Shown: piece by piece, positions 1-64,000 of the stretch
Layout of the letters: every line of letters starts with the position of its first letter
Numbering within the stretch: position 1 is the stretch's first letter
Origin: Bacteroidota bacterium
Lineage (GTDB): Bacteria; Bacteroidota; Bacteroidia; Chitinophagales; Saprospiraceae
Assembly: GCA_030147525.1 (NCBI GenBank)
Contig: JASBVF010000002.1
Coordinates: forward strand, 248,001-312,000
Length of the DNA stretch: 64,000 nucleotides
Direction of reading: 5' to 3'
Position numbers and translations under genes: made by a program
Notes under the pieces: generated by a model
Database searches by the model: none
The model's input: the letters and a program-made list of their open reading frames with translations, nothing else
Told to the model about the DNA's origin: nothing

Positions 1-140
1 AGCGTCATATCCTCCTGGTACAACTCAAACTCCCGCCGGAGTTCGGCATCACTTTCCAGGTGTTGCCGGAAATCCTCCCGGGATATTTCTCCCTGGTGGT
101 ATTGGTCGATGAGGTCATGTACTTTACTATTAGAGTTCAT
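1..140 (-). CDS. Putative anti-sigma-type protein, N-terminal part (truncated by window edge)
   Basis: The reading frame starts at the ATG complementary to 138-140 and runs off the left end, giving 46 residues beginning MNSNSKVHDLIDQYHQGEIS. The pattern of a short helix with LIDQYHQGEIS followed by an acidic helix ending DAELRREFEL is the usual opening of Bacteroidota anti-sigma or sigma-associated proteins that lack a zinc finger. It lies about 160 bases downstream of a sigma factor gene on the same strand, which is the expected arrangement for such a pair. The C-terminal part, where a membrane segment or effector domain would be, is outside the window, so the assignment rests on the N-terminal pattern and context only. 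Confidence 0.5.
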   Translation of the reverse strand, partial: MNSNSKVHDLIDQYHQGEISREDFRQHLESDAELRREFELYQEDMT

Positions 141-301
141 TTTTTAAACACTTTAATTTTAATTAAAGCAGTGTGTTTATCGGGTTGGCGGCTCAGGCGC
201 AAAGCAGGTTAACTACCCGCCGCTTTTTTATCTGAAAATGGCGAGATCTTCCTCAACTAAAAACCAGGCTACCTGCCCGGCTGCAAATTCGCTGACACCT
301 T

Positions 302-871
302 TCAGGATGACTTTCTCAGCTTGCGCAGCCGTTGCAAGCATTTATACTTGCGGTCTTTCACCTGAACACTCCCTCCCAGCCCTGTACGCTCTGCGATGTC
401 AGCCATGCTGTAGCCCCAGAACCCCCAGTCCAGGAGGATTTGCCGGCAAGGTTCCCCCAGCTGATCGAGCAAATTGAGAAGCCCGGTGAAATCTTCGCCG
501 GTTTCGATTTTCTTTTGGATATCAGATGCCTGGTCGGCAAGCTCAGGCAGGTCACTAGGATAGCTCAATGGCTTAGTCGTATTTTTCCTGGACAGGTCGA
601 CACATTTGAAGTAAAAGATTTTATAAAGATAAGTTGAAAGCTTGCTTTCACCCCTGAAGATTCCCTGTTTCGCCTGTTCCATCAGATCCAGAATAGCATC
701 CGTAAAAACATCCAGCGCAGCCTCTTTTACCAAGCCTGTTTTTTTTACCATGACCGGAACCAAATGGACGTAGGTGTCTATCAAATGCGAAGTCACCCGC
801 TCCCTTGAATTTCCACCTTCGGATAACGCAGCGATAATCTGCTCGTCCGTCCAACAACTGGATGTTTTCAT
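302..871 (-). CDS. ECF-like sigma-70 family RNA polymerase sigma factor
   Basis: 189 residues, typical of an extracytoplasmic-function sigma factor. Region 2 is visible around residues 25-95, ending in the FRGESKLSTYLYKIFYFKC stretch that corresponds to the -10-recognition helix. Region 4 covers roughly 130-185, with a helix-turn-helix beginning at LGEPCRQILLDWGFWGYS and a basic end (KYKCLQRLRKLRKSS). It would direct core polymerase to a small set of promoters. The next gene downstream on the same strand looks like its anti-sigma partner. A TAnnTTTG box lies about 80 bases upstream on the minus strand (951-958), so the gene itself may be read by the housekeeping sigma factor. The family is clear; the regulon is unknown. 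Confidence 0.85.
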   Translation of the reverse strand: MKTSSCWTDEQIIAALSEGGNSRERVTSHLIDTYVHLVPVMVKKTGLVKEAALDVFTDAILDLMEQAKQGIFRGESKLSTYLYKIFYFKCVDLSRKNTTKPLSYPSDLPELADQASDIQKKIETGEDFTGLLNLLDQLGEPCRQILLDWGFWGYSMADIAERTGLGGSVQVKDRKYKCLQRLRKLRKSS

Positions 872-950
872 GCTTTTACTTTAAAAAATCAACCTAAAAA
901 TAGCCGGTCATCTTTCGCCAGGCAGTAAAGAAATAGGCTACAAATGTATT

Positions 951-958
951 GGAAATAT
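951..958 (-). promoter_or_regulatory. Putative -7 box of the sigma factor gene
   Basis: On the minus strand this reads TACATTTG, matching the Bacteroidota -7 consensus TAnnTTTG. It is about 80 bases upstream of the start codon at 871. No TTTG lies at the ideal 19-base spacing; the nearest is about 26 bases away (985-988). Confidence 0.4.
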
Positions 959-1075
959 TCTTTTAGAAACTATCCACCATTTTTCAAAAATTCAAACCAA
1001 CCTAAAACTCACTCAATTGGTCGATTTTCATAAATATGCCATGAGTTTCTTACCATTGCCGCAAATTCTGAGATA

Positions 1076-1387
1076 ATGAAACACTTGTTTTCTCTCTGCT
1101 TCGCAACCTGATCTTCTCCTGCTTTCAGCATATTCACAAAATGAAAAAAACGGCAGTAGCGCTCAAGCCCCAAAACAGCCGACACCCTTGGTATAGTCTG
1201 GATTTCCGCCGGCACTTTCACCATGGGTAGCAACAACGAACAGGCCGAAACCGACGAACCAGCCACTCGAAAACGGTCCATGCGGGACGGATATTGGGTC
1301 TCCCGCCGCATGCGCAGCAGCATGGATTCGGGTTTGAGCCATACCGGGTTCAGGTGTGTGAAAAGTTCGAAAAGCAACTTTGAGTAA
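1076..1387 (+). pseudogene. Relic of a formylglycine-generating-enzyme (FGE/SUMF1-type) domain protein
   Basis: One frame opens at the ATG at 1076 (MKHLFSLCFAT), is broken by stops at 1109, 1142 and 1157, then stays open to the TAA at 1385-1387. The open part reads TLGIVWISAGTFTMGSNNEQ, which is the hallmark N-terminal motif of the FGE-sulfatase domain, followed by GYWVS, and shortly after by GLSHTGFRCVK, its hallmark C-terminal motif. A full domain is over 200 residues, but here the two ends are only about 45 residues apart, so most of the core, including the region of the catalytic cysteines, is deleted. FGE-fold proteins convert cysteine to formylglycine or serve as gliding/secretion accessory proteins (GldJ/GldK type); this copy cannot do either. 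Stops plus internal deletion indicate an old decaying gene. Confidence 0.75.
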
Positions 1388-1484
1388 AATCCGGTCGCAT
1401 ATTCCAATAAAAACACCTACACAGTCCGGACTGCCAACTCGCAAACTCTTTCCGCAAGTCATCAACCGTGCAAACTCAGTTTTG

Positions 1485-1492
1485 TAGCTTTG
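1485..1492 (+). promoter_or_regulatory. Putative -7 promoter box for malQ
   Basis: TAGCTTTG matches TAnnTTTG and lies 66 bases before the malQ start. There is no convincing TTTG at the -33 position. Confidence 0.4.
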
Positions 1493-1557
1493 CCCTGCTT
1501 TTAAAACGATGGGTGAAATATTGCCCTCATCACTAAACCTCAGACGATAAAGCATCT

Positions 1558-4266
1558 ATGAAAATTTCCTTCCACATCAATTACCGAACAGCCTGGGGAC
1601 AGCGGCTCGTCGTGACCGGCTCCGCACCTGAACTGGGCAACTGGGACCTGTCCAATGCATTGCGCCTCGAGCACGTCGGCAATGGCAACTGGGTTCAAAC
1701 GCTGGAACTGGACGACTCCGTCACTCAATTTGAATACAAATACGTCCTCACGGACGAATGGCTGAACGCACTGGACGAAGACTGGGGAGCCAATCGCAAG
1801 GTGACTGTTCAGAAACAGCTTTCCCAACGGGTTATTTTGAAAGATGCATGGCGGGCAAAGCTGCATCCTGAAAATGCGCTTTACACTTCCGCCTTCGAAG
1901 AAGTCATTTTCAAACCAAAAAAATACAAAACCAAAGCGCCGGGCAGTGCGAAAGAAAAGGCGGTCGTACAGTTTCAGATGCATGCGCCACGGGTGGAGCC
2001 GCACCTTCAGCTTTGCGTTTCAGGCAGCGATCCGGCGCTCGGCAATTGGGATTTGACCCAGCCTTTGCTGCTGGGTAGTGAAAAATTCCCGCTCTGGACA
2101 GGCGCCGTAACCATTCAGCCCAACAGCGCCATTGAGTACAAATTCGGCCTATACGATGCGAAAGCGAAAAAGGTAACTATGCTGGAACAAGGCCCAAACC
2201 GCCTGCTCGACTGGGATGTGTTTCCGGCCAGCAACGAGGTGCTAATCGTGACAGATGAATATTTCAACCACCCGCTCGGCAACTGGAAAGGTGCGGGCGT
2301 GGCCATGCCGGTGTTCTCATTGCGCAGCGCCGAAGGCCTAGGAGTGGGTGAATTCACGGACATCCGGCTGCTGGTCGACTGGGCAAAAAAAGTAGGCCTG
2401 CGCATGGTGCAGATCCTCCCGATCAACGATACCAATGCGACAAATACCTGGGTTGACTCTTACCCTTACGCATCAATTTCAGTTTTCGCCCTGCATCCGT
2501 TGTACCTGAATGTAAGCGAGTTGGAAGGTTTCAAAAAAATTATTGATCAGAAAAAATATGATGCGGAGCGCAAGCAGCTGAACGCCCTGGACGTGGTAAA
2601 TTACGAGGCGGCCATGGAGTTGAAGTTGCAGTACGCCCGCCAGATTTTTGAAGCGCAAAAAGATACCTTTTTAAAAAGTGCGGAGTTTCAGGCTTTTATG
2701 AAAGAAAGCCAGCACTGGCTAAAGCCCTACGCCCTGTTTTGCCACCTGCGTGACGAGCACGGCACTGTTGATTTCAACCAGTGGGGCAAGTACAGCAAGT
2801 TTTCAGAAAAACTGCTGAAAAAAGAAACCGCCCCGGGCACGCCGCATTTTGACAAAATCGCTTTTTACTACTTCCTGCAATATCATCTCGACCGGCAGCT
2901 GAAAGCGGCGGCAGGCTATGCCCGTGAAAACGGTATCGTGCTGAAAGGCGACATCCCCATCGGCATCTACCGCTACAGCGTGGATGCGTGGACAGACCCG
3001 CAGCTCTACAACATGAACGGCCAGTCCGGCGCCCCACCCGATCCGTTTTCTGACATCGGGCAAAACTGGGGGTTCCCGACCTACGACTGGGAAGAAATGG
3101 CGAAAGACGGTTTCCAGTGGTGGCAAAACCGGCTGAAGCAACTCTCCCGCTATTTCGATGCTTTCCGGATCGACCACATCCTCGGCTTTTTCCGCATCTG
3201 GGAAATACCGCTCGACCAAATCGAAGGCACGATGGGCTACTTCAACAAAGCGCTGCCTGTGCAGCTGCATGAATTCCGGGACCGTGGCATCCGCTTCGAG
3301 TACAGCCGTTTCTGCAAGCCTTACATCACGCCGGAATTGCTGAATCAGACCTTCGGCGAAGAGGCGCTTTTTGTGGTTGAAACTTTCCTGGACAGAACGG
3401 CCATGGGTACGTACCTTTTCAAAGAAAACTACAACACGCAGCGCAAGATCGCCGCATTTTTCAGCAATCCTGAGCAGGCCGGAAAGGTGCATTTGAAAGA
3501 TCCGCTGTTCAAGCTGATCACCAATGTCCTGTTTTTTGAAGTGCCCGGCTCAGACGGACAGGCATTTCATCCGAGGATCGATTTTTTCAATACCTACTCC
3601 TACAAACAACTCGGCGAAGGCACCCGCCGCAAGCTGGAAGAACTTTACAACCACTATTTTTATCAAAAACAGGAAGATTTCTGGCGGGAACAGGCCATGA
3701 TGAAACTCCCGGCCATCAAGGATGCCACGAACATGCTGATCTGTGGCGAAGATTTGGGCATGGTGCCCGACTGCGTACCCGGCGTGATGCGTGACCTGGG
3801 CATTCTGACGCTGGAAATTCAGCGCATGTCCAAAAACCCCAAGACGGAATTTTTACAGGCGGAAGACATACCCTACCAGTCGGTTTGCAGCCCTTCCACA
3901 CACGACATGCCGCCGCTGCGGCTTTGGTGGGAAGAGAGCGAAAGGCCGCAAATACAGCGGTTTTACAACCGGGTACTGGGGCTTTCCGGAGCGGCGCCGG
4001 CCAGCTGTGAAACTTACGTGGCAGAGCGGGTCATCCGCCAGCACCTCGAATGGCCGGGCATGTGGACCGTTTTCCCGATTCAGGATTTGCTGGCTTTGAG
4101 TGAAAAACTGCGGCGTGAAAACCCGGCGGAAGAGCGCATCAACGTGCCGGCCATTTCGCAGCACTACTGGCAGTACCGGCTCCACCTCAACCTGGAGCAG
4201 CTGTTGGATGAAGCGGAATTCAACAACCGGATGACCGAGCTTTTGCAAAGCACCAGAAGAAGCTAA
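1558..4266 (+). CDS. malQ: 4-alpha-glucanotransferase (GH77) with two N-terminal CBM20 domains
   Basis: A 902-residue amylomaltase/disproportionating enzyme that transfers alpha-1,4-glucan segments between maltodextrins. Two starch-binding CBM20 modules come first (about 1-105 and 132-245; both carry the PELGNWDL/PALGNWDL signature), followed by a GH77 barrel (about 250-890). Catalytic residues are visible: nucleophile D539 in RIDHILG, acid/base E731 in GEDLG, and D783 in STHDM. This tandem-CBM20 architecture is that of plant cytosolic DPE2 and its Bacteroidota homologues rather than the shorter E. coli MalQ. There is no signal peptide, so it should act in the cytoplasm on maltose, glycogen or branched glucans. 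No other glycogen gene is adjacent; an APH-fold kinase follows 88 bases later. Confidence 0.93.
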   Translation: MKISFHINYRTAWGQRLVVTGSAPELGNWDLSNALRLEHVGNGNWVQTLELDDSVTQFEYKYVLTDEWLNALDEDWGANRKVTVQKQLSQRVILKDAWRAKLHPENALYTSAFEEVIFKPKKYKTKAPGSAKEKAVVQFQMHAPRVEPHLQLCVSGSDPALGNWDLTQPLLLGSEKFPLWTGAVTIQPNSAIEYKFGLYDAKAKKVTMLEQGPNRLLDWDVFPASNEVLIVTDEYFNHPLGNWKGAGVAMPVFSLRSAEGLGVGEFTDIRLLVDWAKKVGLRMVQILPINDTNATNTWVDSYPYASISVFALHPLYLNVSELEGFKKIIDQKKYDAERKQLNALDVVNYEAAMELKLQYARQIFEAQKDTFLKSAEFQAFMKESQHWLKPYALFCHLRDEHGTVDFNQWGKYSKFSEKLLKKETAPGTPHFDKIAFYYFLQYHLDRQLKAAAGYARENGIVLKGDIPIGIYRYSVDAWTDPQLYNMNGQSGAPPDPFSDIGQNWGFPTYDWEEMAKDGFQWWQNRLKQLSRYFDAFRIDHILGFFRIWEIPLDQIEGTMGYFNKALPVQLHEFRDRGIRFEYSRFCKPYITPELLNQTFGEEALFVVETFLDRTAMGTYLFKENYNTQRKIAAFFSNPEQAGKVHLKDPLFKLITNVLFFEVPGSDGQAFHPRIDFFNTYSYKQLGEGTRRKLEELYNHYFYQKQEDFWREQAMMKLPAIKDATNMLICGEDLGMVPDCVPGVMRDLGILTLEIQRMSKNPKTEFLQAEDIPYQSVCSPSTHDMPPLRLWWEESERPQIQRFYNRVLGLSGAAPASCETYVAERVIRQHLEWPGMWTVFPIQDLLALSEKLRRENPAEERINVPAISQHYWQYRLHLNLEQLLDEAEFNNRMTELLQSTRRS

Positions 4267-4354
4267 GATGCTGATAATGAGAATATTCAATTGATTGAAC
4301 ATTCCATCGGCTGCCCTTTTTTAAGTACCAAATTATTTAAAAACTGCATTCATT

Positions 4355-5401
4355 TTGACGCCATTTATAGATTTTACCGGAATCATCCAGGAAGCCTGGG
4401 AAGCTTACGACAACTCACGGGAGATTGTCAGGATCACAGACATCAGCGCCAAGGTTTCGACCAACCACGTGTACCGGATTACGTTCCGGGACAAAAGTAT
4501 CATCATCGGGAAGCTCTCCTACTTCGGCAAGTACGAGCATTTTGTGGAAGACCACCGGATCATCAACTCGCTGTCGAACAACCTGCCGTCGCCGTTTGAA
4601 AACTTCCTGGCCCGGTCACTGATGAAAGGCAACCGGCTTTTTGTACACCGCCACCAAAGCGAAATTATTGATGCATGGGTGGTGTTTTACCGTCCGATCA
4701 AAAACAAAAAACGCCTGCCCCGCCGCCTGAACGAGGAACAAATCGTCAAACTCGGTGAGCAGATGGCGCTGTTTCACAAGGCCTGCCATAAAATCAGGAA
4801 CACCCTTCCCCCGTCCTCGAAGACGCTGGATGTGGACATCCGGCACCTCCTTGACATTATTCAAACAGCAGAGGGCGCTTTTCTGCACCGGTTGCACATC
4901 GGCGAAATCATCCGGCAGTGTAACCTTTTTACTGAAAATTCGCACCGGCTTGGTGCGCATGAGTTTGATAAAATGCCCGTATTTGTTGACTGGAACATCG
5001 GCAACTTCTCCGTTACCAATCACTTCAAGTTCTTCTCCCGCTGGGATTATGACTGGTTTCGCATGAGTTCCCGGATCATGGATTTTTATTTCATGAGCCG
5101 GGTTTGTTCCGATGTTGGCGACCGCACGGTTTTCACCTACAATATCGGCCCGCTGACAGAAGAGCGGTTCATACTTTTCCTGAAATCCTATCACGCCATT
5201 TTCCCGCTGACGGAGGCAGAAATACGGTTCCTGCCGGAGGCCTACCGGTTTTTCCTGCTGAACTACGTGATCAAGGACGGACGCTATTTTTTTCATGAAA
5301 TATTTGCAACCAAACTTCAACGGGAAGTTTACGAACTGCATTTCCCCGCCCTCGACAAAGGCTTCGATGCAGAGCCGCTGCTGCGGGCGTTGAGCCTTTG
5401 A
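4355..5401 (+). CDS. Kinase of the APH/choline-kinase fold (phosphotransferase family)
   Basis: 348 residues with the layout of aminoglycoside-phosphotransferase-like small-molecule kinases. A nucleotide-binding N-lobe shows YRITFRDKSIIIGKLSYF (lysine near residue 48). The catalytic loop appears as FVDWNIGNF, which keeps the Asp and Asn of the usual HGDxxxxN motif but lacks its His-Gly, and the metal-binding Asp is in FSRWDYDWF. The start is probably the TTG at 4355, because no ATG occurs between the upstream in-frame stop (4322-4324) and conserved sequence. Position between malQ and a HAD-type protein suggests a sugar or sugar-derivative substrate, but nothing in the sequence identifies it. 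Confidence 0.65.
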   Translation: MTPFIDFTGIIQEAWEAYDNSREIVRITDISAKVSTNHVYRITFRDKSIIIGKLSYFGKYEHFVEDHRIINSLSNNLPSPFENFLARSLMKGNRLFVHRHQSEIIDAWVVFYRPIKNKKRLPRRLNEEQIVKLGEQMALFHKACHKIRNTLPPSSKTLDVDIRHLLDIIQTAEGAFLHRLHIGEIIRQCNLFTENSHRLGAHEFDKMPVFVDWNIGNFSVTNHFKFFSRWDYDWFRMSSRIMDFYFMSRVCSDVGDRTVFTYNIGPLTEERFILFLKSYHAIFPLTEAEIRFLPEAYRFFLLNYVIKDGRYFFHEIFATKLQREVYELHFPALDKGFDAEPLLRALSL

Positions 5402-5554
5402 GAGAGTGAGAGGAGTGAGAGAGTGAGAGAGGCCGGGGCATTTGATTATCAGATTTTTTGAAATAAAAATATAGAACAGGGGCTGACATGCAGTGCCGGG
5501 CAGGAGCAGTTGAAATACGACCGCTCTCACCCTCTCACTTCTCTCACCCTCTCA
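5399..5554 (+). repeat. Long-armed low-complexity inverted repeat (GAGAGTGAGAG-type)
   Basis: A 31-base arm at 5399-5429 made of TGAGAG-like units is matched at 28 of 31 positions by the complementary arm at 5524-5554. The loop is 94 bases. The left arm includes the stop codon of the kinase gene and the right arm ends 10 bases before the next start codon, so the structure spans nearly the whole intergenic region between two genes on the same strand. Confidence 0.75.
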
Positions 5555-5564
5555 TCCTCTAAAC

Positions 5565-6422
5565 ATGGAGCCAGCATCGTTTTTAGACATCGTCACCAAT
5601 TTCAAAGCCGTTTTTCTCGACTCCTACGGCGTCGTCAAAAACTACAACGGGCTGATCGAAGGCGTACCTGAGACGTTCGATTACCTTCGGGAGAAAGGCA
5701 TCGCCATCCGCATCCTGACGAATGACGCCTCCAGAAGCCAGGAACAGCAGCTTGCATCCTTCCACCGAATGGGCCTGAGAGGGATTGAGCTGGAGGAGAT
5801 CATCACTTCCGGAATGCTGGCCAAGCAGTTTCTGAAGCACAAAATTATCCGGGGCAAAGTTGCATACCTCGGCACCGAAAATGCAGCGGAGTACATCCTG
5901 CAATCGGGTTTTCCTTCGGTGCCGGTCAGGGATATTGAATTGGACAGAATCGACGACATTGCCGGGTTTGCATTCCTCGATGACGAAGGCTTCGACTGGA
6001 ATACGGACATCAATAAAACCGTCAACCTCATCAACAAAAAAAACATACCGGTCATCGTAGCCAATTCCGACCGGCTGTATCCCGTTTCAAAAAATGATGT
6101 TGCTGTCGCAACAGGCAGCATTGCGCAGCTCGTGGAAAGCATCCTGAACCGGGAGTTTATTCATTTCGGTAAACCCGATTCGCAGATGTTTATGTATGCC
6201 TACGATCACCTGAACGAGGTGGGCAACGGCAACCGGGCCTTCGAAAGGGACGAAATCCTGATGGTGGGCGACACACTGCACACGGATATTTTGGGCGGGA
6301 ACAAATTTGGCCTCAAAACCATGCTCGTGCTCACTGGAAATACCCGCCAGGAAATGATGGATGTTCTGATCCGCTCGACGGGAATTATCCCTGATTTTAT
6401 CGGGGAGTCGATTGTGAAATAA
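5565..6422 (+). CDS. HAD superfamily class IIA protein (TIGR01459-like) with altered motif I
   Basis: 285 residues with all four HAD landmarks: motif I FLDSYGVVKN (nucleophile D19), motif II ILTNDASRS, motif III HFGKPD, and motif IV MVGDTLHTDILGG, with a class IIA cap between II and III. These enzymes usually hydrolyse phosphomonoesters of sugars or nucleotides. The second Asp of the canonical DxD motif, the general acid/base, is Tyr21 here; related subfamilies have Trp or Tyr at this place, so the family tolerates it, but the catalytic mode may differ from NagD/AraL phosphatases. The ATG at 5565 follows directly on the right arm of the inverted repeat. The substrate cannot be read from the sequence. 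Confidence 0.85.
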   Translation: MEPASFLDIVTNFKAVFLDSYGVVKNYNGLIEGVPETFDYLREKGIAIRILTNDASRSQEQQLASFHRMGLRGIELEEIITSGMLAKQFLKHKIIRGKVAYLGTENAAEYILQSGFPSVPVRDIELDRIDDIAGFAFLDDEGFDWNTDINKTVNLINKKNIPVIVANSDRLYPVSKNDVAVATGSIAQLVESILNREFIHFGKPDSQMFMYAYDHLNEVGNGNRAFERDEILMVGDTLHTDILGGNKFGLKTMLVLTGNTRQEMMDVLIRSTGIIPDFIGESIVK

Positions 6423-6435
6423 CCTGCTACTTGGC

Positions 6436-6468
6436 TTTTAGCTGTTGGCTGTTGACCAACAGCTAAAA
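6436..6468 (+). terminator. Hairpin after the HAD gene
   Basis: A perfect 13-bp stem (TTTTAGCTGTTGG with its complement) around a 7-base loop lies 13 bases after the stop at 6422. The A/T-rich ends fit a transcription terminator. Confidence 0.6.
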
Positions 6469-6497
6469 GTTAATAGCCAAAGCTAACAGCCAAAAAT

Positions 6498-7547
6498 ATG
6501 ATCAACTACGCACACTGCAACATCGAAATCGTCTCGGCTCATTTCATCGGAAACAGGGCCAACGAACAGGAGCTCCAACTTTCCGCTCAACCACTCGACA
6601 CAAGTGACGAGCACCTCCGGGATTTGTTGCTGAAATTCTTCCTCGATGCTTTCGACGGAAACGAATTTTTTGCCTTCGATTTTTCCAACGGCGACCTTTC
6701 GCTCAACCCGGTCTGCCAGTTTTCAAAAAATATCTTCGCTGGCCGGGATAATTTCCACCAGGATTCAATCGACATTGCGAAGCACCTTCACGAGCAAACC
6801 AACCACCCGAAAATCAAATCGGGCGACCTGTACGTCGCTTATTTTTCAGGGCTGGTACTCGAAGACGAAGTGCTGGATGCAGTGGGGCTTTTCAAGTCGG
6901 AAAACAAGCAGTCTTTTTTAAAACTTTTGACGCAACGTCCTGATTTTCAGTTAAAACACGAAAACGGCACCGCCATCGACAAGCTCGACAAAGGCTGCCT
7001 GATTTTTAACGCCAATGCTGAAAATGGCTACAAAGTCTGCATCGTGGACAAATCCAACAAAACGATCGAAGCCCAGTACTGGCGGGACCAGTTCCTTCAC
7101 CTGAAACCTCTCGCCAACGAATATTTCCACACCACGCACTATATCCAGATGGCGAAGGATTTTGTGGTCAACAAACTGGACGAGGACTTCCCGGTCAACA
7201 AAGCCGACAAAATTGACTACCTCAACAAATCGCTGAATTATTTCAAGGAAAAAGAAGCGTTGGTAGAGGAGGAATTTGCCCAAATCGTCTTCGATGACTC
7301 GCATATGCAGGAAGCCTTTCGCCAACACAAAGCCGAGTGGCAGGAGGAGCGCAGCATGCCCCTTGAAGACTCATTCAACATCTCTGCCGCTTCCGTTAAA
7401 AAACAGGAGCGGGTCATGCGCAGCGTACTAAAACTTGACAAAAATTTTCACATCTACATCCACGGGGCCCGGGAACTGATAGAGCGGGGCTATGATGAGG
7501 AAAAGGGAAAGAATTATTACAAGGTATATTTTGACGAGGAAAGCTGA
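6498..7547 (+). CDS. Nucleoid-associated protein, NdpA/YejK family
   Basis: 349 residues matching the 37-kDa nucleoid-associated protein family across its length. Visible landmarks are an N-terminal region with FFLDAFDGNEFFAFDF, a central SGDLYVAYFSGLVLEDEVLD segment (conserved beta strands of the family) and a C-terminal region with EERSMPLEDSFNISAASVKK. Family members bind DNA and sit on the nucleoid; in E. coli YejK contacts topoisomerase IV. The gene is monocistronic, flanked by a hairpin upstream (6436-6468) and a 23-bp terminator stem downstream. The start ATG at 6498 directly follows a repeat-rich spacer. Confidence 0.85.
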   Translation: MINYAHCNIEIVSAHFIGNRANEQELQLSAQPLDTSDEHLRDLLLKFFLDAFDGNEFFAFDFSNGDLSLNPVCQFSKNIFAGRDNFHQDSIDIAKHLHEQTNHPKIKSGDLYVAYFSGLVLEDEVLDAVGLFKSENKQSFLKLLTQRPDFQLKHENGTAIDKLDKGCLIFNANAENGYKVCIVDKSNKTIEAQYWRDQFLHLKPLANEYFHTTHYIQMAKDFVVNKLDEDFPVNKADKIDYLNKSLNYFKEKEALVEEEFAQIVFDDSHMQEAFRQHKAEWQEERSMPLEDSFNISAASVKKQERVMRSVLKLDKNFHIYIHGARELIERGYDEEKGKNYYKVYFDEES

Positions 7548-7559
7548 CGGTTTCGGAAG

Positions 7560-7610
7560 CTAAAAAGTAAAAGGTTCAGGCGTGCTTCGCCTGAACCTTT
7601 TACTTTTTAG
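7560..7610. terminator. Bidirectional terminator, 23-bp perfect stem
   Basis: Two perfectly complementary 23-base arms (7560-7582 and 7588-7610) enclose the 5-base loop TGCTT. A-rich and T-rich flanks on both sides suit termination of both converging genes (ends at 7547 and 7626). Confidence 0.9.
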
Positions 7611-7625
7611 GCCGTTGGAGGCTCA

Positions 7626-8648
7626 TCATTTCACTTCGCCAACATACGCCCTCAGGTCTTCCAACATCTGAACGCTCATTTTTTCTTCGGTGTAATGCGG
7701 CATGTAGGCCCGCTTCCAGGGTACCGGCGATGTGCCGTATCGAGCTACCTGATACACGGAATAACGGGAATAAGTGGGAAAATGACGATTGAGGAACGCA
7801 AGCGACAACTTCGAATTGTCGAGATTAAAAAAAGAGTAACGTTCATGTTCGTGGCAGTGCAGGCAACTCAATTCATAAATCATTTTACCCGTCTCCGGAT
7901 TTCCGGACGGTGTAGCGCCCTGCTGCCGGTCGGCAGGCGGGTCGATGAAAGTGGCAGGCATTCCGGTCAGATATCTTGATTTCACCAAATTGGCGGCTTC
8001 CGCCTGAATGCCACGCCCCTCCACAGCTTTGTTAACGATGCTTAAGTCCCGGTCAGAAAGTCCTAAGTCGTTCATTCTCAAGCCAATCGTCCAGAGGTAA
8101 GCGAGAACGGATTCCATTTCCCAGGCTTCCAGGGGGCGGCCCTGCGCACATTCCGTGGCGCAGAGATGAATGGCCTGACGAAGGTCGTGGCGAGCAGCAT
8201 GTACGAGATCGCCGTATTTTTTTTCATAATCGCCGTTGTAAAATGAGCGCCGGTTGACGATGCCGTATAAGGCACTGCCCTGTAAAAACGGCAGCCCTTT
8301 TTCTTTCACAAAACGCAACCGGGCCAGCGGGTCAGTCTTGCTGAGGTCGGGTTCGTCCCGCTCCACATTATGACAGGAGGTACAGACGAAATGCTTGCTC
8401 ACCCGCTCACTTTTACCGCCGCCGGGATGGGAGGTTTGGCCTCTCAGCACAATATCCCGGCCCCGGTCTGCCGAAGCACCTTCGACGGTGAAGTCGGGCT
8501 GGTGGGGCGCAGGCGTTTCACCCAGTTTTAACAGGACATCAGCGACCGGCATATCTGTCGTGACGACGGGCGCCGGGCTATTTTTCCAGGTCAGATTGGC
8601 AAAAAGTAAAATTGCGAAGCAGGCTATGAAAAAGACTAATTTTTTCAT
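7626..8648 (-). CDS. Diheme c-type cytochrome, periplasmic
   Basis: 340 residues with an N-terminal signal/anchor helix (MKKLVFFIACFAILLFA) and two heme c motifs, CTSCH at 89-93 and CLHCH at 262-266, each in its own cytochrome c-like half. An extra cysteine pair (C163 and C167 in HLCATEC) lies between them and might form a disulfide. It should carry electrons in the periplasm. It is the last gene of a three-gene minus-strand operon with a beta-barrel and a heme-type lipoprotein, so an envelope redox role is likely, but the donor and acceptor are not evident. Confidence 0.85.
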   Translation of the reverse strand: MKKLVFFIACFAILLFANLTWKNSPAPVVTTDMPVADVLLKLGETPAPHQPDFTVEGASADRGRDIVLRGQTSHPGGGKSERVSKHFVCTSCHNVERDEPDLSKTDPLARLRFVKEKGLPFLQGSALYGIVNRRSFYNGDYEKKYGDLVHAARHDLRQAIHLCATECAQGRPLEAWEMESVLAYLWTIGLRMNDLGLSDRDLSIVNKAVEGRGIQAEAANLVKSRYLTGMPATFIDPPADRQQGATPSGNPETGKMIYELSCLHCHEHERYSFFNLDNSKLSLAFLNRHFPTYSRYSVYQVARYGTSPVPWKRAYMPHYTEEKMSVQMLEDLRAYVGEVK

Positions 8649-8706
8649 GAATTGATGGTTGTTTGGATGGATGAACGGCTGTTAACCAGGCAGCCATCCT
8701 GCCATT

Positions 8707-9585
8707 TTACAAGTTAAAAATTCTTGAAATCGTGAAGCCGATCCGGAACTGCCCTTCCGCCCAATCGGAGCGGGTGTAGGGGATGTAGTCCGTCGGCATG
8801 ATGCCTGTGGCATTGGTGAAATTAAGTTGAAAAACATGCCCACCCGTATCGAACTCAAGCCCGATGCCGAAAGGCACCTGGTAATTGGCCGAGGCCGGTT
8901 TCAAACTTTTGAACGGGCTTTGATTGCCGTTGAGCGGCAACGTCAGGTCACCGATGAGGCCCAGCGCCTTGGTCACTTGCAGGCGAAAGGCAGCACCGGT
9001 GTGAATGATGTTGTTTTCATCGCCGGCAGGCACTGCGTTCCGGTGAGTCAGACCACCGGACAACTGGAGCGACAGGCGGTTGGAAAACTTACGGGCCGCC
9101 ACCACGCTGCCATGGTGCACCATTCGGTGGGCAAAAACCTCAAAATAATTCACGCTGGAGGGGTCGCTCGACCGCTTGCCGGTCGAAATGGTCGTCATTC
9201 CCAGTACCGCCAGCGAGACAGGCTTGCCGCCTTCCTCCTGGGTAAATAATTTATATTTCATAGAACCGGTGACCAGCTGGCGCATCGGCCCGGCGCCTTT
9301 CGAGCGGGCAAGCCCGGCAGTCAGAGCGTTGGTGATACCGTATTCAAACCCGATGGAAACATCGGTCGCATTTTCCAGGCCGTAGAAGGTAGACCAGCCG
9401 CCGGCGTCGCCGGCGAAATCGCCGAAGCGGTGCGCAATCCGGGCATCGAGCTTACGCTGTGGCAGCGTTTCCACCGATTGGGAATTGATAACCCAGCGAT
9501 CCTTGAAGGTCTGGTAAACTTCGTTTTGAGCAAATAAAAACCGGGCAATCAAAAGCCCCAGAATAGTCAAGTGAACTTTTTTCAT
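8707..9585 (-). CDS. Outer-membrane beta-barrel protein, DUF5777-like
   Basis: 292 residues from the ATG at 9585, chosen because a signal peptide (MKKVHLTILGLLIARFLFAQ) begins there; the frame could extend to 9657 but without a plausible leader. The mature protein consists of alternating amphipathic strands rich in Gly and aromatic residues and ends in Phe-Asn-Leu after IGFTISRIFNL, as barrels do. The composition and the opening NEVYQTFKDRWVINSQSVET resemble the DUF5777 barrels that often accompany cytochrome c genes in Bacteroidota. It sits between two heme-motif proteins in one operon and may form the outer-membrane part of the same assembly. Confidence 0.7.
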   Translation of the reverse strand: MKKVHLTILGLLIARFLFAQNEVYQTFKDRWVINSQSVETLPQRKLDARIAHRFGDFAGDAGGWSTFYGLENATDVSIGFEYGITNALTAGLARSKGAGPMRQLVTGSMKYKLFTQEEGGKPVSLAVLGMTTISTGKRSSDPSSVNYFEVFAHRMVHHGSVVAARKFSNRLSLQLSGGLTHRNAVPAGDENNIIHTGAAFRLQVTKALGLIGDLTLPLNGNQSPFKSLKPASANYQVPFGIGLEFDTGGHVFQLNFTNATGIMPTDYIPYTRSDWAEGQFRIGFTISRIFNL

Positions 9586-9660
9586 GAAATGAATTTTTTC
9601 AAACACAAAATACGCTGTGAAAAAGGGTAAGGTTGCAAACAGATTATGCAGAGCCATCCA

Positions 9661-10080
9661 TCAACGCTCCGGAAAGCCCTGCAACAGCCAGCATTGAATG
9701 ATTTCAAATTCTTCTTCCGTGAGGTCGTCCTGTTGTGATTCCGGATAGACGGAAGAATTAGGCGGCATGCCCAGCGCCGGGTCGTTCCGCTGATTCACCA
9801 CCCGTTCAAGCACTGCGCCACTCGTAAGGTAAGGCGCAATGCCATTGAAATCCGTGTAATTTCCCGGGCCAATACCTCCGGCCCCATCATGGCAACCAGT
9901 GTACGCACAGCTGTTATCAATGATTGTTTTTACGCCGGCTTCGTACGTGGTGATGCTGATCGTATCACAATAGGTCGGCCTTTGGGATGGCGGCAGCTCG
10001 ACATTGGTACATGCCGGCGCCAGCATCAGGAGATAGAAAGCGATATAAAAACAAGATGTGAGCAGGAGTCCATTCTTCAT
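9661..10080 (-). CDS. Cytochrome c-like lipoprotein with a CX4CH motif
   Basis: 139 residues. The N-terminus is a lipoprotein signal peptide with lipobox LAPAC (Cys24). The mature part holds a single candidate heme site, CAYTGCH, in which four rather than two residues separate the cysteines, followed by DGAGGIGPGNYTDFNGI and a MPP segment (LGMPPNSSVYP) that could supply the methionine ligand. CX4CH heme attachment is known in some multiheme cytochromes. The C-terminal EEEFEIIQCWLLQGFP is typical of this Bacteroidota cytochrome type. It is the first gene of the operon that continues with the beta-barrel and the diheme cytochrome, under a consensus promoter at 10116-10146. Confidence 0.7.
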   Translation of the reverse strand: MKNGLLLTSCFYIAFYLLMLAPACTNVELPPSQRPTYCDTISITTYEAGVKTIIDNSCAYTGCHDGAGGIGPGNYTDFNGIAPYLTSGAVLERVVNQRNDPALGMPPNSSVYPESQQDDLTEEEFEIIQCWLLQGFPER

Positions 10081-10115
10081 TTGGATGAATTATTTTATTT
10101 CAAAAAATCAGCGGC

Positions 10116-10146
10116 CAAAATTAGGCAGAACTACCTTTCACCCAAA
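10116..10146 (-). promoter_or_regulatory. Consensus Bacteroidota promoter of the cytochrome operon
   Basis: On the minus strand TTTG (10143-10146) is followed after exactly 19 bases by TAATTTTG (10116-10123), an exact fit to TTTG-N19-TAnnTTTG. The -7 box ends 36 bases before the start codon at 10080. Confidence 0.75.
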
Positions 10147-10282
10147 ACGCTTGCCAAACAAATGATTTTTTTAATAATGTTAAAAGGCTGGCTATTTCAA
10201 ATTTCAGGATTTTGACCAATCAAACAACGGCTAAACGAACTTTCGGGCTGCCCAGTTGTATTTAGATTCGGTTTAAAAACGA

Positions 10283-10290
10283 TATTTTTG
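10283..10290 (+). promoter_or_regulatory. Putative -7 box for the bacilliredoxin gene
   Basis: TATTTTTG matches TAnnTTTG and lies 53 bases before the start. A TTG at 10256-10258 is 24 bases upstream, longer than ideal. Confidence 0.45.
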
Positions 10291-10343
10291 CAATCTATTT
10301 CACAAATCCTTTTTAATCGAAATATTAAAAAACGTCATAAACT

Positions 10344-10757
10344 ATGTATCCAGTAGAACTTACAGCTCCCATGGCCGGAGAATTGAACAACCTTGGCTTC
10401 GAAAGCCTGACCACTGCCGAGCAGGTGGATGATGTAATGGAAAACCAGGAAGGCACCACGCTTTTGGTCGTCAACTCCGTCTGCGGATGTGCCGCTGCCA
10501 ATGCCCGGCCGGGCGTTCGTTTCTCTTTGGAAGGTGAAAAACGCCCTGACAACCTCGTCACTGTTTTCGCCGGCGTTGACCGTGAAGCCACGGAAAAGGC
10601 CCGTGAGTACATGCTGCCTTACCCGCCGTCATCGCCTTCCATCGCCCTGTTCAAGGATGGTCGCCTCGTTCACTTCCTCGAACGCCACCACATCGAAGGC
10701 CGCAGCGCCGACATCATCGCCGCCAACCTGAAAATGGCTTACGAGCGGTTTTGTTAG
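10344..10757 (+). CDS. Bacilliredoxin, BrxA/BrxB family
   Basis: 137 residues of the YphP/YqiW family, thioredoxin-like proteins that remove bacillithiol or related low-molecular-weight thiols from oxidised cytosolic proteins. The active-site CGC is at residues 47-49 (VNSVCGCAAANARPG), and the conserved PPSSPSIALFKDGRLVHFLERH segment follows near residue 90. Length and motif order match the family. Bacillithiol is known in some Bacteroidota, which fits; its biosynthesis genes are not in this window. The gene is monocistronic and converges on the LysE gene. Confidence 0.9.
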   Translation: MYPVELTAPMAGELNNLGFESLTTAEQVDDVMENQEGTTLLVVNSVCGCAAANARPGVRFSLEGEKRPDNLVTVFAGVDREATEKAREYMLPYPPSSPSIALFKDGRLVHFLERHHIEGRSADIIAANLKMAYERFC

Positions 10758-10765
10758 TCAAATTA

Positions 10766-10827
10766 GGGAATTAGTGAATTGGTAAATTAGGCAGGCACTC
10801 TCCCAGTTTACTAATTTACTAATTCCC
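10766..10827. terminator. Imperfect inverted repeat between convergent genes
   Basis: Arms of 21 bases (10766-10786 and 10807-10827) pair with two mismatches around a 20-base loop. The structure begins 8 bases after the bacilliredoxin stop and overlaps the 3' end of the LysE gene. Confidence 0.55.
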
Positions 10828-11434
10828 AAACCTGATAAACCCCAAAACCCAGCAGCAATACCCCGATAAACTTGTTCACCCACTTCGTCACCTGCTCCGA
10901 TTTTCTCAAAATTTTCGTGCCGAGCAGGGCATAGCATACCAGCAGGCTAAAAGTACCGAACATGGTTCCGATGGAAAAAATCAGGACGTGGAGATTGTCC
11001 TTCACCAGGAGATCGTTGGCAGTAAGCAGCGTTCCGTAAAAAATCCAGTAGGGAATCACCATTACGTTGAGGGAACTGACAAGCATGCCTTTGAAAAACT
11101 CATTTCTTCTTCGCCCATTCAGTTCCGGCTCCGCAGCGGCAGCTTTCGTTTTTGCAAAAAAGAAAAAATAAATGCCTGCAGCGAAGAAAACAACCGAGGC
11201 AATGACCTGGAACGTGTGCTCCACCTCCGTATTTTCCGTAAAAAGCCAGGTAAATTTTAGCGCCACGAACACCTGTAAAAGCTCAACCAACGACGCGCCA
11301 ACCGCCGCCCAAACCGCAAACTTCAACCCCTTCCGAATGGCCGTGTGCGCCACCATCATGTTGATCATACCAAAAGGCAAGGAGCCGATGAAACTCAGCC
11401 CGAATGCGATTAAAAAATGGGTGAAATAGGTCAC
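10811..11434 (-). CDS. LysE-family amino-acid/small-molecule exporter
   Basis: 207 residues with about six hydrophobic helices and the LysE/RhtB N-terminal signature (GLSFIGSLPFGMINMMVAHTA, read across residues 13-33). The family exports amino acids or other small molecules across the inner membrane. The start is a GTG at 11434; the gene begins 11 bases after the ATP-grasp stop (11446), so both are probably co-transcribed. The pairing with an ATP-grasp ligase raises the possibility that the exporter handles its product, but that is inference. The last codons overlap the hairpin at 10766-10827. Confidence 0.75.
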   Translation of the reverse strand: MTYFTHFLIAFGLSFIGSLPFGMINMMVAHTAIRKGLKFAVWAAVGASLVELLQVFVALKFTWLFTENTEVEHTFQVIASVVFFAAGIYFFFFAKTKAAAAEPELNGRRRNEFFKGMLVSSLNVMVIPYWIFYGTLLTANDLLVKDNLHVLIFSIGTMFGTFSLLVCYALLGTKILRKSEQVTKWVNKFIGVLLLGFGVYQVWELVN

Positions 11435-11445
11435 AGGCGGTGAAA

Positions 11446-12564
11446 CTATGCGGTGAGCGACTTTTTATAGGCCAGGTATTTTTTCAGGCGTTCTGCTACT
11501 TCGCTGATGGTCATACTTTTCACGCCCTTCCTTTTCTGCACTTTGTAAATCTGATAAATGACCTGCCAGTGCCGGTAAATGTCCCGGTATTTTTCAAAAA
11601 CCGGATACGAGGGATCATAGATGTGCGCCGGCTCGGCACCGATGCCGTTGTACTCCATTACCATGAATCCGCCGCCGTTGCGCAGGTCTTCGATAGAGCG
11701 GCATTTCAAATCAAAACGACCGTAGTGGATGTCGTCCATTTTCGCAGCGACTTTGTCGAACTCAGCCGTTAGCGCCTCGTCAATGTGGTGATTACCGTTC
11801 AGAAACATCGTGCCCCGGCAGTGGTTACCGATGGGCTCCAGTTCGAGCGTTTCGCCTTCGGCGGGTATTTTTGTTAAAACATCGGGGAAGGTTGCCTCAA
11901 AACGTGGAAGTTGCAGCCTCGCACGAGGGTATTTTTTCATCAAATCCGCTACTGTTGACTGCCCGTCGCCGGTGACTTTGAGCGTTTCCTTAATGCAAAT
12001 CGAGGTGACTTTTCCCTGCTCCCTGCCCGGAAAACGGTGGTGCATGACGGCCAGCTCAAGCGGCAGGTCCACAAATTTCTGGATCAGAAAATCGATGGCA
12101 TTTTGTGAAATGTAAGCTTGCAGTTCCGCCTCGTTTTTGATCTTTGAAACGAGCAGACCCCGTTCGCCGACATCGGGTTTGGCAATGACCGGCCAGGTAA
12201 GCCCCGCATCTTCCATTTTTTCCAGAACCTTCTGAAAGTCAGCTCCTTGTTTCACAAAAACCGTCGGCGGTACATGGCTGTTGGGGATACGCTTGAGAAT
12301 GTTAAATTTTGATTCACCCCACATTCCGCCCGTCTCGATCGCAGGATTAACCGCACTGAAAAAGAAAAGCCGCCCGGCCCTCATCGCAAACCAGGCCCAA
12401 ATGACGACCAACGGCAGATTGGCCACGGACATGGGCCAGTATTCCCAATTGGTGAGTTTGAGAAAAAGATTGGAGTTCCTCAGGTTTTCCCAGATACCGC
12501 CTGCACGGCCGGAGGTGTTGTCCAACGCTGCGGTTTGTTCCAGTGTTTTTTCTGTTGTCAACAC
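11446..12564 (-). CDS. ATP-grasp domain protein (D-Ala-D-Ala-ligase-like)
   Basis: 372 residues. A hydrophobic N-terminal section (SVANLPLVVIWAWFAMRAG) precedes an ATP-grasp fold from about residue 90: WPVIAKPDVGERGLLV is the nucleotide-binding strand, FLIQKFVDLPLELAVMHHR the central part, and FDLKCRSIEDL...FMVMEYNGIGAEPAHIYD the metal-binding C-terminal part (Glu and Asn present). Such enzymes ligate a carboxylate to an amine or thiol. The substrate is not apparent. The start is a GTG at 12564 inside a 12-bp palindrome (12562-12573); no in-frame ATG occurs before the membrane segment. It lies 45 bases downstream of the MOSC gene and just upstream of a LysE exporter. Confidence 0.7.
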   Translation of the reverse strand: MLTTEKTLEQTAALDNTSGRAGGIWENLRNSNLFLKLTNWEYWPMSVANLPLVVIWAWFAMRAGRLFFFSAVNPAIETGGMWGESKFNILKRIPNSHVPPTVFVKQGADFQKVLEKMEDAGLTWPVIAKPDVGERGLLVSKIKNEAELQAYISQNAIDFLIQKFVDLPLELAVMHHRFPGREQGKVTSICIKETLKVTGDGQSTVADLMKKYPRARLQLPRFEATFPDVLTKIPAEGETLELEPIGNHCRGTMFLNGNHHIDEALTAEFDKVAAKMDDIHYGRFDLKCRSIEDLRNGGGFMVMEYNGIGAEPAHIYDPSYPVFEKYRDIYRHWQVIYQIYKVQKRKGVKSMTISEVAERLKKYLAYKKSLTA

Positions 12565-12609
12565 AAATTTGTGATTAGTGGTTGGTAACTGTTTACCGGA
12601 GCTATCTGG

Positions 12610-13101
12610 TCAGGAATTGTCTGGTGAAAATAATTTTACGGAGTCTCCGATTTTTATTTTGCCTCCTTTCACCACTCTCGCCGTGATACCGCCATGCCCT
12701 CGCATGGCATTGTAGCCGCCGTCGCCGAAATTTTCCTCCATGCGGGTACAGGGATGGCAAAGTCCGGTCATTTCCAGCACTGCCTCTCCGATTTGAAATT
12801 GCTGATCGGCAAAGGCCTGCAGGTTGATGCCGGAGACGACGATGTTCCTGCGGGTGAGGGCCGGGTCTATTTTTTCTTTTTTTAAAATGGAAGCCACCAC
12901 GTCGAGGTGTTCAGCCTGAATGAGCGTGACCTGCCGTTTGCCATTCGAGCCGGCATAGTGATCGCCCTCCAGCCCGTTCGCTTCGCTGGCCACCACCTCC
13001 TCCTTCGGCAAAACAGCCCCCCGGCGCTCCGGCCGGATGCTCACCCACTCCACTTTTCCGGTCTGTGGGATGCTGCGCATGAGTTCTTTGATATAGCTCA
13101 T
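12610..13101 (-). CDS. MOSC domain protein
   Basis: 163 residues covering one MOSC domain, the C-terminal domain of molybdenum cofactor sulfurases and of mARC/YiiM proteins. Landmarks are SIRPERRG near residue 21, GLEGDHYAG around 43, RQVTLIQAEH, and the conserved cysteine region TGLCHPCTRMEENFG (two cysteines). The domain probably binds a molybdenum cofactor or handles sulfur. No molybdopterin gene is nearby. It is the second gene of a tight minus-strand run with a Rof-like gene upstream (46-base gap) and an ATP-grasp gene downstream. Confidence 0.85.
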   Translation of the reverse strand: MSYIKELMRSIPQTGKVEWVSIRPERRGAVLPKEEVVASEANGLEGDHYAGSNGKRQVTLIQAEHLDVVASILKKEKIDPALTRRNIVVSGINLQAFADQQFQIGEAVLEMTGLCHPCTRMEENFGDGGYNAMRGHGGITARVVKGGKIKIGDSVKLFSPDNS

Positions 13102-13147
13102 TTTCGGGTTGATATGGTTTGACGAAGAATGATGGTTTCAGCCCTCA

Positions 13148-13399
13148 TCAACAGTAGAAATTTTTCAGCTCCAGCCCATCCACTCTGACCAAATGGTCGA
13201 GGCGGATTTCATGGCCATCAGGCAAAAGTAAAAATTCCTCGCTGTTGCGGGTGTACAGGTCGGCAATTTCAGCGGTAACGCTCACCTCCGTTCCCTCATC
13301 GTTGCGATAACGGATTTCAACAGGTTTGCGCCGTAAGGCCCGGAGTTCCAGTTCGGAGTGAAAGTCGCAGGAGATGGGCTGGTAAGACTTATTGGCCAT
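13148..13399 (-). CDS. Rof/YaeO-like protein (Rho-binding antiterminator family)
   Basis: 83 residues from the ATG at 13399; the frame reaches back to 13459 but only this start gives the family opening YQPISCDFHSELELRALRR. The rest follows the Rof pattern of a small five-stranded Sm-like barrel: VEIRYRNDEG, VTAEIADLYTRNSEEFLLL, DGHEIRLDHLVRVDG. In E. coli Rof binds Rho and inhibits termination. In this family outside Proteobacteria the role is less certain. It heads the run rof-MOSC-ATP-grasp-LysE. Confidence 0.7.
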   Translation of the reverse strand: MANKSYQPISCDFHSELELRALRRKPVEIRYRNDEGTEVSVTAEIADLYTRNSEEFLLLPDGHEIRLDHLVRVDGLELKNFYC

Positions 13400-13516
13400 G
13401 TTGTTTTTTTTAAAAAAAAGATGCTGACAAAACGCCTTCCACTTAAAAATGGTTGCCAACCAACGTGCTGCGAGCAGGTTTTTAAATGATTTTCAATTTT
13501 TAGACTCATCTAAATT

Positions 13517-13547
13517 TTTGATTTGATAAACAATAAAATTACTTTTG
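13517..13547 (+). promoter_or_regulatory. Consensus promoter of the TonB receptor gene
   Basis: TTTG (13517-13520), a 19-base spacer and TACTTTTG (13540-13547) match the Bacteroidota housekeeping promoter exactly. The distance of 21 bases to the ATG at 13569 supports that start over an earlier one at 13545, which would overlap the -7 box. Confidence 0.75.
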
Positions 13548-13568
13548 CGGCAACTAAAGATTGTGATC

Positions 13569-15842
13569 ATGAAAGTTTTCGCCACTATAATTTTTTCACT
13601 CCAGATCAGCCTCTGCCTTGCCCAGTCAGGCAGTTTGACCGGAAAAATAACTTCCGCAGACAAGCCAGTGCCATTTGCCTACGCCGCCATCGAGCAGTTG
13701 AACCTTGGCAGTATGGCGGACGAACGTGGAAATTTCACCCTGAAAAACCTGCCCGAAGGCCGCTTCACCCTGAAGACGACGAGCCTGGGATTCATGCCGG
13801 CCAGCCGGGAAGTGGTTATTTCAAAAAATAAATCCCAGCACGTAGAAATCCAGCTGACTGAAATGCCGTTCGCCCTCAACGCCGTCGTCGTATCGGGCAC
13901 CCGAACCGAGCGGCGAAGGTTGGACAATCCCGTCGCAGTGAATGTGCTTACGGAGTCGGCATTTCAGGTAACTCAATCGAATACCCTGTCGGAGGGCCTT
14001 TGCTTCCAGCCGGGCCTGCGGATGGAAACCGACTGCCAGACCTGCAATTACACACAACTGAGAATGAACGGATTAGGCGGCGCCTACAGCCAGATACTGG
14101 TGGACAACCGCCCGGTTTTTACCTCGCTGATGAGCCTCTACTCGCTGGAACAAATCCCCGCTTCGCAGATCGAGCGGGTGGAAATCGTGAAAGGCGGCGG
14201 GTCGGTGCTCTACGGTTCCAGCGCCATTGCCGGTACGGTGAACGTGATCACGAAAATACCGGACAAAAACTCTTGGTCGCTGTCGCAAAACTCATCGCTC
14301 ATTGACGGGGAGGCGCCGGATCATTTTTTTAACGGCAACGCCACCATACTCAACGAAGAAAAAAATGCAGGCGTGAGCATTTTCGCCTCTCACCGAAACC
14401 GCCGGGAATACGACGCCAACGGCGATGGATTTTCTGAATTGCCGAAGCTTCGAAACAATACCTTCGGTTTTAAAACTTTCCTGAGACCTGACGCCCGCCA
14501 CTCCCTCGAACTCAATGCCTGGAGCATCCAGGAATTCAGGCGGGGCGGTAATGCCTTCGACCTGCCCGCCGACCGGGCTGATCAATCGGAGGAACGCAAC
14601 CAGCAGATTTTGCTGGGAGGGCTGGATTACCGGTTCACGCCAACGTCCGGCTTTTTTAACCTCAACGCCTACCTCGCCGGGCAAGTAACCACCCGGACGC
14701 ACTACACCGGCATCGATCAGGCCGATGGCTGGGGCAATACTGACAGCAAAACCCTGACCGGCGGCCTGCAAATCAATCGTAACCAGCCGCTGCTGAACCG
14801 CCCGAACACGCTCACACTCGGTATCGAACACCAGCACGACGATACTTTTGATGAAATTGCTGCCTACGGCTACCTCATCGACCAGGTGACGGATCTCACG
14901 GGCCTGTTCCTGCAAAGTGACTGGGAGGTGACTCCCAAGCTGACGCTGCTGTCGGGTCTGCGTTTCAACAAACACAATTTTGTGGATGAAATCATCACGA
15001 CGCCCCGCCTCAGCGCATTGCTCAAACCGGTTGAAAACCTGCAACTGCGAGCCTCCTACGCCCGTGGTTTCAAAGCGCCGCAGGCTTTCGAGGCCGACAT
15101 GCACATCACTTTTGCAGGCGGTGGCGTGGCGCTCACCGGCTTCGACCCGAATCTCCGGCAGGAGACTTCCAGCAGCTACACCGTTTCGCTCGATTTCAAC
15201 CGGCCAAAGACGAACTACATCTATGGTTTCACGCTGGATGCCTTCCACACCCGGTTGTTCGATGCATTCGTACTGGAAGAAACGGGGACTGACGACCAGG
15301 GTAACATTCGCCTGCTTCGCAAAAACGGCGGCAATTCCACTGTGCAGGGCGTGACACTGGAAGGGCGTTTTAATTACGATCAAATCATCCAGTTGCAGGG
15401 CGGACTTACGATACAGTCTTCCCAATTTGACGACCCAATTGCCTGGTCGGCAGAAATACCCGGCACCAAAGACTACCTGCGCACACCGAACCGCTACGGT
15501 TTTTTCACCCTGAGTATTTTACCGGAAAAAAATCTGAATGGCTCATTGTCAGGCGTCTACACCGGACCGATGCAAGTGCCGCATTTCGGCGGAGCGCCGG
15601 GCGTGGAGCGGGATGTGCTGTTCCGGTCACCGGATTTCACCGAAATCAATTGCAAGCTGAACTACCAACTGCACCTCCACAGCATGGAGACAGACCTGGA
15701 ATTCTCTGCGGGCGTGCAGAACATTTTCAACGCCTACCAGTCCGATTTCGACACGGGCAGGTATCGTGACAGCAACTACATCTACGGCCCGGCGAGGCCG
15801 AGAACTTTTTTTGTAGGGGTGAAATTTAGTGCCGCCGATTAA
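13569..15842 (+). CDS. TonB-dependent outer-membrane receptor
   Basis: 757 residues: signal peptide (MKVFATIIFSLQISLCLAQ), carboxypeptidase-D-like regulatory domain (about 22-105; GSLTGKITSADKPVPFAYAA), plug domain (about 110-230, with VVSGTRTERR, ETDCQTCNYTQLRMNG, VEIVKGGGSVLYGSSAIAG) and a 22-strand barrel to the end (RTFFVGVKFSAAD). It imports a ligand scarce in the environment using TonB energy. There is no SusD partner, so polysaccharide uptake is unlikely; the plug is like those of BtuB/CirA/FecA-type metal, cobalamin or siderophore receptors. A two-component system follows directly and may control it. Confidence 0.9.
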   Translation: MKVFATIIFSLQISLCLAQSGSLTGKITSADKPVPFAYAAIEQLNLGSMADERGNFTLKNLPEGRFTLKTTSLGFMPASREVVISKNKSQHVEIQLTEMPFALNAVVVSGTRTERRRLDNPVAVNVLTESAFQVTQSNTLSEGLCFQPGLRMETDCQTCNYTQLRMNGLGGAYSQILVDNRPVFTSLMSLYSLEQIPASQIERVEIVKGGGSVLYGSSAIAGTVNVITKIPDKNSWSLSQNSSLIDGEAPDHFFNGNATILNEEKNAGVSIFASHRNRREYDANGDGFSELPKLRNNTFGFKTFLRPDARHSLELNAWSIQEFRRGGNAFDLPADRADQSEERNQQILLGGLDYRFTPTSGFFNLNAYLAGQVTTRTHYTGIDQADGWGNTDSKTLTGGLQINRNQPLLNRPNTLTLGIEHQHDDTFDEIAAYGYLIDQVTDLTGLFLQSDWEVTPKLTLLSGLRFNKHNFVDEIITTPRLSALLKPVENLQLRASYARGFKAPQAFEADMHITFAGGGVALTGFDPNLRQETSSSYTVSLDFNRPKTNYIYGFTLDAFHTRLFDAFVLEETGTDDQGNIRLLRKNGGNSTVQGVTLEGRFNYDQIIQLQGGLTIQSSQFDDPIAWSAEIPGTKDYLRTPNRYGFFTLSILPEKNLNGSLSGVYTGPMQVPHFGGAPGVERDVLFRSPDFTEINCKLNYQLHLHSMETDLEFSAGVQNIFNAYQSDFDTGRYRDSNYIYGPARPRTFFVGVKFSAAD

Positions 15843-15854
15843 ACATTGTCTGTA

Positions 15855-15876
15855 CTTCTAATCGTTTTTTAATGAG
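15855..15876 (+). promoter_or_regulatory. Candidate response-regulator binding site upstream of the regulator gene
   Basis: A 22-base element starting CTTCTAATC with two TAAT cores 11 bases apart. The same element recurs at 17969-17990 with 17 of 22 positions identical. Tandem half-sites one helical turn apart are what OmpR-family regulators bind, so autoregulation is plausible. Confidence 0.45.
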
Positions 15877-15908
15877 TTCCCAATGTGATATGCTTCAATT
15901 TTGCAGTC

Positions 15909-16613
15909 ATGAAAATATTACTCATTGAAGACGAAAAGAAAATCGTGTCCGTCATCAGCCGGGGATTGAGCGACGAAGGCTTCAATGTTCAGGTTGCCTA
16001 CGACGGGGAAACGGGGCTGGCCATGCTTCGGGAAAGCAACTTCGATGCGATCGTACTGGATGTCATCCTTCCGAAGCTCAATGGCTGGGAAGTCTGCCGC
16101 CAGGTGCGAGCCATTCCGGAAAAAAAGCAGACCCCCATACTGATGCTGTCCGCCCTGACCAACACCGACAACGTGGTGAAGGGGCTGAACATGGGCGCCG
16201 ACGACTACCTGGCCAAGCCTTTCAAATTACAGGAATTAGTCGCCCGGCTCAAAGCGCTGAACCGCCGGACCGGAACCGGAACCTACCAACCAGAACCTGC
16301 CACCCTCTCCTACGCCGATATTGTTTACAACCTTGATACGAAAGAGGCTTTTTGTAAGAATGAAAAACTAAACCTCACCCGCCGTGAAGTAAACCTGCTG
16401 GAGTTTTTTCTAAAAAACCCAAACCGGGTGCTTTCCCGCTACGATATCCTGGACCGGGTTTGGGGCCTTGATTTTAACCCCGGCACCAACGTTGTGGATG
16501 TGTACGTCTGCTACCTGAGGGCTAAACTCGACAAAGCACTGGGTTACCGCCTGCTGCATACTTCAACAGGCATGGGCTACATATTCAGACTCGAAGATGA
16601 AATTGCGAAATAA
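15909..16613 (+). CDS. OmpR/PhoB-family response regulator
   Basis: 234 residues from the ATG at 15909, where the receiver domain begins (MKILLIEDEKK). Acidic residues E7/D8, the phospho-acceptor D51 (AIVLDVILP) and the conserved lysine in YLAKPFK are all present. A winged-helix output domain fills residues about 130-230 (LTRREVNLLEFFLKNPNRVL, VWGLDFNPGTNVVDVYV). The gene overlaps the histidine kinase gene by 17 bases, so the two are translationally coupled. It follows the TonB receptor by 66 bases, a gap that contains a candidate autoregulatory site. Confidence 0.93.
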   Translation: MKILLIEDEKKIVSVISRGLSDEGFNVQVAYDGETGLAMLRESNFDAIVLDVILPKLNGWEVCRQVRAIPEKKQTPILMLSALTNTDNVVKGLNMGADDYLAKPFKLQELVARLKALNRRTGTGTYQPEPATLSYADIVYNLDTKEAFCKNEKLNLTRREVNLLEFFLKNPNRVLSRYDILDRVWGLDFNPGTNVVDVYVCYLRAKLDKALGYRLLHTSTGMGYIFRLEDEIAK

Positions 16614-17964
16614 GATAGCACTGACGTTCAGCCTGCTCTCGTCGGGGCTGCTGTTTGTCATTTGCACATTTTTTTACCTGCTGCACGCCCGAAATACCCG
16701 TAACGATTTCCTCCAGCGACTGACGGAACGGGCTGAAATTGCTGCCCGTGCCTCACTCGAAAAAGACGAACTCAGCCAGCGCATTTACGATGAAATCATT
16801 AACAAACATTTCAAAACGCTGCCGCAGGAGCGGGAATATTTTATACGCATCGACAAAGATGTGCCGAGGCCGAACCTGCCCGCCGAAATCACAGACTCCT
16901 TCCTCACAGAAGTTGCCAAAAATGAATCCGCTGAGTTTTATTCCGATGGCAAGGCCGCCGTTGGCATTCATTACGACGATAACCAGGGCACGTTTCTCGT
17001 CATTGTTACCGCTACGGACGAAGATGGCATCGAGGCGCTGCAAAATCTGCGTTTTGTTTTTCTGGTCATATCCCTGCTGTACATCATTGCCATTATTTTT
17101 ATCAGTTTCTGGTTTGCCCGGGAAACACTCGGACCAATCGCCCGGATCATTGAAAAAATGGAAAACATCAATGCTTCCAACCTTCACCTCCGGCTGGAAA
17201 TCAAGCGGAAGTCACAGGATGAGCTTAGCAGAATGATCCATACTTTCAACTCCATGCTCGACCGGCTGGAAACCTCCATTGAGGCGCAAAACCAATTTAT
17301 CAGCAACGCTTCCCATGAATTAAAAACGCCGCTGACCGCCATCCTGGGTGAAGTGGAACTCTCGCTTGCCAAACCCCACGACCAAGCCTATTTCCGAAAA
17401 TCGATGGAAACAATAGAGGAGGAAGGCACCCGTATGCAGAACATTATCCTGCGGCTGCTGCGACTGGCTCAAACTTCGGGAAGCCAGCCGGAAAAGTTTT
17501 TCGCAGATGTGAGAATTGATGAGTTGCTGATGGATATTCTGGAAGAAATTCATGCCCTCGACCCCGGACGAAAATACCATGTCGACTTCGACAACCTGCC
17601 CGCCGATCCGCAACAGCTGATCATTCAGGCGAATCGTCCGCTGCTCCGCATTGCGCTGACCAATGTGATTGAAAATGCATTCAAGTTTTCTGAAAATAAA
17701 CTCGTGACCGTCATCCCGAAAATTTTAAAAGATCAGGTAAAAATTGCGGTGCTTGACCGGGGCCCCGGCATATCGGAGGAGGATATCCCGTACATTTTTG
17801 ATCCATTTTTCAGGGCTGAATCCGTCCGGCACCTGCCCGGCTTTGGCATTGGTTTGCCGATGGTTCAGAAAATTGTGCGCCTGCACGATGGCAGCATCGA
17901 GGTTTTTTCCAACCCTTTCAGCGGCGCTACTTTCACGATCAGACTGCCCCGCCGTACGTTCTAA
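16597..17964 (+). CDS. Sensor histidine kinase (HAMP-HisKA-HATPase)
   Basis: 455 residues. Two membrane helices (about 8-28 and 148-172) flank a periplasmic sensor of about 120 residues; then a HAMP linker, the HisKA helix with phospho-accepting H240 (SNASHELKTPLTAILGE), and an HATPase domain with an N box (NVIENAFKFSENK), G1 box (DRGPGISEED) and G2 box (GFGIGLPMVQKIV). It should sense an envelope signal and phosphorylate the regulator encoded by the overlapping upstream gene. The neighbourhood of a TonB receptor suggests a metal or nutrient ligand. The stop is followed within 5 bases by the second copy of the shared 22-base motif. Confidence 0.93.
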   Translation: MKLRNKIALTFSLLSSGLLFVICTFFYLLHARNTRNDFLQRLTERAEIAARASLEKDELSQRIYDEIINKHFKTLPQEREYFIRIDKDVPRPNLPAEITDSFLTEVAKNESAEFYSDGKAAVGIHYDDNQGTFLVIVTATDEDGIEALQNLRFVFLVISLLYIIAIIFISFWFARETLGPIARIIEKMENINASNLHLRLEIKRKSQDELSRMIHTFNSMLDRLETSIEAQNQFISNASHELKTPLTAILGEVELSLAKPHDQAYFRKSMETIEEEGTRMQNIILRLLRLAQTSGSQPEKFFADVRIDELLMDILEEIHALDPGRKYHVDFDNLPADPQQLIIQANRPLLRIALTNVIENAFKFSENKLVTVIPKILKDQVKIAVLDRGPGISEEDIPYIFDPFFRAESVRHLPGFGIGLPMVQKIVRLHDGSIEVFSNPFSGATFTIRLPRRTF

Positions 17965-17968
17965 TAAT

Positions 17969-17990
17969 CTTCTAATCTCTTTATAATAAT
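17969..17990 (+). promoter_or_regulatory. Second copy of the candidate response-regulator site
   Basis: Starts CTTCTAATC and keeps TTTnTAATnA, matching the site at 15855-15876 at 17 of 22 positions with the same 11-base TAAT spacing. It lies just after the kinase gene and upstream of the envelope-protein gene at 18169, marking that gene as a likely target. Confidence 0.45.
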
Positions 17991-18057
17991 CTCTTAAAGC
18001 TACGCCTGCCTGAGCCCCACATCTTTGCATCGCAAACATTAAATCAACCTCCCGAAC

Positions 18058-18129
18058 GCCGGCAACGAATGCAAGGGCAAAGTTGCCGGCCCCGTTTTGC
18101 TCCATCCTGTACTGATCATTGGATGGAGC
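18058..18129 (+). other. Two tandem hairpins in the leader of the envelope-protein gene; the second is terminator-like
   Basis: Stem 1 has perfect 9-bp arms GCCGGCAAC (18058-18066) and 18082-18090. Stem 2 has perfect 9-bp arms GCTCCATCC (18099-18107) and 18121-18129 and is followed by AGTTTTATT. The pair could terminate the two-component operon or attenuate the gene at 18169. No -7 box is seen between the second hairpin and that gene's start. Confidence 0.5.
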
Positions 18130-18168
18130 AGTTTTATTAATCAAAAAAAAAATAAAAGGTTTTATCCT

Positions 18169-19041
18169 ATGAAACGATTCTCACTCACAGTTTGTCTGTG
18201 CCTGTTTTTTTGTGTCAGCGTTTTTTGCCAAAGCTATGAAAACGAAGAAGAGGACCCACAGCTACCAGCCAAAGTGCTGCATGCCGAGCCGCTCTTCATC
18301 GACCTGATCCGGGATTTGGGAGCCCGGAAAGGAGAAAAGGAATGGAACGTCGGAGCTGCCCTCGTTGACCGTGGCCAGTTCGATAGTTACGAGTTTCTTG
18401 TTGAGTACGAATGGGCAGTAAAAGACCGGTGGGGCCTGGAAGTCGAAGTGCCTGTCAGCATTTTCACCCAATCTCATTACGCAGGGGCGAGCGACATCAC
18501 AACGCCCCGCCCTAAAAAACCATCCAACAGGGTCGAGAGCCTGAAATTTGCCACGCAGTACACTTTTCTGGTATCTGAGCGAAGGCAGGCCTCGCTCGCC
18601 CTTGGGGCTATCACCGAGCTGGAGTTTACCGATCTCGATGTCATTCAGCTGAACAATACATTTCAAGGTGTCCTATTCAATCCGTTTTTTATTGGAGCGA
18701 AACGGTTGGGGCCTAACTGGCATTCCTTAATTTACACAGGCCCCCGCCTGCTCTCTCACTTTGGTCATTCGGGACTGGATTTATCTTATGAAATCAACTC
18801 CAACGTCCACTACATGATCCCCGGCACCCGGAATTTTGTCGGGATGGAAATCAACAAGGAACTTGCCGAGGGTCATCTTTATGCCACCCTCCGCCCACAG
18901 ATGCGACTGACAATTCAGGATAATTTACTGGTAGGTATTGTATCCGGCATTCCTCTGAACAAGGAAAATGAAAGGCTCAGCGCCTTTCTTCGCTTGATTT
19001 ATGAGCCGGGACATCGCAAACATCACGGCTCAGGTCATTGA
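18169..19041 (+). CDS. Predicted outer-membrane/envelope protein, function unknown
   Basis: 290 residues from the ATG at 18169, where a signal peptide begins (MKRFSLTVCLCLFFCVSVFC); the frame extends upstream to 18097 but would run through the leader hairpins. The mature N-terminus holds a conserved-looking block, HAEPLFIDLIRDLGARKGEK, followed by repeated amphipathic beta segments and Gly/aromatic-rich strands, as in a small beta-barrel. It ends with a His-rich tail (GHRKHHGSGH) that could bind metal. It follows the two-component system and shares the candidate regulatory site with it. Homologues with this HAEPL block probably exist in other Bacteroidota but their role is not known to me. 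Confidence 0.6.
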   Translation: MKRFSLTVCLCLFFCVSVFCQSYENEEEDPQLPAKVLHAEPLFIDLIRDLGARKGEKEWNVGAALVDRGQFDSYEFLVEYEWAVKDRWGLEVEVPVSIFTQSHYAGASDITTPRPKKPSNRVESLKFATQYTFLVSERRQASLALGAITELEFTDLDVIQLNNTFQGVLFNPFFIGAKRLGPNWHSLIYTGPRLLSHFGHSGLDLSYEINSNVHYMIPGTRNFVGMEINKELAEGHLYATLRPQMRLTIQDNLLVGIVSGIPLNKENERLSAFLRLIYEPGHRKHHGSGH

Positions 19042-19121
19042 AAAAACCAAAAGGAAAAACCCGCTCTCTCTATTCATTTTTCAGGATGATTCCATAGTCG
19101 TGAAAATGTTCGCATTTTAAT

Positions 19122-20462
19122 TCACAGCCCGTATTCCTCGATTTTTCGGTATAAAGTAGCGATACCGATTCCGAGGAATTCGGCTGCTTTTGTTTTATTC
19201 CCCTTGGTATAGGCGAGTACTTTTCGGATGTGAAGCTTTTCCATTTCAGCCAGCTTCAGCGCATCTTCCGGGTTGCCGGACTCTGTGTACTGAAAATCGA
19301 AGGGCAGGCAATCCAGCGTAAGCTCATCGCCGGAGGCAAGTATGACGGCCCGCTCGATGATATTTTTCAACTCACGGATATTGCCCTTCCAGGGATGGTT
19401 GACCAGGGCTTTTTGAAATCCCTCTTCCATGCCGAGTGGCTTCAGATTCATTTTGGCAGTAAACATATCGATGAAATGTTTTGCCAGCAACGGAATATCA
19501 TTTTGGCGCTCCTGCAGAGAGGGAAGTTTGATGCTGAAAACGGAGAGGCGGTAAAACAGGTCGAGGCGAAAATTACCTTTTTCACTTTCCGCCTGCAGAT
19601 CCCGGTTGGTGGCAGCGATGACACGTACGTCCACTTTCGTCTCCTTGGTTTCACCTACTTTCAGGAATGTTCCCGTTTCGAGTACCCGCAGGAGTTTGGC
19701 TTGCAGGGTGAGGTCCATTTCACCAATTTCATCCAAAAAAATAGTGCCCTCGTGGGCTTCTTCGAAAAGACCGGTTTTATCCCTCGTGGCTCCGGTGAAT
19801 GAGCCGGATTTGTGGCCGAACATTTCACTTTCCAGAATTTCCTTGCCGAGTGCGCTGCAATTGATGGCCACGAACGGCTTTGACCGCCGCTGACTTTCGG
19901 AGTGGATCGCTTGCGCAAATACCTCCTTGCCGGTTCCTGTCTCGCCGGTGAGTAGCACCGTGGTACCGGTTGCAGCTACTTTTTTGGCCATGTCGATAGC
20001 GTGGAGCATGGGTTTCGACTTACCAACGATTTTATCGAAACTGTGCCGTTGCTCGCTTACCTGTTCTTCCAGTTCATGCACCCGGAATTGCAGGAGCGCT
20101 TTGTCCACTGCCCGGCTGACGAGGGGGATGATTTTGTTATTATCGTCGCCTTTGGTGATGTAGTCGAAGGCGCCGCCTTTGATGGCCGTTACGCTGTCAG
20201 GGATGGTACCGAATGCCGTGAGCAGGATGACTTCGCTCTGCGGGCTGAGTTCCTTGATTTTGGGAACCATTTCGACGCCGTTGGCATCCGGAAGTTTGAC
20301 GTCGCAGATGATGGCGTGGATTTTTTCCTGTTCCAGAATTTTCAACCCTCGCTTGCCCGTTTCCGCCTGGAAGACCTGATAGCCCTCCAGCCGGATGATA
20401 CGGCTGAGGAGGTTGCGGATGTCGTTTTCGTCGTCAATGATGAGGATGTTGGCTTTGGACAT
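19122..20462 (-). CDS. NtrC-family sigma-54-dependent response regulator
   Basis: 446 residues from the ATG at 20462, where the receiver begins (MSKANILIIDDENDIRNLL). The phospho-acceptor is D54 (AIICDVKLP). The AAA+ domain spans about 150-385, with Walker A GETGTGKE, the sigma-54 contact loop GSFTGA (GAFTGA variant) and Walker B TIFLDEIGE. A Fis-type helix-turn-helix closes the protein (GNKTKAAEFLGIGIATLYRK). It would activate sigma-54 promoters when phosphorylated. No partner kinase is adjacent in this window. It lies downstream of the 928-residue T9SS protein gene, from which it is separated by a strong hairpin. Confidence 0.93.
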   Translation of the reverse strand: MSKANILIIDDENDIRNLLSRIIRLEGYQVFQAETGKRGLKILEQEKIHAIICDVKLPDANGVEMVPKIKELSPQSEVILLTAFGTIPDSVTAIKGGAFDYITKGDDNNKIIPLVSRAVDKALLQFRVHELEEQVSEQRHSFDKIVGKSKPMLHAIDMAKKVAATGTTVLLTGETGTGKEVFAQAIHSESQRRSKPFVAINCSALGKEILESEMFGHKSGSFTGATRDKTGLFEEAHEGTIFLDEIGEMDLTLQAKLLRVLETGTFLKVGETKETKVDVRVIAATNRDLQAESEKGNFRLDLFYRLSVFSIKLPSLQERQNDIPLLAKHFIDMFTAKMNLKPLGMEEGFQKALVNHPWKGNIRELKNIIERAVILASGDELTLDCLPFDFQYTESGNPEDALKLAEMEKLHIRKVLAYTKGNKTKAAEFLGIGIATLYRKIEEYGL

Positions 20463-20481
20463 GCTTTTTTGAATGATGAAC

Positions 20482-20534
20482 GATGAACGATGAATGATGA
20501 ACGGGGCTGCAAAGTTCATCATTCATCGTTTATC
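20482..20534 (-). terminator. Long inverted repeat between the T9SS cargo gene and the NtrC-type gene
   Basis: Arms of 21 bases (20482-20502 and 20514-20534), built from GATGAA-like words, pair at 20 of 21 positions around an 11-base loop. It lies 15 bases after the stop of the gene ending at 20550 and just upstream of the start at 20462. Confidence 0.65.
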
Positions 20535-20549
20535 CTTTATCATTAATAT

Positions 20550-23336
20550 TTACCGGATGAGATCGATGTAACCTTTCCTTACTTCTCCGGAGGCTTCCGT
20601 CCCGGTCACACGTTGCTCGAAGACTTTGCAAACGTAATAATAAGTTCCGGCGGGCAGAGCCTGGCCCCGGCTATTTTCACCATTCCAGTTGAGGTTGGGG
20701 TCTGTGGTTTGGTAAACGAGTTCACCCCACCGGTTGAAAATATTCATCTCGACCCGCTCAATGAAACAGAACGGATAAGGAATGTAAAGGTCGTTGGCGC
20801 CATCGCCGTTGGGCGTGAAAGCATTGGGCAGCTCGTAATTTGGACAAGGGTCCACACACTCGATGTTGCTGAGCGGGCTCTCGTTTTTGAACGTATCGAG
20901 TGCAGTGATGGCGTAACATCCGGCGATGCTTTCATCCGGCAAATGCAGGAAAGTAGTGTCGCCGGAGTCATCGATCGTGGCGATGAGTATAAATTCTTCG
21001 CCTTTGATGGGAGTAAAATAAATATTGTAGGAAACCACATCGTCCGTCTCTTCACAGAGGTTCATTGGATTGATCCAGCGCAGGCGGTTGCTGATGTCAA
21101 CGCCCTCCTGACAATTGATATTTTCATCGCAAATATCACGAACGGTCAACTCCGGTGCGCAGGGCGCCACATTATCAAGCGGCACAGCGCAGGCTTCCTG
21201 AGAAAGATTGATCAGCGGCGAAGGTACCCCCTGAATGCCGTAGGAGCCTTCCGCCCGGATGTAGTAGCAATATTCCCGTCCGTTCACGAGATTTTTATCC
21301 AAATAAAATGTGTCAGCTGTTACAGCGAGAGAGTCCCATTGATTTTGCTGATTGTTAAAACGGAAGACCGTGTATTTCGTATTGACCCACGGCACTTCGA
21401 AGCGCCAGGACAGGTTGTTCTGGTTGTCGGTCGGTTCAATTTCCAGAAATACCGAGGAAGCTGAAGGAGAATTGCCGATGGGCTGGGTCTCGCCTTTCAC
21501 GAAAAAATTAATATTGTAGGTGTAAGGCTCGCCTCTGGTGTTCAGGTCAGCTGTTTGATCAAAATACTCCTGCTGGGTAAGTTGCCAGTAAGTTGGGCTG
21601 TTGAAAGTGGCAATGGTATTGAAGCCCGCATTCGTGATGCCGGTTGCCCGTTGCAGTTCGTATCGGTAGGGACCGGGATTGAGCAGGGTATCCAGGTCGT
21701 TGGCCAGCGGTTTCGTCCAGCGCACTTCGATGCGGCCGTTGGAATTTTCGGTTTCCAAAACGCTGACGTTGGTGATGAGCGGCACGTCCCGGCTGAGCTG
21801 CACGCAAACTTCATCGGAGGGCAAACTTTCCACAAAATTGTAAGGCTGTCCGGAATTGGTCCGCCGTGCGAACCTGCCCAGGATGCGGTAACAGTAGGTG
21901 CGGCCACGCTCCACGTCGGTGTCGATGTGCTGGTAGCGGCCGGCGGCCTCATTGGTCGTGTTGGCCACGAAGGTATAGCCCTTGCCGTCGAGGCCCGGCG
22001 TACAGGTATCGATGGGGAAGGGGTTGGGGCCCTCCCGCCGCCAGACGGAGAAGCCGAAGAAGTAATCATCCTGCGCATCTTCGCAGAAGTAAGGCTTCTC
22101 CCAGGAAACTTCTATCCGGTCGGAGGTAGGTTGAGTCTGTACATCTTCCGGTTGTGGTCCGACCACTTTGATCCTAACAGCTTTCAGGGTTGCAAGCCCG
22201 GTCGAGCCGGGAATACTTTGAAGGAAAAAGTCATCTTCCGCTTTAAAAACAACCGTGTAAGGCAAATCTGAAATGTGCTCACAGGCGGTTTGCCAGCGGA
22301 AGGTTTTCACCACCGGCGTCTGTTGATAAGTCGCAGATGGATTGCCGGTAGGTCGCCAGATTTCGATTCCGTCAGCCGGGCTGACTTCCACGATGAACGG
22401 AGCGCCCAACGCTGAAAGTTTGACTTTGTCGCCCATATCCTGGTCGGTGGCGGTAACGGTAAATTCCACCACATCGCCGGCAACTACACAGATTTCATCG
22501 ATGGTAGCAATCTGGGGTGCGTGATTTTGATCGCAATTGAAAACCAGTATCTGCATATCCCTGACCGTTGTGTCGATTGGTACGCCATTTCGCCAGGAGA
22601 TGATAATCATGGCCACGTTGTACTCTCCCGGAAATTGCGGAGCATCCCAGGTGAGCGTACCCGTTATGGAGTTTAGCGAGAGGGAACCATTAACCCCCTG
22701 CACGTTTTGAGGAAAAGTATAATTGGGCACAGGGGTGTTGATAGCCTGTAAAGGCTCAATGAGTTGGTATGAGAGGCTATCGCCGTCGGGATCGAAGGCA
22801 TTGGGGTTGTGTACAAAAGCTTCACCAATGCAGGCATAATCGATTGGGGGCTGAAGCAAGCGGGGCGTACTGTTGCAGCCCTGAAACTGGCCGTTGAAGA
22901 GCGTAAAAGTTGTTTGCAGGTGAAACTGAATATTATCGGAAGCCGGTGGGTTGACGTTTAGAATGCCGCCGTTGCGATTGGGGTCAGTCATGGATACGGT
23001 GTAGGAGCCGGTGCCATCGTAGGTATGTGTTGCGACGTAAATATTATACTTGACGTCGTTGGCGAGCGGTTGTCCCTGGGGCGGAACTCCGGCCCCGTTC
23101 GAGCGGGGAACCATCTCGCAGGTACCATCGCCCCAGCAAAGTTCGAGGGTATCCCGGTCGGCGGCAACACTACTGGTTTTTGTGTAGGTAATAATGGTGC
23201 AACGCACCATGTTGCTGGTGCAATCGCCCAATTGCTCGATGATAATTTCACCGGCCCGGTTGTGGGTCGCAAAAGAAACTATGCTGAACTGCAAGAGGAA
23301 AAAGGCGAAAGCAAAAAAGCGTAAACACGTTTTCAT
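20550..23336 (-). CDS. Secreted T9SS type B cargo protein with gliding-motility-associated C-terminal domain
   Basis: 928 residues: signal peptide (MKTCLRFFAFAFFLLQFSIVSFA), a long extracellular part with cadherin/Ig-like segments (FDPDGDSLSYQLIEP near 180, TVTATDQDMGDKV near 295) and fibronectin-III-like modules (about 410-800; IEVSWEKPYF, NLSWRFEVPW), and a C-terminal type B sorting domain of the CHU_C kind (about 835-928; NAFTPNGDGANDLYIPYP, FNRWGELVYQT, LPAGTYYYVCKV). Proteins of this class cross the outer membrane through the type IX system and stay at the surface or are released; many are adhesins. It is well separated from its neighbours and no PorP/SprF gene is adjacent. Confidence 0.88.
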   Translation of the reverse strand: MKTCLRFFAFAFFLLQFSIVSFATHNRAGEIIIEQLGDCTSNMVRCTIITYTKTSSVAADRDTLELCWGDGTCEMVPRSNGAGVPPQGQPLANDVKYNIYVATHTYDGTGSYTVSMTDPNRNGGILNVNPPASDNIQFHLQTTFTLFNGQFQGCNSTPRLLQPPIDYACIGEAFVHNPNAFDPDGDSLSYQLIEPLQAINTPVPNYTFPQNVQGVNGSLSLNSITGTLTWDAPQFPGEYNVAMIIISWRNGVPIDTTVRDMQILVFNCDQNHAPQIATIDEICVVAGDVVEFTVTATDQDMGDKVKLSALGAPFIVEVSPADGIEIWRPTGNPSATYQQTPVVKTFRWQTACEHISDLPYTVVFKAEDDFFLQSIPGSTGLATLKAVRIKVVGPQPEDVQTQPTSDRIEVSWEKPYFCEDAQDDYFFGFSVWRREGPNPFPIDTCTPGLDGKGYTFVANTTNEAAGRYQHIDTDVERGRTYCYRILGRFARRTNSGQPYNFVESLPSDEVCVQLSRDVPLITNVSVLETENSNGRIEVRWTKPLANDLDTLLNPGPYRYELQRATGITNAGFNTIATFNSPTYWQLTQQEYFDQTADLNTRGEPYTYNINFFVKGETQPIGNSPSASSVFLEIEPTDNQNNLSWRFEVPWVNTKYTVFRFNNQQNQWDSLAVTADTFYLDKNLVNGREYCYYIRAEGSYGIQGVPSPLINLSQEACAVPLDNVAPCAPELTVRDICDENINCQEGVDISNRLRWINPMNLCEETDDVVSYNIYFTPIKGEEFILIATIDDSGDTTFLHLPDESIAGCYAITALDTFKNESPLSNIECVDPCPNYELPNAFTPNGDGANDLYIPYPFCFIERVEMNIFNRWGELVYQTTDPNLNWNGENSRGQALPAGTYYYVCKVFEQRVTGTEASGEVRKGYIDLIR

Positions 23337-23732
23337 AACGGATTTGATTGAATTTGCGGAGCGAAAAAATTCCAGGACTATCTGTTCGGATGAATAGCAG
23401 CACCGTTTTCAAAATAAAGCAAAAAACTCAAAAAAAGCGGGCCGTTTTTCAAAAGTTGGCCGGTCAAAGACATTTTTAAAGGCATATCTTTAAACGAAGC
23501 ATCTGACACCTTAGTTTTTGACAGTTGCCTGAATTGGCTCCCAATAGCCAAAATTCGGTAGCAATTTGCAAGAAAATCAGCGGGTTAGGCAGATTTTTTT
23601 AAGCAATTTTATTAAAATCGCACGTAATATGGCCAGTTGAACGATAGGCTCGCCAGTCTTTCAGAAAAAGCCTGTTCAGCCTGTTTTTATACAAAACGCA
23701 TCATGCCAACAAGCCATCAAAACCCGAACGCC
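23337..23732. other. Intergenic region without a supported gene
   Basis: About 400 bases between a minus-strand gene and the MerR gene. It is A/T-rich and contains a short GGCCG-bearing dyad near 23440-23470. No reading frame with recognisable content and no exact TAnnTTTG box was found; TATCTTTA near 23485 is the closest. Confidence 0.5.
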
Positions 23733-24068
23733 ATGAGTAAAATACCAACTGAACTTACCAAACGCTACTACACCATTGGCGAAGTAGCAGAAATGTTCGA
23801 GGTTTCAAAATCCCTGATCCGCTTCTGGGAGCAGGAGTTCGATTTTCTACGACCTTACAAATCAAGTAAAGGCGAGCGGCGCTTCACAGCCGACAATATC
23901 AAACAATTTGAAACTATTTACCACCTCGTGAAAGACAAAGGCTATACTCTTAGCGGAGCAAAAAAAGCACTCAAGGAGGAAAAGGACTTTTTAAAACAAA
24001 AAAACAAGACGCTCAAAACCTTAAAGCAAATCCGGGGTTTTCTGGAGGACCTGAAGCATGAAATCTGA
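23733..24068 (+). CDS. MerR-family transcriptional regulator
   Basis: 111 residues from the ATG at 23733. The MerR DNA-binding domain fills residues 8-78: YYTIGEVAEMFEVSKSLIRF is the helix-turn-helix and FWEQEFDFLRPYKSSKGERRF the wing. A short lysine-rich helix follows (ALKEEKDFLKQKNKTLKTLK) and may dimerise; there is no effector domain. An earlier in-frame ATG at 23703 would add ten weakly conserved residues and is possible. This short MerR type is widespread and nearly single-copy in Bacteroidota, with unknown targets. Confidence 0.88.
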   Translation: MSKIPTELTKRYYTIGEVAEMFEVSKSLIRFWEQEFDFLRPYKSSKGERRFTADNIKQFETIYHLVKDKGYTLSGAKKALKEEKDFLKQKNKTLKTLKQIRGFLEDLKHEI

Positions 24069-24158
24069 TTTGTTCTACCGGACCACGGTTCATGTTGAAC
24101 CTTCGCAACAGGTCGCCCGTTTTTGAAATTCAGAAAACTAACTGTGATTAATCCTGCT

Positions 24159-25163
24159 ATGAAATTCCGCTCCAACCCGGCGCTACCCACTGTTTTAAAT
24201 GACTGGAAAGGCAACCCGCTCGATGACAACGGGTGCTTTCTCCATCCCGACTACCCGTTCGAACTTGGGTGGATGGACGTGTTAAAATGGAAGCTCTTCA
24301 CAAAAAATCCTTACCAGGAAAAGAAAAAAAATGACCCCTGGCGGGCTACAGTCGTAAAAGACAGCGGCTTCCTGCGCCACGACCGTGATGTTTTTGTCTG
24401 GCTTGGGCATGCGTCTTTTTTCTTTAGGTTAAATGGCCTAAACATCCTCATCGACCCGGTATTCGGCAAACTGGCACCGCTAACTCCCCGCTTCTCTGAA
24501 TTGCCGGTTTCACCCGAAAAATTTCAACATATTGACCTCGTCCTCCTCACGCACGATCACCGGGATCACTGCGACGAGGCAAGCCTGAAGTTTTTATTAA
24601 AAAACAACCCAACGGCCAAAATCATAACCGGCCTGAACATGCAACCTGTCGTTTCGGCTTGGTCAAACGGGTGCCCGATTGTTGAAATGGGTTGGTTTCA
24701 AGTAATTGATAATGAGTCGCTTGGGTTGAAAATTTTCTACCTCCCCACCCGACATTGGTGCCGTCGCTGGCTGACCGACACCAACAAACGGCTCTGGGGC
24801 GCATTTGTCCTTCAGACGGATTCGACCACGATCTATTTCGGCGCTGACTCAGGCTACGGCAACCATTACAAACAGGCTGCTGCGCTATTCCCAAAAATAG
24901 ACTACGCCTTTCTCGGCATCGGGGCCTTTGCTCCGGAGTGGTTCATGCACTCTAACCACATGAGCCCGGCAGATGCCTGGCAAGCCTTCCACGACCTGGG
25001 AGCCGCCAGGATGATTCCAATGCACTACGGCACTTTCGATCTGTCGGATGAGCCGCTGGGAGAGCCTGAAAGGCTGTTGAAAAGTATCAGCGCAGGAAGT
25101 GAGGCTGTCGAATTTTTAACGATCGGGAAAGCAAGGGAAGTAAAAACGGAGTTGGTGAAATAA
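24159..25163 (+). CDS. MBL-fold metallo-hydrolase, NAPE-PLD/UlaG-like
   Basis: 334 residues from the ATG at 24159. The metal-binding motif is LLTHDHRDHCD (around residue 130), with further ligands in LPTRHWCRRW, IYFGADSGYGNHY and MIPMHYGTF. The N-terminal region with WLGHASFFFRLNGLNILIDP is typical of the Lactamase_B_2 type, which includes N-acyl-phosphatidylethanolamine phospholipase D. There is no signal peptide, so it should act in the cytoplasm, perhaps on a phosphodiester or lactone. The gene is 90 bases after the MerR gene and converges on the ABC ATPase gene with a 14-base gap. Confidence 0.85.
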   Translation: MKFRSNPALPTVLNDWKGNPLDDNGCFLHPDYPFELGWMDVLKWKLFTKNPYQEKKKNDPWRATVVKDSGFLRHDRDVFVWLGHASFFFRLNGLNILIDPVFGKLAPLTPRFSELPVSPEKFQHIDLVLLTHDHRDHCDEASLKFLLKNNPTAKIITGLNMQPVVSAWSNGCPIVEMGWFQVIDNESLGLKIFYLPTRHWCRRWLTDTNKRLWGAFVLQTDSTTIYFGADSGYGNHYKQAAALFPKIDYAFLGIGAFAPEWFMHSNHMSPADAWQAFHDLGAARMIPMHYGTFDLSDEPLGEPERLLKSISAGSEAVEFLTIGKAREVKTELVK

Positions 25164-25177
25164 GTCAGGCTTCGACA

Positions 25178-25795
25178 TCACTTGTATTGCAGGATGTCCA
25201 GCCGCTCTTCGCAAAAATCAAAATCAATATCCACATTGGAAGCAACCACCGTCAGGCGTCCGGCAGCAAAGCGGTCGACGAGCTGGCGATACCAGTCCAT
25301 TCCCTGGCGATCAAGGTTGGTGGTGGGTTCGTCAAGCAGTAGAACGGGAGTATCGGAACAAAGAGCCAGCAGGAGTTTTAGGCGCTGCTTCATCCCGGAA
25401 GAGAAATGACGTATTTCTTTGTTGGCAGCTTTTGAAAACGCCAGTAAATCCAGTGCTTCCGGTGTGCCAAGACCCTGGCGAAAGGGTTTGAATTTTTGAT
25501 GAAAATCGAGCGCTTCCAGCAAGGTGAACTCTTCGATGAGTTCGATGTAGGGAGCTGCGTAACTCACTTCGCTGTACACTTCTTCCGGCGCAACTTTTTT
25601 TTCATTTTTCAAAAACTCCACTTTCCCTTTGGATGGGGTCAGGTGCCCGCAAATAATTTTCAGCAAGGTGGATTTCCCGCTGCCGTTTGGCCCGGTGATG
25701 GCATAGCTCCTGCCCTCTTCAAAGCGGTAGTCGACCCCTTTGAAAATCCAGTCGTAACGATAGCGTTTGGAAACTTGTTGAAAGGAAATTTTCAT
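25178..25795 (-). CDS. ABC transporter ATP-binding protein
   Basis: 205 residues, a single short ABC ATPase domain: Walker A GPNGSGKS near residue 37, Q-loop region, signature HFSSGMKQRLKL and Walker B VLLLDEPTTNLD. The shape is closest to CcmA-type small ATPases. No permease gene adjoins it. It lies 60 bases downstream of lpxA on the same strand, behind a hairpin; linkage to the lipid A cluster may reflect a role in envelope transport but that is inference. Confidence 0.88.
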   Translation of the reverse strand: MKISFQQVSKRYRYDWIFKGVDYRFEEGRSYAITGPNGSGKSTLLKIICGHLTPSKGKVEFLKNEKKVAPEEVYSEVSYAAPYIELIEEFTLLEALDFHQKFKPFRQGLGTPEALDLLAFSKAANKEIRHFSSGMKQRLKLLLALCSDTPVLLLDEPTTNLDRQGMDWYRQLVDRFAAGRLTVVASNVDIDFDFCEERLDILQYK

Positions 25796-25810
25796 GCGGG
25801 GATGAATAAT

Positions 25811-25847
25811 GAGCGATGAACTGCGTGATTTGCGCAGTTCATCGCTC
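25811..25847 (-). terminator. Terminator hairpin after lpxA
   Basis: A perfect 15-bp stem (GAGCGATGAACTGCG with its complement, 25811-25825 and 25833-25847) with a 7-base loop lies just downstream of the lpxA stop. Confidence 0.7.
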
Positions 25848-25855
25848 CGGGTGGG

Positions 25856-26698
25856 TTACCTTCTGCCATTTGTTTGCAGAAAGCCACGCATAATGCCCCG
25901 GTCAGCCTTGCGGAGGAATTCGAGAATGTAATCTCGCTCCGGTGTGGCGTCGATATCAGTTTCAATGAGTTCAATGGCCTGAGTAGTATTGTAGCCTTTC
26001 ACGAAAAGAATCCGGTAAACATCCTGAATAACATGAATTTCTTCCGGTGTAAAGCCTCTTCGGCGCAGGCCGACCGAGTTGATCCCTGCATAGGAAAGCG
26101 GTTCACGGGCTGCTTTCACGTACGGTGGAACGTCCTTGCGAACCAGCGAACCGCCACCGATGAAAGAATGTGCGCCAACTTTTACAAATTGGTGAACGGC
26201 TGTTAAGCCGCCAAGTATGGCAAAATCCTCGATTTCGATATGGCCGGCAAGCGTAACGCCGTTGGCCAACACGCAGTTTTTACCGATGTGGCAATCGTGT
26301 GCGACATGAACGTAAGCCATGAGCAACGAACCTGCACCGATGGTAGTGCGATGACTGGCCTGAGTGCCCCGGTTGAGCGTAACGTACTCACGTACGATAG
26401 CTCCGTCTCCGATTTCAACCAGGCTATACTCACCTTTAAACTTCAGATCCTGGGGTACAGCACCTACAACTGCGCCGGGGAAAACTTTACAGCCTTTGCC
26501 AATCCTTGATCCATCCATGATGGTAACGTGAGGACCGATCCAGGTATCGTCGCCAATTACTACGTCCTTTCCAATGGTAGTGAAAGGCTCGACCGTTACA
26601 TTTTTACCGATTTTTGCTTCGGGGTGAATGTATCGGAGTGCGTGACCATTACCATTGAGGTTTGGAAGGATGGACGTTTGATCTGTAGAAATTTTCAT
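25856..26698 (-). CDS. lpxA: UDP-N-acetylglucosamine O-acyltransferase
   Basis: 280 residues of the left-handed beta-helix acyltransferase that adds the first 3-hydroxyacyl chain to UDP-GlcNAc in lipid A synthesis. Hexapeptide repeats run from about residue 25 to 195; the catalytic histidine lies in YVHVAHDCHIG and the family-specific segment GLRRRGFTPEEI starts the C-terminal helical domain. About 20 extra residues precede the first hexapeptide (SILPNLNGNG). It is the last of three lipid A genes on this strand, after lpxD and lpxC/fabZ, but a 390-base spacer separates it from the latter. Confidence 0.95.
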   Translation of the reverse strand: MKISTDQTSILPNLNGNGHALRYIHPEAKIGKNVTVEPFTTIGKDVVIGDDTWIGPHVTIMDGSRIGKGCKVFPGAVVGAVPQDLKFKGEYSLVEIGDGAIVREYVTLNRGTQASHRTTIGAGSLLMAYVHVAHDCHIGKNCVLANGVTLAGHIEIEDFAILGGLTAVHQFVKVGAHSFIGGGSLVRKDVPPYVKAAREPLSYAGINSVGLRRRGFTPEEIHVIQDVYRILFVKGYNTTQAIELIETDIDATPERDYILEFLRKADRGIMRGFLQTNGRR

Positions 26699-27090
26699 TA
26701 GAAAAATTTACGTAGTTATAAGTTGGTATTTCCGTTACTGAACTTAAGGCTTAAATAGAAAAACGACAGGCTTGAAAGCTTGTTTGCAGATCAGGGTGAA
26801 TGATTTTCCGCAAATGCTATCCATGAATACAGGAGAATTAACCTCAAACAGATGAGTATGAATGGAGCCGGCTAAAAATTGTTTGATCAAACTACTCGTA
26901 AATTGTAATCCTCCCGAAGTTTTTCGCACTTTACCTTAACGTCTCTTTAACTTGTAACGCTTCCTTTTATTGTATTACAAATGGAGGATTTTTTTCTGAA
27001 ACCGTCTATAAGCCAGTGCTTAATCAGCATTTTCAAAGTTTGGCAAATAACTGACAAATTGCTTAAAATCCGATCCAGTCTGACTTCATC
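26699..27090. other. Spacer between lpxC/fabZ and lpxA without a supported gene
   Basis: About 390 bases, A/T-rich. The longest minus-strand frame (26744-26929) has no recognisable content. I see no TAnnTTTG box on the minus strand and no strong hairpin. An unusual gap, because the two genes are normally adjacent. Confidence 0.45.
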
Positions 27091-28512
27091 CTAATTTTCG
27101 GCTCCCACTTTTTCTTCGACCTTTTCCGTACGACGCACAATTTGAGCTGTCAGCTCACCTTCCGAAACCAGCTTGTTCCCGACGTAGGCAGTGCCGTGCA
27201 TCTGTACCAGGCCCCTGCGAATGGGTGCTGTAAGTTCCATTTTCAGCAGCAGGGTGTCGCCCGGAACCACCTTGCTCTTAAACTTCACGCCGTCAATTTT
27301 CACAAAATAAGTATCCCAGTTACCGGGGTCTCCGACTTTCGAGAGCGCCAGAATTCCGCCGGCCTGGGCCAGTGCTTCGATTTGAAGCACGCCCGGAAAA
27401 ACCGGGTTACCGGGAAAATGTCCCTGAAAAAATGCTTCGTTGAAGGTGATATTTTTCACACCAACGACATGATTATCAGACAGTTCGATAATTTTATCCA
27501 CTAACAAAAACGGAAACCGGTGTGGCAGGCTGGCTGCAATATCCATTGCCGTGTAGAGCGGTTCCGCATTGGGATCGTACTTGGGCACACCCTTCAGACG
27601 ACGTTGCTCAGTGTAAAGTTTTTTCAAAAGTTTGGCAAATTCGACATTAGCAGTGTGGCCAGGCTTGGTGGCCACGATTTTGCCCTTGATGGGTTTTCCA
27701 ACGAGCGCAAGATCACCGAGAACATCGAGTAGTTTGTGGCGGGCCGGCTCGTTGTTGAAAGACAATTCAGTGGTATTTAAAATACCCTCCTTGTCGATTT
27801 TAACGCTGGGCTTGTTCAGTTTTTTAGCGAGCGCATCCAACTCATCCTGCGTCATCAGCCGGTCGACAATGACGATGGCATTGCTAAGATCGCCACCTTT
27901 GATGAGATCATGCTCCACAAGATATTCCAGCTCATGCAAAAAAACGAAAGTACGGGCAGGCGCAATTTCTGTTGCAAAATCTTCGATGCGTGTCAGTGAA
28001 GCATACTGTTGCCCCAGGATTTTCGAATTGAAATCAATCATCGTCGTCACCTGAAAAGTATCAGCAGGTAAAGCCATCAATTCGGTACCGGTCAGTTCAT
28101 CGTAATAGCTGATCGGCTCCGTGATTTCAATAAAATCACGCTCTTCCGCCTGCTCTTCGATACCAGCGCCTTCGAGCGTTTTGACAAATTCGACGGAGCT
28201 TCCGTCCAGGATGGGTACTTCCGGGCCGTCAATCTGAATCAGGCAATTGTCGATAGACAAACCGAAAAGTGCAGCAAGTGCATGTTCAACCGTACTGACA
28301 TGGGCTGTCCCCTGTTGAATGGTTGTTCCTCTCAGGGTCGATACTACCTGATTGACGTCAGCACGGATGACCGGCTGATCTTTCAAATCCGTTCGCTGAA
28401 ATTTAACGCCATGTCCGGGTTCTGCAGGACAAAAAGTCATCGTAACTTCTTTGCCGGTATGCAGACCAATACCTTTGATGCTTGTCGATTGTTTTATGGT
28501 GCGCTGATTCAT
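27091..28512 (-). CDS. Bifunctional LpxC deacetylase / FabZ dehydratase
   Basis: 473 residues, a natural fusion typical of Bacteroidota. Residues about 1-300 are UDP-3-O-acyl-GlcNAc deacetylase LpxC, the committed step of lipid A synthesis, with zinc-site regions HVSTVEHALAALFG and RHKLLDVLGDLALVG. Residues about 325-465 are 3-hydroxyacyl-ACP dehydratase FabZ, with LPHRFPFLLVDKI (catalytic His) and GHFPGNPVFPGVLQIEALAQ (catalytic Glu). Fusing them may balance fatty-acid flow between phospholipid and lipid A. It starts 60 bases after lpxD, and the two are probably one transcript. Confidence 0.95.
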   Translation of the reverse strand: MNQRTIKQSTSIKGIGLHTGKEVTMTFCPAEPGHGVKFQRTDLKDQPVIRADVNQVVSTLRGTTIQQGTAHVSTVEHALAALFGLSIDNCLIQIDGPEVPILDGSSVEFVKTLEGAGIEEQAEERDFIEITEPISYYDELTGTELMALPADTFQVTTMIDFNSKILGQQYASLTRIEDFATEIAPARTFVFLHELEYLVEHDLIKGGDLSNAIVIVDRLMTQDELDALAKKLNKPSVKIDKEGILNTTELSFNNEPARHKLLDVLGDLALVGKPIKGKIVATKPGHTANVEFAKLLKKLYTEQRRLKGVPKYDPNAEPLYTAMDIAASLPHRFPFLLVDKIIELSDNHVVGVKNITFNEAFFQGHFPGNPVFPGVLQIEALAQAGGILALSKVGDPGNWDTYFVKIDGVKFKSKVVPGDTLLLKMELTAPIRRGLVQMHGTAYVGNKLVSEGELTAQIVRRTEKVEEKVGAEN

Positions 28513-28572
28513 AACATTTTTAACTACGAACGTTGAACTCGAAACGATGAGCTGACTTTTTGAAAACCTTGC

Positions 28573-29619
28573 CTACGAATGGTCATTCGCCGTCCTTAAT
28601 TTTTTCTCTAACTTATTGATTTTCTGATATAAACTGGGCAACTTTTTAAAAACAGCATAGGAGCGCAGGTAATCGCTGTAGGGAAGCGCCGGAGAGCCGT
28701 AAAGGGCCGTTCCAGGTTCATTCACAGGTGCTGCGACGCCACTTTGAGCCTGTACCTGCGTTCCATCGGCCACACTGATGTGACCTACAAATCCTGTCTG
28801 ACCGCCAATGCGGCAGTTTTTCCCAATCTTGGAACTGCCTGCGAAACCGGCCTGCGCCGCAACGACCGTATTTTCACCAATTTCAACATTATGAGCCACC
28901 ATGATGAGGTTATCCAGTTTCACACCTTGCCGAATGATGGTGCTTCCCATAGTCGCCCGGTCGATGGTGGAATTGGCGCCAATCTCCACGTTATTCTCGA
29001 TAACGACGTTGCCCAGTTGAGGTAATTTAAGGTAGCTTCCATCCGGCTGAGGCACGAAGCCGAAACCGTCGCTTCCTACCACGACGTTTGCGTGGAGAAT
29101 ACAGTTATCCCCGATTTTACAATCATCGAAAACTTTTACTCCGGGGAAAAAAATACAGTTTTTGCCAACCTCAACCTGTTTTCCGATGAAAACCTGCGGA
29201 TGCAAAACAGTACCGTCCCCCACCTGAGCACCCTCTTCCACGACCGTAAAGTTACCAATTGAAACTTCCAGGCCTACCTTCGCCGTGTCATGCACACTTG
29301 CGCCTGTAGCGACACCTCCTCCTCCTGGCTTGAGCGCAGCTGCGTATTTTTCCAACAGCTTTCGCATGGCGTCGTACACATTGGCCACCCGAATGAGCGC
29401 AGCTGCGGCAATAGGTTTTGAAGGTTGAAAATCTGTTGGCGCCAGCAGCACAGCCGCCGGCGTGGTGTAAGCGAAGTGCTCATATTTCGGATTAGCCAAA
29501 AAAGTCAGGGTGCCAGATCCTCCTTCTTCGATCTTTCCGGGCTTACTGACCAGGGCGTCTCCATCTCCCTCGAGAACGCCGTCAAGCATGTGGGCAATTT
29601 CTTTGGCTGCTATTTGCAT
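28573..29619 (-). CDS. lpxD: UDP-3-O-(3-hydroxyacyl)glucosamine N-acyltransferase
   Basis: 348 residues. An N-terminal uridine-binding domain (about 1-100; FLANPKYEHFAYTTPAAVLL) is followed by a hexapeptide-repeat beta-helix (about 105-320) and a C-terminal helix (LPSLYQKINKLEKKLRT). The catalytic histidine lies in IMVAHNVEIGENTVV. It adds the second acyl chain in lipid A synthesis, and its product order fits the cluster lpxD-lpxC/fabZ-lpxA, the first gene here being lpxD. A TATCTTTG box on the minus strand (29625-29632) is only 6 bases from the start codon, so transcription from it would give an almost leaderless message. Confidence 0.95.
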   Translation of the reverse strand: MQIAAKEIAHMLDGVLEGDGDALVSKPGKIEEGGSGTLTFLANPKYEHFAYTTPAAVLLAPTDFQPSKPIAAAALIRVANVYDAMRKLLEKYAAALKPGGGGVATGASVHDTAKVGLEVSIGNFTVVEEGAQVGDGTVLHPQVFIGKQVEVGKNCIFFPGVKVFDDCKIGDNCILHANVVVGSDGFGFVPQPDGSYLKLPQLGNVVIENNVEIGANSTIDRATMGSTIIRQGVKLDNLIMVAHNVEIGENTVVAAQAGFAGSSKIGKNCRIGGQTGFVGHISVADGTQVQAQSGVAAPVNEPGTALYGSPALPYSDYLRSYAVFKKLPSLYQKINKLEKKLRTANDHS

Positions 29620-29707
29620 GAGCGCAAAGATAGTTGGCTACACGCAGTTGGCAGTATGCAGTTAGCAGTTTTTTGAAATTGCAGGCGGTGAACTGGCCGC
29701 TGACTGC

Positions 29708-29715
29708 TACTTTTG
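29708..29715 (+). promoter_or_regulatory. Putative -7 box for hemC
   Basis: TACTTTTG fits TAnnTTTG. It excludes a start codon at 29713 and makes the TTG at 29755 the likely hemC start. Confidence 0.5.
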
Positions 29716-29754
29716 CACAAAATTTTTCCATCCACTTTCACAATTTTCGCTGTT

Positions 29755-30651
29755 TTGAAAAAAATAAAAATCGGTACACGGGGCAGCAAGCTTGCCCTCT
29801 GGCAAGCTGAATTTACCAAAAAAACACTGTCTGACATTGGCGTTGAGGCCGAATTGGTCATCATCAAAACCAAAGGTGATGTCGTCCAGCACCTGAGCTT
29901 CGACAAGATCGAGGGTAAGGGTTTTTTCACCAAAGAAATCGAAGATGCCCTGCTAAGGGGCGACGTTGACATGGCCGTCCACTCCATGAAAGACATGCCC
30001 ACCACCCAGCCCGACGGACTGGTGTTGGGCGCCGTTTCCTACCGTGAAAATCCAGCTGACTGGCTCATTATTCAAAAGGAAAAAGTGGCTGATGATCAAT
30101 TGTTTAAGTTGAAAAAAAGTGCTGTGGTCGGCACCTCCTCAGCCCGCCGAAAAGCCCAGTTGCTCGACTATCGCAGTGATGTTCAGTTGCTCGACATCCG
30201 GGGCAATGTGCCCACTCGCCTGGACAAGCTCCGCCGGGGTGATTTTGACGCTATCATGCTGGCCGGCGCCGGACTGAGCAGGCTCGAACTTGACCTGTCC
30301 GATTTTGAAGTCGTAAAACTCAACACCAAAGAGTTCGTGCCCGCCCCAGCTCAGGGCGTGCTGACGTTCCAATGCTGCGCTGATGATACGGACACACGGA
30401 AGTTGCTCCAAAAAATTCACCATCCTGAAATTTCAGCCGTAACGAACGTGGAGCGCAAGGTGCTGAAACTCATAGGCGGCGGCTGCCACATGCCGCTCGG
30501 AGTGTATTGTGAGCGGGATCAGATGGGCAATTACCACGTTTGGGCGGCTATGGCCGATGCCTGGGACCAGCCGGTGAAGCGGGTGCAACTTTCACAAAGC
30601 ACCAGCCTGAACCTGGCCGAGAAAGTGGTGGAAGGTTTGGGCAGGGGGTAG
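29755..30651 (+). CDS. hemC: Hydroxymethylbilane synthase (porphobilinogen deaminase)
   Basis: 298 residues starting at a TTG at 29755, from which the family opening LKKIKIGTRGSKLALWQAEF follows directly. The enzyme joins four porphobilinogens in heme synthesis. Family motifs are KGFFTKEIEDALL, DMAVHSMKDMPT, VGTSSARRKAQL, DIRGNVPTRLDKL and DAIMLAGAGLSRL. The dipyrromethane cofactor cysteine is in IGGGCHMPLGVY. No ATG occurs in the plausible start region, and the -7 box at 29708-29715 sits just upstream. Other heme genes are absent from the window, although cytochromes c at 7.6-10 kb depend on heme. Confidence 0.95.
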   Translation: MKKIKIGTRGSKLALWQAEFTKKTLSDIGVEAELVIIKTKGDVVQHLSFDKIEGKGFFTKEIEDALLRGDVDMAVHSMKDMPTTQPDGLVLGAVSYRENPADWLIIQKEKVADDQLFKLKKSAVVGTSSARRKAQLLDYRSDVQLLDIRGNVPTRLDKLRRGDFDAIMLAGAGLSRLELDLSDFEVVKLNTKEFVPAPAQGVLTFQCCADDTDTRKLLQKIHHPEISAVTNVERKVLKLIGGGCHMPLGVYCERDQMGNYHVWAAMADAWDQPVKRVQLSQSTSLNLAEKVVEGLGRG

Positions 30652-30729
30652 TTGTTTTATTGAAATTATGAAATTAGGAGAAATTGGAAATTTGGTCTAT
30701 CGCTTTGATGGTCAATTGGTTACTCAATT

Positions 30730-31515
30730 TCAATACAGTAAAAGCTGCCCCACCGCCTCCCGGAAAACCGGGCTGAAGATCACACCCCGGTGCCCTTCGT
30801 TCATCGAAACCAGCCTGAACAGGTCGGGGCGCAGTGCCTGTAATTTTTCAGAGGATTCGAACGGAATCACATCGTCACGGGTGCCGTGAAACATGGTGAC
30901 GGGCACTTCCACTTGTTGCAGGTAATCGGCGCTGCGCAGTGGATATTTCAATAAAAAATCAGGTAAAAACGGTACGAGACGGTCTTTCAGATCGACCATG
31001 CTGAGGTATGGAGCAATGAGCAGAAGCTGCTGCGGCCGGTTGTTCGCAGCCAGGTAAGAGGCCATGCCGCTGCCCAGCGAGTAGCCCGCCACCACGATTT
31101 TTTCCTCCGGATAATGTTGTTTCAAAAAATCGTACACCTGCTGCACGTCGTGTTGCAGTTGGGCTTCCGATTCGATTTCGCCGCCGCTTTTGCCATAGCC
31201 CCGGTAGTCGGGCATGAAAATATCGTAGCCATTGCCGGCCATCGTTTCCGCCTGACGCAGGCAGCGGCGGTTGCTGCCCCGGTTACCATGCAGGTACAGG
31301 ACGACGCCTTTCGGGGCCGGATCTTTGAGCCAGAGGCAGTTGAGGGAAATGCCTTCCTCCACTTCGAGGTTCACTTCTTCGCCAGAGCGGAAGGTGAAAT
31401 CCGCCGGGAGTTGATCGGGGTTGAAGATGATTCGCTCCTGCGAAAAGTAAAGCGTTACACAAAAAAGTGTGTACAGGAAAAGTATAAAAATACCGAGGCG
31501 TTTAATCCATTTCAT
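30730..31515 (-). CDS. Membrane-anchored alpha/beta hydrolase (ABHD13/YtrA-like serine hydrolase)
   Basis: 261 residues with an N-terminal hydrophobic anchor (LGIFILFLYTLFCVTLYF) and an alpha/beta-hydrolase fold: oxyanion-hole HGNRGSN, nucleophile in VAGYSLGSGMAS, acidic residue in FHGTRDDVIPF and histidine in MNEGHRGVIF. Proteins of this kind hydrolyse esters or thioesters near the membrane; the substrate is unknown. It converges on hemC with a 78-base gap that holds a weak TATTGAAATT dyad (30658-30667 with 30726-30735). Confidence 0.8.
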   Translation of the reverse strand: MKWIKRLGIFILFLYTLFCVTLYFSQERIIFNPDQLPADFTFRSGEEVNLEVEEGISLNCLWLKDPAPKGVVLYLHGNRGSNRRCLRQAETMAGNGYDIFMPDYRGYGKSGGEIESEAQLQHDVQQVYDFLKQHYPEEKIVVAGYSLGSGMASYLAANNRPQQLLLIAPYLSMVDLKDRLVPFLPDFLLKYPLRSADYLQQVEVPVTMFHGTRDDVIPFESSEKLQALRPDLFRLVSMNEGHRGVIFSPVFREAVGQLLLY

Positions 31516-31761
31516 ATGAACAGGTGATAATTGTTAGAAAAATTAGAACGCCGGAAAGCCTGAAGAGTTGGGCTGCTTGATAATTTTAGCGACACGACAC
31601 ACAACCTGTATGCAGGCTGAATAATTTTTTAACTGAAATCGTACCTTACTTAAAAAGGTCCAGACCAAGACAACTCAACGGAAATAAGAAGTTCCTGTAA
31701 AACATCCCGTCCCGATTATCGTCTTTTCCTTACCTTGACCGCCCAAATTGAACTGCAAATT

Positions 31762-33114
31762 ATGCACATCGTTATCATCGGCAACGGCATTGCCGGCATC
31801 ACCGCCGCCCGTCACATCCGAAAACTCAGCGACCACCGCATCACCGTCATCTCCGGTGAAACCGATCATTTTTTCTCTCGCACGGCGCTGATGTACATCT
31901 ACATGGGCCACATGCGTTTCGAAGACACCAAGCCTTACGAAGACTGGTTTTGGGAAAAAAACCGCATCGAACTCGTCAACGGCTGGGTGGTTAAAGTGGA
32001 CACCAAAACCAAAAAACTCCACTTCGACGACAACCGGGAAATCACCTACGACAAACTGCTCATCGCCTCCGGCAGTAAGTCCAACAAATTCAACTGGCCG
32101 GGCCAGGACCTGGATGGCGTGCAAGGACTTTACAGTTTTCAGGACCTGGAGGCGATGGAACATTACAGCGAAGGATTGAAGCGGGCGGTCATCGTCGGCG
32201 GTGGATTGATCGGCATCGAAATGGCGGAAATGTTTCACACCCGCCACATTCCGGTGACTTTCCTGGTGCGGGAGTCGAGTTTTTGGAACGTAGTACTGCC
32301 GCCCGAAGAATCGCAAATGGTCACCCGCCACATCCTCGAACACGGCATCGACCTCAGGCTGGATACGGAACTCAAGGAAATCTGGGGCGACAAAGCAGGC
32401 AGGCGGGCCAAAATGGTGGTGACTAATAAAAGTGAAAAAATCAACTGTGGCTTCGTCGGCCTCACTGCCGGCGTCAGCCCGAATATCGACTTTTTACATT
32501 TCGGAGAAATCGAGTTAGGTAAGGGCGTGCTGGTCAACGAATTTCTTGAAACCAACATTCCGGACGTTTACGCCGCCGGCGACTGTGTCCAGCTCCGCAA
32601 CCCCAAACCCGGCCGCCGCCCCACCGAAGCCGTCTGGTACGTGGGCCGGATGATGGGCGAAACCGTGGCCTATAATATTTGTGGTGAAAAAGTCGCCTAC
32701 GATCCCGGCATCTGGTTCAACTCCGCCAAATTCTTCGATATCGAGTACCAGGTTTACGGCGACATTAAACCGGAATTACCTGAAAATCAATCCACTTTGT
32801 ACTGGGAGCACCCCGGCGGACGCATGAGCGTGCGCATCAACTGGGATAAAAGTTCAGGCGCCGTGGTGGGTTTCAACCTGATGGGTGTTCGCTACCGCCA
32901 GGAGGTTTGTGAAAAATGGATCCGGCAGGACGTTCATATCGAGGAAGTGCTGCAAAACCTGGGTCTGGCGAATTTTGACCCTGAGTTTTACAAGGAATAC
33001 GAGCAGGAGGTGGTGGCGCTGTACAATCAGCAAACAGGTAAGAGTTTGGCGTTGAGGCAGCGGCGGGGACTGACTAATGTATTGAAGTTTTTAAAAGCTG
33101 CCATCCCTTCTTAA
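31762..33114 (+). CDS. FAD/NAD(P)-dependent oxidoreductase
   Basis: 450 residues from the ATG at 31762, where the FAD-binding strand begins (MHIVIIGNGIAGITAARHIR). The NAD(P)-binding fold shows VIVGGGLIGIEMAEMF at about 143-158 and the second FAD contact is VYAAGDCVQL with D274. The domain order resembles rubredoxin/nitrite reductase-type NADH oxidoreductases. A C-terminal extension of about 130 residues (after 320) has no family label I recognise. The polytopic Fe-S membrane protein gene starts 27 bases later, so the two most likely work as one electron-transfer unit, with this protein taking electrons from NAD(P)H. Confidence 0.85.
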   Translation: MHIVIIGNGIAGITAARHIRKLSDHRITVISGETDHFFSRTALMYIYMGHMRFEDTKPYEDWFWEKNRIELVNGWVVKVDTKTKKLHFDDNREITYDKLLIASGSKSNKFNWPGQDLDGVQGLYSFQDLEAMEHYSEGLKRAVIVGGGLIGIEMAEMFHTRHIPVTFLVRESSFWNVVLPPEESQMVTRHILEHGIDLRLDTELKEIWGDKAGRRAKMVVTNKSEKINCGFVGLTAGVSPNIDFLHFGEIELGKGVLVNEFLETNIPDVYAAGDCVQLRNPKPGRRPTEAVWYVGRMMGETVAYNICGEKVAYDPGIWFNSAKFFDIEYQVYGDIKPELPENQSTLYWEHPGGRMSVRINWDKSSGAVVGFNLMGVRYRQEVCEKWIRQDVHIEEVLQNLGLANFDPEFYKEYEQEVVALYNQQTGKSLALRQRRGLTNVLKFLKAAIPS

Positions 33115-33141
33115 TTATCCGATTAAAAAAGAAAAATAGCC

Positions 33142-34923
33142 ATGTTACAAAAACTCGGCCTCACCCTATTCGTCATCGCCCTGCTTACTTTCACCCTCAT
33201 GCTGGGTCTTGACCGCTACCGCCTCACACCGGAAAGCCTCGGCGTGACCAATGAATTTCACAAAAAAGAAATCCTCGCACAGGCGGAAGCCACCGGCATG
33301 CTGGGTAAGGAGTATGCTACTACCTTCGGTTTCACCGCCGATTTAAAAAGTGCCGTCAAAAAAGCGCAGCAAAACCTCGCCAGCAAAACCATCCCCGAAG
33401 GCGTCAGCGAGTGGGATTTTAAAATCGGCGACTGGGCGGTGAAGGAGTACGTTTTTCAAACTACAAAAAAATCAGGCGTGGGGCTGGTGTCGCAAAATCC
33501 CTGGGTGTTTTTCCTGCTCACCATCGGGCTGGCCATTTTCGGGGGACTGCTCTACATTTTACCCAAATTTCAGGGTTTGCCGGGCATCAAAAACAACCAC
33601 ATCTACCACCGCCCGATGACACGGGGACTGAAAGTGGGGCTGCGGGGTTTCTTCCTCGGCGCTACGATCATCGGGGTCATCGTGTACGGCTTTTTTTACA
33701 CCAGCGGCGACCTGCTCTGGCCTATCGTTACGACAGTTATTGCGCTGATAATCATCGGGTTGGTAAAGTTTTATGAAAAACAGCGAAAGCTCGACGGCGA
33801 CCGCTCCGCTTCGCCGGACCTGACAGGCTGGCTCGGCGTTTTGACGGGCATTTACCTGATCGGGTTTTACATTTTGCTTTACTGGTCGCCACAAACGGTG
33901 GCACCGTGGATTGCGATGGTGGACCCGCTGAGCCGGGCCTTGAGCGGCAATCCGGCGAGCCAGTGGTTTCTTTACGGCGTGCTTTACACGCTCGTCATTT
34001 TGGTGATGGGCGTACGGATGATCGCCAAATACCGGCACAACCGGTATCAAATCATTCGCACTTTCTCGGTGATGTTTTTCCAGACGGCATTTGCGTTTTT
34101 GATTCCTGAAATTTTGGTGCGGCTCAACCAGCCGTATTTCGATTTTAAAAATATCTGGCCGCTGAATTACTCGTTCTTTTTCGACTACAACCTCGATAAC
34201 CTGATTTCCAGCGGCGGGCTTGGCATTTTCATGCTCGTCTGGGGTATTGCGCTCATTGTGATCGCTGTGCCGGTCATCACTTATTTTTATGGAAAACGCT
34301 GGTACTGCTCTTGGGTCTGTGGCTGCGGTGGCCTGGCGGAGACACTCGGCGATCCCTACCGGCAGCTTTCTGACAAAAGCCTGAAAGCCTGGCGTTACGA
34401 GCGCTGGATCGTTCACGGGGTACTCGCCGCCGCCGTGGTGATGACGGCGATGGTGCTGTACACCTATTTCACCGGCTCGTCAAATATCCTGTTCTTGAGC
34501 AGCGACTCCGTTCGATCGTGGTACGGATTTTTGATCGGGGCTGCCTTCGCCGGGGTGGTCGGTACGGGATTTTACCCGCTGATGGGCAACCGGGTCTGGT
34601 GCCGTTTCGGGTGTCCGCTGGCGGCTTACCTGGGGCTGGTGCAGCGTTTCAAAAGTCGCTTCCGCATTACGGTGAACGGCGGTCAGTGCATCAGTTGCGG
34701 CAATTGTTCCACTTACTGTGAAATGGGTATCGACGTGCGCCACTACGCCCAGCGGGGGCAGGATGTGGTGCGGGCTTCGTGCGTGGGTTGCGGCGTGTGT
34801 GCGGCGGTATGTCCCCGTGGCGTGCTTCGTTTGGAAAATGCGGCGGAAGATATTTCTGACAGGACGAAAGAACTGAGGGTGATACACATCAAAGAAGGAG
34901 AAGTAGGGTTGGTGAATAGATAA
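33142..34923 (+). CDS. Polytopic membrane protein with two 4Fe-4S clusters (NapH/NosR-like)
   Basis: 593 residues with about eight hydrophobic helices. Two membrane-associated cysteine motifs, CSWVCGCGG (C389, C393, C395) and CRFGCPLAAY (C487, C491), resemble the CX3CP motifs of NapH/NosR. Two classic 4Fe-4S motifs follow at the C-terminus: CX2CX2CX3C at 516-526 and again at 547-557. The first cysteine motif lacks the usual Pro. Proteins of this family move electrons between quinol or cytoplasmic donors and the periplasm. The preceding gene encodes a FAD oxidoreductase 27 bases away. No nitrate, nitrous oxide or methylamine gene is near, so the terminal acceptor is unknown. Confidence 0.85.
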   Translation: MLQKLGLTLFVIALLTFTLMLGLDRYRLTPESLGVTNEFHKKEILAQAEATGMLGKEYATTFGFTADLKSAVKKAQQNLASKTIPEGVSEWDFKIGDWAVKEYVFQTTKKSGVGLVSQNPWVFFLLTIGLAIFGGLLYILPKFQGLPGIKNNHIYHRPMTRGLKVGLRGFFLGATIIGVIVYGFFYTSGDLLWPIVTTVIALIIIGLVKFYEKQRKLDGDRSASPDLTGWLGVLTGIYLIGFYILLYWSPQTVAPWIAMVDPLSRALSGNPASQWFLYGVLYTLVILVMGVRMIAKYRHNRYQIIRTFSVMFFQTAFAFLIPEILVRLNQPYFDFKNIWPLNYSFFFDYNLDNLISSGGLGIFMLVWGIALIVIAVPVITYFYGKRWYCSWVCGCGGLAETLGDPYRQLSDKSLKAWRYERWIVHGVLAAAVVMTAMVLYTYFTGSSNILFLSSDSVRSWYGFLIGAAFAGVVGTGFYPLMGNRVWCRFGCPLAAYLGLVQRFKSRFRITVNGGQCISCGNCSTYCEMGIDVRHYAQRGQDVVRASCVGCGVCAAVCPRGVLRLENAAEDISDRTKELRVIHIKEGEVGLVNR

Positions 34924-34939
34924 ATTGAAAGAATTAGCC

Positions 34940-34947
34940 TACTTTTG
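34940..34947 (+). promoter_or_regulatory. Putative -7 box for the HNH gene pair
   Basis: TACTTTTG, an exact TAnnTTTG, lies 26 bases before the ATG at 34974, so the pair probably has its own promoter rather than reading through from the Fe-S gene. No TTTG lies at ideal spacing. Confidence 0.45.
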
Positions 34948-34973
34948 AAAGGCATTTTTCAAAAAAAACAGAA

Positions 34974-35405
34974 ATGGCTTCTTCAGCTTCAAACATCGGG
35001 CAAAAAACAGATTTGGAAACTATCTTGGAGAGCATCTCCAGGTTAGATACGCCTGCTTTAGAGGTAATTGCTCAAAATGTGAATAGCCTGGTAGCTCAAC
35101 GGAAAGTGAAACGGGTTTCAAAAAGAGAATCTGAGCTCATTAAAAAAATTACAGGTGGAGGCCCGTCTTTGAAATTACAGGTGCGCTACAAAGAACTCGC
35201 TCAAAAATTGGTGGATGAAGAAATTACGGAGCAGGAGCATGAAGAAATGCTGCTCCTGATCCAAAAAAATGAAGCCTGGGCTGTTGAACGGTTACAGTTT
35301 TTAATTGAATTATCCCACCTTAGAAATCGCAGTCTTCCAGAGGTTATGGAGCAGTTAGGGGTCAAGCCGCCAGAGGTGATTATTCCTGCTGTGTATCATG
35401 ATTGA
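34974..35405 (+). CDS. Conserved hypothetical protein paired with an HNH nuclease
   Basis: 143 residues, almost wholly helical, with a charged coiled-coil-like middle (QVRYKELAQKLVDEEITEQE) and a C-terminal segment IELSHLRNRSLPEVMEQLGV that looks like a small helix-turn-helix. I do not recognise a named family. Its last 8 bases overlap the start of the HNH gene, so translation is coupled and the two products probably act together, for example as partner or inhibitor of the nuclease. Base composition is more A/T-rich than in the flanking Fe-S and transporter genes, which suggests separate acquisition. Confidence 0.65.
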   Translation: MASSASNIGQKTDLETILESISRLDTPALEVIAQNVNSLVAQRKVKRVSKRESELIKKITGGGPSLKLQVRYKELAQKLVDEEITEQEHEEMLLLIQKNEAWAVERLQFLIELSHLRNRSLPEVMEQLGVKPPEVIIPAVYHD

Positions 35406-35802
35406 TAAAAATAAAATTATAGCCAGGGCGGGTGGGAGATGCGAGTACTGCAAATATCCAGCGAAATACAGCCCCTCTCCATTCGTCATGGAGCACGTTA
35501 TTCCGCTTGCTGCCGGCGGTGAAACTTCAGAGGAAACCCTGGCCTATTCCTGCCAGGGCTGTAATGGGCATAAATATGTTAAAATCAACGCTATCGATCC
35601 GGTTTCAGGTGAACTCGTCATGCTCTATCATCCTCGTCAGCAGCCATGGGAAGAACATTTTACATGGAGTGACGATAAATTGAGCATAATAGGTTTGACG
35701 CCGGCAGGCCGTGCAACAGTCAAAGCTTTACATTTGAATCGTTCCGAAGTCGTCAATCTTCGGAAAATAACGATCCGAACTGGCGAACACCCACCGGAAT
35801 AG
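35398..35802 (+). CDS. HNH endonuclease
   Basis: 134 residues with an HNH/treble-clef zinc nuclease at residues about 8-62: CEYC supplies two zinc cysteines, MEHVIPLAAGG the conserved His of the catalytic centre, and CQGCNGHK the second cysteine pair with the Asn-His of the motif. A C-terminal region of 70 residues (LSIIGLTPAGRATVKAL) is unassigned. The gene overlaps the preceding one by 8 bases. Stand-alone HNH proteins of this kind appear in defence, mobile and repair contexts; nothing here decides between them. Confidence 0.85.
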   Translation: MIDKNKIIARAGGRCEYCKYPAKYSPSPFVMEHVIPLAAGGETSEETLAYSCQGCNGHKYVKINAIDPVSGELVMLYHPRQQPWEEHFTWSDDKLSIIGLTPAGRATVKALHLNRSEVVNLRKITIRTGEHPPE

Positions 35803-35836
35803 CAGGTGAAAATGCCATTTCCGGTAAACTTCCGCC

Positions 35837-35865
35837 TTGCACCATCCAAAAATCAATTACCTTTG
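35837..35865 (+). promoter_or_regulatory. Promoter of the CNNM/CorC-type gene
   Basis: TTG at 35837-35839 and TACCTTTG at 35858-35865 with an 18-base spacer, close to the Bacteroidota consensus. The -7 box ends 73 bases before the ATG. Confidence 0.6.
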
Positions 35866-35938
35866 CCGCTGATTCTTAACAAATTGTGGCTTTCACCGTA
35901 AAAAGAGAAATTCTCCAACTGACGACAGCCAACCATCC

Positions 35939-37267
35939 ATGGTTACAGATATATTTATTACTATTTTCCTGGTCTTGTTAAACGGATTTTTTGTGGCGGC
36001 TGAATTCGCCATCGTCAAAGTCCGCCTTTCCCAGATTCAGGTTCGTTCCGAAAAAAGCATGACCGCTCGCCTGTCCGAAAGCATCGTGGAAAATCTCGAT
36101 GCCTACCTTGCTGCTACTCAGCTGGGTATCACACTGGCGAGTCTTGGCCTCGGTTGGGTCGGCGAGCCGATCGTTGCGAAGATGATAATGGATTTCATGG
36201 GCCTGTTTGACCTGGCCATTTCAGAGGCTACTGCTCATTCAATCGCACTGCCCATTGCTTTTGCGCTGATCACCGTGCTGCACATCGTTTTCGGCGAACT
36301 TGCGCCGAAGTCGCTGGCCATTCGCCACCCGATCAACACGACGCTGGCGGTGGCGTTCCCGTTGCGCATTTTTCACCTGATTTTCCGGCCGTTTATCTGG
36401 TTGTTGAACGGCTTTGCCAATTTCATACTCAAACTCGTCGGCCTCGATCCGGTGCCGCACGAGGGAATCCATTCGGAGGAAGAGCTTAAGCTGATCATTG
36501 CCGAAAGTGCCGAAGGCGGCGCTATTGAAGCCTCAGAGCGTGAACTGATTCAGAATGTATTTGATTTTGACGACCGTTTTATTTGGCAAATCCTTCGGCC
36601 ACGCACACAAATTGCGGCCATCGAAGTGGATATGAGTATCGATGCAGCCATCGAATTTTCCATTCAGGAAGGCTACTCCCGTTTCCCGGTGTATCAGGAT
36701 AGCATCGATAAAATTTTAGGCTTCGTTCATACAAAAGACCTGCTGCTGCTTTCCCGCCAGAAAAACGGGAAGAAAATCAAGGACATCCTGCGCCCGGTGC
36801 TGTACGTTTCCTCCAACAAAAAAGTCATCCAACTGCTTCGGCAATTTCAGAAGGAACACGTTCAACTTGCTGTTGTCGTCAACGAATTTGGAGGCACGGT
36901 GGGAATCGTGACGCTGGAAGACATCATTGAAGAGTTGGTGGGTGAAATTCAGGACGAATACGACACGGAAACCCCGATCGTCGAGGTGGCGGAAGACAAT
37001 GTTTTTAAAATTCAGGCACAAAATCCGCTGGATGAAATCAACGATTTTATTCCGTCTCCATTTCCTGAAGGGGAGGAGTACCATACCCTGTCCGGCCTGA
37101 TTCTCAAGGTAGCAGAGGAAATTCCGGAAGAAGGCGAAATCGTTAACATCGGAGACTATAAAATCAAGATTTTGAAGATGTTTCAGGCAAGCCCTGAGGT
37201 GGTGGAAGTGCACTACAAGCCTAACGAAAAGGAATCGGAGAAACTTTCAGAAACTGAAGAAAAGTAG
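35939..37267 (+). CDS. CNNM-type (DUF21-CBS-CorC_HlyC) membrane transporter
   Basis: 442 residues. The N-terminal DUF21/CNNM membrane domain (about 1-190) has four hydrophobic helices and the conserved ATQLGITLASLGLGWVGEP and FGELAPKSLAI segments. A CBS pair follows (about 205-335; SRFPVYQDSIDKILGFVHTK, GGTVGIVTLEDIIEELVGEI), then the CorC_HlyC domain (about 350-430). Relatives such as CorB and CNNM export magnesium and sense ATP through the CBS pair; older annotations call them hemolysins. It ends 2 bases before the convergent membrane protein gene. Confidence 0.92.
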   Translation: MVTDIFITIFLVLLNGFFVAAEFAIVKVRLSQIQVRSEKSMTARLSESIVENLDAYLAATQLGITLASLGLGWVGEPIVAKMIMDFMGLFDLAISEATAHSIALPIAFALITVLHIVFGELAPKSLAIRHPINTTLAVAFPLRIFHLIFRPFIWLLNGFANFILKLVGLDPVPHEGIHSEEELKLIIAESAEGGAIEASERELIQNVFDFDDRFIWQILRPRTQIAAIEVDMSIDAAIEFSIQEGYSRFPVYQDSIDKILGFVHTKDLLLLSRQKNGKKIKDILRPVLYVSSNKKVIQLLRQFQKEHVQLAVVVNEFGGTVGIVTLEDIIEELVGEIQDEYDTETPIVEVAEDNVFKIQAQNPLDEINDFIPSPFPEGEEYHTLSGLILKVAEEIPEEGEIVNIGDYKIKILKMFQASPEVVEVHYKPNEKESEKLSETEEK

Positions 37268-37269
37268 GG

Positions 37270-38673
37270 TTAATCTTTGATTTCGACATACCTGCCCGGC
37301 CCGGGGTCGTAATATTTTTCATTCAGGTCTTCAATTTCTATCGCCTTAAACGGCGACAGAAAATAATGATCCTCGCCCAGCAAATCCCTGTATTTTTCAA
37401 AATCGGGAAGAATCAGCAGCGTCCTGGCGGCCTGCGGGTTTTTCATGGCAGACAAATGCATGGCTGTGAACGGAACTCCCCACTCCATGATTACGGTGTC
37501 CATCGGGGCGTTTTCTTTTTTTAATAAAAAACGGTTGGTGCTCAACACTTCTGACCTCTCTGTTTCAGTTTCAATCCAGTGAAACAAACGGTCGAAGGTT
37601 TGATGATTCCAGGCTATAGTGGCAAGACGAAGAACCATCAAGCCTGCAAAAAGACCGCCTGTATACCGCCCGATTTTTTTGTGTTGAAATGCCGGAACCA
37701 CATCAAATAAAAACGGAACTGCCACAAAAATGCTCAGGGGCAGGTAAGTCACTTCCGAGTAAAACCGATACTGTGCCTGTGGGTCAGAAATGTTGTAGAG
37801 AAGCAGAAAACCCAGCGAAAATGCCCACATGAGGCCCGGCTTCAGCCATTCTTTTTTCATGAAATAAAAAACGCTGACGGCCAGCAACAGCAGCGGCAGC
37901 ATGTAGTAGTAGAGCAGGCAACGTTTCAAAAAAATCAAGTTGGCGGGAATTGTGTGGAAATTCGGGAAGTAAGTTTCCCAGTTGTTTCGGAAATCAATCT
38001 GCTTGGCAGCTTCGTACCAGTTGGTGAAATACACAGACTTGACTGCCGCAATTACCACAAAAGCCCCCAGAAAGCTGAGATACCGCCAGTGTTTTAACCC
38101 TTTGATTTTCAACCCAAAAAAAAGCCAGAGAAACAGAAAAAAAATAAGCGAAAGCTTGTGAGAAAACCCTACCGATACCATCAGGGGCAACATTAGAGCC
38201 CATTGCCAGCCTTTCCTCAAAGCAGGGTCGTAAAGCACGATGCCGAATGTGAGCAAGAGCAACGAAAGCCCAATGTAAAACTCGCTCTGCATGTGGTAAA
38301 ATGTATCGAAGGAGATCAGCGTAAACAGAAAAATCAGCACCCAGCCGAGCAAATCGTTTTTTAAATATTTCACCAGCAGATGGTAGACCAGCAAATGAAA
38401 CAAAATGTAAGCTGCCGAAAAACCCATCGCCAGCGTCCATAGCGGAGCGCCCAGTTTCAACAAAAAGTAAGGGAGGATTTGCGGGATACCCGTTACGAAA
38501 CGGTAATGGTAAATCTGAATCGCCTCTTCGTTAATCAGGTTGAAAAGCTGAAATCCGGCATCCATGAAAAACGCCCGCTCCTTGTAAAAAACAAGCGACA
38601 GCACGAGCATGGCAAGCCAGACGGCATAACCAGTTTTTCGTAAAATTTGATGTTGAAATGGAGTTGACAGCAT
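37270..38673 (-). CDS. Multi-spanning membrane protein, glycosyltransferase-like topology
   Basis: 467 residues from the ATG at 38673 with about ten to eleven hydrophobic helices. An early large-loop segment (KERAFFMDAGFQLFNLINEE) containing an acidic residue after the first helix, and a soluble C-terminal domain of about 100 residues (WIETETERSEVLS onward), resemble GT-C type glycosyltransferases or other O-antigen-pathway membrane proteins, but no diagnostic motif is present. A TTG at 38706 would overlap the stop of the repressor gene by 4 bases and is an alternative start. Either way it is probably co-transcribed with that repressor gene. Confidence 0.6.
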   Translation of the reverse strand: MLSTPFQHQILRKTGYAVWLAMLVLSLVFYKERAFFMDAGFQLFNLINEEAIQIYHYRFVTGIPQILPYFLLKLGAPLWTLAMGFSAAYILFHLLVYHLLVKYLKNDLLGWVLIFLFTLISFDTFYHMQSEFYIGLSLLLLTFGIVLYDPALRKGWQWALMLPLMVSVGFSHKLSLIFFLFLWLFFGLKIKGLKHWRYLSFLGAFVVIAAVKSVYFTNWYEAAKQIDFRNNWETYFPNFHTIPANLIFLKRCLLYYYMLPLLLLAVSVFYFMKKEWLKPGLMWAFSLGFLLLYNISDPQAQYRFYSEVTYLPLSIFVAVPFLFDVVPAFQHKKIGRYTGGLFAGLMVLRLATIAWNHQTFDRLFHWIETETERSEVLSTNRFLLKKENAPMDTVIMEWGVPFTAMHLSAMKNPQAARTLLILPDFEKYRDLLGEDHYFLSPFKAIEIEDLNEKYYDPGPGRYVEIKD

Positions 38674-38702
38674 TGAATTTTCGTTCTCGCTTCCCTTCTT
38701 CC

Positions 38703-39422
38703 TCAATTAATCGCATGTGAAGTCAACCTGCATTTGACTTTTAATATCTGGCGAATATCCTCAAGATCCACTTCGTAGGGCTTGTAAACGGCACTGTTGT
38801 CAGAAATGAGCCGAACCTGCGAAATCGTATTTTCATCCTTTATCTGTTGAATGCGCTTCGCAACGACCACATCTGTCACGACGACATAAACGTTGTTGTC
38901 CCGCATCGGGTCGCCCCTTTCCAGTGGTTCACAGACGACGATATCGCCGTTGGTGATGGTGGGGTACATGCTATCACCGTTGATTTCGAAAGCGATGAGG
39001 TTTCCTTCGAGGTTGGGAATGGAGAACTTGGGAAGTTCGGAGAGAAAACCTTCATCATGATGTTCGAGGGCGTAGCCTGCCATTGCCCTGTTGGGTACGA
39101 GCGTGATGTTCATTCGTCCGCCGAAAAAACGGTCGTCCATCGAGCGGGTCGGCACAGCGCTGTCAGAAGAAAAGTTACCCATGAACATAGCGTCGTTAAA
39201 TCCAAACATGAAGTTGGCATCGACGTTGTAAGCTTCAAACAATTTGTGTAGTTGGTCTACCGTAATATTCCGGTCTCCTTTGAGAATACTGTTGATGACG
39301 TGGTTGTAAGTGCCAAGTTGTTTGGCAATATCTGACTTGCCTTTGATCAAATTCTTTTTTTCCAGCTCTTCGAATACCTTCCTAAACCGTTGATTAACAA
39401 TGTTATCAGAAAAATTTCCCAT
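38703..39422 (-). CDS. XRE-type repressor with LexA-like S24 peptidase domain
   Basis: 239 residues. An N-terminal helix-turn-helix (about 10-65; KSDIAKQLGTYNHVINSILK) is joined to an S24 domain (about 105-235). Catalytic Ser151 lies in NGDSMYPTITNGD and Lys189 in VVVAKRIQQ; Ala115-Gly116 in AMAGYA sits 36 residues before the serine, close to the spacing of the LexA self-cleavage site. This suggests a repressor inactivated by autocleavage under stress. It is divergent from a glucosaminidase gene; the shared intergenic region contains three phased GTTTT repeats over a promoter. It could be a phage-type repressor, but no phage genes are near. Confidence 0.85.
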   Translation of the reverse strand: MGNFSDNIVNQRFRKVFEELEKKNLIKGKSDIAKQLGTYNHVINSILKGDRNITVDQLHKLFEAYNVDANFMFGFNDAMFMGNFSSDSAVPTRSMDDRFFGGRMNITLVPNRAMAGYALEHHDEGFLSELPKFSIPNLEGNLIAFEINGDSMYPTITNGDIVVCEPLERGDPMRDNNVYVVVTDVVVAKRIQQIKDENTISQVRLISDNSAVYKPYEVDLEDIRQILKVKCRLTSHAIN

Positions 39423-39435
39423 TTTAAATAAAAAA

Positions 39436-39481
39436 GTTTTAAAAAAGATTTGGTTTTAAAAACAAAATGTTTTTAAATTTG
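39436..39481. promoter_or_regulatory. Candidate repressor operator overlapping the glucosaminidase promoter
   Basis: GTTTTAAAAA occurs at 39436 and 39453, and GTTTTTAAAT at 39469, with start-to-start distances of 17 and 16 bases. A 9-bp dyad (39455-39463 with 39469-39477, 5-base spacer) is formed by the last two. The -7 box TAAATTTG (39474-39481) with TTTG at 39449-39452 overlaps it, so a bound repressor would block transcription toward 39562. Confidence 0.55.
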
Positions 39482-39561
39482 CCCTTGTAAGGACGTTGCA
39501 ACAACAAGAACGTGCAAAAGGAAGCTCTAAGATACAAATAGTTTTCCTAAACCGTGAAATT

Positions 39562-40461
39562 ATGAGATCGAATCAACAGAAAAGTTTCTATTCAGGTGAC
39601 GGCCATGCCCGTTACAGCAACCCATACACTGCAAAAAAGAGCATGACGAACGGTAGTCAGGGAGTTGAACTACCCGGCGCTGTCATCCTCTGGATACTTC
39701 GCAAACTCCTGCTTTTGATCGAAAGATTGATAGTCATCGTGAAATACCAGTTTTATAAAAATACGGCCGTTGCCCCCAGTAAGATAAAAGTACCCGTTTT
39801 TAAATTAGGATTTATCGCCTTTGCCGGCTACCTGGTTTTTAGTGGAAACCTATCCCTGACAGTCGGCTCCGGCAACGAACAAAGAGCTCACCTTGGCAGC
39901 GCCATGGTGGAAGAAGTGTCGAACAAACAACCCCGTGAAAAAACCGGAGCCTGGTCGCAGATCACCTCCATTTTTGAAAAGAAAGACTACTTCGCTGATG
40001 CCCCCGGCGATGACGAGGAAGCCAAGCGTGTAAAAGCCTACATCCGGCGCTTCAAAGACGTGGCCATACAGGAAAAGGAAAAATACGGCATCCCGGCGAG
40101 CGTAAAAATGGCGCAGGCGATCGTGGAAAGCAACTCGGGAACAAGCAGACTTTCGACAAGCACAAACAATCATTTCGGAATTAAATGTTTTTCACGGACT
40201 TGCAAAAAAGGCCACTGCTCTAACTTCGGCGACGACACGCACAAAGATTTTTTCCGGAAATATGATTCATCCTGGGAAAGCTGGCGCTCCCACAGCAAGC
40301 TGATCGTGACCGGCAAATACAAAACACTATTAAAACATGGCGACGACTACCGCCAATGGGCGCACGGACTTAAAAAACTTGGCTATGCAACAGCCAAACA
40401 CTATGATCAGACTTTGATTAACATGATTGAAAAGTACCACCTGGATGAACTGGACAAGTAA
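39562..40461 (+). CDS. Membrane-anchored glucosaminidase (peptidoglycan hydrolase)
   Basis: 299 residues from the ATG at 39562. The cytoplasmic start is basic and is followed by a hydrophobic segment near 80-95 (LGFIAFAGYLVFSGNLSL) that probably anchors the protein in the inner membrane. The glucosaminidase domain lies at about 150-290, with the catalytic Glu in AQAIVESNSGTSRL and NNHFGIKCFS and YDSSWESWRSHSKLI downstream. It should cleave the glycan backbone of peptidoglycan, as FlgJ- and LytG-type enzymes do. It is divergent from the S24 repressor gene and probably controlled by it. Confidence 0.85.
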   Translation: MRSNQQKSFYSGDGHARYSNPYTAKKSMTNGSQGVELPGAVILWILRKLLLLIERLIVIVKYQFYKNTAVAPSKIKVPVFKLGFIAFAGYLVFSGNLSLTVGSGNEQRAHLGSAMVEEVSNKQPREKTGAWSQITSIFEKKDYFADAPGDDEEAKRVKAYIRRFKDVAIQEKEKYGIPASVKMAQAIVESNSGTSRLSTSTNNHFGIKCFSRTCKKGHCSNFGDDTHKDFFRKYDSSWESWRSHSKLIVTGKYKTLLKHGDDYRQWAHGLKKLGYATAKHYDQTLINMIEKYHLDELDK

Positions 40462-40641
40462 GCCTTAAAAATGTCAGTTGTGCTTTACCAGTTTGACTTT
40501 CAGCACTTTAAAATCACCCGATTGTTATTCAGTCTATCGGCCCCATCAAACCAAATTCATTGAACTGGTAAATGAACATCAGGCTTTGCGCCCCCTGAAA
40601 ACCAAAAGAAATAGTAGTTTTCTCATGTATGTTCTGGGTGC

Positions 40642-40681
40642 GACCGCCCTCTGTGAACGGCAGAGGTGCGGTCTTTTTTTT
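40642..40681 (+). terminator. Intrinsic terminator after the glucosaminidase gene
   Basis: A 12-bp G/C-rich stem (GACCGCCCTCTG, 40642-40653, with 40661-40673, one bulged T) is followed by a run of eight T residues. It is at the end of a 218-base spacer in which no gene was found. Confidence 0.85.
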
Positions 40682-41750
40682 AAGCTATTACTTTCGTTTT
40701 ACGTTGAACGGAGTAGTACAGCCCTCCTGCAAGCAGCGAAGAAATCCCAACTAACATGAGAATGATGAGCAGGGTATTGGAAGTGTAGCGCTGCATCAGA
40801 AAGACCAATGCTATGAAAAAAATGTTGACCCCTGCAAGCACTGCTGTAGCCTGCGAATGTGACAGGCCGGAATCGAGCAAAAGGTGGTGAATATGTGTCC
40901 GGTCCGGATGAAGCGGGTGTTTTCCCTTCATAATCCGGGTAGTGAAAACCCGGAGTGTATCGAAAAGAGGAAGGATTAGAATGCCGATAGCGACTCCCGG
41001 GGCTGCGTTAATTTTAAAGGGATGGATATCTTCCAACAACCCATTTAGCTCTATAAAATTGATTGTGAGAATAGAACAGATCAACCCCAGCAGCAATGCG
41101 CCCGTATCGCCCATAAAAATCTGGGCAGGCGAGTAATTGTACTTTAAAAATGCAGCTGTAGCACCGGCAGCCGAGAGCGCAATGATCGCAAGGTCATATC
41201 GTTTGATGAACAAAAACCAAACACCAAGTGTGCCGGTAATAATGATCGTAAGGCTTCCGGACAGGCCATTGATGCCGTCGATCAGGTTGAGCGCATTGAT
41301 GATAACAATGATCGTAAAAATGGTAAGCACCGCACTCCAGAACGGACCGAGGTTTTCGATACCCATGATACCATAAAGGCTGGAAATTTTCACCTCGGCT
41401 TTGAAGAACAGAATGACTGCGGCAAGAACTTCCACAATCAGCTTTTTCGAAGGTGAAATAGCGTCAATGTCGTCTTTTACACCTACCAGAAAGATGAGAA
41501 TAAATGCACAAAGTACATACTGAAGCTCTCCACCGTATTGGTTAAACGGCGTCCAGAGCATGATGGAGAAAATGACACCTGCAAATATGGCGATACCGCC
41601 AAGCCTTGGCGTACTAATCGTATGAGAGCGCCGTTCGCCCGGCTCGTCGCATAGATTTTTTTTGATGGCTACCCGAATGATGGGTGGAATAACGAAATAG
41701 GTGAGCGTGAATGCTGTGATGAAGCTAATGATAACGTCGTAATCGTACAT
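40680..41750 (-). CDS. Undecaprenyl-phosphate GlcNAc-1-phosphate transferase (WecA/TagO type)
   Basis: 356 residues with about ten to eleven membrane helices, of the polyprenyl-phosphate N-acetylhexosamine-1-phosphate transferase family. Conserved cytoplasmic motifs are GVKDDIDAISPSKK (catalytic Asp pair), NLIDGINGLSG, IFMGDTGALLLG and DRTHIHHLLLDSGLS (the HXH loop that separates WecA from MraY). It starts surface polysaccharide synthesis by loading a sugar phosphate on undecaprenyl phosphate. A -7 box lies upstream on the minus strand (41781-41788). uppS, which makes the carrier lipid, is divergent from it. Confidence 0.92.
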   Translation of the reverse strand: MYDYDVIISFITAFTLTYFVIPPIIRVAIKKNLCDEPGERRSHTISTPRLGGIAIFAGVIFSIMLWTPFNQYGGELQYVLCAFILIFLVGVKDDIDAISPSKKLIVEVLAAVILFFKAEVKISSLYGIMGIENLGPFWSAVLTIFTIIVIINALNLIDGINGLSGSLTIIITGTLGVWFLFIKRYDLAIIALSAAGATAAFLKYNYSPAQIFMGDTGALLLGLICSILTINFIELNGLLEDIHPFKINAAPGVAIGILILPLFDTLRVFTTRIMKGKHPLHPDRTHIHHLLLDSGLSHSQATAVLAGVNIFFIALVFLMQRYTSNTLLIILMLVGISSLLAGGLYYSVQRKTKVIA

Positions 41751-41780
41751 GGGTGGCGTGGGGAATTAATTAAATAATCG

Positions 41781-41788
41781 CAAATTTA
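41781..41788 (-). promoter_or_regulatory. Putative -7 box of the WecA-type gene
   Basis: TAAATTTG on the minus strand, 31 bases upstream of the start at 41750. The 310-base divergent spacer (41751-42060) holds this box and the one for uppS at 41981-41988; nothing else was recognised. Confidence 0.45.
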
Positions 41789-41980
41789 AAGGTAAAAAGA
41801 TATTTGTGTTCGATTTAAACTTCTCTAAAACGGGAAGAAGCGACACTACACGACTTAATAAACTCACAATCAACATTTTATCATTTTATTTTTAATGCAA
41901 AATAATTTTACCTGAAAACCGGTACGCTATCATAAAAAATGAACTTCCCAATTCCCCGGCCTGATAGTGACAGCTTTTCT

Positions 41981-41988
41981 TATTTTTG
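41981..41988 (+). promoter_or_regulatory. Putative -7 box of uppS
   Basis: TATTTTTG matches TAnnTTTG and lies 72 bases before the start codon. No -33 TTTG at the ideal spacing. Confidence 0.45.
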
Positions 41989-42060
41989 CAGCCGCTGAGC
42001 AAAAATGACATTGGTTAAAACTAAAGTAAAAGCCCATTCCACTGTCTGCAGCTTTCCAAG

Positions 42061-42801
42061 ATGGATTTGAAATCACAAATTAACCTGGAAAAATTACCAC
42101 GCCACATTGCCGTCATCATGGACGGAAACGGGCGTTGGGCCAAGGAGCACGGCATGCCTCGTGTCTTCGGTCATCGTAATGGTGTAAAGGCAGTACGTGA
42201 AACAACGGAAGCCTGTGCCGAGCTGGGGGTGGAATACCTCACACTTTATGCTTTTTCTACCGAAAACTGGAGCCGGCCGCAAACCGAGGTAAATGCATTG
42301 ATGGCTTTGCTGGTGGAGACCATTAAAAACGAGGTCAAAACACTGAATAAAAACAGCATCCGGCTGAAAGCCATTGGCGATATTTCAAAGCTGCCACCCA
42401 AAAGTTACAACGCACTCCGCAGCGCCATGGAGGATACCAGCCAAAACGAGCGGATGACACTCGTATTGGCACTCAACTACAGCTCACGCTGGGAAATCGT
42501 TGAGGCTGCAAAAAAGCTGGCAGAACAGGCAAAGGCAGGTGAACTTTCCCCGAAAGACATAGACAATGACGTTTTTTCAAATGCACTCGCTACACAGGGA
42601 ATGCCTGATCCGGAGCTTTTGATTCGTACAAGCGGAGAAACGAGAATCAGTAATTATCTACTCTGGCAGATTGCTTACACCGAGCTGTATTTTACACCGG
42701 TCCGCTGGCCGGATTTTCGAAAAGAACATCTCTACGAGGCTATACTCAATTTTCAGCAGCGGGAACGCCGCTTCGGAAAAACCAGCGAACAGCTTACATA
42801 A
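42061..42801 (+). CDS. uppS: Isoprenyl transferase (undecaprenyl diphosphate synthase)
   Basis: 246 residues of the cis-prenyltransferase family, making the C55 carrier lipid for peptidoglycan and polysaccharides. Conserved regions: HIAVIMDGNGRWAKEHG (catalytic Asp), GHRNGVKAVRE, YLTLYAFSTENWSRP, ALNYSSRWEIVEAA, and the C-terminal PDPELLIRTSGETRISNYLL and YTELYFTPVRWPDF. Length is normal. It precedes bamA, the common gene order in Bacteroidota; a hairpin and a 288-base gap lie between them. Confidence 0.95.
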   Translation: MDLKSQINLEKLPRHIAVIMDGNGRWAKEHGMPRVFGHRNGVKAVRETTEACAELGVEYLTLYAFSTENWSRPQTEVNALMALLVETIKNEVKTLNKNSIRLKAIGDISKLPPKSYNALRSAMEDTSQNERMTLVLALNYSSRWEIVEAAKKLAEQAKAGELSPKDIDNDVFSNALATQGMPDPELLIRTSGETRISNYLLWQIAYTELYFTPVRWPDFRKEHLYEAILNFQQRERRFGKTSEQLT

Positions 42802-42839
42802 CCAAGGCAAAAGCCTGAAGTAGATATTATTCTCCGAAA

Positions 42840-42875
42840 GAGGTTGTTTCACAAAAAACAGCCTTTCATTTTTTA
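42840..42875 (+). terminator. Hairpin after uppS
   Basis: GGTTGTTT (42842-42849) pairs with AAACAGCC (42856-42863) with one G-U pair, extended by weaker pairs, and is followed by a T-rich stretch ATTTTTTAA. Confidence 0.5.
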
Positions 42876-43089
42876 AAAAAATGCACGTTCGGACTTCCGG
42901 TTGCCTTTAAAATGACACCCAAACGACCTCATTGATTCGTCAATTGACCGGCACACGTACAACCTTTGATATTAATGGCTACACTTTTTCGGTACACGGT
43001 CAAATCCGTAATTTTTACCTCACATCCACACGAGTTAACGTAAAGCTGCGTTTCTTTGCAGTCTTTTCGCAAAAGCAGAGATATCTGGC

Positions 43090-45654
43090 ATGAATAAATT
43101 ATTTAGCTTTTTACTACTTCTGGCAAGTCCTTTCATCTTTATGAACAGCCTTTCGGCTCAAAGTGAAAGTGTAACTGACACCATCCCTATCCTCGATTAT
43201 TCCAAAGCCCGTGATTACGAGCTTGGCGGCGTAACTGTAACCGGCGCCAAATTCAGCGACCCCAATGCAATTATTTCCATTGCCGGTTTCCGGGTCGGAG
43301 ATCGCATACGCATTCCGGGCGGCGACATCCCGAGGGCTTTGAAAGCACTTTGGAAGCTGAGCCTTTTTACCGATGTTCAGATTTACAAGGAAAAAACCAT
43401 CGGGGATGTAATCTTCCTTGAAATTGCTGTTCAGGAGCGCCCCCGCCTTACCTCTCACTCTTACAAAGGAGCAAAAAAAGGATCGCACGATGACCTGAAC
43501 GAGCAGGTAAACAAACACCTAATTAAAGGTGGTATCGTCACTGAATCCACAAAAGCTACTGCCGCTTTTGCTATTAAAAAATACTACATCGAAAAGGGAT
43601 ATTACGATGTAGAAGTGGATGTGGAAGAAGTACCTGACACAACCAGGGTAAACTCTGTTCGCCTTGTTTTCAATGTAGACAAGGGCAGCAAAGTAAAAAT
43701 CCAGGATATCACTTTCTCGGGAAATACGAACATCAAGGATAGCAAACTGCGAAACCTGATGAAAGAAACCCGCCGGAGGAAACGCCTCCTCTCCTCCTCT
43801 AAACTTATCAGAACCGACTACGAGGAAGACAAAAAGAAAATTATTGAGCACTACAATAAAAACGGCTTCCGTGATGCCCTCATCCTGAAAGACAGTATCT
43901 GGCGGGAAAAAGACGGCGACCTGCGCATTCACATTTCACTGAATGAAGGTAACCGCTACTACTTCCGAAATATCACCTGGAAAGGCAACTCCATCTACGA
44001 TACCAAAACACTGACCAACGTACTCGGCATCAACAGTGGCGACGTTTACAACAGCGAACTCCTCGACACACGACTGAAATTCAGCCAGGACGGCCGGGAC
44101 GTGAGCTCGCTGTACATGGACAACGGTTACCTTTTCTTCAGTGTCGATCCTGTTGAAGTGGCTGTTTCCGATGATTCCATCGACCTGGAGTTGCGGATTT
44201 TTGAAGGGCCGCAGGCTACCATCGACAAGGTGATCATCAAAGGAAACGACCGTACGCACGAGCACGTGATCCGCCGGGAGCTTTTCACCGTGCCTGGTGA
44301 AAAATTCAGCCGCTCGGACATCATTCGCTCACAGCGACAGATTATCAACCTCGGTTATTTCAACCCGGAAAACCTGGGTATCAACACCCCCGTAAACCCA
44401 CAGCGTGGAACGGTGGATATTGAGTACACCGTGGAGGAAAAGCCTTCCGACCAGCTTGAACTTTCCGCCGGCTGGGGTGGTCGTGGTCGTGGTGTTATCG
44501 GAACCCTGGGGGTTGCATTCAACAACTTCTCAGCCCGCAATATTTTCAACAAAGGAACCTGGAGCCCGCTCCCGCAGGGAGATGGCCAGCGCTTATCGTT
44601 GCGTGCGCAGACCAACGGGCGTTTTTTCCAGTCTTACAATATGTCATTCACGGAGCCATGGCTGGGTGGTAAAAAACCAAACTCCCTGACCGTGGCAGGC
44701 TACATGTCCATTTTGACCAACGGCTACAACAAAAGCAGCGACCTGTTCGGGAAGCTGACCAACGCCGGTGTAACCATCAGCCTGGGCACACGCCTCAAAT
44801 TTCCGGATGACAACTTCGTCTCCTCAACAGCGCTCAACCTTCAAAACATTTCACTCGAAAACTACATCTTCAGCAGCCGGGGCTTATTCCGTACTGATCG
44901 GGGCGAAACCGTAACCGAAGGTAACTTCCGGAACTTCAGCATTACGCAAACGATTGCCCGTACGACGATCAACAACCCGATCTTCCCGCAGGAAGGGTCA
45001 AGGGTATCGCTCTCAGTACAGCTGACGCCACCTTATTCGTTGTTCAGAAGCGACAACCTTGGCAGCGCTCCTCCGGAAGAGCGTTTCCAGTTTTTGGAAT
45101 ACCACAAGTGGAAAGTCAATGCCGAGTGGTACCAGACTTTGGTTGGCAAGTTGGTCGTGAAAGCGGAGGCGAAATTCGGCTTCATGGGAGCTTACAACAG
45201 CGATGTCGGTATTTCACCATTTGAGCGATTCCAGTTGGGTGGCGACGGTTTGAACAACCAACAGTTCGGGTTTTTCACCGGAACGGAAATCATCTCGATG
45301 CGTGGCTACCAGCCTACCGAGATTGAAAATAACCGTTTCAACCAAAACAACCCGAATGACATGAACGCCACGCCTCTTTACCAAAAAATCACCATCGAGT
45401 TGCGTTACCCGCTGTCGCTTAACCCAAGCTCAACGATTTACCTGCACACATTTGCGCAGGGAGGTAATGCCTGGAAACGCTCACGTGACTACAATCCTTT
45501 CGACATGAAGCGTTCGGTAGGAGCTGGGTTGCGGGTCTTCCTGCCAATGTTCGGAGTACTCGGCTTTGACTATGGTATCGGGTTCGATAAACCAGGCAGC
45601 ACACTTTCCGAGCTGGCCAGGTTTAATATCGTGCTCGGGTTCGAGCCGGAGTAA
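43090..45654 (+). CDS. bamA: Outer-membrane protein assembly factor BamA
   Basis: 854 residues: signal peptide (about 1-24), five POTRA domains (about 40-430; the second begins near RPRLTSHSYKG, the fifth near GPQATIDKVIIKGND) and a 16-strand barrel (about 460-854) ending in an aromatic-rich terminal strand (FNIVLGFEPE). BamA inserts beta-barrels such as the TonB receptor and PorP/SprF proteins in this window. POTRA segments with NLGYFNPENLGINTPVNPQ and VDIEYTVEEKPSDQLELSAG are typical. It is followed by a strong terminator. Confidence 0.95.
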   Translation: MNKLFSFLLLLASPFIFMNSLSAQSESVTDTIPILDYSKARDYELGGVTVTGAKFSDPNAIISIAGFRVGDRIRIPGGDIPRALKALWKLSLFTDVQIYKEKTIGDVIFLEIAVQERPRLTSHSYKGAKKGSHDDLNEQVNKHLIKGGIVTESTKATAAFAIKKYYIEKGYYDVEVDVEEVPDTTRVNSVRLVFNVDKGSKVKIQDITFSGNTNIKDSKLRNLMKETRRRKRLLSSSKLIRTDYEEDKKKIIEHYNKNGFRDALILKDSIWREKDGDLRIHISLNEGNRYYFRNITWKGNSIYDTKTLTNVLGINSGDVYNSELLDTRLKFSQDGRDVSSLYMDNGYLFFSVDPVEVAVSDDSIDLELRIFEGPQATIDKVIIKGNDRTHEHVIRRELFTVPGEKFSRSDIIRSQRQIINLGYFNPENLGINTPVNPQRGTVDIEYTVEEKPSDQLELSAGWGGRGRGVIGTLGVAFNNFSARNIFNKGTWSPLPQGDGQRLSLRAQTNGRFFQSYNMSFTEPWLGGKKPNSLTVAGYMSILTNGYNKSSDLFGKLTNAGVTISLGTRLKFPDDNFVSSTALNLQNISLENYIFSSRGLFRTDRGETVTEGNFRNFSITQTIARTTINNPIFPQEGSRVSLSVQLTPPYSLFRSDNLGSAPPEERFQFLEYHKWKVNAEWYQTLVGKLVVKAEAKFGFMGAYNSDVGISPFERFQLGGDGLNNQQFGFFTGTEIISMRGYQPTEIENNRFNQNNPNDMNATPLYQKITIELRYPLSLNPSSTIYLHTFAQGGNAWKRSRDYNPFDMKRSVGAGLRVFLPMFGVLGFDYGIGFDKPGSTLSELARFNIVLGFEPE

Positions 45655-45676
45655 CAGAAAGTTTTCTTAAAAAAAA

Positions 45677-45710
45677 ACGGGGCCGTGCAATCCAGTATGC
45701 ACGGCCCCGT
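45677..45710 (+). terminator. Intrinsic terminator after bamA
   Basis: A 13-bp G/C-rich stem (ACGGGGCCGTGCA, 45677-45689 with 45698-45710), 8-base loop, preceded by an A tract and followed by a T tract of ten or more, active in the + direction and probably also against the convergent gene. Confidence 0.9.
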
Positions 45711-45736
45711 TTTTTTTTTTGATCATTGCCCAATCA

Positions 45737-46081
45737 TCAAACAATGTCGTCATTGTTGATTTTCTTTTTTACGATCAAATAATAAAGAATCAAACCTGCT
45801 CCGCCAAAAATTAGCATCATGCCAAAGTAGGCAGGACCTTCCTCCATCCCGATGCTGTCCAGTAAACCACCTGCAAAAAGCCCCAAGCCAACGCCAACGG
45901 CAGCCATGCCAAACTTCAGTGCTGAGTTACTGTCTTTATCTTCTCTAAAAATACTGGCTTCTTGTCCATGTTGGATAAGTGCCATTCTAATCTTATGGCG
46001 GGAACTGAAAAATAAGTATGCGACCACGATGATGGTGGTAAAAACGCTGATGATTGCGACGATGCCGGTGATATCTATCAT
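45737..46081 (-). CDS. Small membrane protein, DUF6249-like
   Basis: 114 residues with three hydrophobic helices: an N-terminal one (GIVAIISVFTTIIVVAYLFF), a Gly-rich pair (MAAVGVGLGLFAGGLLD, FGMMLIFGGAGLILYYLIV) and a cytoplasmic loop HKIRMALIQHGQEASIFRED between them. The arrangement looks like DUF6249, small Bacteroidota membrane proteins, some encoded near sigma factor genes. Its function is unknown. Confidence 0.6.
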   Translation of the reverse strand: MIDITGIVAIISVFTTIIVVAYLFFSSRHKIRMALIQHGQEASIFREDKDSNSALKFGMAAVGVGLGLFAGGLLDSIGMEEGPAYFGMMLIFGGAGLILYYLIVKKKINNDDIV

Positions 46082-46230
46082 TTTCGGAATTTTTTAGTAA
46101 ATTAATTGGTGTACGCCGGTTTGGACGGTAGAAAAAATAAAGCGGTTACAGTTATTTTAAAAAAAACACAAACCTTGATGAAACTTGCTCATTTTTTTCC
46201 TGAAGTCAGGCAAGAATTGCAGGGTTTATG

Positions 46231-46238
46231 TACTTTTG
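46231..46238 (+). promoter_or_regulatory. Possible -7 box upstream of the 136-residue hypothetical gene
   Basis: TACTTTTG fits TAnnTTTG, 133 bases before the start at 46372. Long leader and no -33 match make it weak. Confidence 0.3.
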
Positions 46239-46371
46239 TCAGCACATTCATTCGCACAAGATCAAGAAAAAAACAAAACGGGATGCCGCTTTTTACGCCC
46301 TATTTTCGTTTCAAGTAAAAAGTTCTGAACAGGATTTTTTTACTGACTGACCAACATGAAACCTAACTACA

Positions 46372-46782
46372 ATGGCCATCCACTGGAATACAGACAAACT
46401 TAATCAGTACCTGTCACGAATCGACGGGGCAATTGTAGCAGGCCGCTACAACCTTGCGTTGAAATTAGCCCACCGCCTGCTAAAACAGTATTACCATTCC
46501 TGCATCACCAGCAACAACATCTCCACAGAGCAAATGCAAGCCGACAATGTTCGGGTCATGGCAATTTACATTTGCAAGCATCTGCTAAGCCATTTCAGGA
46601 AGTATGAAATCCCCTACTCCGAACGCAGGCTGATGTTTATCTCGCTGGTATCCAACGTTATTTTTATTTCGGCTATGAACCTTTCCGACACCGACGACGT
46701 GCTGACGGACAAGGCGCTCGCCACGTATGCAAGGGAAAATGTACACCATATCATTTCTTACCTTATGCGGTATTTTTCGTGA
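46372..46782 (+). CDS. Hypothetical protein, helical
   Basis: 136 residues, mostly alpha-helical, without signal peptide or membrane segment. Recognisable features are a TPR-like first helix pair (GAIVAGRYNLALKLAHRLLK) and basic and hydrophobic residues in the middle (VMAIYICKHLLSHFRKYEIP). I do not recognise the family. It is isolated between two terminators and converges on the giant secreted protein. Coding nature rests on normal codon use, full-length frame and absence of a better frame. Confidence 0.55.
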   Translation: MAIHWNTDKLNQYLSRIDGAIVAGRYNLALKLAHRLLKQYYHSCITSNNISTEQMQADNVRVMAIYICKHLLSHFRKYEIPYSERRLMFISLVSNVIFISAMNLSDTDDVLTDKALATYARENVHHIISYLMRYFS

Positions 46783-46827
46783 CAGATGGATATTGTGAAA
46801 GAGGCCGGCAGGCGAGTAAGCCGGAAC

Positions 46828-46873
46828 TCAAAGAGGCCCACCTAAATTGTCAGTTTTAGGTGAGCCTCTTTGA
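46828..46873. terminator. Bidirectional terminator, 19-bp stem
   Basis: Arms 46828-46846 and 46855-46873 pair at 18 of 19 positions around an 8-base loop between two convergent genes (ends 46782 and 46885). Confidence 0.8.
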
Positions 46874-46884
46874 ATTTTCCAGAC

Positions 46885-49800
46885 TTACCTTCCCACAACG
46901 ATTCTTCTTACCATCACATTTTCATCGATCACCAACCGGACGAGGTAAATGCCCGGCGCTGCCTGCGACAGGTCGAAGGAAAGCGTTTCGCTCAAAACCA
47001 ACGACCGTTGCTCCGGCTGAACCGGTCTGCCGGTGAGGTCGAAAATCTGAACGTGTGCATCTGCCGCTTGTGTTAATTCAAATTTCACAAACAGGCGGTT
47101 CGAAACCGGATTGGGTTGCAGTGAAATGCGGCCCTCCATTGCCGGTTCGGAAGTGCTGGTAAGTTGCTCGACGATAAAGGTTTCAGATACGGTACAGTTG
47201 TTCTGATCGGTAGCCACCAGCATGTATTCACCCGCCGCCAACCCCGTCAGGTCCTCCTCATTTGAAAAGAAAGCCCCGTTGAAAAACCACTCGTAAGTGT
47301 AGGTTCCAACCGCACCGCCAGACATGCTGACGAAAATCGAACCGTCCATGCTCGTTCCAGTTTCGTTGGTAATTTCAACAAGTGTGATACTGATCGGATC
47401 GGGTTCGGTGATTTCGACGGTGGTGGAACTGACGCACCCGTTGCTGTCAGTGATGAAAACCGTGTAAGTGCCCGCCGTAAGGCCGGTGGCAGTTTGCGTA
47501 AGCTGGTTAGCGGGGTCATCCCATTCGTAGCTGAAGGGAGGTGTGCCGCCTAGTGTCGTGGCTGTGGCCGATCCGGTGGCTTCGCCGTTGCAGCCAGGCT
47601 CGGTGAAACTAACGTTCGAGGAGAAATCCGTCAAAACCACCACATTGAACGAGCAGAAAACCGTGTTGCCGTTATTGTCGTCGGCGCCCCAGGTAACTTC
47701 CGTGATGCCGGCGGGAAAAACCGAACCACTCGGCGGGCCGGAAAGGATGAACACTGTGACGTTCGAACAATTGTCGGTAGCCGTTGGCTCCGGGTAATCG
47801 ACCGCAGCTTCGCAGCCACTGGTCGTCACTGAGACCATGGGAGGGCAGAGAATTACAGGAGCTATTTCATCTACCACAAAAACCGAGGTAGCGTCAGTGG
47901 CCAGGTTGCCTGCTGCGTCGATGACAGTGAGTGTCACAATGTTTTCACCCAAATTTTCACAATCAAAATCGTACACATCGAGGAAAGTCGTGTCAATGCC
48001 GCAGTTGTCGGAACTGCCACCATCGACCATCGCAGCCGTGATGCTGCCTTTGCCGGAGGCATCGAGTGAAACGGTCAGTCCTGCGGCAAGAGCAAGTGGC
48101 GCTTCGGTGTCCGGTTCCACTTCGATTTCAACCTGGAGCGTGGCAATACAATCGAAAGCATCGCTGACAGTCACTTCATAACTTCCCGCAGCCAGGTTTT
48201 GGATCGTCGGATTCGCCGAGCCATTTGACCATGAAAAATCGTACCCCGGTGTGCCGCCTGCGCCGTTGACCGAGATCGACCCGGTCATCTGACCGGGACA
48301 CTCGAGGTTCGTTTGGCTGAGCAGATCAACGGAGAGTGCAGTGGGCTCGTTGATTTCGATGGATTCGTCGCCGGTGCAGCCATTGGCATCCGTAATGGTG
48401 ACAGTGTAGGTGCCTGCCGTCAAATTGCCAATCGTTGCCCCGCTGCCGCCATTCGACCAGGCGAAGGTGAGCGGCGCCTCGAAACCGGAAGCCGTGACGG
48501 TAGCAGAACCGTCATCGCCGCCGAAACACGTGACGTTTTCACCGCTGACGGCTGAGCTGGTGCCTGTACATCCGAACTGAGTCACCGTTGCGCAGCCGCT
48601 GAAAGTACAGCCGTTGGCATCCGTTACCGTAACGCAATATTGGCCGGGCGGCAGATTGGAGATCATCGACGTGGTGGCGCTGTTGTTCCATTCAAAATCG
48701 TAAGGCGCCACACCGCCCGACATCGATGTCGACGCTGTTCCGTTGTTGGCCCCGACCGCTGTTTCGCCGGTAGCTGTGACCGTACCGGCGAGCGCCGGTG
48801 GTTGTGAAATGTTAACCTGGATGCTGGCCGTACAATCGTTGGCATCCGTCACGGTGACGGTGTAAGTTCCCGCTGCGAGTCCCGTTTGCGAAGCACCCGA
48901 AGCACCGTTTGACCAGGAAAAGTCGTAGCCGGGCGAGCCGCCGCTTGCACTGGCCGTGGCCGCCCCGGTAGCTGCGCCATTGCAGTTGACATTTGTTTGC
49001 TGTGCAATGGAGAGGTTCAGTGCAGGCGGGGCCGTCATGGTTACATTTCCGGTCGCTTCGCAACCGTTTTCATCAGTGATCGTCACGGTAAAATTACCGG
49101 CGCCGAGGCTGCTGATGGTGGCCGTCGTTTCACCATTTGACCATAAAAAAGTAAAGGGCGAAGTGCCGCCGGTAGGGTTAGCAGTGGCCGAGCCGTTCGT
49201 ACCTCCGTGGCAGCTTGGGTTGGCGGAGGTGAAATTGAGTCCAAAACCAGCGCAGCTGAAACTGCTCACCGTTACCGTCTGGGCGGAGGTACAGCCGTTG
49301 TCATCGGTCACCGTGACGGTGTAATTGCCGGGTTCGAGGCCGCTGATGGTGGCTGTTGTTTCACCATTGCTCCATGCGTAAGCATAAGCCGGGACACCGC
49401 CGGTCGGGGCAGCCGTGGCCGAGCCGTCGTTAGCGCCGACGGAGGATTCGCCGGTGGCCGTTGCGTTAGCGGCGAGCGCAGGTGGCTGAGTAATCGTGGC
49501 GCTGGCGGTGGCTGTGCAACCATCGCTGTCCGAAACGGTAGCGGTGTAGATTCCGGCAGGGAGGTTACTAATTTGGGCGGTGTTGCCGCCGTTCGACCAG
49601 GCGTAGGTAAATGTTCCCGTGCCATTGCTGCCTTGAACCGTTGCACTACCGGTGTTGGCGCCGTTGCAGTTCACATTGGTTTGTGCTGAAATACTGGCCG
49701 TCGGCGCCGGTGACTGCGTGACAGTCGTGGCATCGGTAGCAGTGCAGCCGTTGGCCGTATTCGTAACGGTGATGGAGTAATTACCCGCCATATTCACAGT

Positions 49801-51717
49801 CGGATTGGCGGTATTCCCGCCTGACTGAATGCCGGGGCCACTCCATGCGTAGGTGAAATTGGCCCCCTGCGAAGAGCCGGAGCCGTTCAGCACGACGACG
49901 GTGTTGTTACAGTTGAGTGCCATGCCGGGGCCGGCATCAGCAGTTGGCGGCGTTGTGTTGGACACCACCGTAACGCTCGAAGTGGCTGTGCAACCGTTGA
50001 CGGAGTTAGTGACGGTCAGGGTGTAAATTCCCGCTGCGTTCACCACCGGCATGGTCGTCGTTGCTCCGCTGACGATACTGCCGTTCGAGGTGGTCCAGAG
50101 GTAGGTGAAATTTGCGCCCGACGATGACGCCGAGCCGTTGAGGGTGACGCTGGACGTGGTGCAGGTGAGTGGGGAAGCACTGCCTGCGTTAGCGACGGGC
50201 GCTGTGGTGTTTTGTGAAACGGAAGTGCAATCGGTAGCAGTACAGCCGTTGGCCGTGTTTGTGACCAGCAGGCAATAGGTTCCTGCGGCGTTTACGGTTG
50301 GTGTCAAAGTGTTAGCACCCGAAACGATATTACCATTCGAAGTGGTCCAGAGGTAAGTGAAATTCGCACCGGACGAGGAACCGGCACCGTTCAGCATCAC
50401 TTGCGGCGTTGCGCAGGTGATGACCATGTTGGCGCCTGCGTTGGAAGTGGGTGCGATGAAATTACTCGTAACGGAGGTGACATCTGAGGATGTACATCCG
50501 TTGCTCGTGTTGGTGACGGTAAGCGTGTAGGTTCCGCTGGCCCCAACCTGTGGGGAGAGCGTATTGGCGCCGCTGATGATCTGACCGTTGGTAGTCGTCC
50601 AGAGGTAGGTAAAATTTCCGCCTGTGGAAGAGCCTGTACCGTTAAGGGTAGTGGTGGGGTTACCGCAATTGATTTGGGCGACAGGCCCGGCCTCAGCAGT
50701 TGGGGGCATGATGTCGGCAGTGATGTTGACGGTAGCTGTTTTTGTACAAAAATTGGCATCCGTCACCGTAACAGTGTGCGTCCCGGCGGAGAGGTTGCTG
50801 GCTGTTGCCCCGGTTGCTCCTGATGACCAAGCGTAAGAGTACCCGCCTGTTCCGCCCGAACCCATCGCTGTGGCACTGCCGGACGGGATTAAACAGTTGA
50901 TATTGACCTGGTTGATGATGCTGGCGTTGAGCTGCGTCGGTTGAGTGATGGTCACGGAAGCAGTGCCGTTGCCCCCGGAGCCGTTGGTGACGGTAACGGT
51001 GTAGGTTCCGGCAGAGAGGTTGCTGGCAGTTTGGGTGGTAGCTCCGTTTGACCAATTGTAGCTGTAAGGTCCGCCTCCACCACCGGAGGGGTTGGCCGTG
51101 GCGCTGCCGTTGCTGCCGCCGAAGCAGGAAACGTTGTTGGAGGTGACGGTTACAGAAATAACACCCCCGCCCATCATCATGCCGGTAGCCTGGGTCAGGA
51201 CAATATTATCACCACTGCTGTTGCCATTGTTGTTAGCCAGGTTGGCAGCGGCGTACATGGTAATGGCGCCGGACCCGGAGGCCGGGGAAGTCCAGTTGAC
51301 GGTGAAATTGAGATCGTTATTTCCTCCGAATAAAACAGCGGGGTTGTGCTCGAAATAAGTAAATCCAGCCTCGGTTTGCAGCGTTGAACTCGGCCCCGGA
51401 CTTGAAAGCGTACCGGAGTTGTTGTTGCTTGCGTTTTGCACAACCATTTGAAACCCGCCCATTATTGGAGCTGTGTTTGTCCGGGTAACAGTCACGGTGA
51501 TCGGATACAATGTATTTGGGGTGATCGTGGGAGGAAGACCGGTAATCGTCACCTGGCCGGTGCCGGAGCCGGGCGAAGAATGGCAGGCGGTGCAGTTCGA
51601 ACCGGGATTAGGAGCACCGGTGTAGCCGTTCGGCGGGTTGTTGCTCCAGGAAATAAAAAGTACAAGGGCCATCATTGCCCAAAAAAATGCATAAACAGGA
51701 GTAAGCTTTTTTTTCAT
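46885..51717 (-). CDS. Giant secreted repeat protein with SprB repeats and type A T9SS sorting domain
   Basis: 1610 residues. After a signal peptide comes a Reeler/choice-of-anchor-like domain (about 30-185) whose start contains CTACH (42-46). Then two SprB repeats (about 195-330), four Ig/PKD-like repeats of about 88 residues (about 335-690), about six SprB repeats (about 690-1190; each with GTYTVTVTD-like ends), an HYR-type domain (about 1190-1330; DNCSNVTVFILSG), two further SprB repeats, and a C-terminal T9SS sorting domain (about 1525-1610; QPNPVSNRLFVKFEL, APGIYLVRLVI). SprB is the gliding adhesin of Flavobacterium johnsoniae, so a surface adhesin role is likely. It has no PorP/SprF gene next to it; that locus lies 1.2 kb further on. 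Confidence 0.9.
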   Translation of the reverse strand: MKKKLTPVYAFFWAMMALVLFISWSNNPPNGYTGAPNPGSNCTACHSSPGSGTGQVTITGLPPTITPNTLYPITVTVTRTNTAPIMGGFQMVVQNASNNNSGTLSSPGPSSTLQTEAGFTYFEHNPAVLFGGNNDLNFTVNWTSPASGSGAITMYAAANLANNNGNSSGDNIVLTQATGMMMGGGVISVTVTSNNVSCFGGSNGSATANPSGGGGGPYSYNWSNGATTQTASNLSAGTYTVTVTNGSGGNGTASVTITQPTQLNASIINQVNINCLIPSGSATAMGSGGTGGYSYAWSSGATGATASNLSAGTHTVTVTDANFCTKTATVNITADIMPPTAEAGPVAQINCGNPTTTLNGTGSSTGGNFTYLWTTTNGQIISGANTLSPQVGASGTYTLTVTNTSNGCTSSDVTSVTSNFIAPTSNAGANMVITCATPQVMLNGAGSSSGANFTYLWTTSNGNIVSGANTLTPTVNAAGTYCLLVTNTANGCTATDCTSVSQNTTAPVANAGSASPLTCTTSSVTLNGSASSSGANFTYLWTTSNGSIVSGATTTMPVVNAAGIYTLTVTNSVNGCTATSSVTVVSNTTPPTADAGPGMALNCNNTVVVLNGSGSSQGANFTYAWSGPGIQSGGNTANPTVNMAGNYSITVTNTANGCTATDATTVTQSPAPTASISAQTNVNCNGANTGSATVQGSNGTGTFTYAWSNGGNTAQISNLPAGIYTATVSDSDGCTATASATITQPPALAANATATGESSVGANDGSATAAPTGGVPAYAYAWSNGETTATISGLEPGNYTVTVTDDNGCTSAQTVTVSSFSCAGFGLNFTSANPSCHGGTNGSATANPTGGTSPFTFLWSNGETTATISSLGAGNFTVTITDENGCEATGNVTMTAPPALNLSIAQQTNVNCNGAATGAATASASGGSPGYDFSWSNGASGASQTGLAAGTYTVTVTDANDCTASIQVNISQPPALAGTVTATGETAVGANNGTASTSMSGGVAPYDFEWNNSATTSMISNLPPGQYCVTVTDANGCTFSGCATVTQFGCTGTSSAVSGENVTCFGGDDGSATVTASGFEAPLTFAWSNGGSGATIGNLTAGTYTVTITDANGCTGDESIEINEPTALSVDLLSQTNLECPGQMTGSISVNGAGGTPGYDFSWSNGSANPTIQNLAAGSYEVTVSDAFDCIATLQVEIEVEPDTEAPLALAAGLTVSLDASGKGSITAAMVDGGSSDNCGIDTTFLDVYDFDCENLGENIVTLTVIDAAGNLATDATSVFVVDEIAPVILCPPMVSVTTSGCEAAVDYPEPTATDNCSNVTVFILSGPPSGSVFPAGITEVTWGADDNNGNTVFCSFNVVVLTDFSSNVSFTEPGCNGEATGSATATTLGGTPPFSYEWDDPANQLTQTATGLTAGTYTVFITDSNGCVSSTTVEITEPDPISITLVEITNETGTSMDGSIFVSMSGGAVGTYTYEWFFNGAFFSNEEDLTGLAAGEYMLVATDQNNCTVSETFIVEQLTSTSEPAMEGRISLQPNPVSNRLFVKFELTQAADAHVQIFDLTGRPVQPEQRSLVLSETLSFDLSQAAPGIYLVRLVIDENVMVRRIVVGR
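49650..50720 (-). repeat. Four in-frame Ig/PKD-like repeats of about 265 bp
   Basis: Within the giant protein gene, four tandem units each contain the words TYLW or TYAW, GANT and NGCT at the same spacing (about 88 residues). High similarity between units (for example SSSGANFTYLWTTSNG in two of them) could allow recombination or misassembly. Confidence 0.75.
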
Positions 51718-52037
51718 GTCGAAGGTGTTCGTGATAAAGTTTGAAAAATGGAGGATGAATGGGGCCCGGGCAAGAAGGGTTTAAAAGTATAGATGATAAA
51801 CCTTATTTAATGTCTTGAAACAGCGATTTGGGCAGATTTAATTAAATTAAACTTAAACGAAGAAAAATATTTCCGCAAATGAGCGCTGAACCGGAATTAT
51901 TAGTGACTGAATAAGGCGTTAATTTGAAAATAATGTCAAAAAACTGATCGCCTAAAGGTGACAAGTACTAAACTATTAACTTCGCCGCCGGTTTTTCAAA
52001 ATCGTTCAGACGTTAAAATTTAAACTTTCTTTTGCTG
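51718..52037. other. Divergent intergenic region without a supported gene
   Basis: About 320 bases, A/T-rich, between the giant secreted protein gene and the PAP2-like gene. The minus strand has TACTTTTA near 51785-51800, one base off the -7 consensus. No frame or hairpin of note. Confidence 0.45.
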
Positions 52038-52850
52038 ATGGTAAGATTCTGCGGCGGAATGTTGGTCATTTTGCTTTCCACCTCCCCTCTTTTTTCACAG
52101 AAAAAATCTGCTTCACCTTATCGGCTGAACGTGGCCAAAGACCTGACGCTGACTGCAACTGCTGTCAGCCTCTCCCTGACCGATTTCACAAGAGAGCCAA
52201 ATATCGTGCTTCGCAACCAGGAAGAGCCAGGCGGCGTATCCGTCAAACAACTGCTGGGGTTGGAAAAAAATGTGGAGAAAACACTGCCAACCGGTGCAAA
52301 AACCACGAGTGACTGGTTGGCAAGAGGCGCTTTCCTCCTGCCTCTCACGCTGATGACTGACGCTGACATGCGCAGCGACGCCGGTAAACTTTCCGTACTT
52401 TTCTCTGAAACTCTGCTGATTACAAATGGATTGACGCTGATCACCCGGCAGTTCCCGTCCGAAAAAAATATTGGCACCACGCCTGAAATTCCATTGGATG
52501 AAAATCTGATCCCCCGGAGGAGGTTTTCTTTTTTTGCAGGGCAAACTTCCGTTGCTGCCAGCCTCTCATTTTGTACCGCAAAAATCTGGTCGGATTATCA
52601 TCCTGAAAGCAAATGGAAGCCTCTCGTATGGACTGGTGCTGCCTTGATTCCTGCAGCTACGGGCTATTTTCAAAACCAGGCTAACGGCGGGAATTTCAAA
52701 GATGTGGGAGTGGGATATGCGATGGGCGCACTGGTAGGTTTCCTGGTGCCACACCTTCACAAAATTGACCGGCAATCGAAAAGAAAAATCAGGGTGTCAT
52801 CTTCGATGGTTGGCGGAACACCGGTGTTCGTGGTGAGGGGGCTGCTTTGA
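52038..52850 (+). CDS. PAP2-fold protein, probably catalytically inactive
   Basis: 270 residues from the ATG at 52038, with a signal peptide (MVRFCGGMLVILLSTSPLFSQ). The C-terminal half follows the PAP2 lipid-phosphatase plan, but the key positions are changed: the SGHTS motif reads AGQTS (FFAGQTSVAAS), and the second catalytic block, normally RxxxGxHxxxD, reads NQANGGNFKD, losing the Arg and the His while keeping the Asp. The flanking WSDYHPESKWKPLVWTGAA and VGYAMGALVGFLVPHLHK are as in active homologues. It is therefore likely a structural or binding protein, or a decaying gene with an intact frame. It converges on the PorP-OmpA gene. Confidence 0.7.
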   Translation: MVRFCGGMLVILLSTSPLFSQKKSASPYRLNVAKDLTLTATAVSLSLTDFTREPNIVLRNQEEPGGVSVKQLLGLEKNVEKTLPTGAKTTSDWLARGAFLLPLTLMTDADMRSDAGKLSVLFSETLLITNGLTLITRQFPSEKNIGTTPEIPLDENLIPRRRFSFFAGQTSVAASLSFCTAKIWSDYHPESKWKPLVWTGAALIPAATGYFQNQANGGNFKDVGVGYAMGALVGFLVPHLHKIDRQSKRKIRVSSSMVGGTPVFVVRGLL

Positions 52851-52857
52851 GGGTGTA

Positions 52858-52898
52858 TGGGTGTTTGTGAAAATCCCTGCAAACTTCACAAACACCCA
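52858..52898. terminator. Bidirectional terminator, 14-bp perfect stem
   Basis: TGGGTGTTTGTGAA (52858-52871) is perfectly complementary to 52885-52898 around a 13-base loop, between convergent gene ends at 52850 and 52912. Confidence 0.75.
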
Positions 52899-52911
52899 AA
52901 CACACAAAAAC

Positions 52912-54614
52912 TCATTTAAAAATAAACTCCATCTCAACCCGGCGATTCAACTGCTGGCCACCTTCTGAGGAGTTGGTAGCAACCGGCATTTGTTCACCAT
53001 AAAATTCTACGAGCAGCTGCTCTCTGCTGACGCCTCTGTTTACGAGGTAAAACATCACAGCTTCAGCCCGCCGCTTCGAAAGTTCGAGGTTGAACTCGCT
53101 GCTGGCCCTGGCATCCGTGAAGCCTTTGATTCTCAGCTTCCAGTCCTTTCTTTTCACCATCAACTCTGACAAGCGATTGAGGTAAGGGTAAGAATCCTTC
53201 CAGATGTCCGATTTTCCGGTGTCAAAGTAGAGGTTGCGAATAGCCAGTTCAAGTATGTCTAATTCTCCGGCAGTTGCGATCGGACATCCGAAATTTTCAG
53301 GAAGTCCTTTGGTGTAAGGGCACTTGTCTTCATGATCGACGATGCCATCGCCATCGGTGTCCTGCGATGGGCAACCTTCGTTGCGAAGGCTTCCGGGCTC
53401 ATCCGGGCATTTGTCAAATCTGTCAACAATACCATCCATATCCCGGTCGTCGATGGGGCAGCCCTGGTTGGATGCCACGCCGGGCAGGTCAGGACATTTA
53501 TCGATATCATCCCGGATACCGTCGCCATCCCGGTCGCCCCAGGGGCAGCCCTGGTTAGATTTGGGGCCGGGTGTGTTCGGGCATTTGTCCTCCTTGTCAG
53601 GAACGCCGTCACCGTCGCTGTCATCAAGCGAGGCCATAAGCTCATCCGGACTTTCCTCCGGGCAACAGCCGTTATCCTTTGGGCCGGGTTTGTCTGGGCA
53701 TTTGTCCTCCTTGTCGGGGCAACCGTCGCCATCGCTGTCTTTTGGTTTACCAAAACGCAATTCAAGTGAAATTTCATGCGAGCCGTTACTCACGGTACGA
53801 AGGTTGGAGGTGGTGATATCGTAGCCATAGGCGATTTCCATCATTCCAAGATCCACGCCGGCCATGGCTGTTCCGGCATCATTGGAGCGATAAGATCCGC
53901 CAATCCAGAATTTATCAAAACCAACTTTCAAGCCTCCATCCAATTGAGTGGGAGCATTTTCAAAAAATTTCACCAAAACTGACGGCTCAATGCTCAGTTT
54001 TTCATTAAGCCTGTATTTATAACCCGCCAGCGCATAATAGTGCCGGCGCAGTTGACTTCCACCAGCCTGATTGGTGAAATCAATTTCTTCTTCCAACACC
54101 TGTGGAACGGAAAACCCGGCATAAAAATCTCGGGCCTGCAGGTAAACGCCTGCATTAAAATCGAAAAAACGCTTGCCATCCTGGCCCGCCGGTACCAATA
54201 TATCTACATCGTCGGTAACCCGAACATTGTCTGTTAACCTCATGGAATAATACCCCACTGAACCGCCGACAGAAATGCGGACATCTTTGGCGAGCGGCTG
54301 AACAAAGTTGAACATACCGTAACCGCCAGAGCGATTGATGACACCAGCCTGATCGTTGAAAAATATCCGCCAATGCCGACAGGCACGGGCTTCAGCCGCC
54401 CACGCAAACCGGCAACCATTGTTTTGGGCGCTCCCTCCAATCCTGTCCACTGGTTTCGGTAAACGAGGTTGGCAACCACTCCTGCCGAATCCATGTTAAT
54501 AGCAGGATTAAAGCCGTAGCGATTCATCATAAAATTGGTGAAAAGAGGATACTGTTGCGAGAAGGCCAGTTGAGTAAGAAAAAGAAAAATGATACTTAAA
54601 TATAGGTGTCTCAT
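52912..54614 (-). CDS. PorP/SprF-type outer-membrane protein fused to TSP3 repeats and OmpA domain, interrupted by a frameshift
   Basis: Read as one gene of about 567 residues. From the ATG at 54614: signal peptide (MRHLYLSIIFLFLTQLAFS), PorP/SprF barrel (about 20-255; QQYPLFTNFMMNRYGFNPAI), five thrombospondin type 3 calcium-binding repeats (about 285-420; DSDGDGVPDKEDKCP) and a C-terminal OmpA peptidoglycan-binding domain (about 450-567; LNRRVEMEFIFK). The frame shifts by one base at a run of five A on the + strand (54359-54363): upstream the frame reads GIGGYF and then nonsense; in the other frame FNDQAGV continues the family sequence. One extra T on the coding strand would restore it. PorP/SprF proteins anchor or export T9SS type B adhesins; two adhesin-like genes lie just upstream. 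Either a sequencing slip or a real mutation. Confidence 0.8.
54359..54363 (-). other. Frameshift site in the PorP-OmpA gene
   Basis: Five-base homopolymer (A on +, T on the coding strand) at which the reading frame changes by -1. Without it, the two open parts are 52912-54450 and 54240-54614, overlapping, and each alone lacks half of the PorP barrel. Confidence 0.8.
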
Positions 54615-54663
54615 GAAATTTGTCTTTAGGATGTGTCTTTGGGAGTCAATGAAAAACGAACAA

Positions 54664-54705
54664 TTGGAGGGTTTAATGGACATGTTTTACAATTAAACCC
54701 TCCAA
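54664..54705 (-). terminator. Hairpin between the type B cargo gene and the PorP-OmpA gene
   Basis: A perfect 14-bp stem (TTGGAGGGTTTAAT, 54664-54677, with 54692-54705) lies downstream of the stop at 54729. T-rich sequence follows in the minus direction, so transcription may be reduced before the PorP gene. Confidence 0.65.
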
Positions 54706-54728
54706 CATTTTCAAGCGTCTGAAGTCTG

Positions 54729-55955
54729 TTATCTCAGGATCGAGATCGAGCCGGAGTAAACTGTTTTCTCGGCATTATTCAGTTTCAAAAGGTAGAAATA
54801 AGCTCCTACCGGCAGTGGATTTCCCTGGTTGTTGGTGCCAGACCAGTTATTAGTGTAAGGTTTCACCTGATAAACGACGTTGCCCCAACGATTGAAAATC
54901 TGAAGCTCATTGTTGGGGAAGCTCTCGATACCTGGAACAATCCAGACATCGTTGGCGCCGTCGCCGTTGGGTGTGATGAGGTTGTCAAACTCAAACCCTT
55001 CACAAACGGTCAACACGCCGGCGTCAAAACTTTCCGAACAGCCTGCAGCATCTGTCACCGTCACCGAATACAGACCGCCTGCCAGTCCACTGACATCTTC
55101 CTGTGTCGTACCATTAGACCATAGAAAGGTGTAAGGTGCCGTACCACCCGAAACAGTGATATCCACAGCCCCGTCTTTTGATCCGGTACAGCTCTCCACT
55201 GTCACCGCCTTATCAACGCTGATAGCATCCGGAGTCCCTACCGTCGCAATGGAAGAAAAGGAGCAACCGCTGGCGTCAGTTATCGTGAAACTGTAAGGTC
55301 CGGCCGCAAGGTCTACGATGCTGGAGCTTGTCTGCCCGTTCGACCATTGGTAGCTAACCGAGCTTTGTGCATTGACAGGAATCAGCGTGACGATACCTGT
55401 TTCATCACCATAACAAGTCGTAGGAATTATGTCGGTATAAGCCCCGAAGGAAGCCTTCGAGACGTTGATGCTGTAAGCTGTACTGAATTCACAGCTACCC
55501 GTAGTGACCGTTAAAGTGATGATCTTCGTACCGGTGGTTGCATACACCACGCTCAGAGGATCTTCCTGGCTGGACGTAGGCGGCAAGGCATCCTGTCCAA
55601 AGTTCCACGAGAAAGTAGTATTTGCCTCTGGCACATCGGCATAGGCAAAGCTGTACCGTTGCCCGCAGGCATCATTGATAAAATTCGTTGTGAAAAGCGC
55701 CTGTGGTGCATTCGTGCAGGCGGGGTCGGTAGTGGAAGAGCGGGGCGGCTGCTCGAACCCCTGGCGCAGCGTGACGCTCCCGTTGGAAATCGTACCTGCG
55801 TTAGGTGGCTGCCCGGCCGTACCTGAAATGTAAATGCCTCCGGCGGTGTTGGAGCCTCCAATACTGGAAATCACACTCCTCCGCACCCCCTGGGCTTGCA
55901 TATCAAAATGGAAAAGCACCAGCAGTAGTGCAATTCCGGGAATAAATTTTTTCAT
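54729..55955 (-). CDS. Secreted SprB-repeat protein with type B (CHU_C) sorting domain
   Basis: 408 residues from the ATG at 55955, where the signal peptide begins (MKKFIPGIALLLVLFHFDMQAQG). The mature N-terminus RRSVISSIGGSNTAG is a common opening of such cargo, followed by a PKD-like domain (about 80-170; NTTFSWNFGQDALPP), two SprB repeats (about 175-310; GPYSFTITDASGCSFSS, GLYSVTVTDAAGCS) and a gliding-motility-associated C-terminal domain (about 320-408; NLITPNGDGANDVWIVPG, FNRWGNVVYQVK). Type B cargo needs a cognate PorP/SprF protein, and one is encoded immediately downstream. A T9SS surface adhesin is likely. Confidence 0.88.
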   Translation of the reverse strand: MKKFIPGIALLLVLFHFDMQAQGVRRSVISSIGGSNTAGGIYISGTAGQPPNAGTISNGSVTLRQGFEQPPRSSTTDPACTNAPQALFTTNFINDACGQRYSFAYADVPEANTTFSWNFGQDALPPTSSQEDPLSVVYATTGTKIITLTVTTGSCEFSTAYSINVSKASFGAYTDIIPTTCYGDETGIVTLIPVNAQSSVSYQWSNGQTSSSIVDLAAGPYSFTITDASGCSFSSIATVGTPDAISVDKAVTVESCTGSKDGAVDITVSGGTAPYTFLWSNGTTQEDVSGLAGGLYSVTVTDAAGCSESFDAGVLTVCEGFEFDNLITPNGDGANDVWIVPGIESFPNNELQIFNRWGNVVYQVKPYTNNWSGTNNQGNPLPVGAYFYLLKLNNAEKTVYSGSISILR

Positions 55956-56003
55956 GAGCAATGAATTTGTTGTGCTTTAAACAGTTTTTGAAAACGGGTG
56001 ACT

Positions 56004-56017
56004 GTTGTTCGAACAAC
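56004..56017. repeat. Perfect 14-bp palindrome
   Basis: GTTGTTCGAACAAC lies between the stop at 56022 and the start at 55955 of the adhesin locus. It has no loop, so it is more like a protein-binding site than a terminator. Confidence 0.5.
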
Positions 56018-56021
56018 TGCA

Positions 56022-57362
56022 TCATTGCGGTATGAGGTAACCGGAAATAATCACCTCATTGTTGCCAAGGTTCCTGACCTGAATACCGCCCGGAATAACC
56101 AAAGCCTTAAAAGTAGATACAAACGTACTCATCGTAAAGCCGTCCAGCGTAAGCGGGGAGCTTTGATCAATTCCGCTTTTAATCACAAGGTTTTTGCCAA
56201 AAGGCACCTGGTAAAAGTTACCCTGATTAGGTTTCAGCACTTTCAAAACCGGCGTGATGAATGGGTCGATTGGTTTGAAAAAACCGATACAGCGACATTC
56301 GTCAATCACTGTTCCCGGCTGCAGGATCGGGAGGTTGGGTCCAGTTTTATGAATGCCAAAAGAGTTGCCGACACCTGGCAGGATGATTTCATTCTCACAG
56401 GCAGTGATGTAAAAAACACTGTCGGCAGGAACAGTAATCTGGTCGGGAATAAAAACGTACTTCGCACCGGCGACACCCTGCGGGAAATCAAGGTCAGAAC
56501 CTGCAGCATTGAAGTTTGACAGATTCGACAGGTCGATGGAAGTATTGGTTTTCGTCAGACTTAACAAGCCGGTGCTGCTGTCAAAAGTCAGTTCCTGAAT
56601 TTCGTTCGTCGGGTCAGCGTCAGGATCAGAAGCGTTCAGGTTGATAGGTGGAGCGTTGCTGCCGCTGAGCGAAAGCATGGGGCCGTTGACAATCAAATCC
56701 TGAATTTCGTTTGTTGGATCATGATCCGGGTCAGCGGCATTCAGGTTGATAGCAACCGGGCTGCCTGACAGCGAAAGCGAGCTTCCGTTCAGCGAAAGCT
56801 CCTGCAATTCGTTGGTTGGATCGGTATCGTTATCGTTGATATTGGTGAAAGTAGTGATCGAAACCAGCGCAGTATCGGCATAGTTAGCATGGATAGCATT
56901 GTTGGTTACGGAAGAACTGTCAGCGTAAATCGAGGTGTTTGAAGCCTGTGACTTTTCAGCGTGGAGTGCGTAAGGAACAGAAAGCAGTTGGTTCGTGCCA
57001 ACCAAAACAAAATTGGTACACTGATCGTCGAGGCTCATTTCAATTTTCAGAAAATGCTTTGTGTCTCCCCACTTGATGTTGGCAAAGTCCGTCTGCGTGC
57101 CTCCGATCGCAGTTCCTTCACCAATTTGGAGGGTAAAAAGCCCATATTCGTCAGTCGTGATGCCGGTGTGTACTTCCTTCCATTGTTCCGTTCCGGTGAA
57201 CGTATTGCTCAGGATGGTGGAACGAATGCAAAGAGCGGTGTTCTTGAGTTCACTGCCGCTTGCGTCAACCGCTACAGCCTGATAGGAGAATTTTTGCGGA
57301 GCCTGAGCAAAGAGGCAGAGTGAAAAGAAAGTCAGTGTAGTTAAAACCAGTAATTTCTTCAT
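56022..57362 (-). CDS. Secreted fibre/stalk-like protein with DPTNE repeats
   Basis: 446 residues: signal peptide (MKKLLVLTTLTFFSLCLFAQ), an N-terminal domain common in Bacteroidota surface proteins (FSYQAVAVDASGSELKNTAL, VPYALHAEKS, about 22-140), and a middle part with three repeats of the form DxDPTNEIQ/LQ-L (about 180-290), each followed by LNGSSLSLSGS-like beta segments, as in trimeric fibre stalks. The C-terminal 150 residues form an unassigned head. There is no obvious T9SS sorting domain. It is the first gene of the minus-strand run that continues with a type B cargo protein and the PorP-OmpA gene. Confidence 0.7.
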   Translation of the reverse strand: MKKLLVLTTLTFFSLCLFAQAPQKFSYQAVAVDASGSELKNTALCIRSTILSNTFTGTEQWKEVHTGITTDEYGLFTLQIGEGTAIGGTQTDFANIKWGDTKHFLKIEMSLDDQCTNFVLVGTNQLLSVPYALHAEKSQASNTSIYADSSSVTNNAIHANYADTALVSITTFTNINDNDTDPTNELQELSLNGSSLSLSGSPVAINLNAADPDHDPTNEIQDLIVNGPMLSLSGSNAPPINLNASDPDADPTNEIQELTFDSSTGLLSLTKTNTSIDLSNLSNFNAAGSDLDFPQGVAGAKYVFIPDQITVPADSVFYITACENEIILPGVGNSFGIHKTGPNLPILQPGTVIDECRCIGFFKPIDPFITPVLKVLKPNQGNFYQVPFGKNLVIKSGIDQSSPLTLDGFTMSTFVSTFKALVIPGGIQVRNLGNNEVIISGYLIPQ

Positions 57363-57718
57363 GAAACAATAATTAGTTCGAGATTAGATTTTTCAACAAA
57401 TGAAAAAAAATTGTTATTCAAGGACGTTACCCTAACGTATAGAATACGCTCAGGTTGCGTTCAGCAAGTTTGTTCGAAGCAAAATTTAAGGGCGAGGTGC
57501 AAAGAAAGGATGTTTAATCTAAATACCTATATATAAGTATCTTTTTTAGTGCAACTTAACCAACATTTATTCCAAAATAAAAATATGTAAAATAAAATGC
57601 AAAATTAGCTATATGACGTCAGGAAAACAAATTGTCAGGCTATTAAAACTTTATGCGATGCCAAATAACTATGTCAGGGGTACTATATTTGCCAACCCAA
57701 ATCAAAAAGCAAAAATAA
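57363..57718. other. A/T-rich divergent intergenic region
   Basis: About 356 bases between the fibre-protein gene (minus) and the Nudix gene (plus). It includes a -7-like TATATTTG at 57684-57691, listed separately. No gene or strong hairpin recognised. Confidence 0.5.
57684..57691 (+). promoter_or_regulatory. Putative -7 box for the Nudix gene
   Basis: TATATTTG matches TAnnTTTG and lies 27 bases upstream of the ATG at 57719. Confidence 0.5.
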
Positions 57719-58141
57719 ATGGCAGACATTAACCTGAAAGTTCGCCTGATTCTTTACAACAAAGGCAGCATCCTCCTCCTCCGGCAGAAGAAAGCACAGG
57801 GCGGAAATTACACGCTGGTCGGTGGAACGATCGAGCTAACGGAGTATGCCATGCAGGCGTTGATACGAGAAGCAGAAGAAGAAGCCGGCATTTTATTAAA
57901 AGAAAAAGATCTGCTCCTGGCCCATGTTCTTCATAAACGCACCAGAAATAACGGTCACCGCATCACACTGTACTTCAAGGCATCAAAATGGGAAGGAAAA
58001 TTAAAAACCGGTGAGCCAAATAAATTTAAAGGTGTCGTCTGGTTTTCCCTTGACAACCTGCCCGCCAATCTTTCCGAAACCGTCCGACACGTTTTAAAAC
58101 AGTACCGGGACGGGCACATGTACTCTGAGTTCAGAATCTAA
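57719..58141 (+). CDS. Nudix hydrolase
   Basis: 140 residues. The Nudix box is complete: GGTIELTEYAMQALIREAEE followed by EAGI, matching GX5EX7REUXEEXGU. Such enzymes cleave nucleoside diphosphates linked to another group. The C-terminal part GVVWFSLDNLPANLSETVRH is typical of the MutT/ADP-ribose type. It is a single gene with a strong terminator; the natural substrate cannot be told from the sequence. Confidence 0.9.
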   Translation: MADINLKVRLILYNKGSILLLRQKKAQGGNYTLVGGTIELTEYAMQALIREAEEEAGILLKEKDLLLAHVLHKRTRNNGHRITLYFKASKWEGKLKTGEPNKFKGVVWFSLDNLPANLSETVRHVLKQYRDGHMYSEFRI

Positions 58142-58145
58142 GTCC

Positions 58146-58188
58146 AAAGAAAAAGGGCCGCAGGAAATTCCTGCGGCCCTTTTTCTTT
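58146..58188. terminator. Bidirectional terminator, 21-bp perfect stem
   Basis: Arms 58146-58166 and 58168-58188 are perfectly complementary with a single central A, so the actual loop forms from the inner bases. A tracts and T tracts flank it. It separates the convergent Nudix and cysteine-rich genes. Confidence 0.9.
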
Positions 58189-58203
58189 TCATGGAAAACA
58201 CAA

Positions 58204-58671
58204 TTAGTTGTTCTCTCCGCTTACCAGTTTAACTTTAGCACCGGATTCAGTGCTTTCAGTGGAAGCTTTTTCTGCTTTTTTATCGCAGCCGGCTTTTGCG
58301 CCTTTTGCACAGCAGGCCTTTTTCTCAGTGGAGGAAACTTTGGTTGCAGAAGCTGTCTTCGTGCAAGCGGCCTTCTCCGACGGAGATACGTTGACAAATT
58401 TGTTAGACTTGGTGCAGTATTCAACGGAAGTGTAGCTTACTTTTCCGGTGGTAGCGCAAACCTCTTTGCGGGCAAAAGAAACTTCACCGGTATTGGAAAC
58501 CTGCTTTACAATGCTGGCATCCTCGGTTGCTGCTTTTTCAGCATCAGCTGTAGAAGTGCAGGAAACTTTTTCAGCAGAGGCAGTTTTTGATGCACAGCAT
58601 GCTTTTTTCTGGGCATTTGCTGCAAAGGCGAAAAGGCCAATGAAAGCGAAAAGAAAGAATAGTTTTTTCAT
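58204..58671 (-). CDS. Cysteine- and lysine-rich secreted small protein
   Basis: 155 residues from the ATG at 58671, where a signal peptide begins (MKKLFFLFAFIGLFAFAANAQ); an earlier frame start at 58815 lacks a leader. The mature part of about 135 residues is rich in Lys, Ala, Ser and Thr and holds nine cysteines, two of them in KKACCAS at the start and two in KKACCAKG near the end, with GCDKK after it. The central part (SNTGEVSFARKEVCATTGKV) looks ordered while the flanks look flexible. No family is recognised. Paired cysteines could bind metal or link the protein to the surface. A good promoter lies at 58743-58773. Confidence 0.6.
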   Translation of the reverse strand: MKKLFFLFAFIGLFAFAANAQKKACCASKTASAEKVSCTSTADAEKAATEDASIVKQVSNTGEVSFARKEVCATTGKVSYTSVEYCTKSNKFVNVSPSEKAACTKTASATKVSSTEKKACCAKGAKAGCDKKAEKASTESTESGAKVKLVSGENN

Positions 58672-58742
58672 GTGAATTAAGATTTTTACTTGATTTTGAT
58701 TTGAAATAAAGATGTTCGTAAACTCTTTATACAAGACGATGC

Positions 58743-58773
58743 CAAAAATAGAAAAGAGAAGCCTCTTCTGCAA
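58743..58773 (-). promoter_or_regulatory. Promoter of the cysteine-rich protein gene
   Basis: On the minus strand TTG (58771-58773) is followed after 20 bases by TATTTTTG (58743-58750). The leader to the ATG at 58671 is about 70 bases. Confidence 0.6.
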
Positions 58774-58864
58774 TATTGATTTTTTGTTTAGCAGTTTTTT
58801 AACCTTTTTGATCAATGCGATACAGTTTCAACGGCGCCGAACTTTTACGCTTTCGAATTTTGGT

Positions 58865-58872
58865 TACCTTTG
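58865..58872 (+). promoter_or_regulatory. Putative -7 box for the lipoprotein gene
   Basis: TACCTTTG, an exact fit to TAnnTTTG, 69 bases before the ATG at 58942. Confidence 0.5.
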
Positions 58873-58941
58873 AACGGCTTTAATCGTCTAACTGCCAGGT
58901 AAAACTTTTCTTACCACCTTGCCCCCTTAATAATGTCATTT

Positions 58942-59457
58942 ATGAAAAAAATATTACCCTTTTTTTTGTTGTCGGCACTGTTCTTTGCTAACTGTAAAGT
59001 GGTAAAATACACCCCTGCCAATTTACCCGTCAATCAACTCATCTTCGGCAACGGCGGCGGCTTCGCAGGTATCGAAACCTCCTACATCCTGCTGGAAAAC
59101 GGGCAGGTTTTCAAACAGGTGGGCGTGAATGGTACCTACCAGGAGCTCAAACCCATCAATCGAAAAAAAGCAAAAGCCATGTTCGAGAAAGCTGTTACTC
59201 TCCAGCTTTTTAAACTCGACATCAACCAACCCGGCAATCTTTATTATTTCGTCCGGGAAATCAATCAGCAGATCGACAGCAAAGTAACCTGGGGGGCGGG
59301 CGATTTTCTTCCCCCTCAAGGATTGGTCTTCCTCTACAAAGACCTGGCAGCGCTGGTGAAAGACCGGGAAGTGATCGGAGAGGGCAAAAAAGCCAACCTG
59401 AGCGAAGAAGAAAAAGAAAAACAGGAGAAGAAAAAGAAAGACGAATTAGGCTGGTAA
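58942..59457 (+). CDS. Predicted lipoprotein, conserved hypothetical
   Basis: 171 residues from the ATG at 58942 (an ATG at 58933 would add three residues). The signal peptide ends in the lipobox FFANC, so Cys18 is probably lipidated. The mature part has a FGNGGGFAGIETSYILLENG block that resembles a common domain of small Bacteroidota lipoproteins, and a charged, lysine/glutamate-rich tail (SEEEKEKQEKKKKDELGW) likely flexible. Function unknown. The gene is single, between divergent and tandem neighbours. Confidence 0.65.
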   Translation: MKKILPFFLLSALFFANCKVVKYTPANLPVNQLIFGNGGGFAGIETSYILLENGQVFKQVGVNGTYQELKPINRKKAKAMFEKAVTLQLFKLDINQPGNLYYFVREINQQIDSKVTWGAGDFLPPQGLVFLYKDLAALVKDREVIGEGKKANLSEEEKEKQEKKKKDELGW

Positions 59458-59681
59458 GGTAATACTACCACCTGACTTTATTTTGCGGAGCAAGCAGGTT
59501 TACGAACAACCCAATAGCTAAAAAACTGATTTTCAAATATTTAAAACCATGTTTTTTTTTCGTAAACTACTCTTTTGTTGAATTTAAACTACCCACCTTT
59601 TACCCTGCACGACTACTTCAGCACCCCAGCTTACAGCTGCGCCTGTTTGCTGCTTTTTTAAAAATCTAAAATCATCCTGAC

Positions 59682-62600
59682 ATGCAACGCTTCATCACGA
59701 TTGTTCTGGCCATTGCAATGGCACTTCCGGTATTCGGACAATTAAAACCACGCCACGAAAAAACACAACGCAGCAGTCCGCTCACACCAGAAACACTTGC
59801 GCCGCCGGCGCCTCTTGGCCCAAGTATCCCTGCTGCAACAAGCACGTTTTCACAGGAAAATACTTTTAAGTCCATCTCTCATTTATCAAAACCAATAAAA
59901 AACCAGCCGTTACTCAAGGCTTTCGTTTCACCTGAAACCGGGACGTCCTACCTCATCGAAGGCAGTTTCAAACCATCAGCTGAAAAGGAGATAACATCGC
60001 AGGTGCAGGAGTACCTGACCGCCGTAAGGACAGTGTTAGGATTGAAAAATCCGGCAGAGGAATTGACCATACAAAAGGTTGAAACGGATGCACTCGGCTA
60101 CACTCACATTCGCCTGCAACAAACCTGGAGCGGCGTGCCGGTGTACGGCGCAGAGGCAGTTTTACATAAAAACCCGGAGGCTTTCTACCTGTTCAACGGC
60201 CGGTTTTTCCCCTCCCCTGCCCTCTCTGATCTGACTCCAACCCTGGCCAGCTCAACTGCCGCTGACCTGGCACTCTCCCATGCAGGTGGTTTTACGAAAG
60301 TGAAAAATTTAACCCCGATGGAGCTAAAACTCTCCGGCGGTGAGCAATCAACCGCGAAACTGGTGATTTATCACCCTGAAAATAACCCGAATGAGGCGCA
60401 TCTCGCATGGCATGTCACCATCGTCCCTAACATCGCCTCCCGATACAGTTATTTTATCGATGCAAAAAGCGGCGAAGTGCTCAGCTACCACTCTGAACTT
60501 TGCCAGCTCACCCGGCATTTGCACGGTGAAAACCACCGCTGCAATACCACCGCTCCGCCGCCGCCACCTCCGACAACGGCTAATGCCACAGACCTTTTTG
60601 GTCAAACCCGCACCATCAACACCTATCAGCAAGGAAGTACTTTTTACCTGATTGATGCTTCGCAAACCATGCACAAGCCCGCCCAGTCCAGCTTCCCCGA
60701 CGATGCCGTCGGTGTCATCTGGACCATCGATGCACAGAACACTTCCCCGGAAAACAACAACTTCGCCGCCACGCACGTCATTTCATCCAACAACTCCTGG
60801 AACAACCCAAAGGCGGTCAGCGCACACTACCATGGCGAAAAGGCCTACGACTATTTTAAAAATACCTTCGGCCGGGAGAGTATCAACGGACTGGGAGGCA
60901 ACATCATTTCCATCATCAACGTGGTGGACAGCGATAACGGCCAGATGGACAATGCTTTCTGGAATGGCTACGCCATGTTTTACGGCAATGGCAACCAGGC
61001 CTTCACCGCCCCACTTGCCAAGGCCCTCGACGTGGCCGGCCACGAAATGTCACATGGCGTGGTGCAGTCAACTGCCAACCTGGAATACATTGGTGAAAGC
61101 GGTGCCCTCAACGAGAGTTTTGCCGACATCTTCGGCGCCATGATCGACCGGGACGACTGGAAAATGGGCGAGGATGTGGTCAATTCCGCATTTTTCCCGA
61201 CCGGTGCACTGCGTGACCTGAGCAACCCACACAACGGCGGCAGCAGCCTGAACGACAACGGCTGGCAGCCTGCCCACTACAGCGAACGCTACACCGGTTC
61301 GCAGGACAACGGTGGCGTACACATCAACAGCGGCATTCCGAACAAAGCATTTCACCTTTTTGCCACTAATGGCAGTGTTGGTAAAGCCAAGGCAGAGCAA
61401 GTATTTTACCGGGCACTTTCCCAATATCTCGTCAAGTCTTCAAATTTTGTGGATTGCAGGAACGCCGTCATCCAGGCTGCAACTGACCTCTACGGCACTA
61501 CTGAGGTAAATGCTGCGAAAGCTGCCTTCGACGCCGTGGGAATCGGCGCCGGCAGCGGTTCGAACAACCAGAATGACATACCCTCTAACCCTGGCGACGA
61601 TTATATTCTGATGTCGGATTCTGATTTCTCACAACTCTACATTTTCACTCCGGACGGTCAAAGCATCGCCAACCCGCTTACCTCAACCGCCCCCATCAGC
61701 CGCCCAAGCGTAACGGACGACGGTACGGCTGTTGTTTTTATTTCGGACGATAATAAAATGCGGGCCCTGACCATCGACTGGGGCAATGGCAACGTTGAAG
61801 AACAAATCATTCAGAGTGACCCCATCTGGCGCAACGTGGCCATTTCAAAAAACGGACAACGCCTCGCTGCACTTACCACGGACTTCGACAACCTGCTCTG
61901 GGTTTTCGATTACGGGCTCGGGGCATGGCAATCCTTTGAATTGTTTAACCCAACCACCGGCCAGGGCGGCCCAACCACGAGCGATGTGCAATACGCAGAC
62001 GTGCTCGAATGGGACCTGAGCAATCAGTGGGTTATGTACGATGCGCTGAACAACATCAAAACAACCGTCGGAACCGGAATTGAATACTGGGATATCAGCT
62101 TCATCCGGGTATGGGGAGGCAGCAATTTCAGCAGCGGCTATGTTGAAAAACTATTCAGCAGCCTGCCGGAAGATGTAAGCGTCGGCAACCCTACTTTTTC
62201 TAAAAACTCGGATTACATCATCGCTTTCGATTATATCGATGAGTTCAATGACGAATATTATTTGCTCGCTGCCAACATCGAAACCGGCGATGTAGGTACC
62301 ATCTTCCAAAGCCTCGACCTCACCTGGCCTAACTATTCCATCGACGACAAACGCCTCGTGTTCGATGCAGAGGCGACGGACGGCACGCCCGTGCTGGCTT
62401 TTATTTCACTCAACAATGATAAAATTTCGCCTTCCGGCAGCGCCTCGATTTTCATCGAGGAAGGCCGCTGGGGAGTCTGGTTTGCCAATGGCGACCGGGT
62501 GCTCGGGGTGGAGGATTTTATTGCTGAAAAAAATATCCGCCTCTACCCTAACCCCGTAGGTGAACATCTAAACCTGGAATTTACCACTGAAAAATCCGGT

Positions 62601-62777
62601 GAAGCTCAACTGCAAGTTTTTGACCTTGTCGGAAGACAGGTTTTGAGCGAAAAGTTTCAGGCGTTTCAGGGTGAAAACCATCGCAACATCAGCGTTTTCA
62701 GTCTACCGCCCGGCCAATACTTCGTCCGGCTCAGTCTTCCTGACGGGCAGGCTGCGATGAAGGTAGTGAAGGAATAA
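59682..62777 (+). CDS. Secreted M4-family (thermolysin-type) metallopeptidase with T9SS sorting domain
   Basis: 1031 residues: signal peptide, FTP/PepSY propeptide region (about 60-260), catalytic M4 domain (about 300-620) with zinc motif HEMSH at 454-458 and third ligand E478 in GALNESFADIFG, 24 residues after the first His as in thermolysin. An ordinary M4 domain is followed by a region of about 300 residues with PD40/beta-propeller-like repeats (PDGQSIANPL, SKNGQRLAALTTD, FSKNSDYIIAFDY) and a type A T9SS sorting domain (about 950-1031; RLYPNPVGEHLNLEF, LPPGQYFVRLSL). It should be exported and degrade extracellular protein. The gene is monocistronic. Confidence 0.93.
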   Translation: MQRFITIVLAIAMALPVFGQLKPRHEKTQRSSPLTPETLAPPAPLGPSIPAATSTFSQENTFKSISHLSKPIKNQPLLKAFVSPETGTSYLIEGSFKPSAEKEITSQVQEYLTAVRTVLGLKNPAEELTIQKVETDALGYTHIRLQQTWSGVPVYGAEAVLHKNPEAFYLFNGRFFPSPALSDLTPTLASSTAADLALSHAGGFTKVKNLTPMELKLSGGEQSTAKLVIYHPENNPNEAHLAWHVTIVPNIASRYSYFIDAKSGEVLSYHSELCQLTRHLHGENHRCNTTAPPPPPPTTANATDLFGQTRTINTYQQGSTFYLIDASQTMHKPAQSSFPDDAVGVIWTIDAQNTSPENNNFAATHVISSNNSWNNPKAVSAHYHGEKAYDYFKNTFGRESINGLGGNIISIINVVDSDNGQMDNAFWNGYAMFYGNGNQAFTAPLAKALDVAGHEMSHGVVQSTANLEYIGESGALNESFADIFGAMIDRDDWKMGEDVVNSAFFPTGALRDLSNPHNGGSSLNDNGWQPAHYSERYTGSQDNGGVHINSGIPNKAFHLFATNGSVGKAKAEQVFYRALSQYLVKSSNFVDCRNAVIQAATDLYGTTEVNAAKAAFDAVGIGAGSGSNNQNDIPSNPGDDYILMSDSDFSQLYIFTPDGQSIANPLTSTAPISRPSVTDDGTAVVFISDDNKMRALTIDWGNGNVEEQIIQSDPIWRNVAISKNGQRLAALTTDFDNLLWVFDYGLGAWQSFELFNPTTGQGGPTTSDVQYADVLEWDLSNQWVMYDALNNIKTTVGTGIEYWDISFIRVWGGSNFSSGYVEKLFSSLPEDVSVGNPTFSKNSDYIIAFDYIDEFNDEYYLLAANIETGDVGTIFQSLDLTWPNYSIDDKRLVFDAEATDGTPVLAFISLNNDKISPSGSASIFIEEGRWGVWFANGDRVLGVEDFIAEKNIRLYPNPVGEHLNLEFTTEKSGEAQLQVFDLVGRQVLSEKFQAFQGENHRNISVFSLPPGQYFVRLSLPDGQAAMKVVKE

Positions 62778-62786
62778 CGACAGGGT

Positions 62787-62849
62787 AAAAGTTGAAGGGT
62801 TTATAGGTTTAAAAGATTGAAAATGAATCCATTAACCCTTTCAACTTTT
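62787..62849. terminator. Imperfect inverted repeat between the peptidase gene and crcB
   Basis: AAAAGTTGAAGGGTT (62787-62801) and AACCCTTTCAACTTTT (62834-62849) pair with one bulged base around a 32-base A/T-rich loop between convergent gene ends. Confidence 0.55.
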
Positions 62850-62855
62850 CAACTT

Positions 62856-63218
62856 TCAAGACACCGCCTTCACCCCCGCCCACAGCGAAATCATACAAAC
62901 TACCAGGCTCAGCAGTACGTAGCCTGCGGCTTTGGCCCACTGCCCGTCCACGAGCATTTGAAAAGTTTCATTGGTGAAAGTTGAAAACGTGCTGAACCCA
63001 CCGCAAAACCCCGCCATCAGCAGCACCGAGACCTGCCCGCCCAACCGGCCCTTCAAACTGAGCGCCACAAGTATGCCCAGCACAAAACAGCTGACAAAAT
63101 TCGCCAGAAAAGTCGCCCAAGGAAATTGCAGCCGATAGCTCACCAGCAGGTGTCCGATGCCGAAGCGGCACATGCTGCCGAGGCCGCCGCCGAGAAAAAC
63201 GAGGAGGTAGTTTGACAT
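62856..63218 (-). CDS. crcB: Fluoride channel CrcB/Fluc
   Basis: 120 residues, four hydrophobic helices, as expected for the dimeric fluoride exporter. Motifs: GGGLGSMCRFGIGHLL, FPWATFLANFVSCFVLG and GFCGGFSTFSTFTNE, the latter being the family signature with the pore phenylalanines. The ATG at 63218 is chosen because a consensus promoter lies at 63265-63295; a longer frame to 63326 would cross it. The 36 bases before the start are a perfect tandem duplication. Confidence 0.92.
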   Translation of the reverse strand: MSNYLLVFLGGGLGSMCRFGIGHLLVSYRLQFPWATFLANFVSCFVLGILVALSLKGRLGGQVSVLLMAGFCGGFSTFSTFTNETFQMLVDGQWAKAAGYVLLSLVVCMISLWAGVKAVS

Positions 63219-63254
63219 GGTTTGAGTTGTTTGATGGGTTTGAGTTGTTTGATG
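63219..63254 (-). repeat. Tandem 18-bp duplication in the crcB leader
   Basis: Two exact copies of an 18-base unit starting GGTTTGAGTTG (63219-63236 and 63237-63254) fill the leader between the promoter and the ATG of crcB. Confidence 0.85.
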
Positions 63255-63264
63255 GGGGTAGGCG

Positions 63265-63295
63265 CAAAAATATTTTTTAAAATTGTTCGTACAAA
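63265..63295 (-). promoter_or_regulatory. Consensus promoter of crcB
   Basis: Minus-strand TTTG (63292-63295), 19-base spacer, TATTTTTG (63265-63272): an exact fit to the Bacteroidota consensus, placing the transcript start near 63258. Confidence 0.75.
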
Positions 63296-63334
63296 CCCCG
63301 GCCAATTTTACTTCATCACAAACCATTTCAAAAA

Positions 63335-64000
63335 ATGAACCGCCACGCCATTGCTGCCGTTGTTCTGCTCGCCCTTGCCGGGCTGACGTTTATCCAGTAC
63401 CGGCTGCTGGTCATAGGCGTCAAACTGGAAAAACAGCGCTTCGACCAGCGGGCCGATGCTGCGCTGAGAGCAGTGGCCGATTCACTGAACACGCCCGGCG
63501 AGCTCAGTGAAGCCCTTATTGCGAAGCTAAAAGTAACGGAAACCCCAAGGAATGACTGGAGTTTTTTGACCAACGCTGTTGACTCAATGCTGTCACGGGA
63601 GCTGCAAAGGCGAGGGGTTTCCGCCAAATTCACAGCCGTATTCACGGACAAATTCGAAGCGCAAATCATACTTGCAGACCCGGATTTTAAAAAGGAAAAT
63701 TTCACATATGGGCGCTATAAAGTCCCATTGGGCAACTACATCATCGGCAGTTGCCATTGTGAAACATTGTTGCATCTCGACATCAATAACCTCTTCACCT
63801 ACCTGCTTGGCGAGCTCGATTACCTGGTGGTGCCGTCCCTGCTTTGCCTGCTGACCATTTTGACGGGCTTGCTTTTGCTCATCAACACCTTGCGCAAAGA
63901 GCAAAAGTTGAACGCCATTAAAAATGATTTCATCAACAACCTGACGCATGAGCTAAACACCCCGGCATTTTCTATTTCACTTTCATCAAAACTGGCGAAA
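63335..64000 (+). CDS. Sensor histidine kinase, N-terminal part (truncated by window edge)
   Basis: 222 residues of an open frame that continues beyond the window. A first membrane helix (AIAAVVLLALAGLTFIQYRLL) is followed by a periplasmic sensor of about 130 residues, a second helix (LLCLLTILTGLLLLINTL near 175) and the start of a HisKA domain, FINNLTHELNTPAFSISLSS, in which the phospho-accepting His is present. The residue after Glu-Leu is Asn rather than the usual Lys. There is no HAMP domain between the helix and the HisKA motif. The ATP-binding part lies outside the window. Confidence 0.8.
   Translation, partial: MNRHAIAAVVLLALAGLTFIQYRLLVIGVKLEKQRFDQRADAALRAVADSLNTPGELSEALIAKLKVTETPRNDWSFLTNAVDSMLSRELQRRGVSAKFTAVFTDKFEAQIILADPDFKKENFTYGRYKVPLGNYIIGSCHCETLLHLDINNLFTYLLGELDYLVVPSLLCLLTILTGLLLLINTLRKEQKLNAIKNDFINNLTHELNTPAFSISLSSKLAK

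Follow-up and report, generated by a model that had tools for sequence, protein, structure and literature searches.

Operators of PhoB/OmpR-type response regulators are direct repeats of 7 bp plus a 4-bp spacer. The locus described here resembles them in pairing an OmpR-family DNA-binding domain with 11-bp direct repeats that precede the core promoter and keep in phase with it. However, the putative box is TCTAATC, the regulator gene has two boxes and the target gene has four, the promoter carries a Bacteroidota -7 element, and the first box spans the stop codon of the kinase gene in 13 of 29 arrays. Among the curated two-component subfamilies, CusRS/CzcRS (NCBIfam TIGR01387/TIGR01386) is the closest by score and has an identical domain order, but the regulator (195.2 versus 279.2 bits) and the kinase (182.5 versus 292.55 bits) both fall below the cut-offs for a heavy-metal (Cus/Czc/Sil) system, and the targets are mostly SulP/carbonic anhydrase and HAEPLYID genes. 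The target protein at this locus is a member of the HAEPLYID family (NF041634; 366.1 bits, curated cut-off 125), whereas most of the examined members lack these arrays; no description of HAEPLYID function or regulation was found in the open-access literature. Its predicted fold is similar to the FapF barrel (5o65) and the COG4313 outer-membrane channel (4rl8), with Z of about 22 over about 224 residues and a 12-strand barrel in common, but the aligned chains are only 11-12% identical and the fold by itself gives no function.

Layout of the locus and its two-component pair

The window, i.e., the whole stretch of 64,000 nucleotides analysed, contains the following features at this locus.

13499-13514, + strand: palindrome 5' of the TonB receptor gene, TTTAGACTCATCTAAA, a separate control unit
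13569-15842, + strand: TonB-dependent receptor, judged to lie outside the cassette
15857-15874, + strand: putative operator at the regulator gene with two boxes, TCTAATC at 15857-15863 and TTTAATG at 15868-15874, spacing 11 bp
15896-15903, + strand: probable -7 element of the regulator promoter, CAATTTTG
15909-16613, + strand: OmpR-type response regulator, REC and Trans_reg_C (Pfam PF00072, PF00486), below the NCBIfam heavy-metal cut-off
16597-17964, + strand: sensor histidine kinase with HAMP, HisKA and HATPase_c, below the heavy-metal sensor cut-off
17960-17999, + strand: putative four-box operator, TCTAATA/TCTAATC/TATAATA/CTTAAAG, period 11, with the kinase stop codon inside box 1 and boxes 3 and 4 degenerate
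18020-18027, + strand: probable -7 element of the HAEPLYID promoter, CATCTTTG, 20 nt past the last box
18058-18090, + strand: leader hairpin 1, from RNA folding
18097-18131, + strand: leader hairpin 2, stem of 11 bp, loop of 13 nt, then GTTTTATT; absent from the terminator-scan list
18169-19041, + strand: HAEPLYID family protein (NF041634) with a signal-peptide-like N-terminus, predicted to form an outer-membrane barrel of 12 strands
19122-20522, - strand: sigma-54 (NtrC-type) response regulator, adjacent to the TonB receptor gene in congeners that lack the cassette

The region 15843-19041 is best explained as a self-contained regulator-kinase-HAEPLYID cassette between two unrelated convergent genes. 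A regulator with a receiver and Trans_reg_C domain next to a HisKA/HATPase kinase makes the pair an OmpR/PhoB-family two-component system (Pfam). The GC content across the cassette is about 0.48-0.53, with no shift over it that would mark foreign DNA; therefore, gain in the lineage of the window versus loss elsewhere is judged here by parsimony.

In the regulator tree, the window regulator is placed on a long branch (0.84) within a clade of eight rows (support 97/89), which includes one SulP-linked regulator (L173) and two HAEPLYID-linked ones (L013, L015); the fork that contains the window regulator without L019 is weaker (82/83). Two observations in this comparison count against the reading preferred below. 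The closest relatives (L172, L140, L141) possess arrays and no clear target, and the recognition helix of the window regulator carries Cys and Ala at the positions occupied by Asn and Asn/Lys in nearly all other regulators.

Box arrays and core promoters

The original prediction described matching 22-bp elements before the regulator gene and after the kinase gene, with TAAT cores 11 bp apart. Indeed, CTTCTAATCGTTTTTTAATGAG at 15855-15876 and CTTCTAATCTCTTTATAATAAT at 17969-17990 are identical at 17 of 22 bases, and the cores are spaced 11 bp in both. The genome-wide search proposed for the site returned two exact matches to CTTCTAATCN6TAAT in the 7.08-Mb genome, both at this locus, and none for the reversed control. 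The second element exists, but not as a stand-alone site, being a portion of the four-box array at 17960-17999. The resulting grammar consists of 7-bp boxes (TCTAATC) every 11 bp, two of them 5' of the regulator gene and four 5' of the gene at 18169. Such tandem direct repeats have the form of OmpR/PhoB-family operators, and the suggestion that an OmpR-type regulator has direct-repeat sites both at its promoter and at the gene starting at 18169 is borne out at the level of sequence, since the pairing recurs in other Bacteroidota families. A search of the open-access literature for direct-repeat operators of this kind found nothing relevant.

Among related regulator-kinase rows, 27 of 44 have a four-box array after the kinase with a score of at least 20 at period 11, while none of the same 44 rows does at periods of 8, 9, 10, 12, 13 or 14. 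The same score was reached after 4 of 303 other ORFs (L138, L197, L199 and L209, scores 20.6-21.7), with the arrays of L199 and L209 located immediately 5' of regulator genes, and in 0 of 880 shuffles. When rows were picked by regulator similarity alone, 10 of 20 (19 loci, L190 counted twice) scored at least 19. The two-box type (score of at least 11.5, background 99% quantile 11.3) precedes 12 of 46 related regulator genes. On the other side, the box weights were chosen only after the first results had been looked at, and the array of the window, with its degenerate boxes 3 and 4, scores 19.4, below most others. A relaxed two-box pattern was dropped, as it gave six matches in the own genome compared with eight for the control.

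The consensus TAnnTTTG of the Bacteroidota -7 element, as given in PMC7366714, was used together with the sequence to assign the two probable -7 elements. Of 40 promoters, 19 have a strict TAnnTTYG, which in 18 is situated 9, 20 or 31 nt (9 mod 11) from the array. As judged from these distances, the arrays stand at a fixed helical phase to the TAnnTTTG box.

The HAEPLYID protein and its regulatory companions

The HAEPLYID protein is predicted to be a 12-strand outer-membrane barrel. The structure model (pLDDT 88, pTM 0.80), which superseded an earlier one built from four sequences (pLDDT 58), matches FapF with Z of 22.1 and the COG4313 channel with Z of 21.7. The arrays of related regulators connect this family with SulP transporters. 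HAEPLYID and SulP genes are found within one regulator-linked cluster at L014, L079 and L083, and in L052 the gene order is SulP-carbonic anhydrase-HAEPLYID (Pfam). In the genus of genome G102, the exact three-box pattern was present in 39 of 41 genomes, at 1-4 exact places per genome; of 53 array places, 52 were examined, and 36 of these lie 5' of SulP (all by the kinase end), 7 lie 5' of HAEPLYID and 9 precede other genes, so that SulP or HAEPLYID account for 43 of 52. In five genomes (G102, G103, G104, G107 and G110), every zero-mismatch array precedes SulP or HAEPLYID. Furthermore, the own genome contains a SulP-carbonic anhydrase operon (C54) with a related regulator and an array. Bestrophin was suggested as a further regulon member by L196 and L205 and was rejected, because none of 21 bestrophin ORFs had an array of at least 20 upstream (search by PF25539; eight further loci contained no ORF recognised by the motif used). 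No relevant report tying SulP, carbonic anhydrase or bicarbonate to Bacteroidetes regulators or kinases was found in the open-access literature.

Combined, these data favour, with a probability of roughly 0.6, a self-contained cassette in which the regulator drives a HAEPLYID channel for anion or bicarbonate homeostasis, with the TonB receptor as a separate unit. We infer that the phosphorylated regulator, in response to its ligand, would bind the tandem 7-bp boxes spaced 11 bp; the two boxes at its own promoter would provide autoregulation, and the four boxes after the kinase gene, helically phased with the TAnnTTTG box, would activate HAEPLYID in class-II fashion. HAEPLYID would then act as a 12-strand outer-membrane channel. 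Its most likely task is passage across the outer membrane in a response that maintains anion or bicarbonate homeostasis, because SulP (plus carbonic anhydrase) operons, also in the own genome, appear to be driven by related regulator pairs through this type of operator. Several counts weigh against this reading. In 67 of 80 HAEPLYID loci (L029 set aside) no clear array is found directly 5' of the gene, and in 42 of 83 a small unrelated gene is there instead. In addition, similar arrays are seen by sequence reading 5' of MgtC/MgtE-like and CusC-like genes, and hence the box alone leaves the function unfixed.

A role of the cassette in inorganic carbon would follow from the SulP/carbonic anhydrase genes that recur as targets of related regulators. 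A tentative extension, to which we give clearly less weight than even odds, is that HAEPLYID proteins under these arrays are dedicated outer-membrane bicarbonate channels and share their control with inner-membrane SulP and beta-carbonic anhydrase. The controlling systems would form a two-component family found across Bacteroidota that senses CO2/bicarbonate or pH and uses the four-box, 11-bp-period operator; the window cassette would then be a moved copy of the outer-membrane arm of this regulon. SulP might carry a different anion, which counts against bicarbonate.

Alternative readings and the separate TonB receptor

The original prediction joined the TonB receptor, the regulator pair and a His-tailed protein into one regulon responding to a single metal ligand. 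Gene adjacency (the receptor-regulator gap is 66 bp) and the heavy-metal type as the nearest, sub-cut-off NCBIfam subfamily of both regulator and kinase speak for it, but it is already largely refuted and now appears highly improbable. In three congeners (L258, L259, L260), receptor orthologs with 70-72% identity adjoin the NtrC-type gene and the cassette is absent between them; no cassette-type regulator-kinase pair flanks 15 other receptor orthologs (up to about 1.5 kb per side). The best box pair upstream of the receptor scores 10.4, below the 99% background quantile of 11.3, so that the receptor promoter does not share the 22-bp site and instead has its own palindrome, conserved in the 13 orthologs that aligned, out of 16 retrieved. 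This palindrome (TTTAG-N6-CTAAA) occurs without mismatch at two places in the genome, namely at the receptor and at an operon of a DtxR-type (Fe_dep_repress/FeoA-type) regulator with ZnuA. We take this site type to be of the DtxR/MntR kind, and for the receptor alone the locus resembles DtxR/MntR metal regulons in that its palindrome also stands at the operon of the regulator itself; judging from this shared site, the receptor is probably under a DtxR/MntR-type metal repressor. It scores 93.2 bits against the 316.85 bits required for the TonB heme receptor family TIGR01785, and the open-access literature yielded nothing on DtxR-family regulators together with Bacteroidetes and TonB. A His tail is no general feature of the HAEPLYID family: at least four His among the last 12 residues occur in 2 of 50 members, the window protein included. 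A metal ligand for the two-component system itself is not supported, given the sub-cut-off scores and a recurrent companion target that is SulP, often with carbonic anhydrase. For the same reasons, and since the cassette holds no metal gene, we consider it unlikely that the cassette is a Cus/Czc-type metal-stress system with HAEPLYID as a metal channel or efflux aid, despite heavy-metal families giving the best NCBIfam scores, a related regulator pair whose array precedes CusC-like genes (L210) and the copper transporter PcoB among the fold matches (Z 12.9).

Two further alternatives concern the DNA elements. The arrays could be a general promoter-architecture or AT-rich element instead of the operator for the regulator encoded next to them, as several paralogous regulator pairs use arrays of this type and each genome also has such arrays at other places; their rarity, period specificity and link to kinase ends, together with the absence of arrays after the EVY-helix regulators L187-L191, make this very doubtful. 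Somewhat less improbable, though still poorly favoured, is a regulated HAEPLYID attenuator formed by the leader hairpins. The predicted two hairpins are indeed found, and their pairing is stable (MFE -41.9 kcal/mol, z -4.03; 0 of 200 shuffles equally stable), while sequence reading confirms that no TAnnTTTG box lies between hairpin 2 and the ATG, in line with the suggested lack of a later promoter. Hairpin 2 itself is present, but its terminator-like character is questionable, with a 13-nt loop, an interrupted U run and no entry in the terminator scan (loop limit 8). Moreover, leaders are short in most of the array-bearing relatives, the full-length leader occurs only once in the genome, at this locus (which also led us to reject a dispersed repeat), and no known riboswitch or RNA family in Rfam matched it at the gathering threshold.

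The preferred reading of a self-contained, regulator-driven HAEPLYID cassette thus splits the nearby TonB receptor off into a probable DtxR/MntR metal regulon. It gives regulatory context to HAEPLYID, a family of no known function for which one collection of species representatives contains 362 related stretches. The operator grammar can be scanned across Bacteroidota to tie orphan kinases to their targets, and the question of how heterotrophic Bacteroidota may sense and import inorganic carbon would become that of a testable two-target regulon.

Box arrays around the sensor kinase

The genes concerned, of which the regulator, kinase and HAEPLYID genes form the cassette, are:
13569–15842, forward strand, TonB receptor
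15909–16613, forward strand, OmpR-type regulator
16597–17964, forward strand, sensor kinase
18169–19041, forward strand, HAEPLYID gene
19122–20522, reverse strand, NtrC-type gene

In the original prediction, a 22-bp site upstream of the regulator was matched by one 3′ of the kinase. Indeed, 17 of the 22 positions are identical, and CTTCTAATCN6TAAT matches the 7.08-Mb genome exactly twice, both times at the cassette. The site is real but larger than described: in an 11-bp register, two 7-bp boxes (TCTAATC-like) lie in the regulator promoter and four lie 3′ of the kinase (17960–17999), where box 1 runs across the stop codon of the kinase gene.

Such arrays, boxes in tandem with an 11-bp period, score at least 19 3′ of the kinase in 29 of 46 rows, and in 13 of these 29 the array start spans the kinase stop codon. 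At a score of at least 20, a period of 11 yields an array after the kinase in 27 of 44 regulator-kinase rows, a partly biased set, while periods of 8, 9, 10, 12, 13 and 14 yield none (0/44 each). This score is reached at 4 of 303 ends of other ORFs and in 0 of 880 shuffles. Since some loci were fetched owing to array or HAEPLYID matches, and the box weights were chosen after a first inspection of the data, a fairer estimate comes from the 20 rows (19 loci) selected by regulator similarity alone, of which 10 reach a threshold of 19.

PMC7366714 gives TAnnTTTG as the consensus of the −7 box. A strict TAnnTTYG occurs within 45 bp in 19 of 40 array promoters, and in 18 of these 19 it lies at 9, 20 or 31 nt, corresponding to one helical phase; the window copy, CATCTTTG, lies at 20 nt from the array, within this phase. 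Two-box sites scoring at least 11.5 lie upstream of 12 of 46 regulators; in the background of 400-bp stretches, the 99% quantile is 11.3. None of the 21 bestrophin promoters scanned contained an array.

The recognition helix reads DVY in all 30 array-bearing rows and EVY in regulators L187–L191, which lack an array, as well as in L020 and L028, which lack one after the kinase. Because several other rows lacking an array after the kinase read DVY, this sequence correlation is incomplete. At two helix positions where most regulators have Asn and Asn/Lys, the window regulator carries Cys and Ala, suggesting caution on cross-binding. In the regulator tree it sits on a long branch within an 8-row clade (97/89) mixing HAEPLYID-linked, SulP-linked and target-less relatives. 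Its closest relatives (L172, L140, L141) have strong arrays directly 3′ of the kinase and no clear protein-coding target behind them; a small gene or RNA may lie there.

Genes behind the arrays

In Pontibacter (the genus of G102; L016), the exact three-box pattern occurs in 39 of 41 genomes. Of 53 places counted, 52 were examined; the one left out (G103:C33) lies, by coordinates, ~190 bp upstream of a gene of the SulP transporter family. SulP follows at 36 of the 52, each beside a kinase end, HAEPLYID at 7 and other genes at 9. These nine include one Usp-like and one CusC-like gene (by reading), and also L330 (G122), where the array precedes the pyruvate-carboxylase-like gene, which in L016 comes after HAEPLYID; no HAEPLYID was found where relatives have one, and the HAEPLYID-type array remains. 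In L016 this gene (9980–13423), named by reading, lies near HAEPLYID and encodes a bicarbonate user. In G102, G103, G104, G107 and G110, every zero-mismatch array genome-wide precedes SulP or HAEPLYID.

In other genomes, kinase-end arrays also precede SulP with carbonic anhydrase, an MgtC/MgtE-like pair (L181) or CusC-like genes (L210), the latter two named by reading only. The window's own genome has a second related regulator on C54 (L135, 6270–9569), where a four-box array precedes SulP and carbonic anhydrase and the kinase gene is on the strand opposite to the regulator. A third regulator pair, on C51 (L136), has four boxes (TTTAATT/TTTAATT/TTTAATC/TTTAAAT) 3′ of the kinase and no obvious target gene behind them.

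Within the HAEPLYID neighbourhood set (80 loci plus three from relatives, 83 in all), a related regulator lies near HAEPLYID in 10 loci, and in 42 loci HAEPLYID is preceded by a co-oriented gene for a small protein of two sequence types. The L010 copy of this protein (7737–8123) has no Pfam match; the other copies are in 41 further loci. In L013 (5026–5240; G033), only the terminal part of a HAEPLYID gene follows the kinase-end array, which is a deletion or assembly artefact.

Gene orders at HAEPLYID loci
L014: regulator, kinase, array, HAEPLYID, SulP, Usp; HAEPLYID and SulP overlap by 4 bp
L079, L083: regulator, kinase, six boxes, small gene, SulP, HAEPLYID
L052: SulP, carbonic anhydrase, HAEPLYID
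L077, L078: Usp-like gene, then HAEPLYID; no Pfam match for the L077 Usp-like protein

The TonB receptor

A single ligand-responsive regulon including the receptor, as originally proposed, is contradicted by L258–L260, which have the receptor without the cassette, and by the receptor promoter, which has its own palindrome. The receptor is separate from the cassette. Of 100 genomes, 22 have an ortholog of it, and the L258 order (MOSC, ROF, receptor, NtrC-type gene, 928-aa gene) is that of the window minus the cassette. The receptor and NtrC-type stop codons overlap there (gap −4); the gap is 9 in L259 and 436 in L260. The palindrome TTTAGACTCATCTAAA (13499–13514), a putative DtxR/MntR-type site, is conserved in the 13 aligned of 16 fetched orthologs (L255–L257 omitted). 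With zero mismatches, its pattern occurs at two places in the genome, the receptor promoter and L263, where it precedes an Fe_dep_repress/FeoA regulator and then ZnuA. Judged from these sites, the receptor and the DtxR-type regulator-ZnuA operon are probably a two-target metal regulon. Positions 13151–13459 encode a small ROF-like (Rho-binding antiterminator) protein, at 22.8 bits versus a Pfam cut-off of 27.6.

The HAEPLYID protein and its proposed control

The 18169 gene matches NF041634 HAEPLYID with 366 bits (cut-off 125) and no Pfam family. Its model, built with 50 sequences (pLDDT 88, pTM 0.80), has 12 barrel strands and is closest in fold to FapF (Z 22.1), followed by a COG4313 channel (Z 21.7). 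HAEPLYID signal was found in 7 of 100 genomes, above cut-off in 4; 362 relatives turned up in the collection scan, and the best 80 were retained. In the protein tree (quick method), array-linked members fall mostly in one 11-row clade (SH-aLRT 96), which includes one row without an array, L025. Since the array-linked HAEPLYID of L059, L077/L078 and L079 lie outside it, the tree suggests that array control was captured repeatedly by HAEPLYID genes.

The two predicted leader hairpins hold up, as the leader folds with a z of −4.03. This leader is unique in its own genome and looks lineage-specific, because most array-bearing relatives have the −7 box no more than a few tens of bases from the start codon. 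Attenuation by it is possible but unsupported.

In other systems, the combination of SulP and carbonic anhydrase is indicative of bicarbonate. The regulator would activate its own gene via the two boxes and HAEPLYID, a putative outer-membrane channel in an anion-related response, via the four. The best reading is of a self-activating cassette driving HAEPLYID as a candidate outer-membrane channel for such a response.
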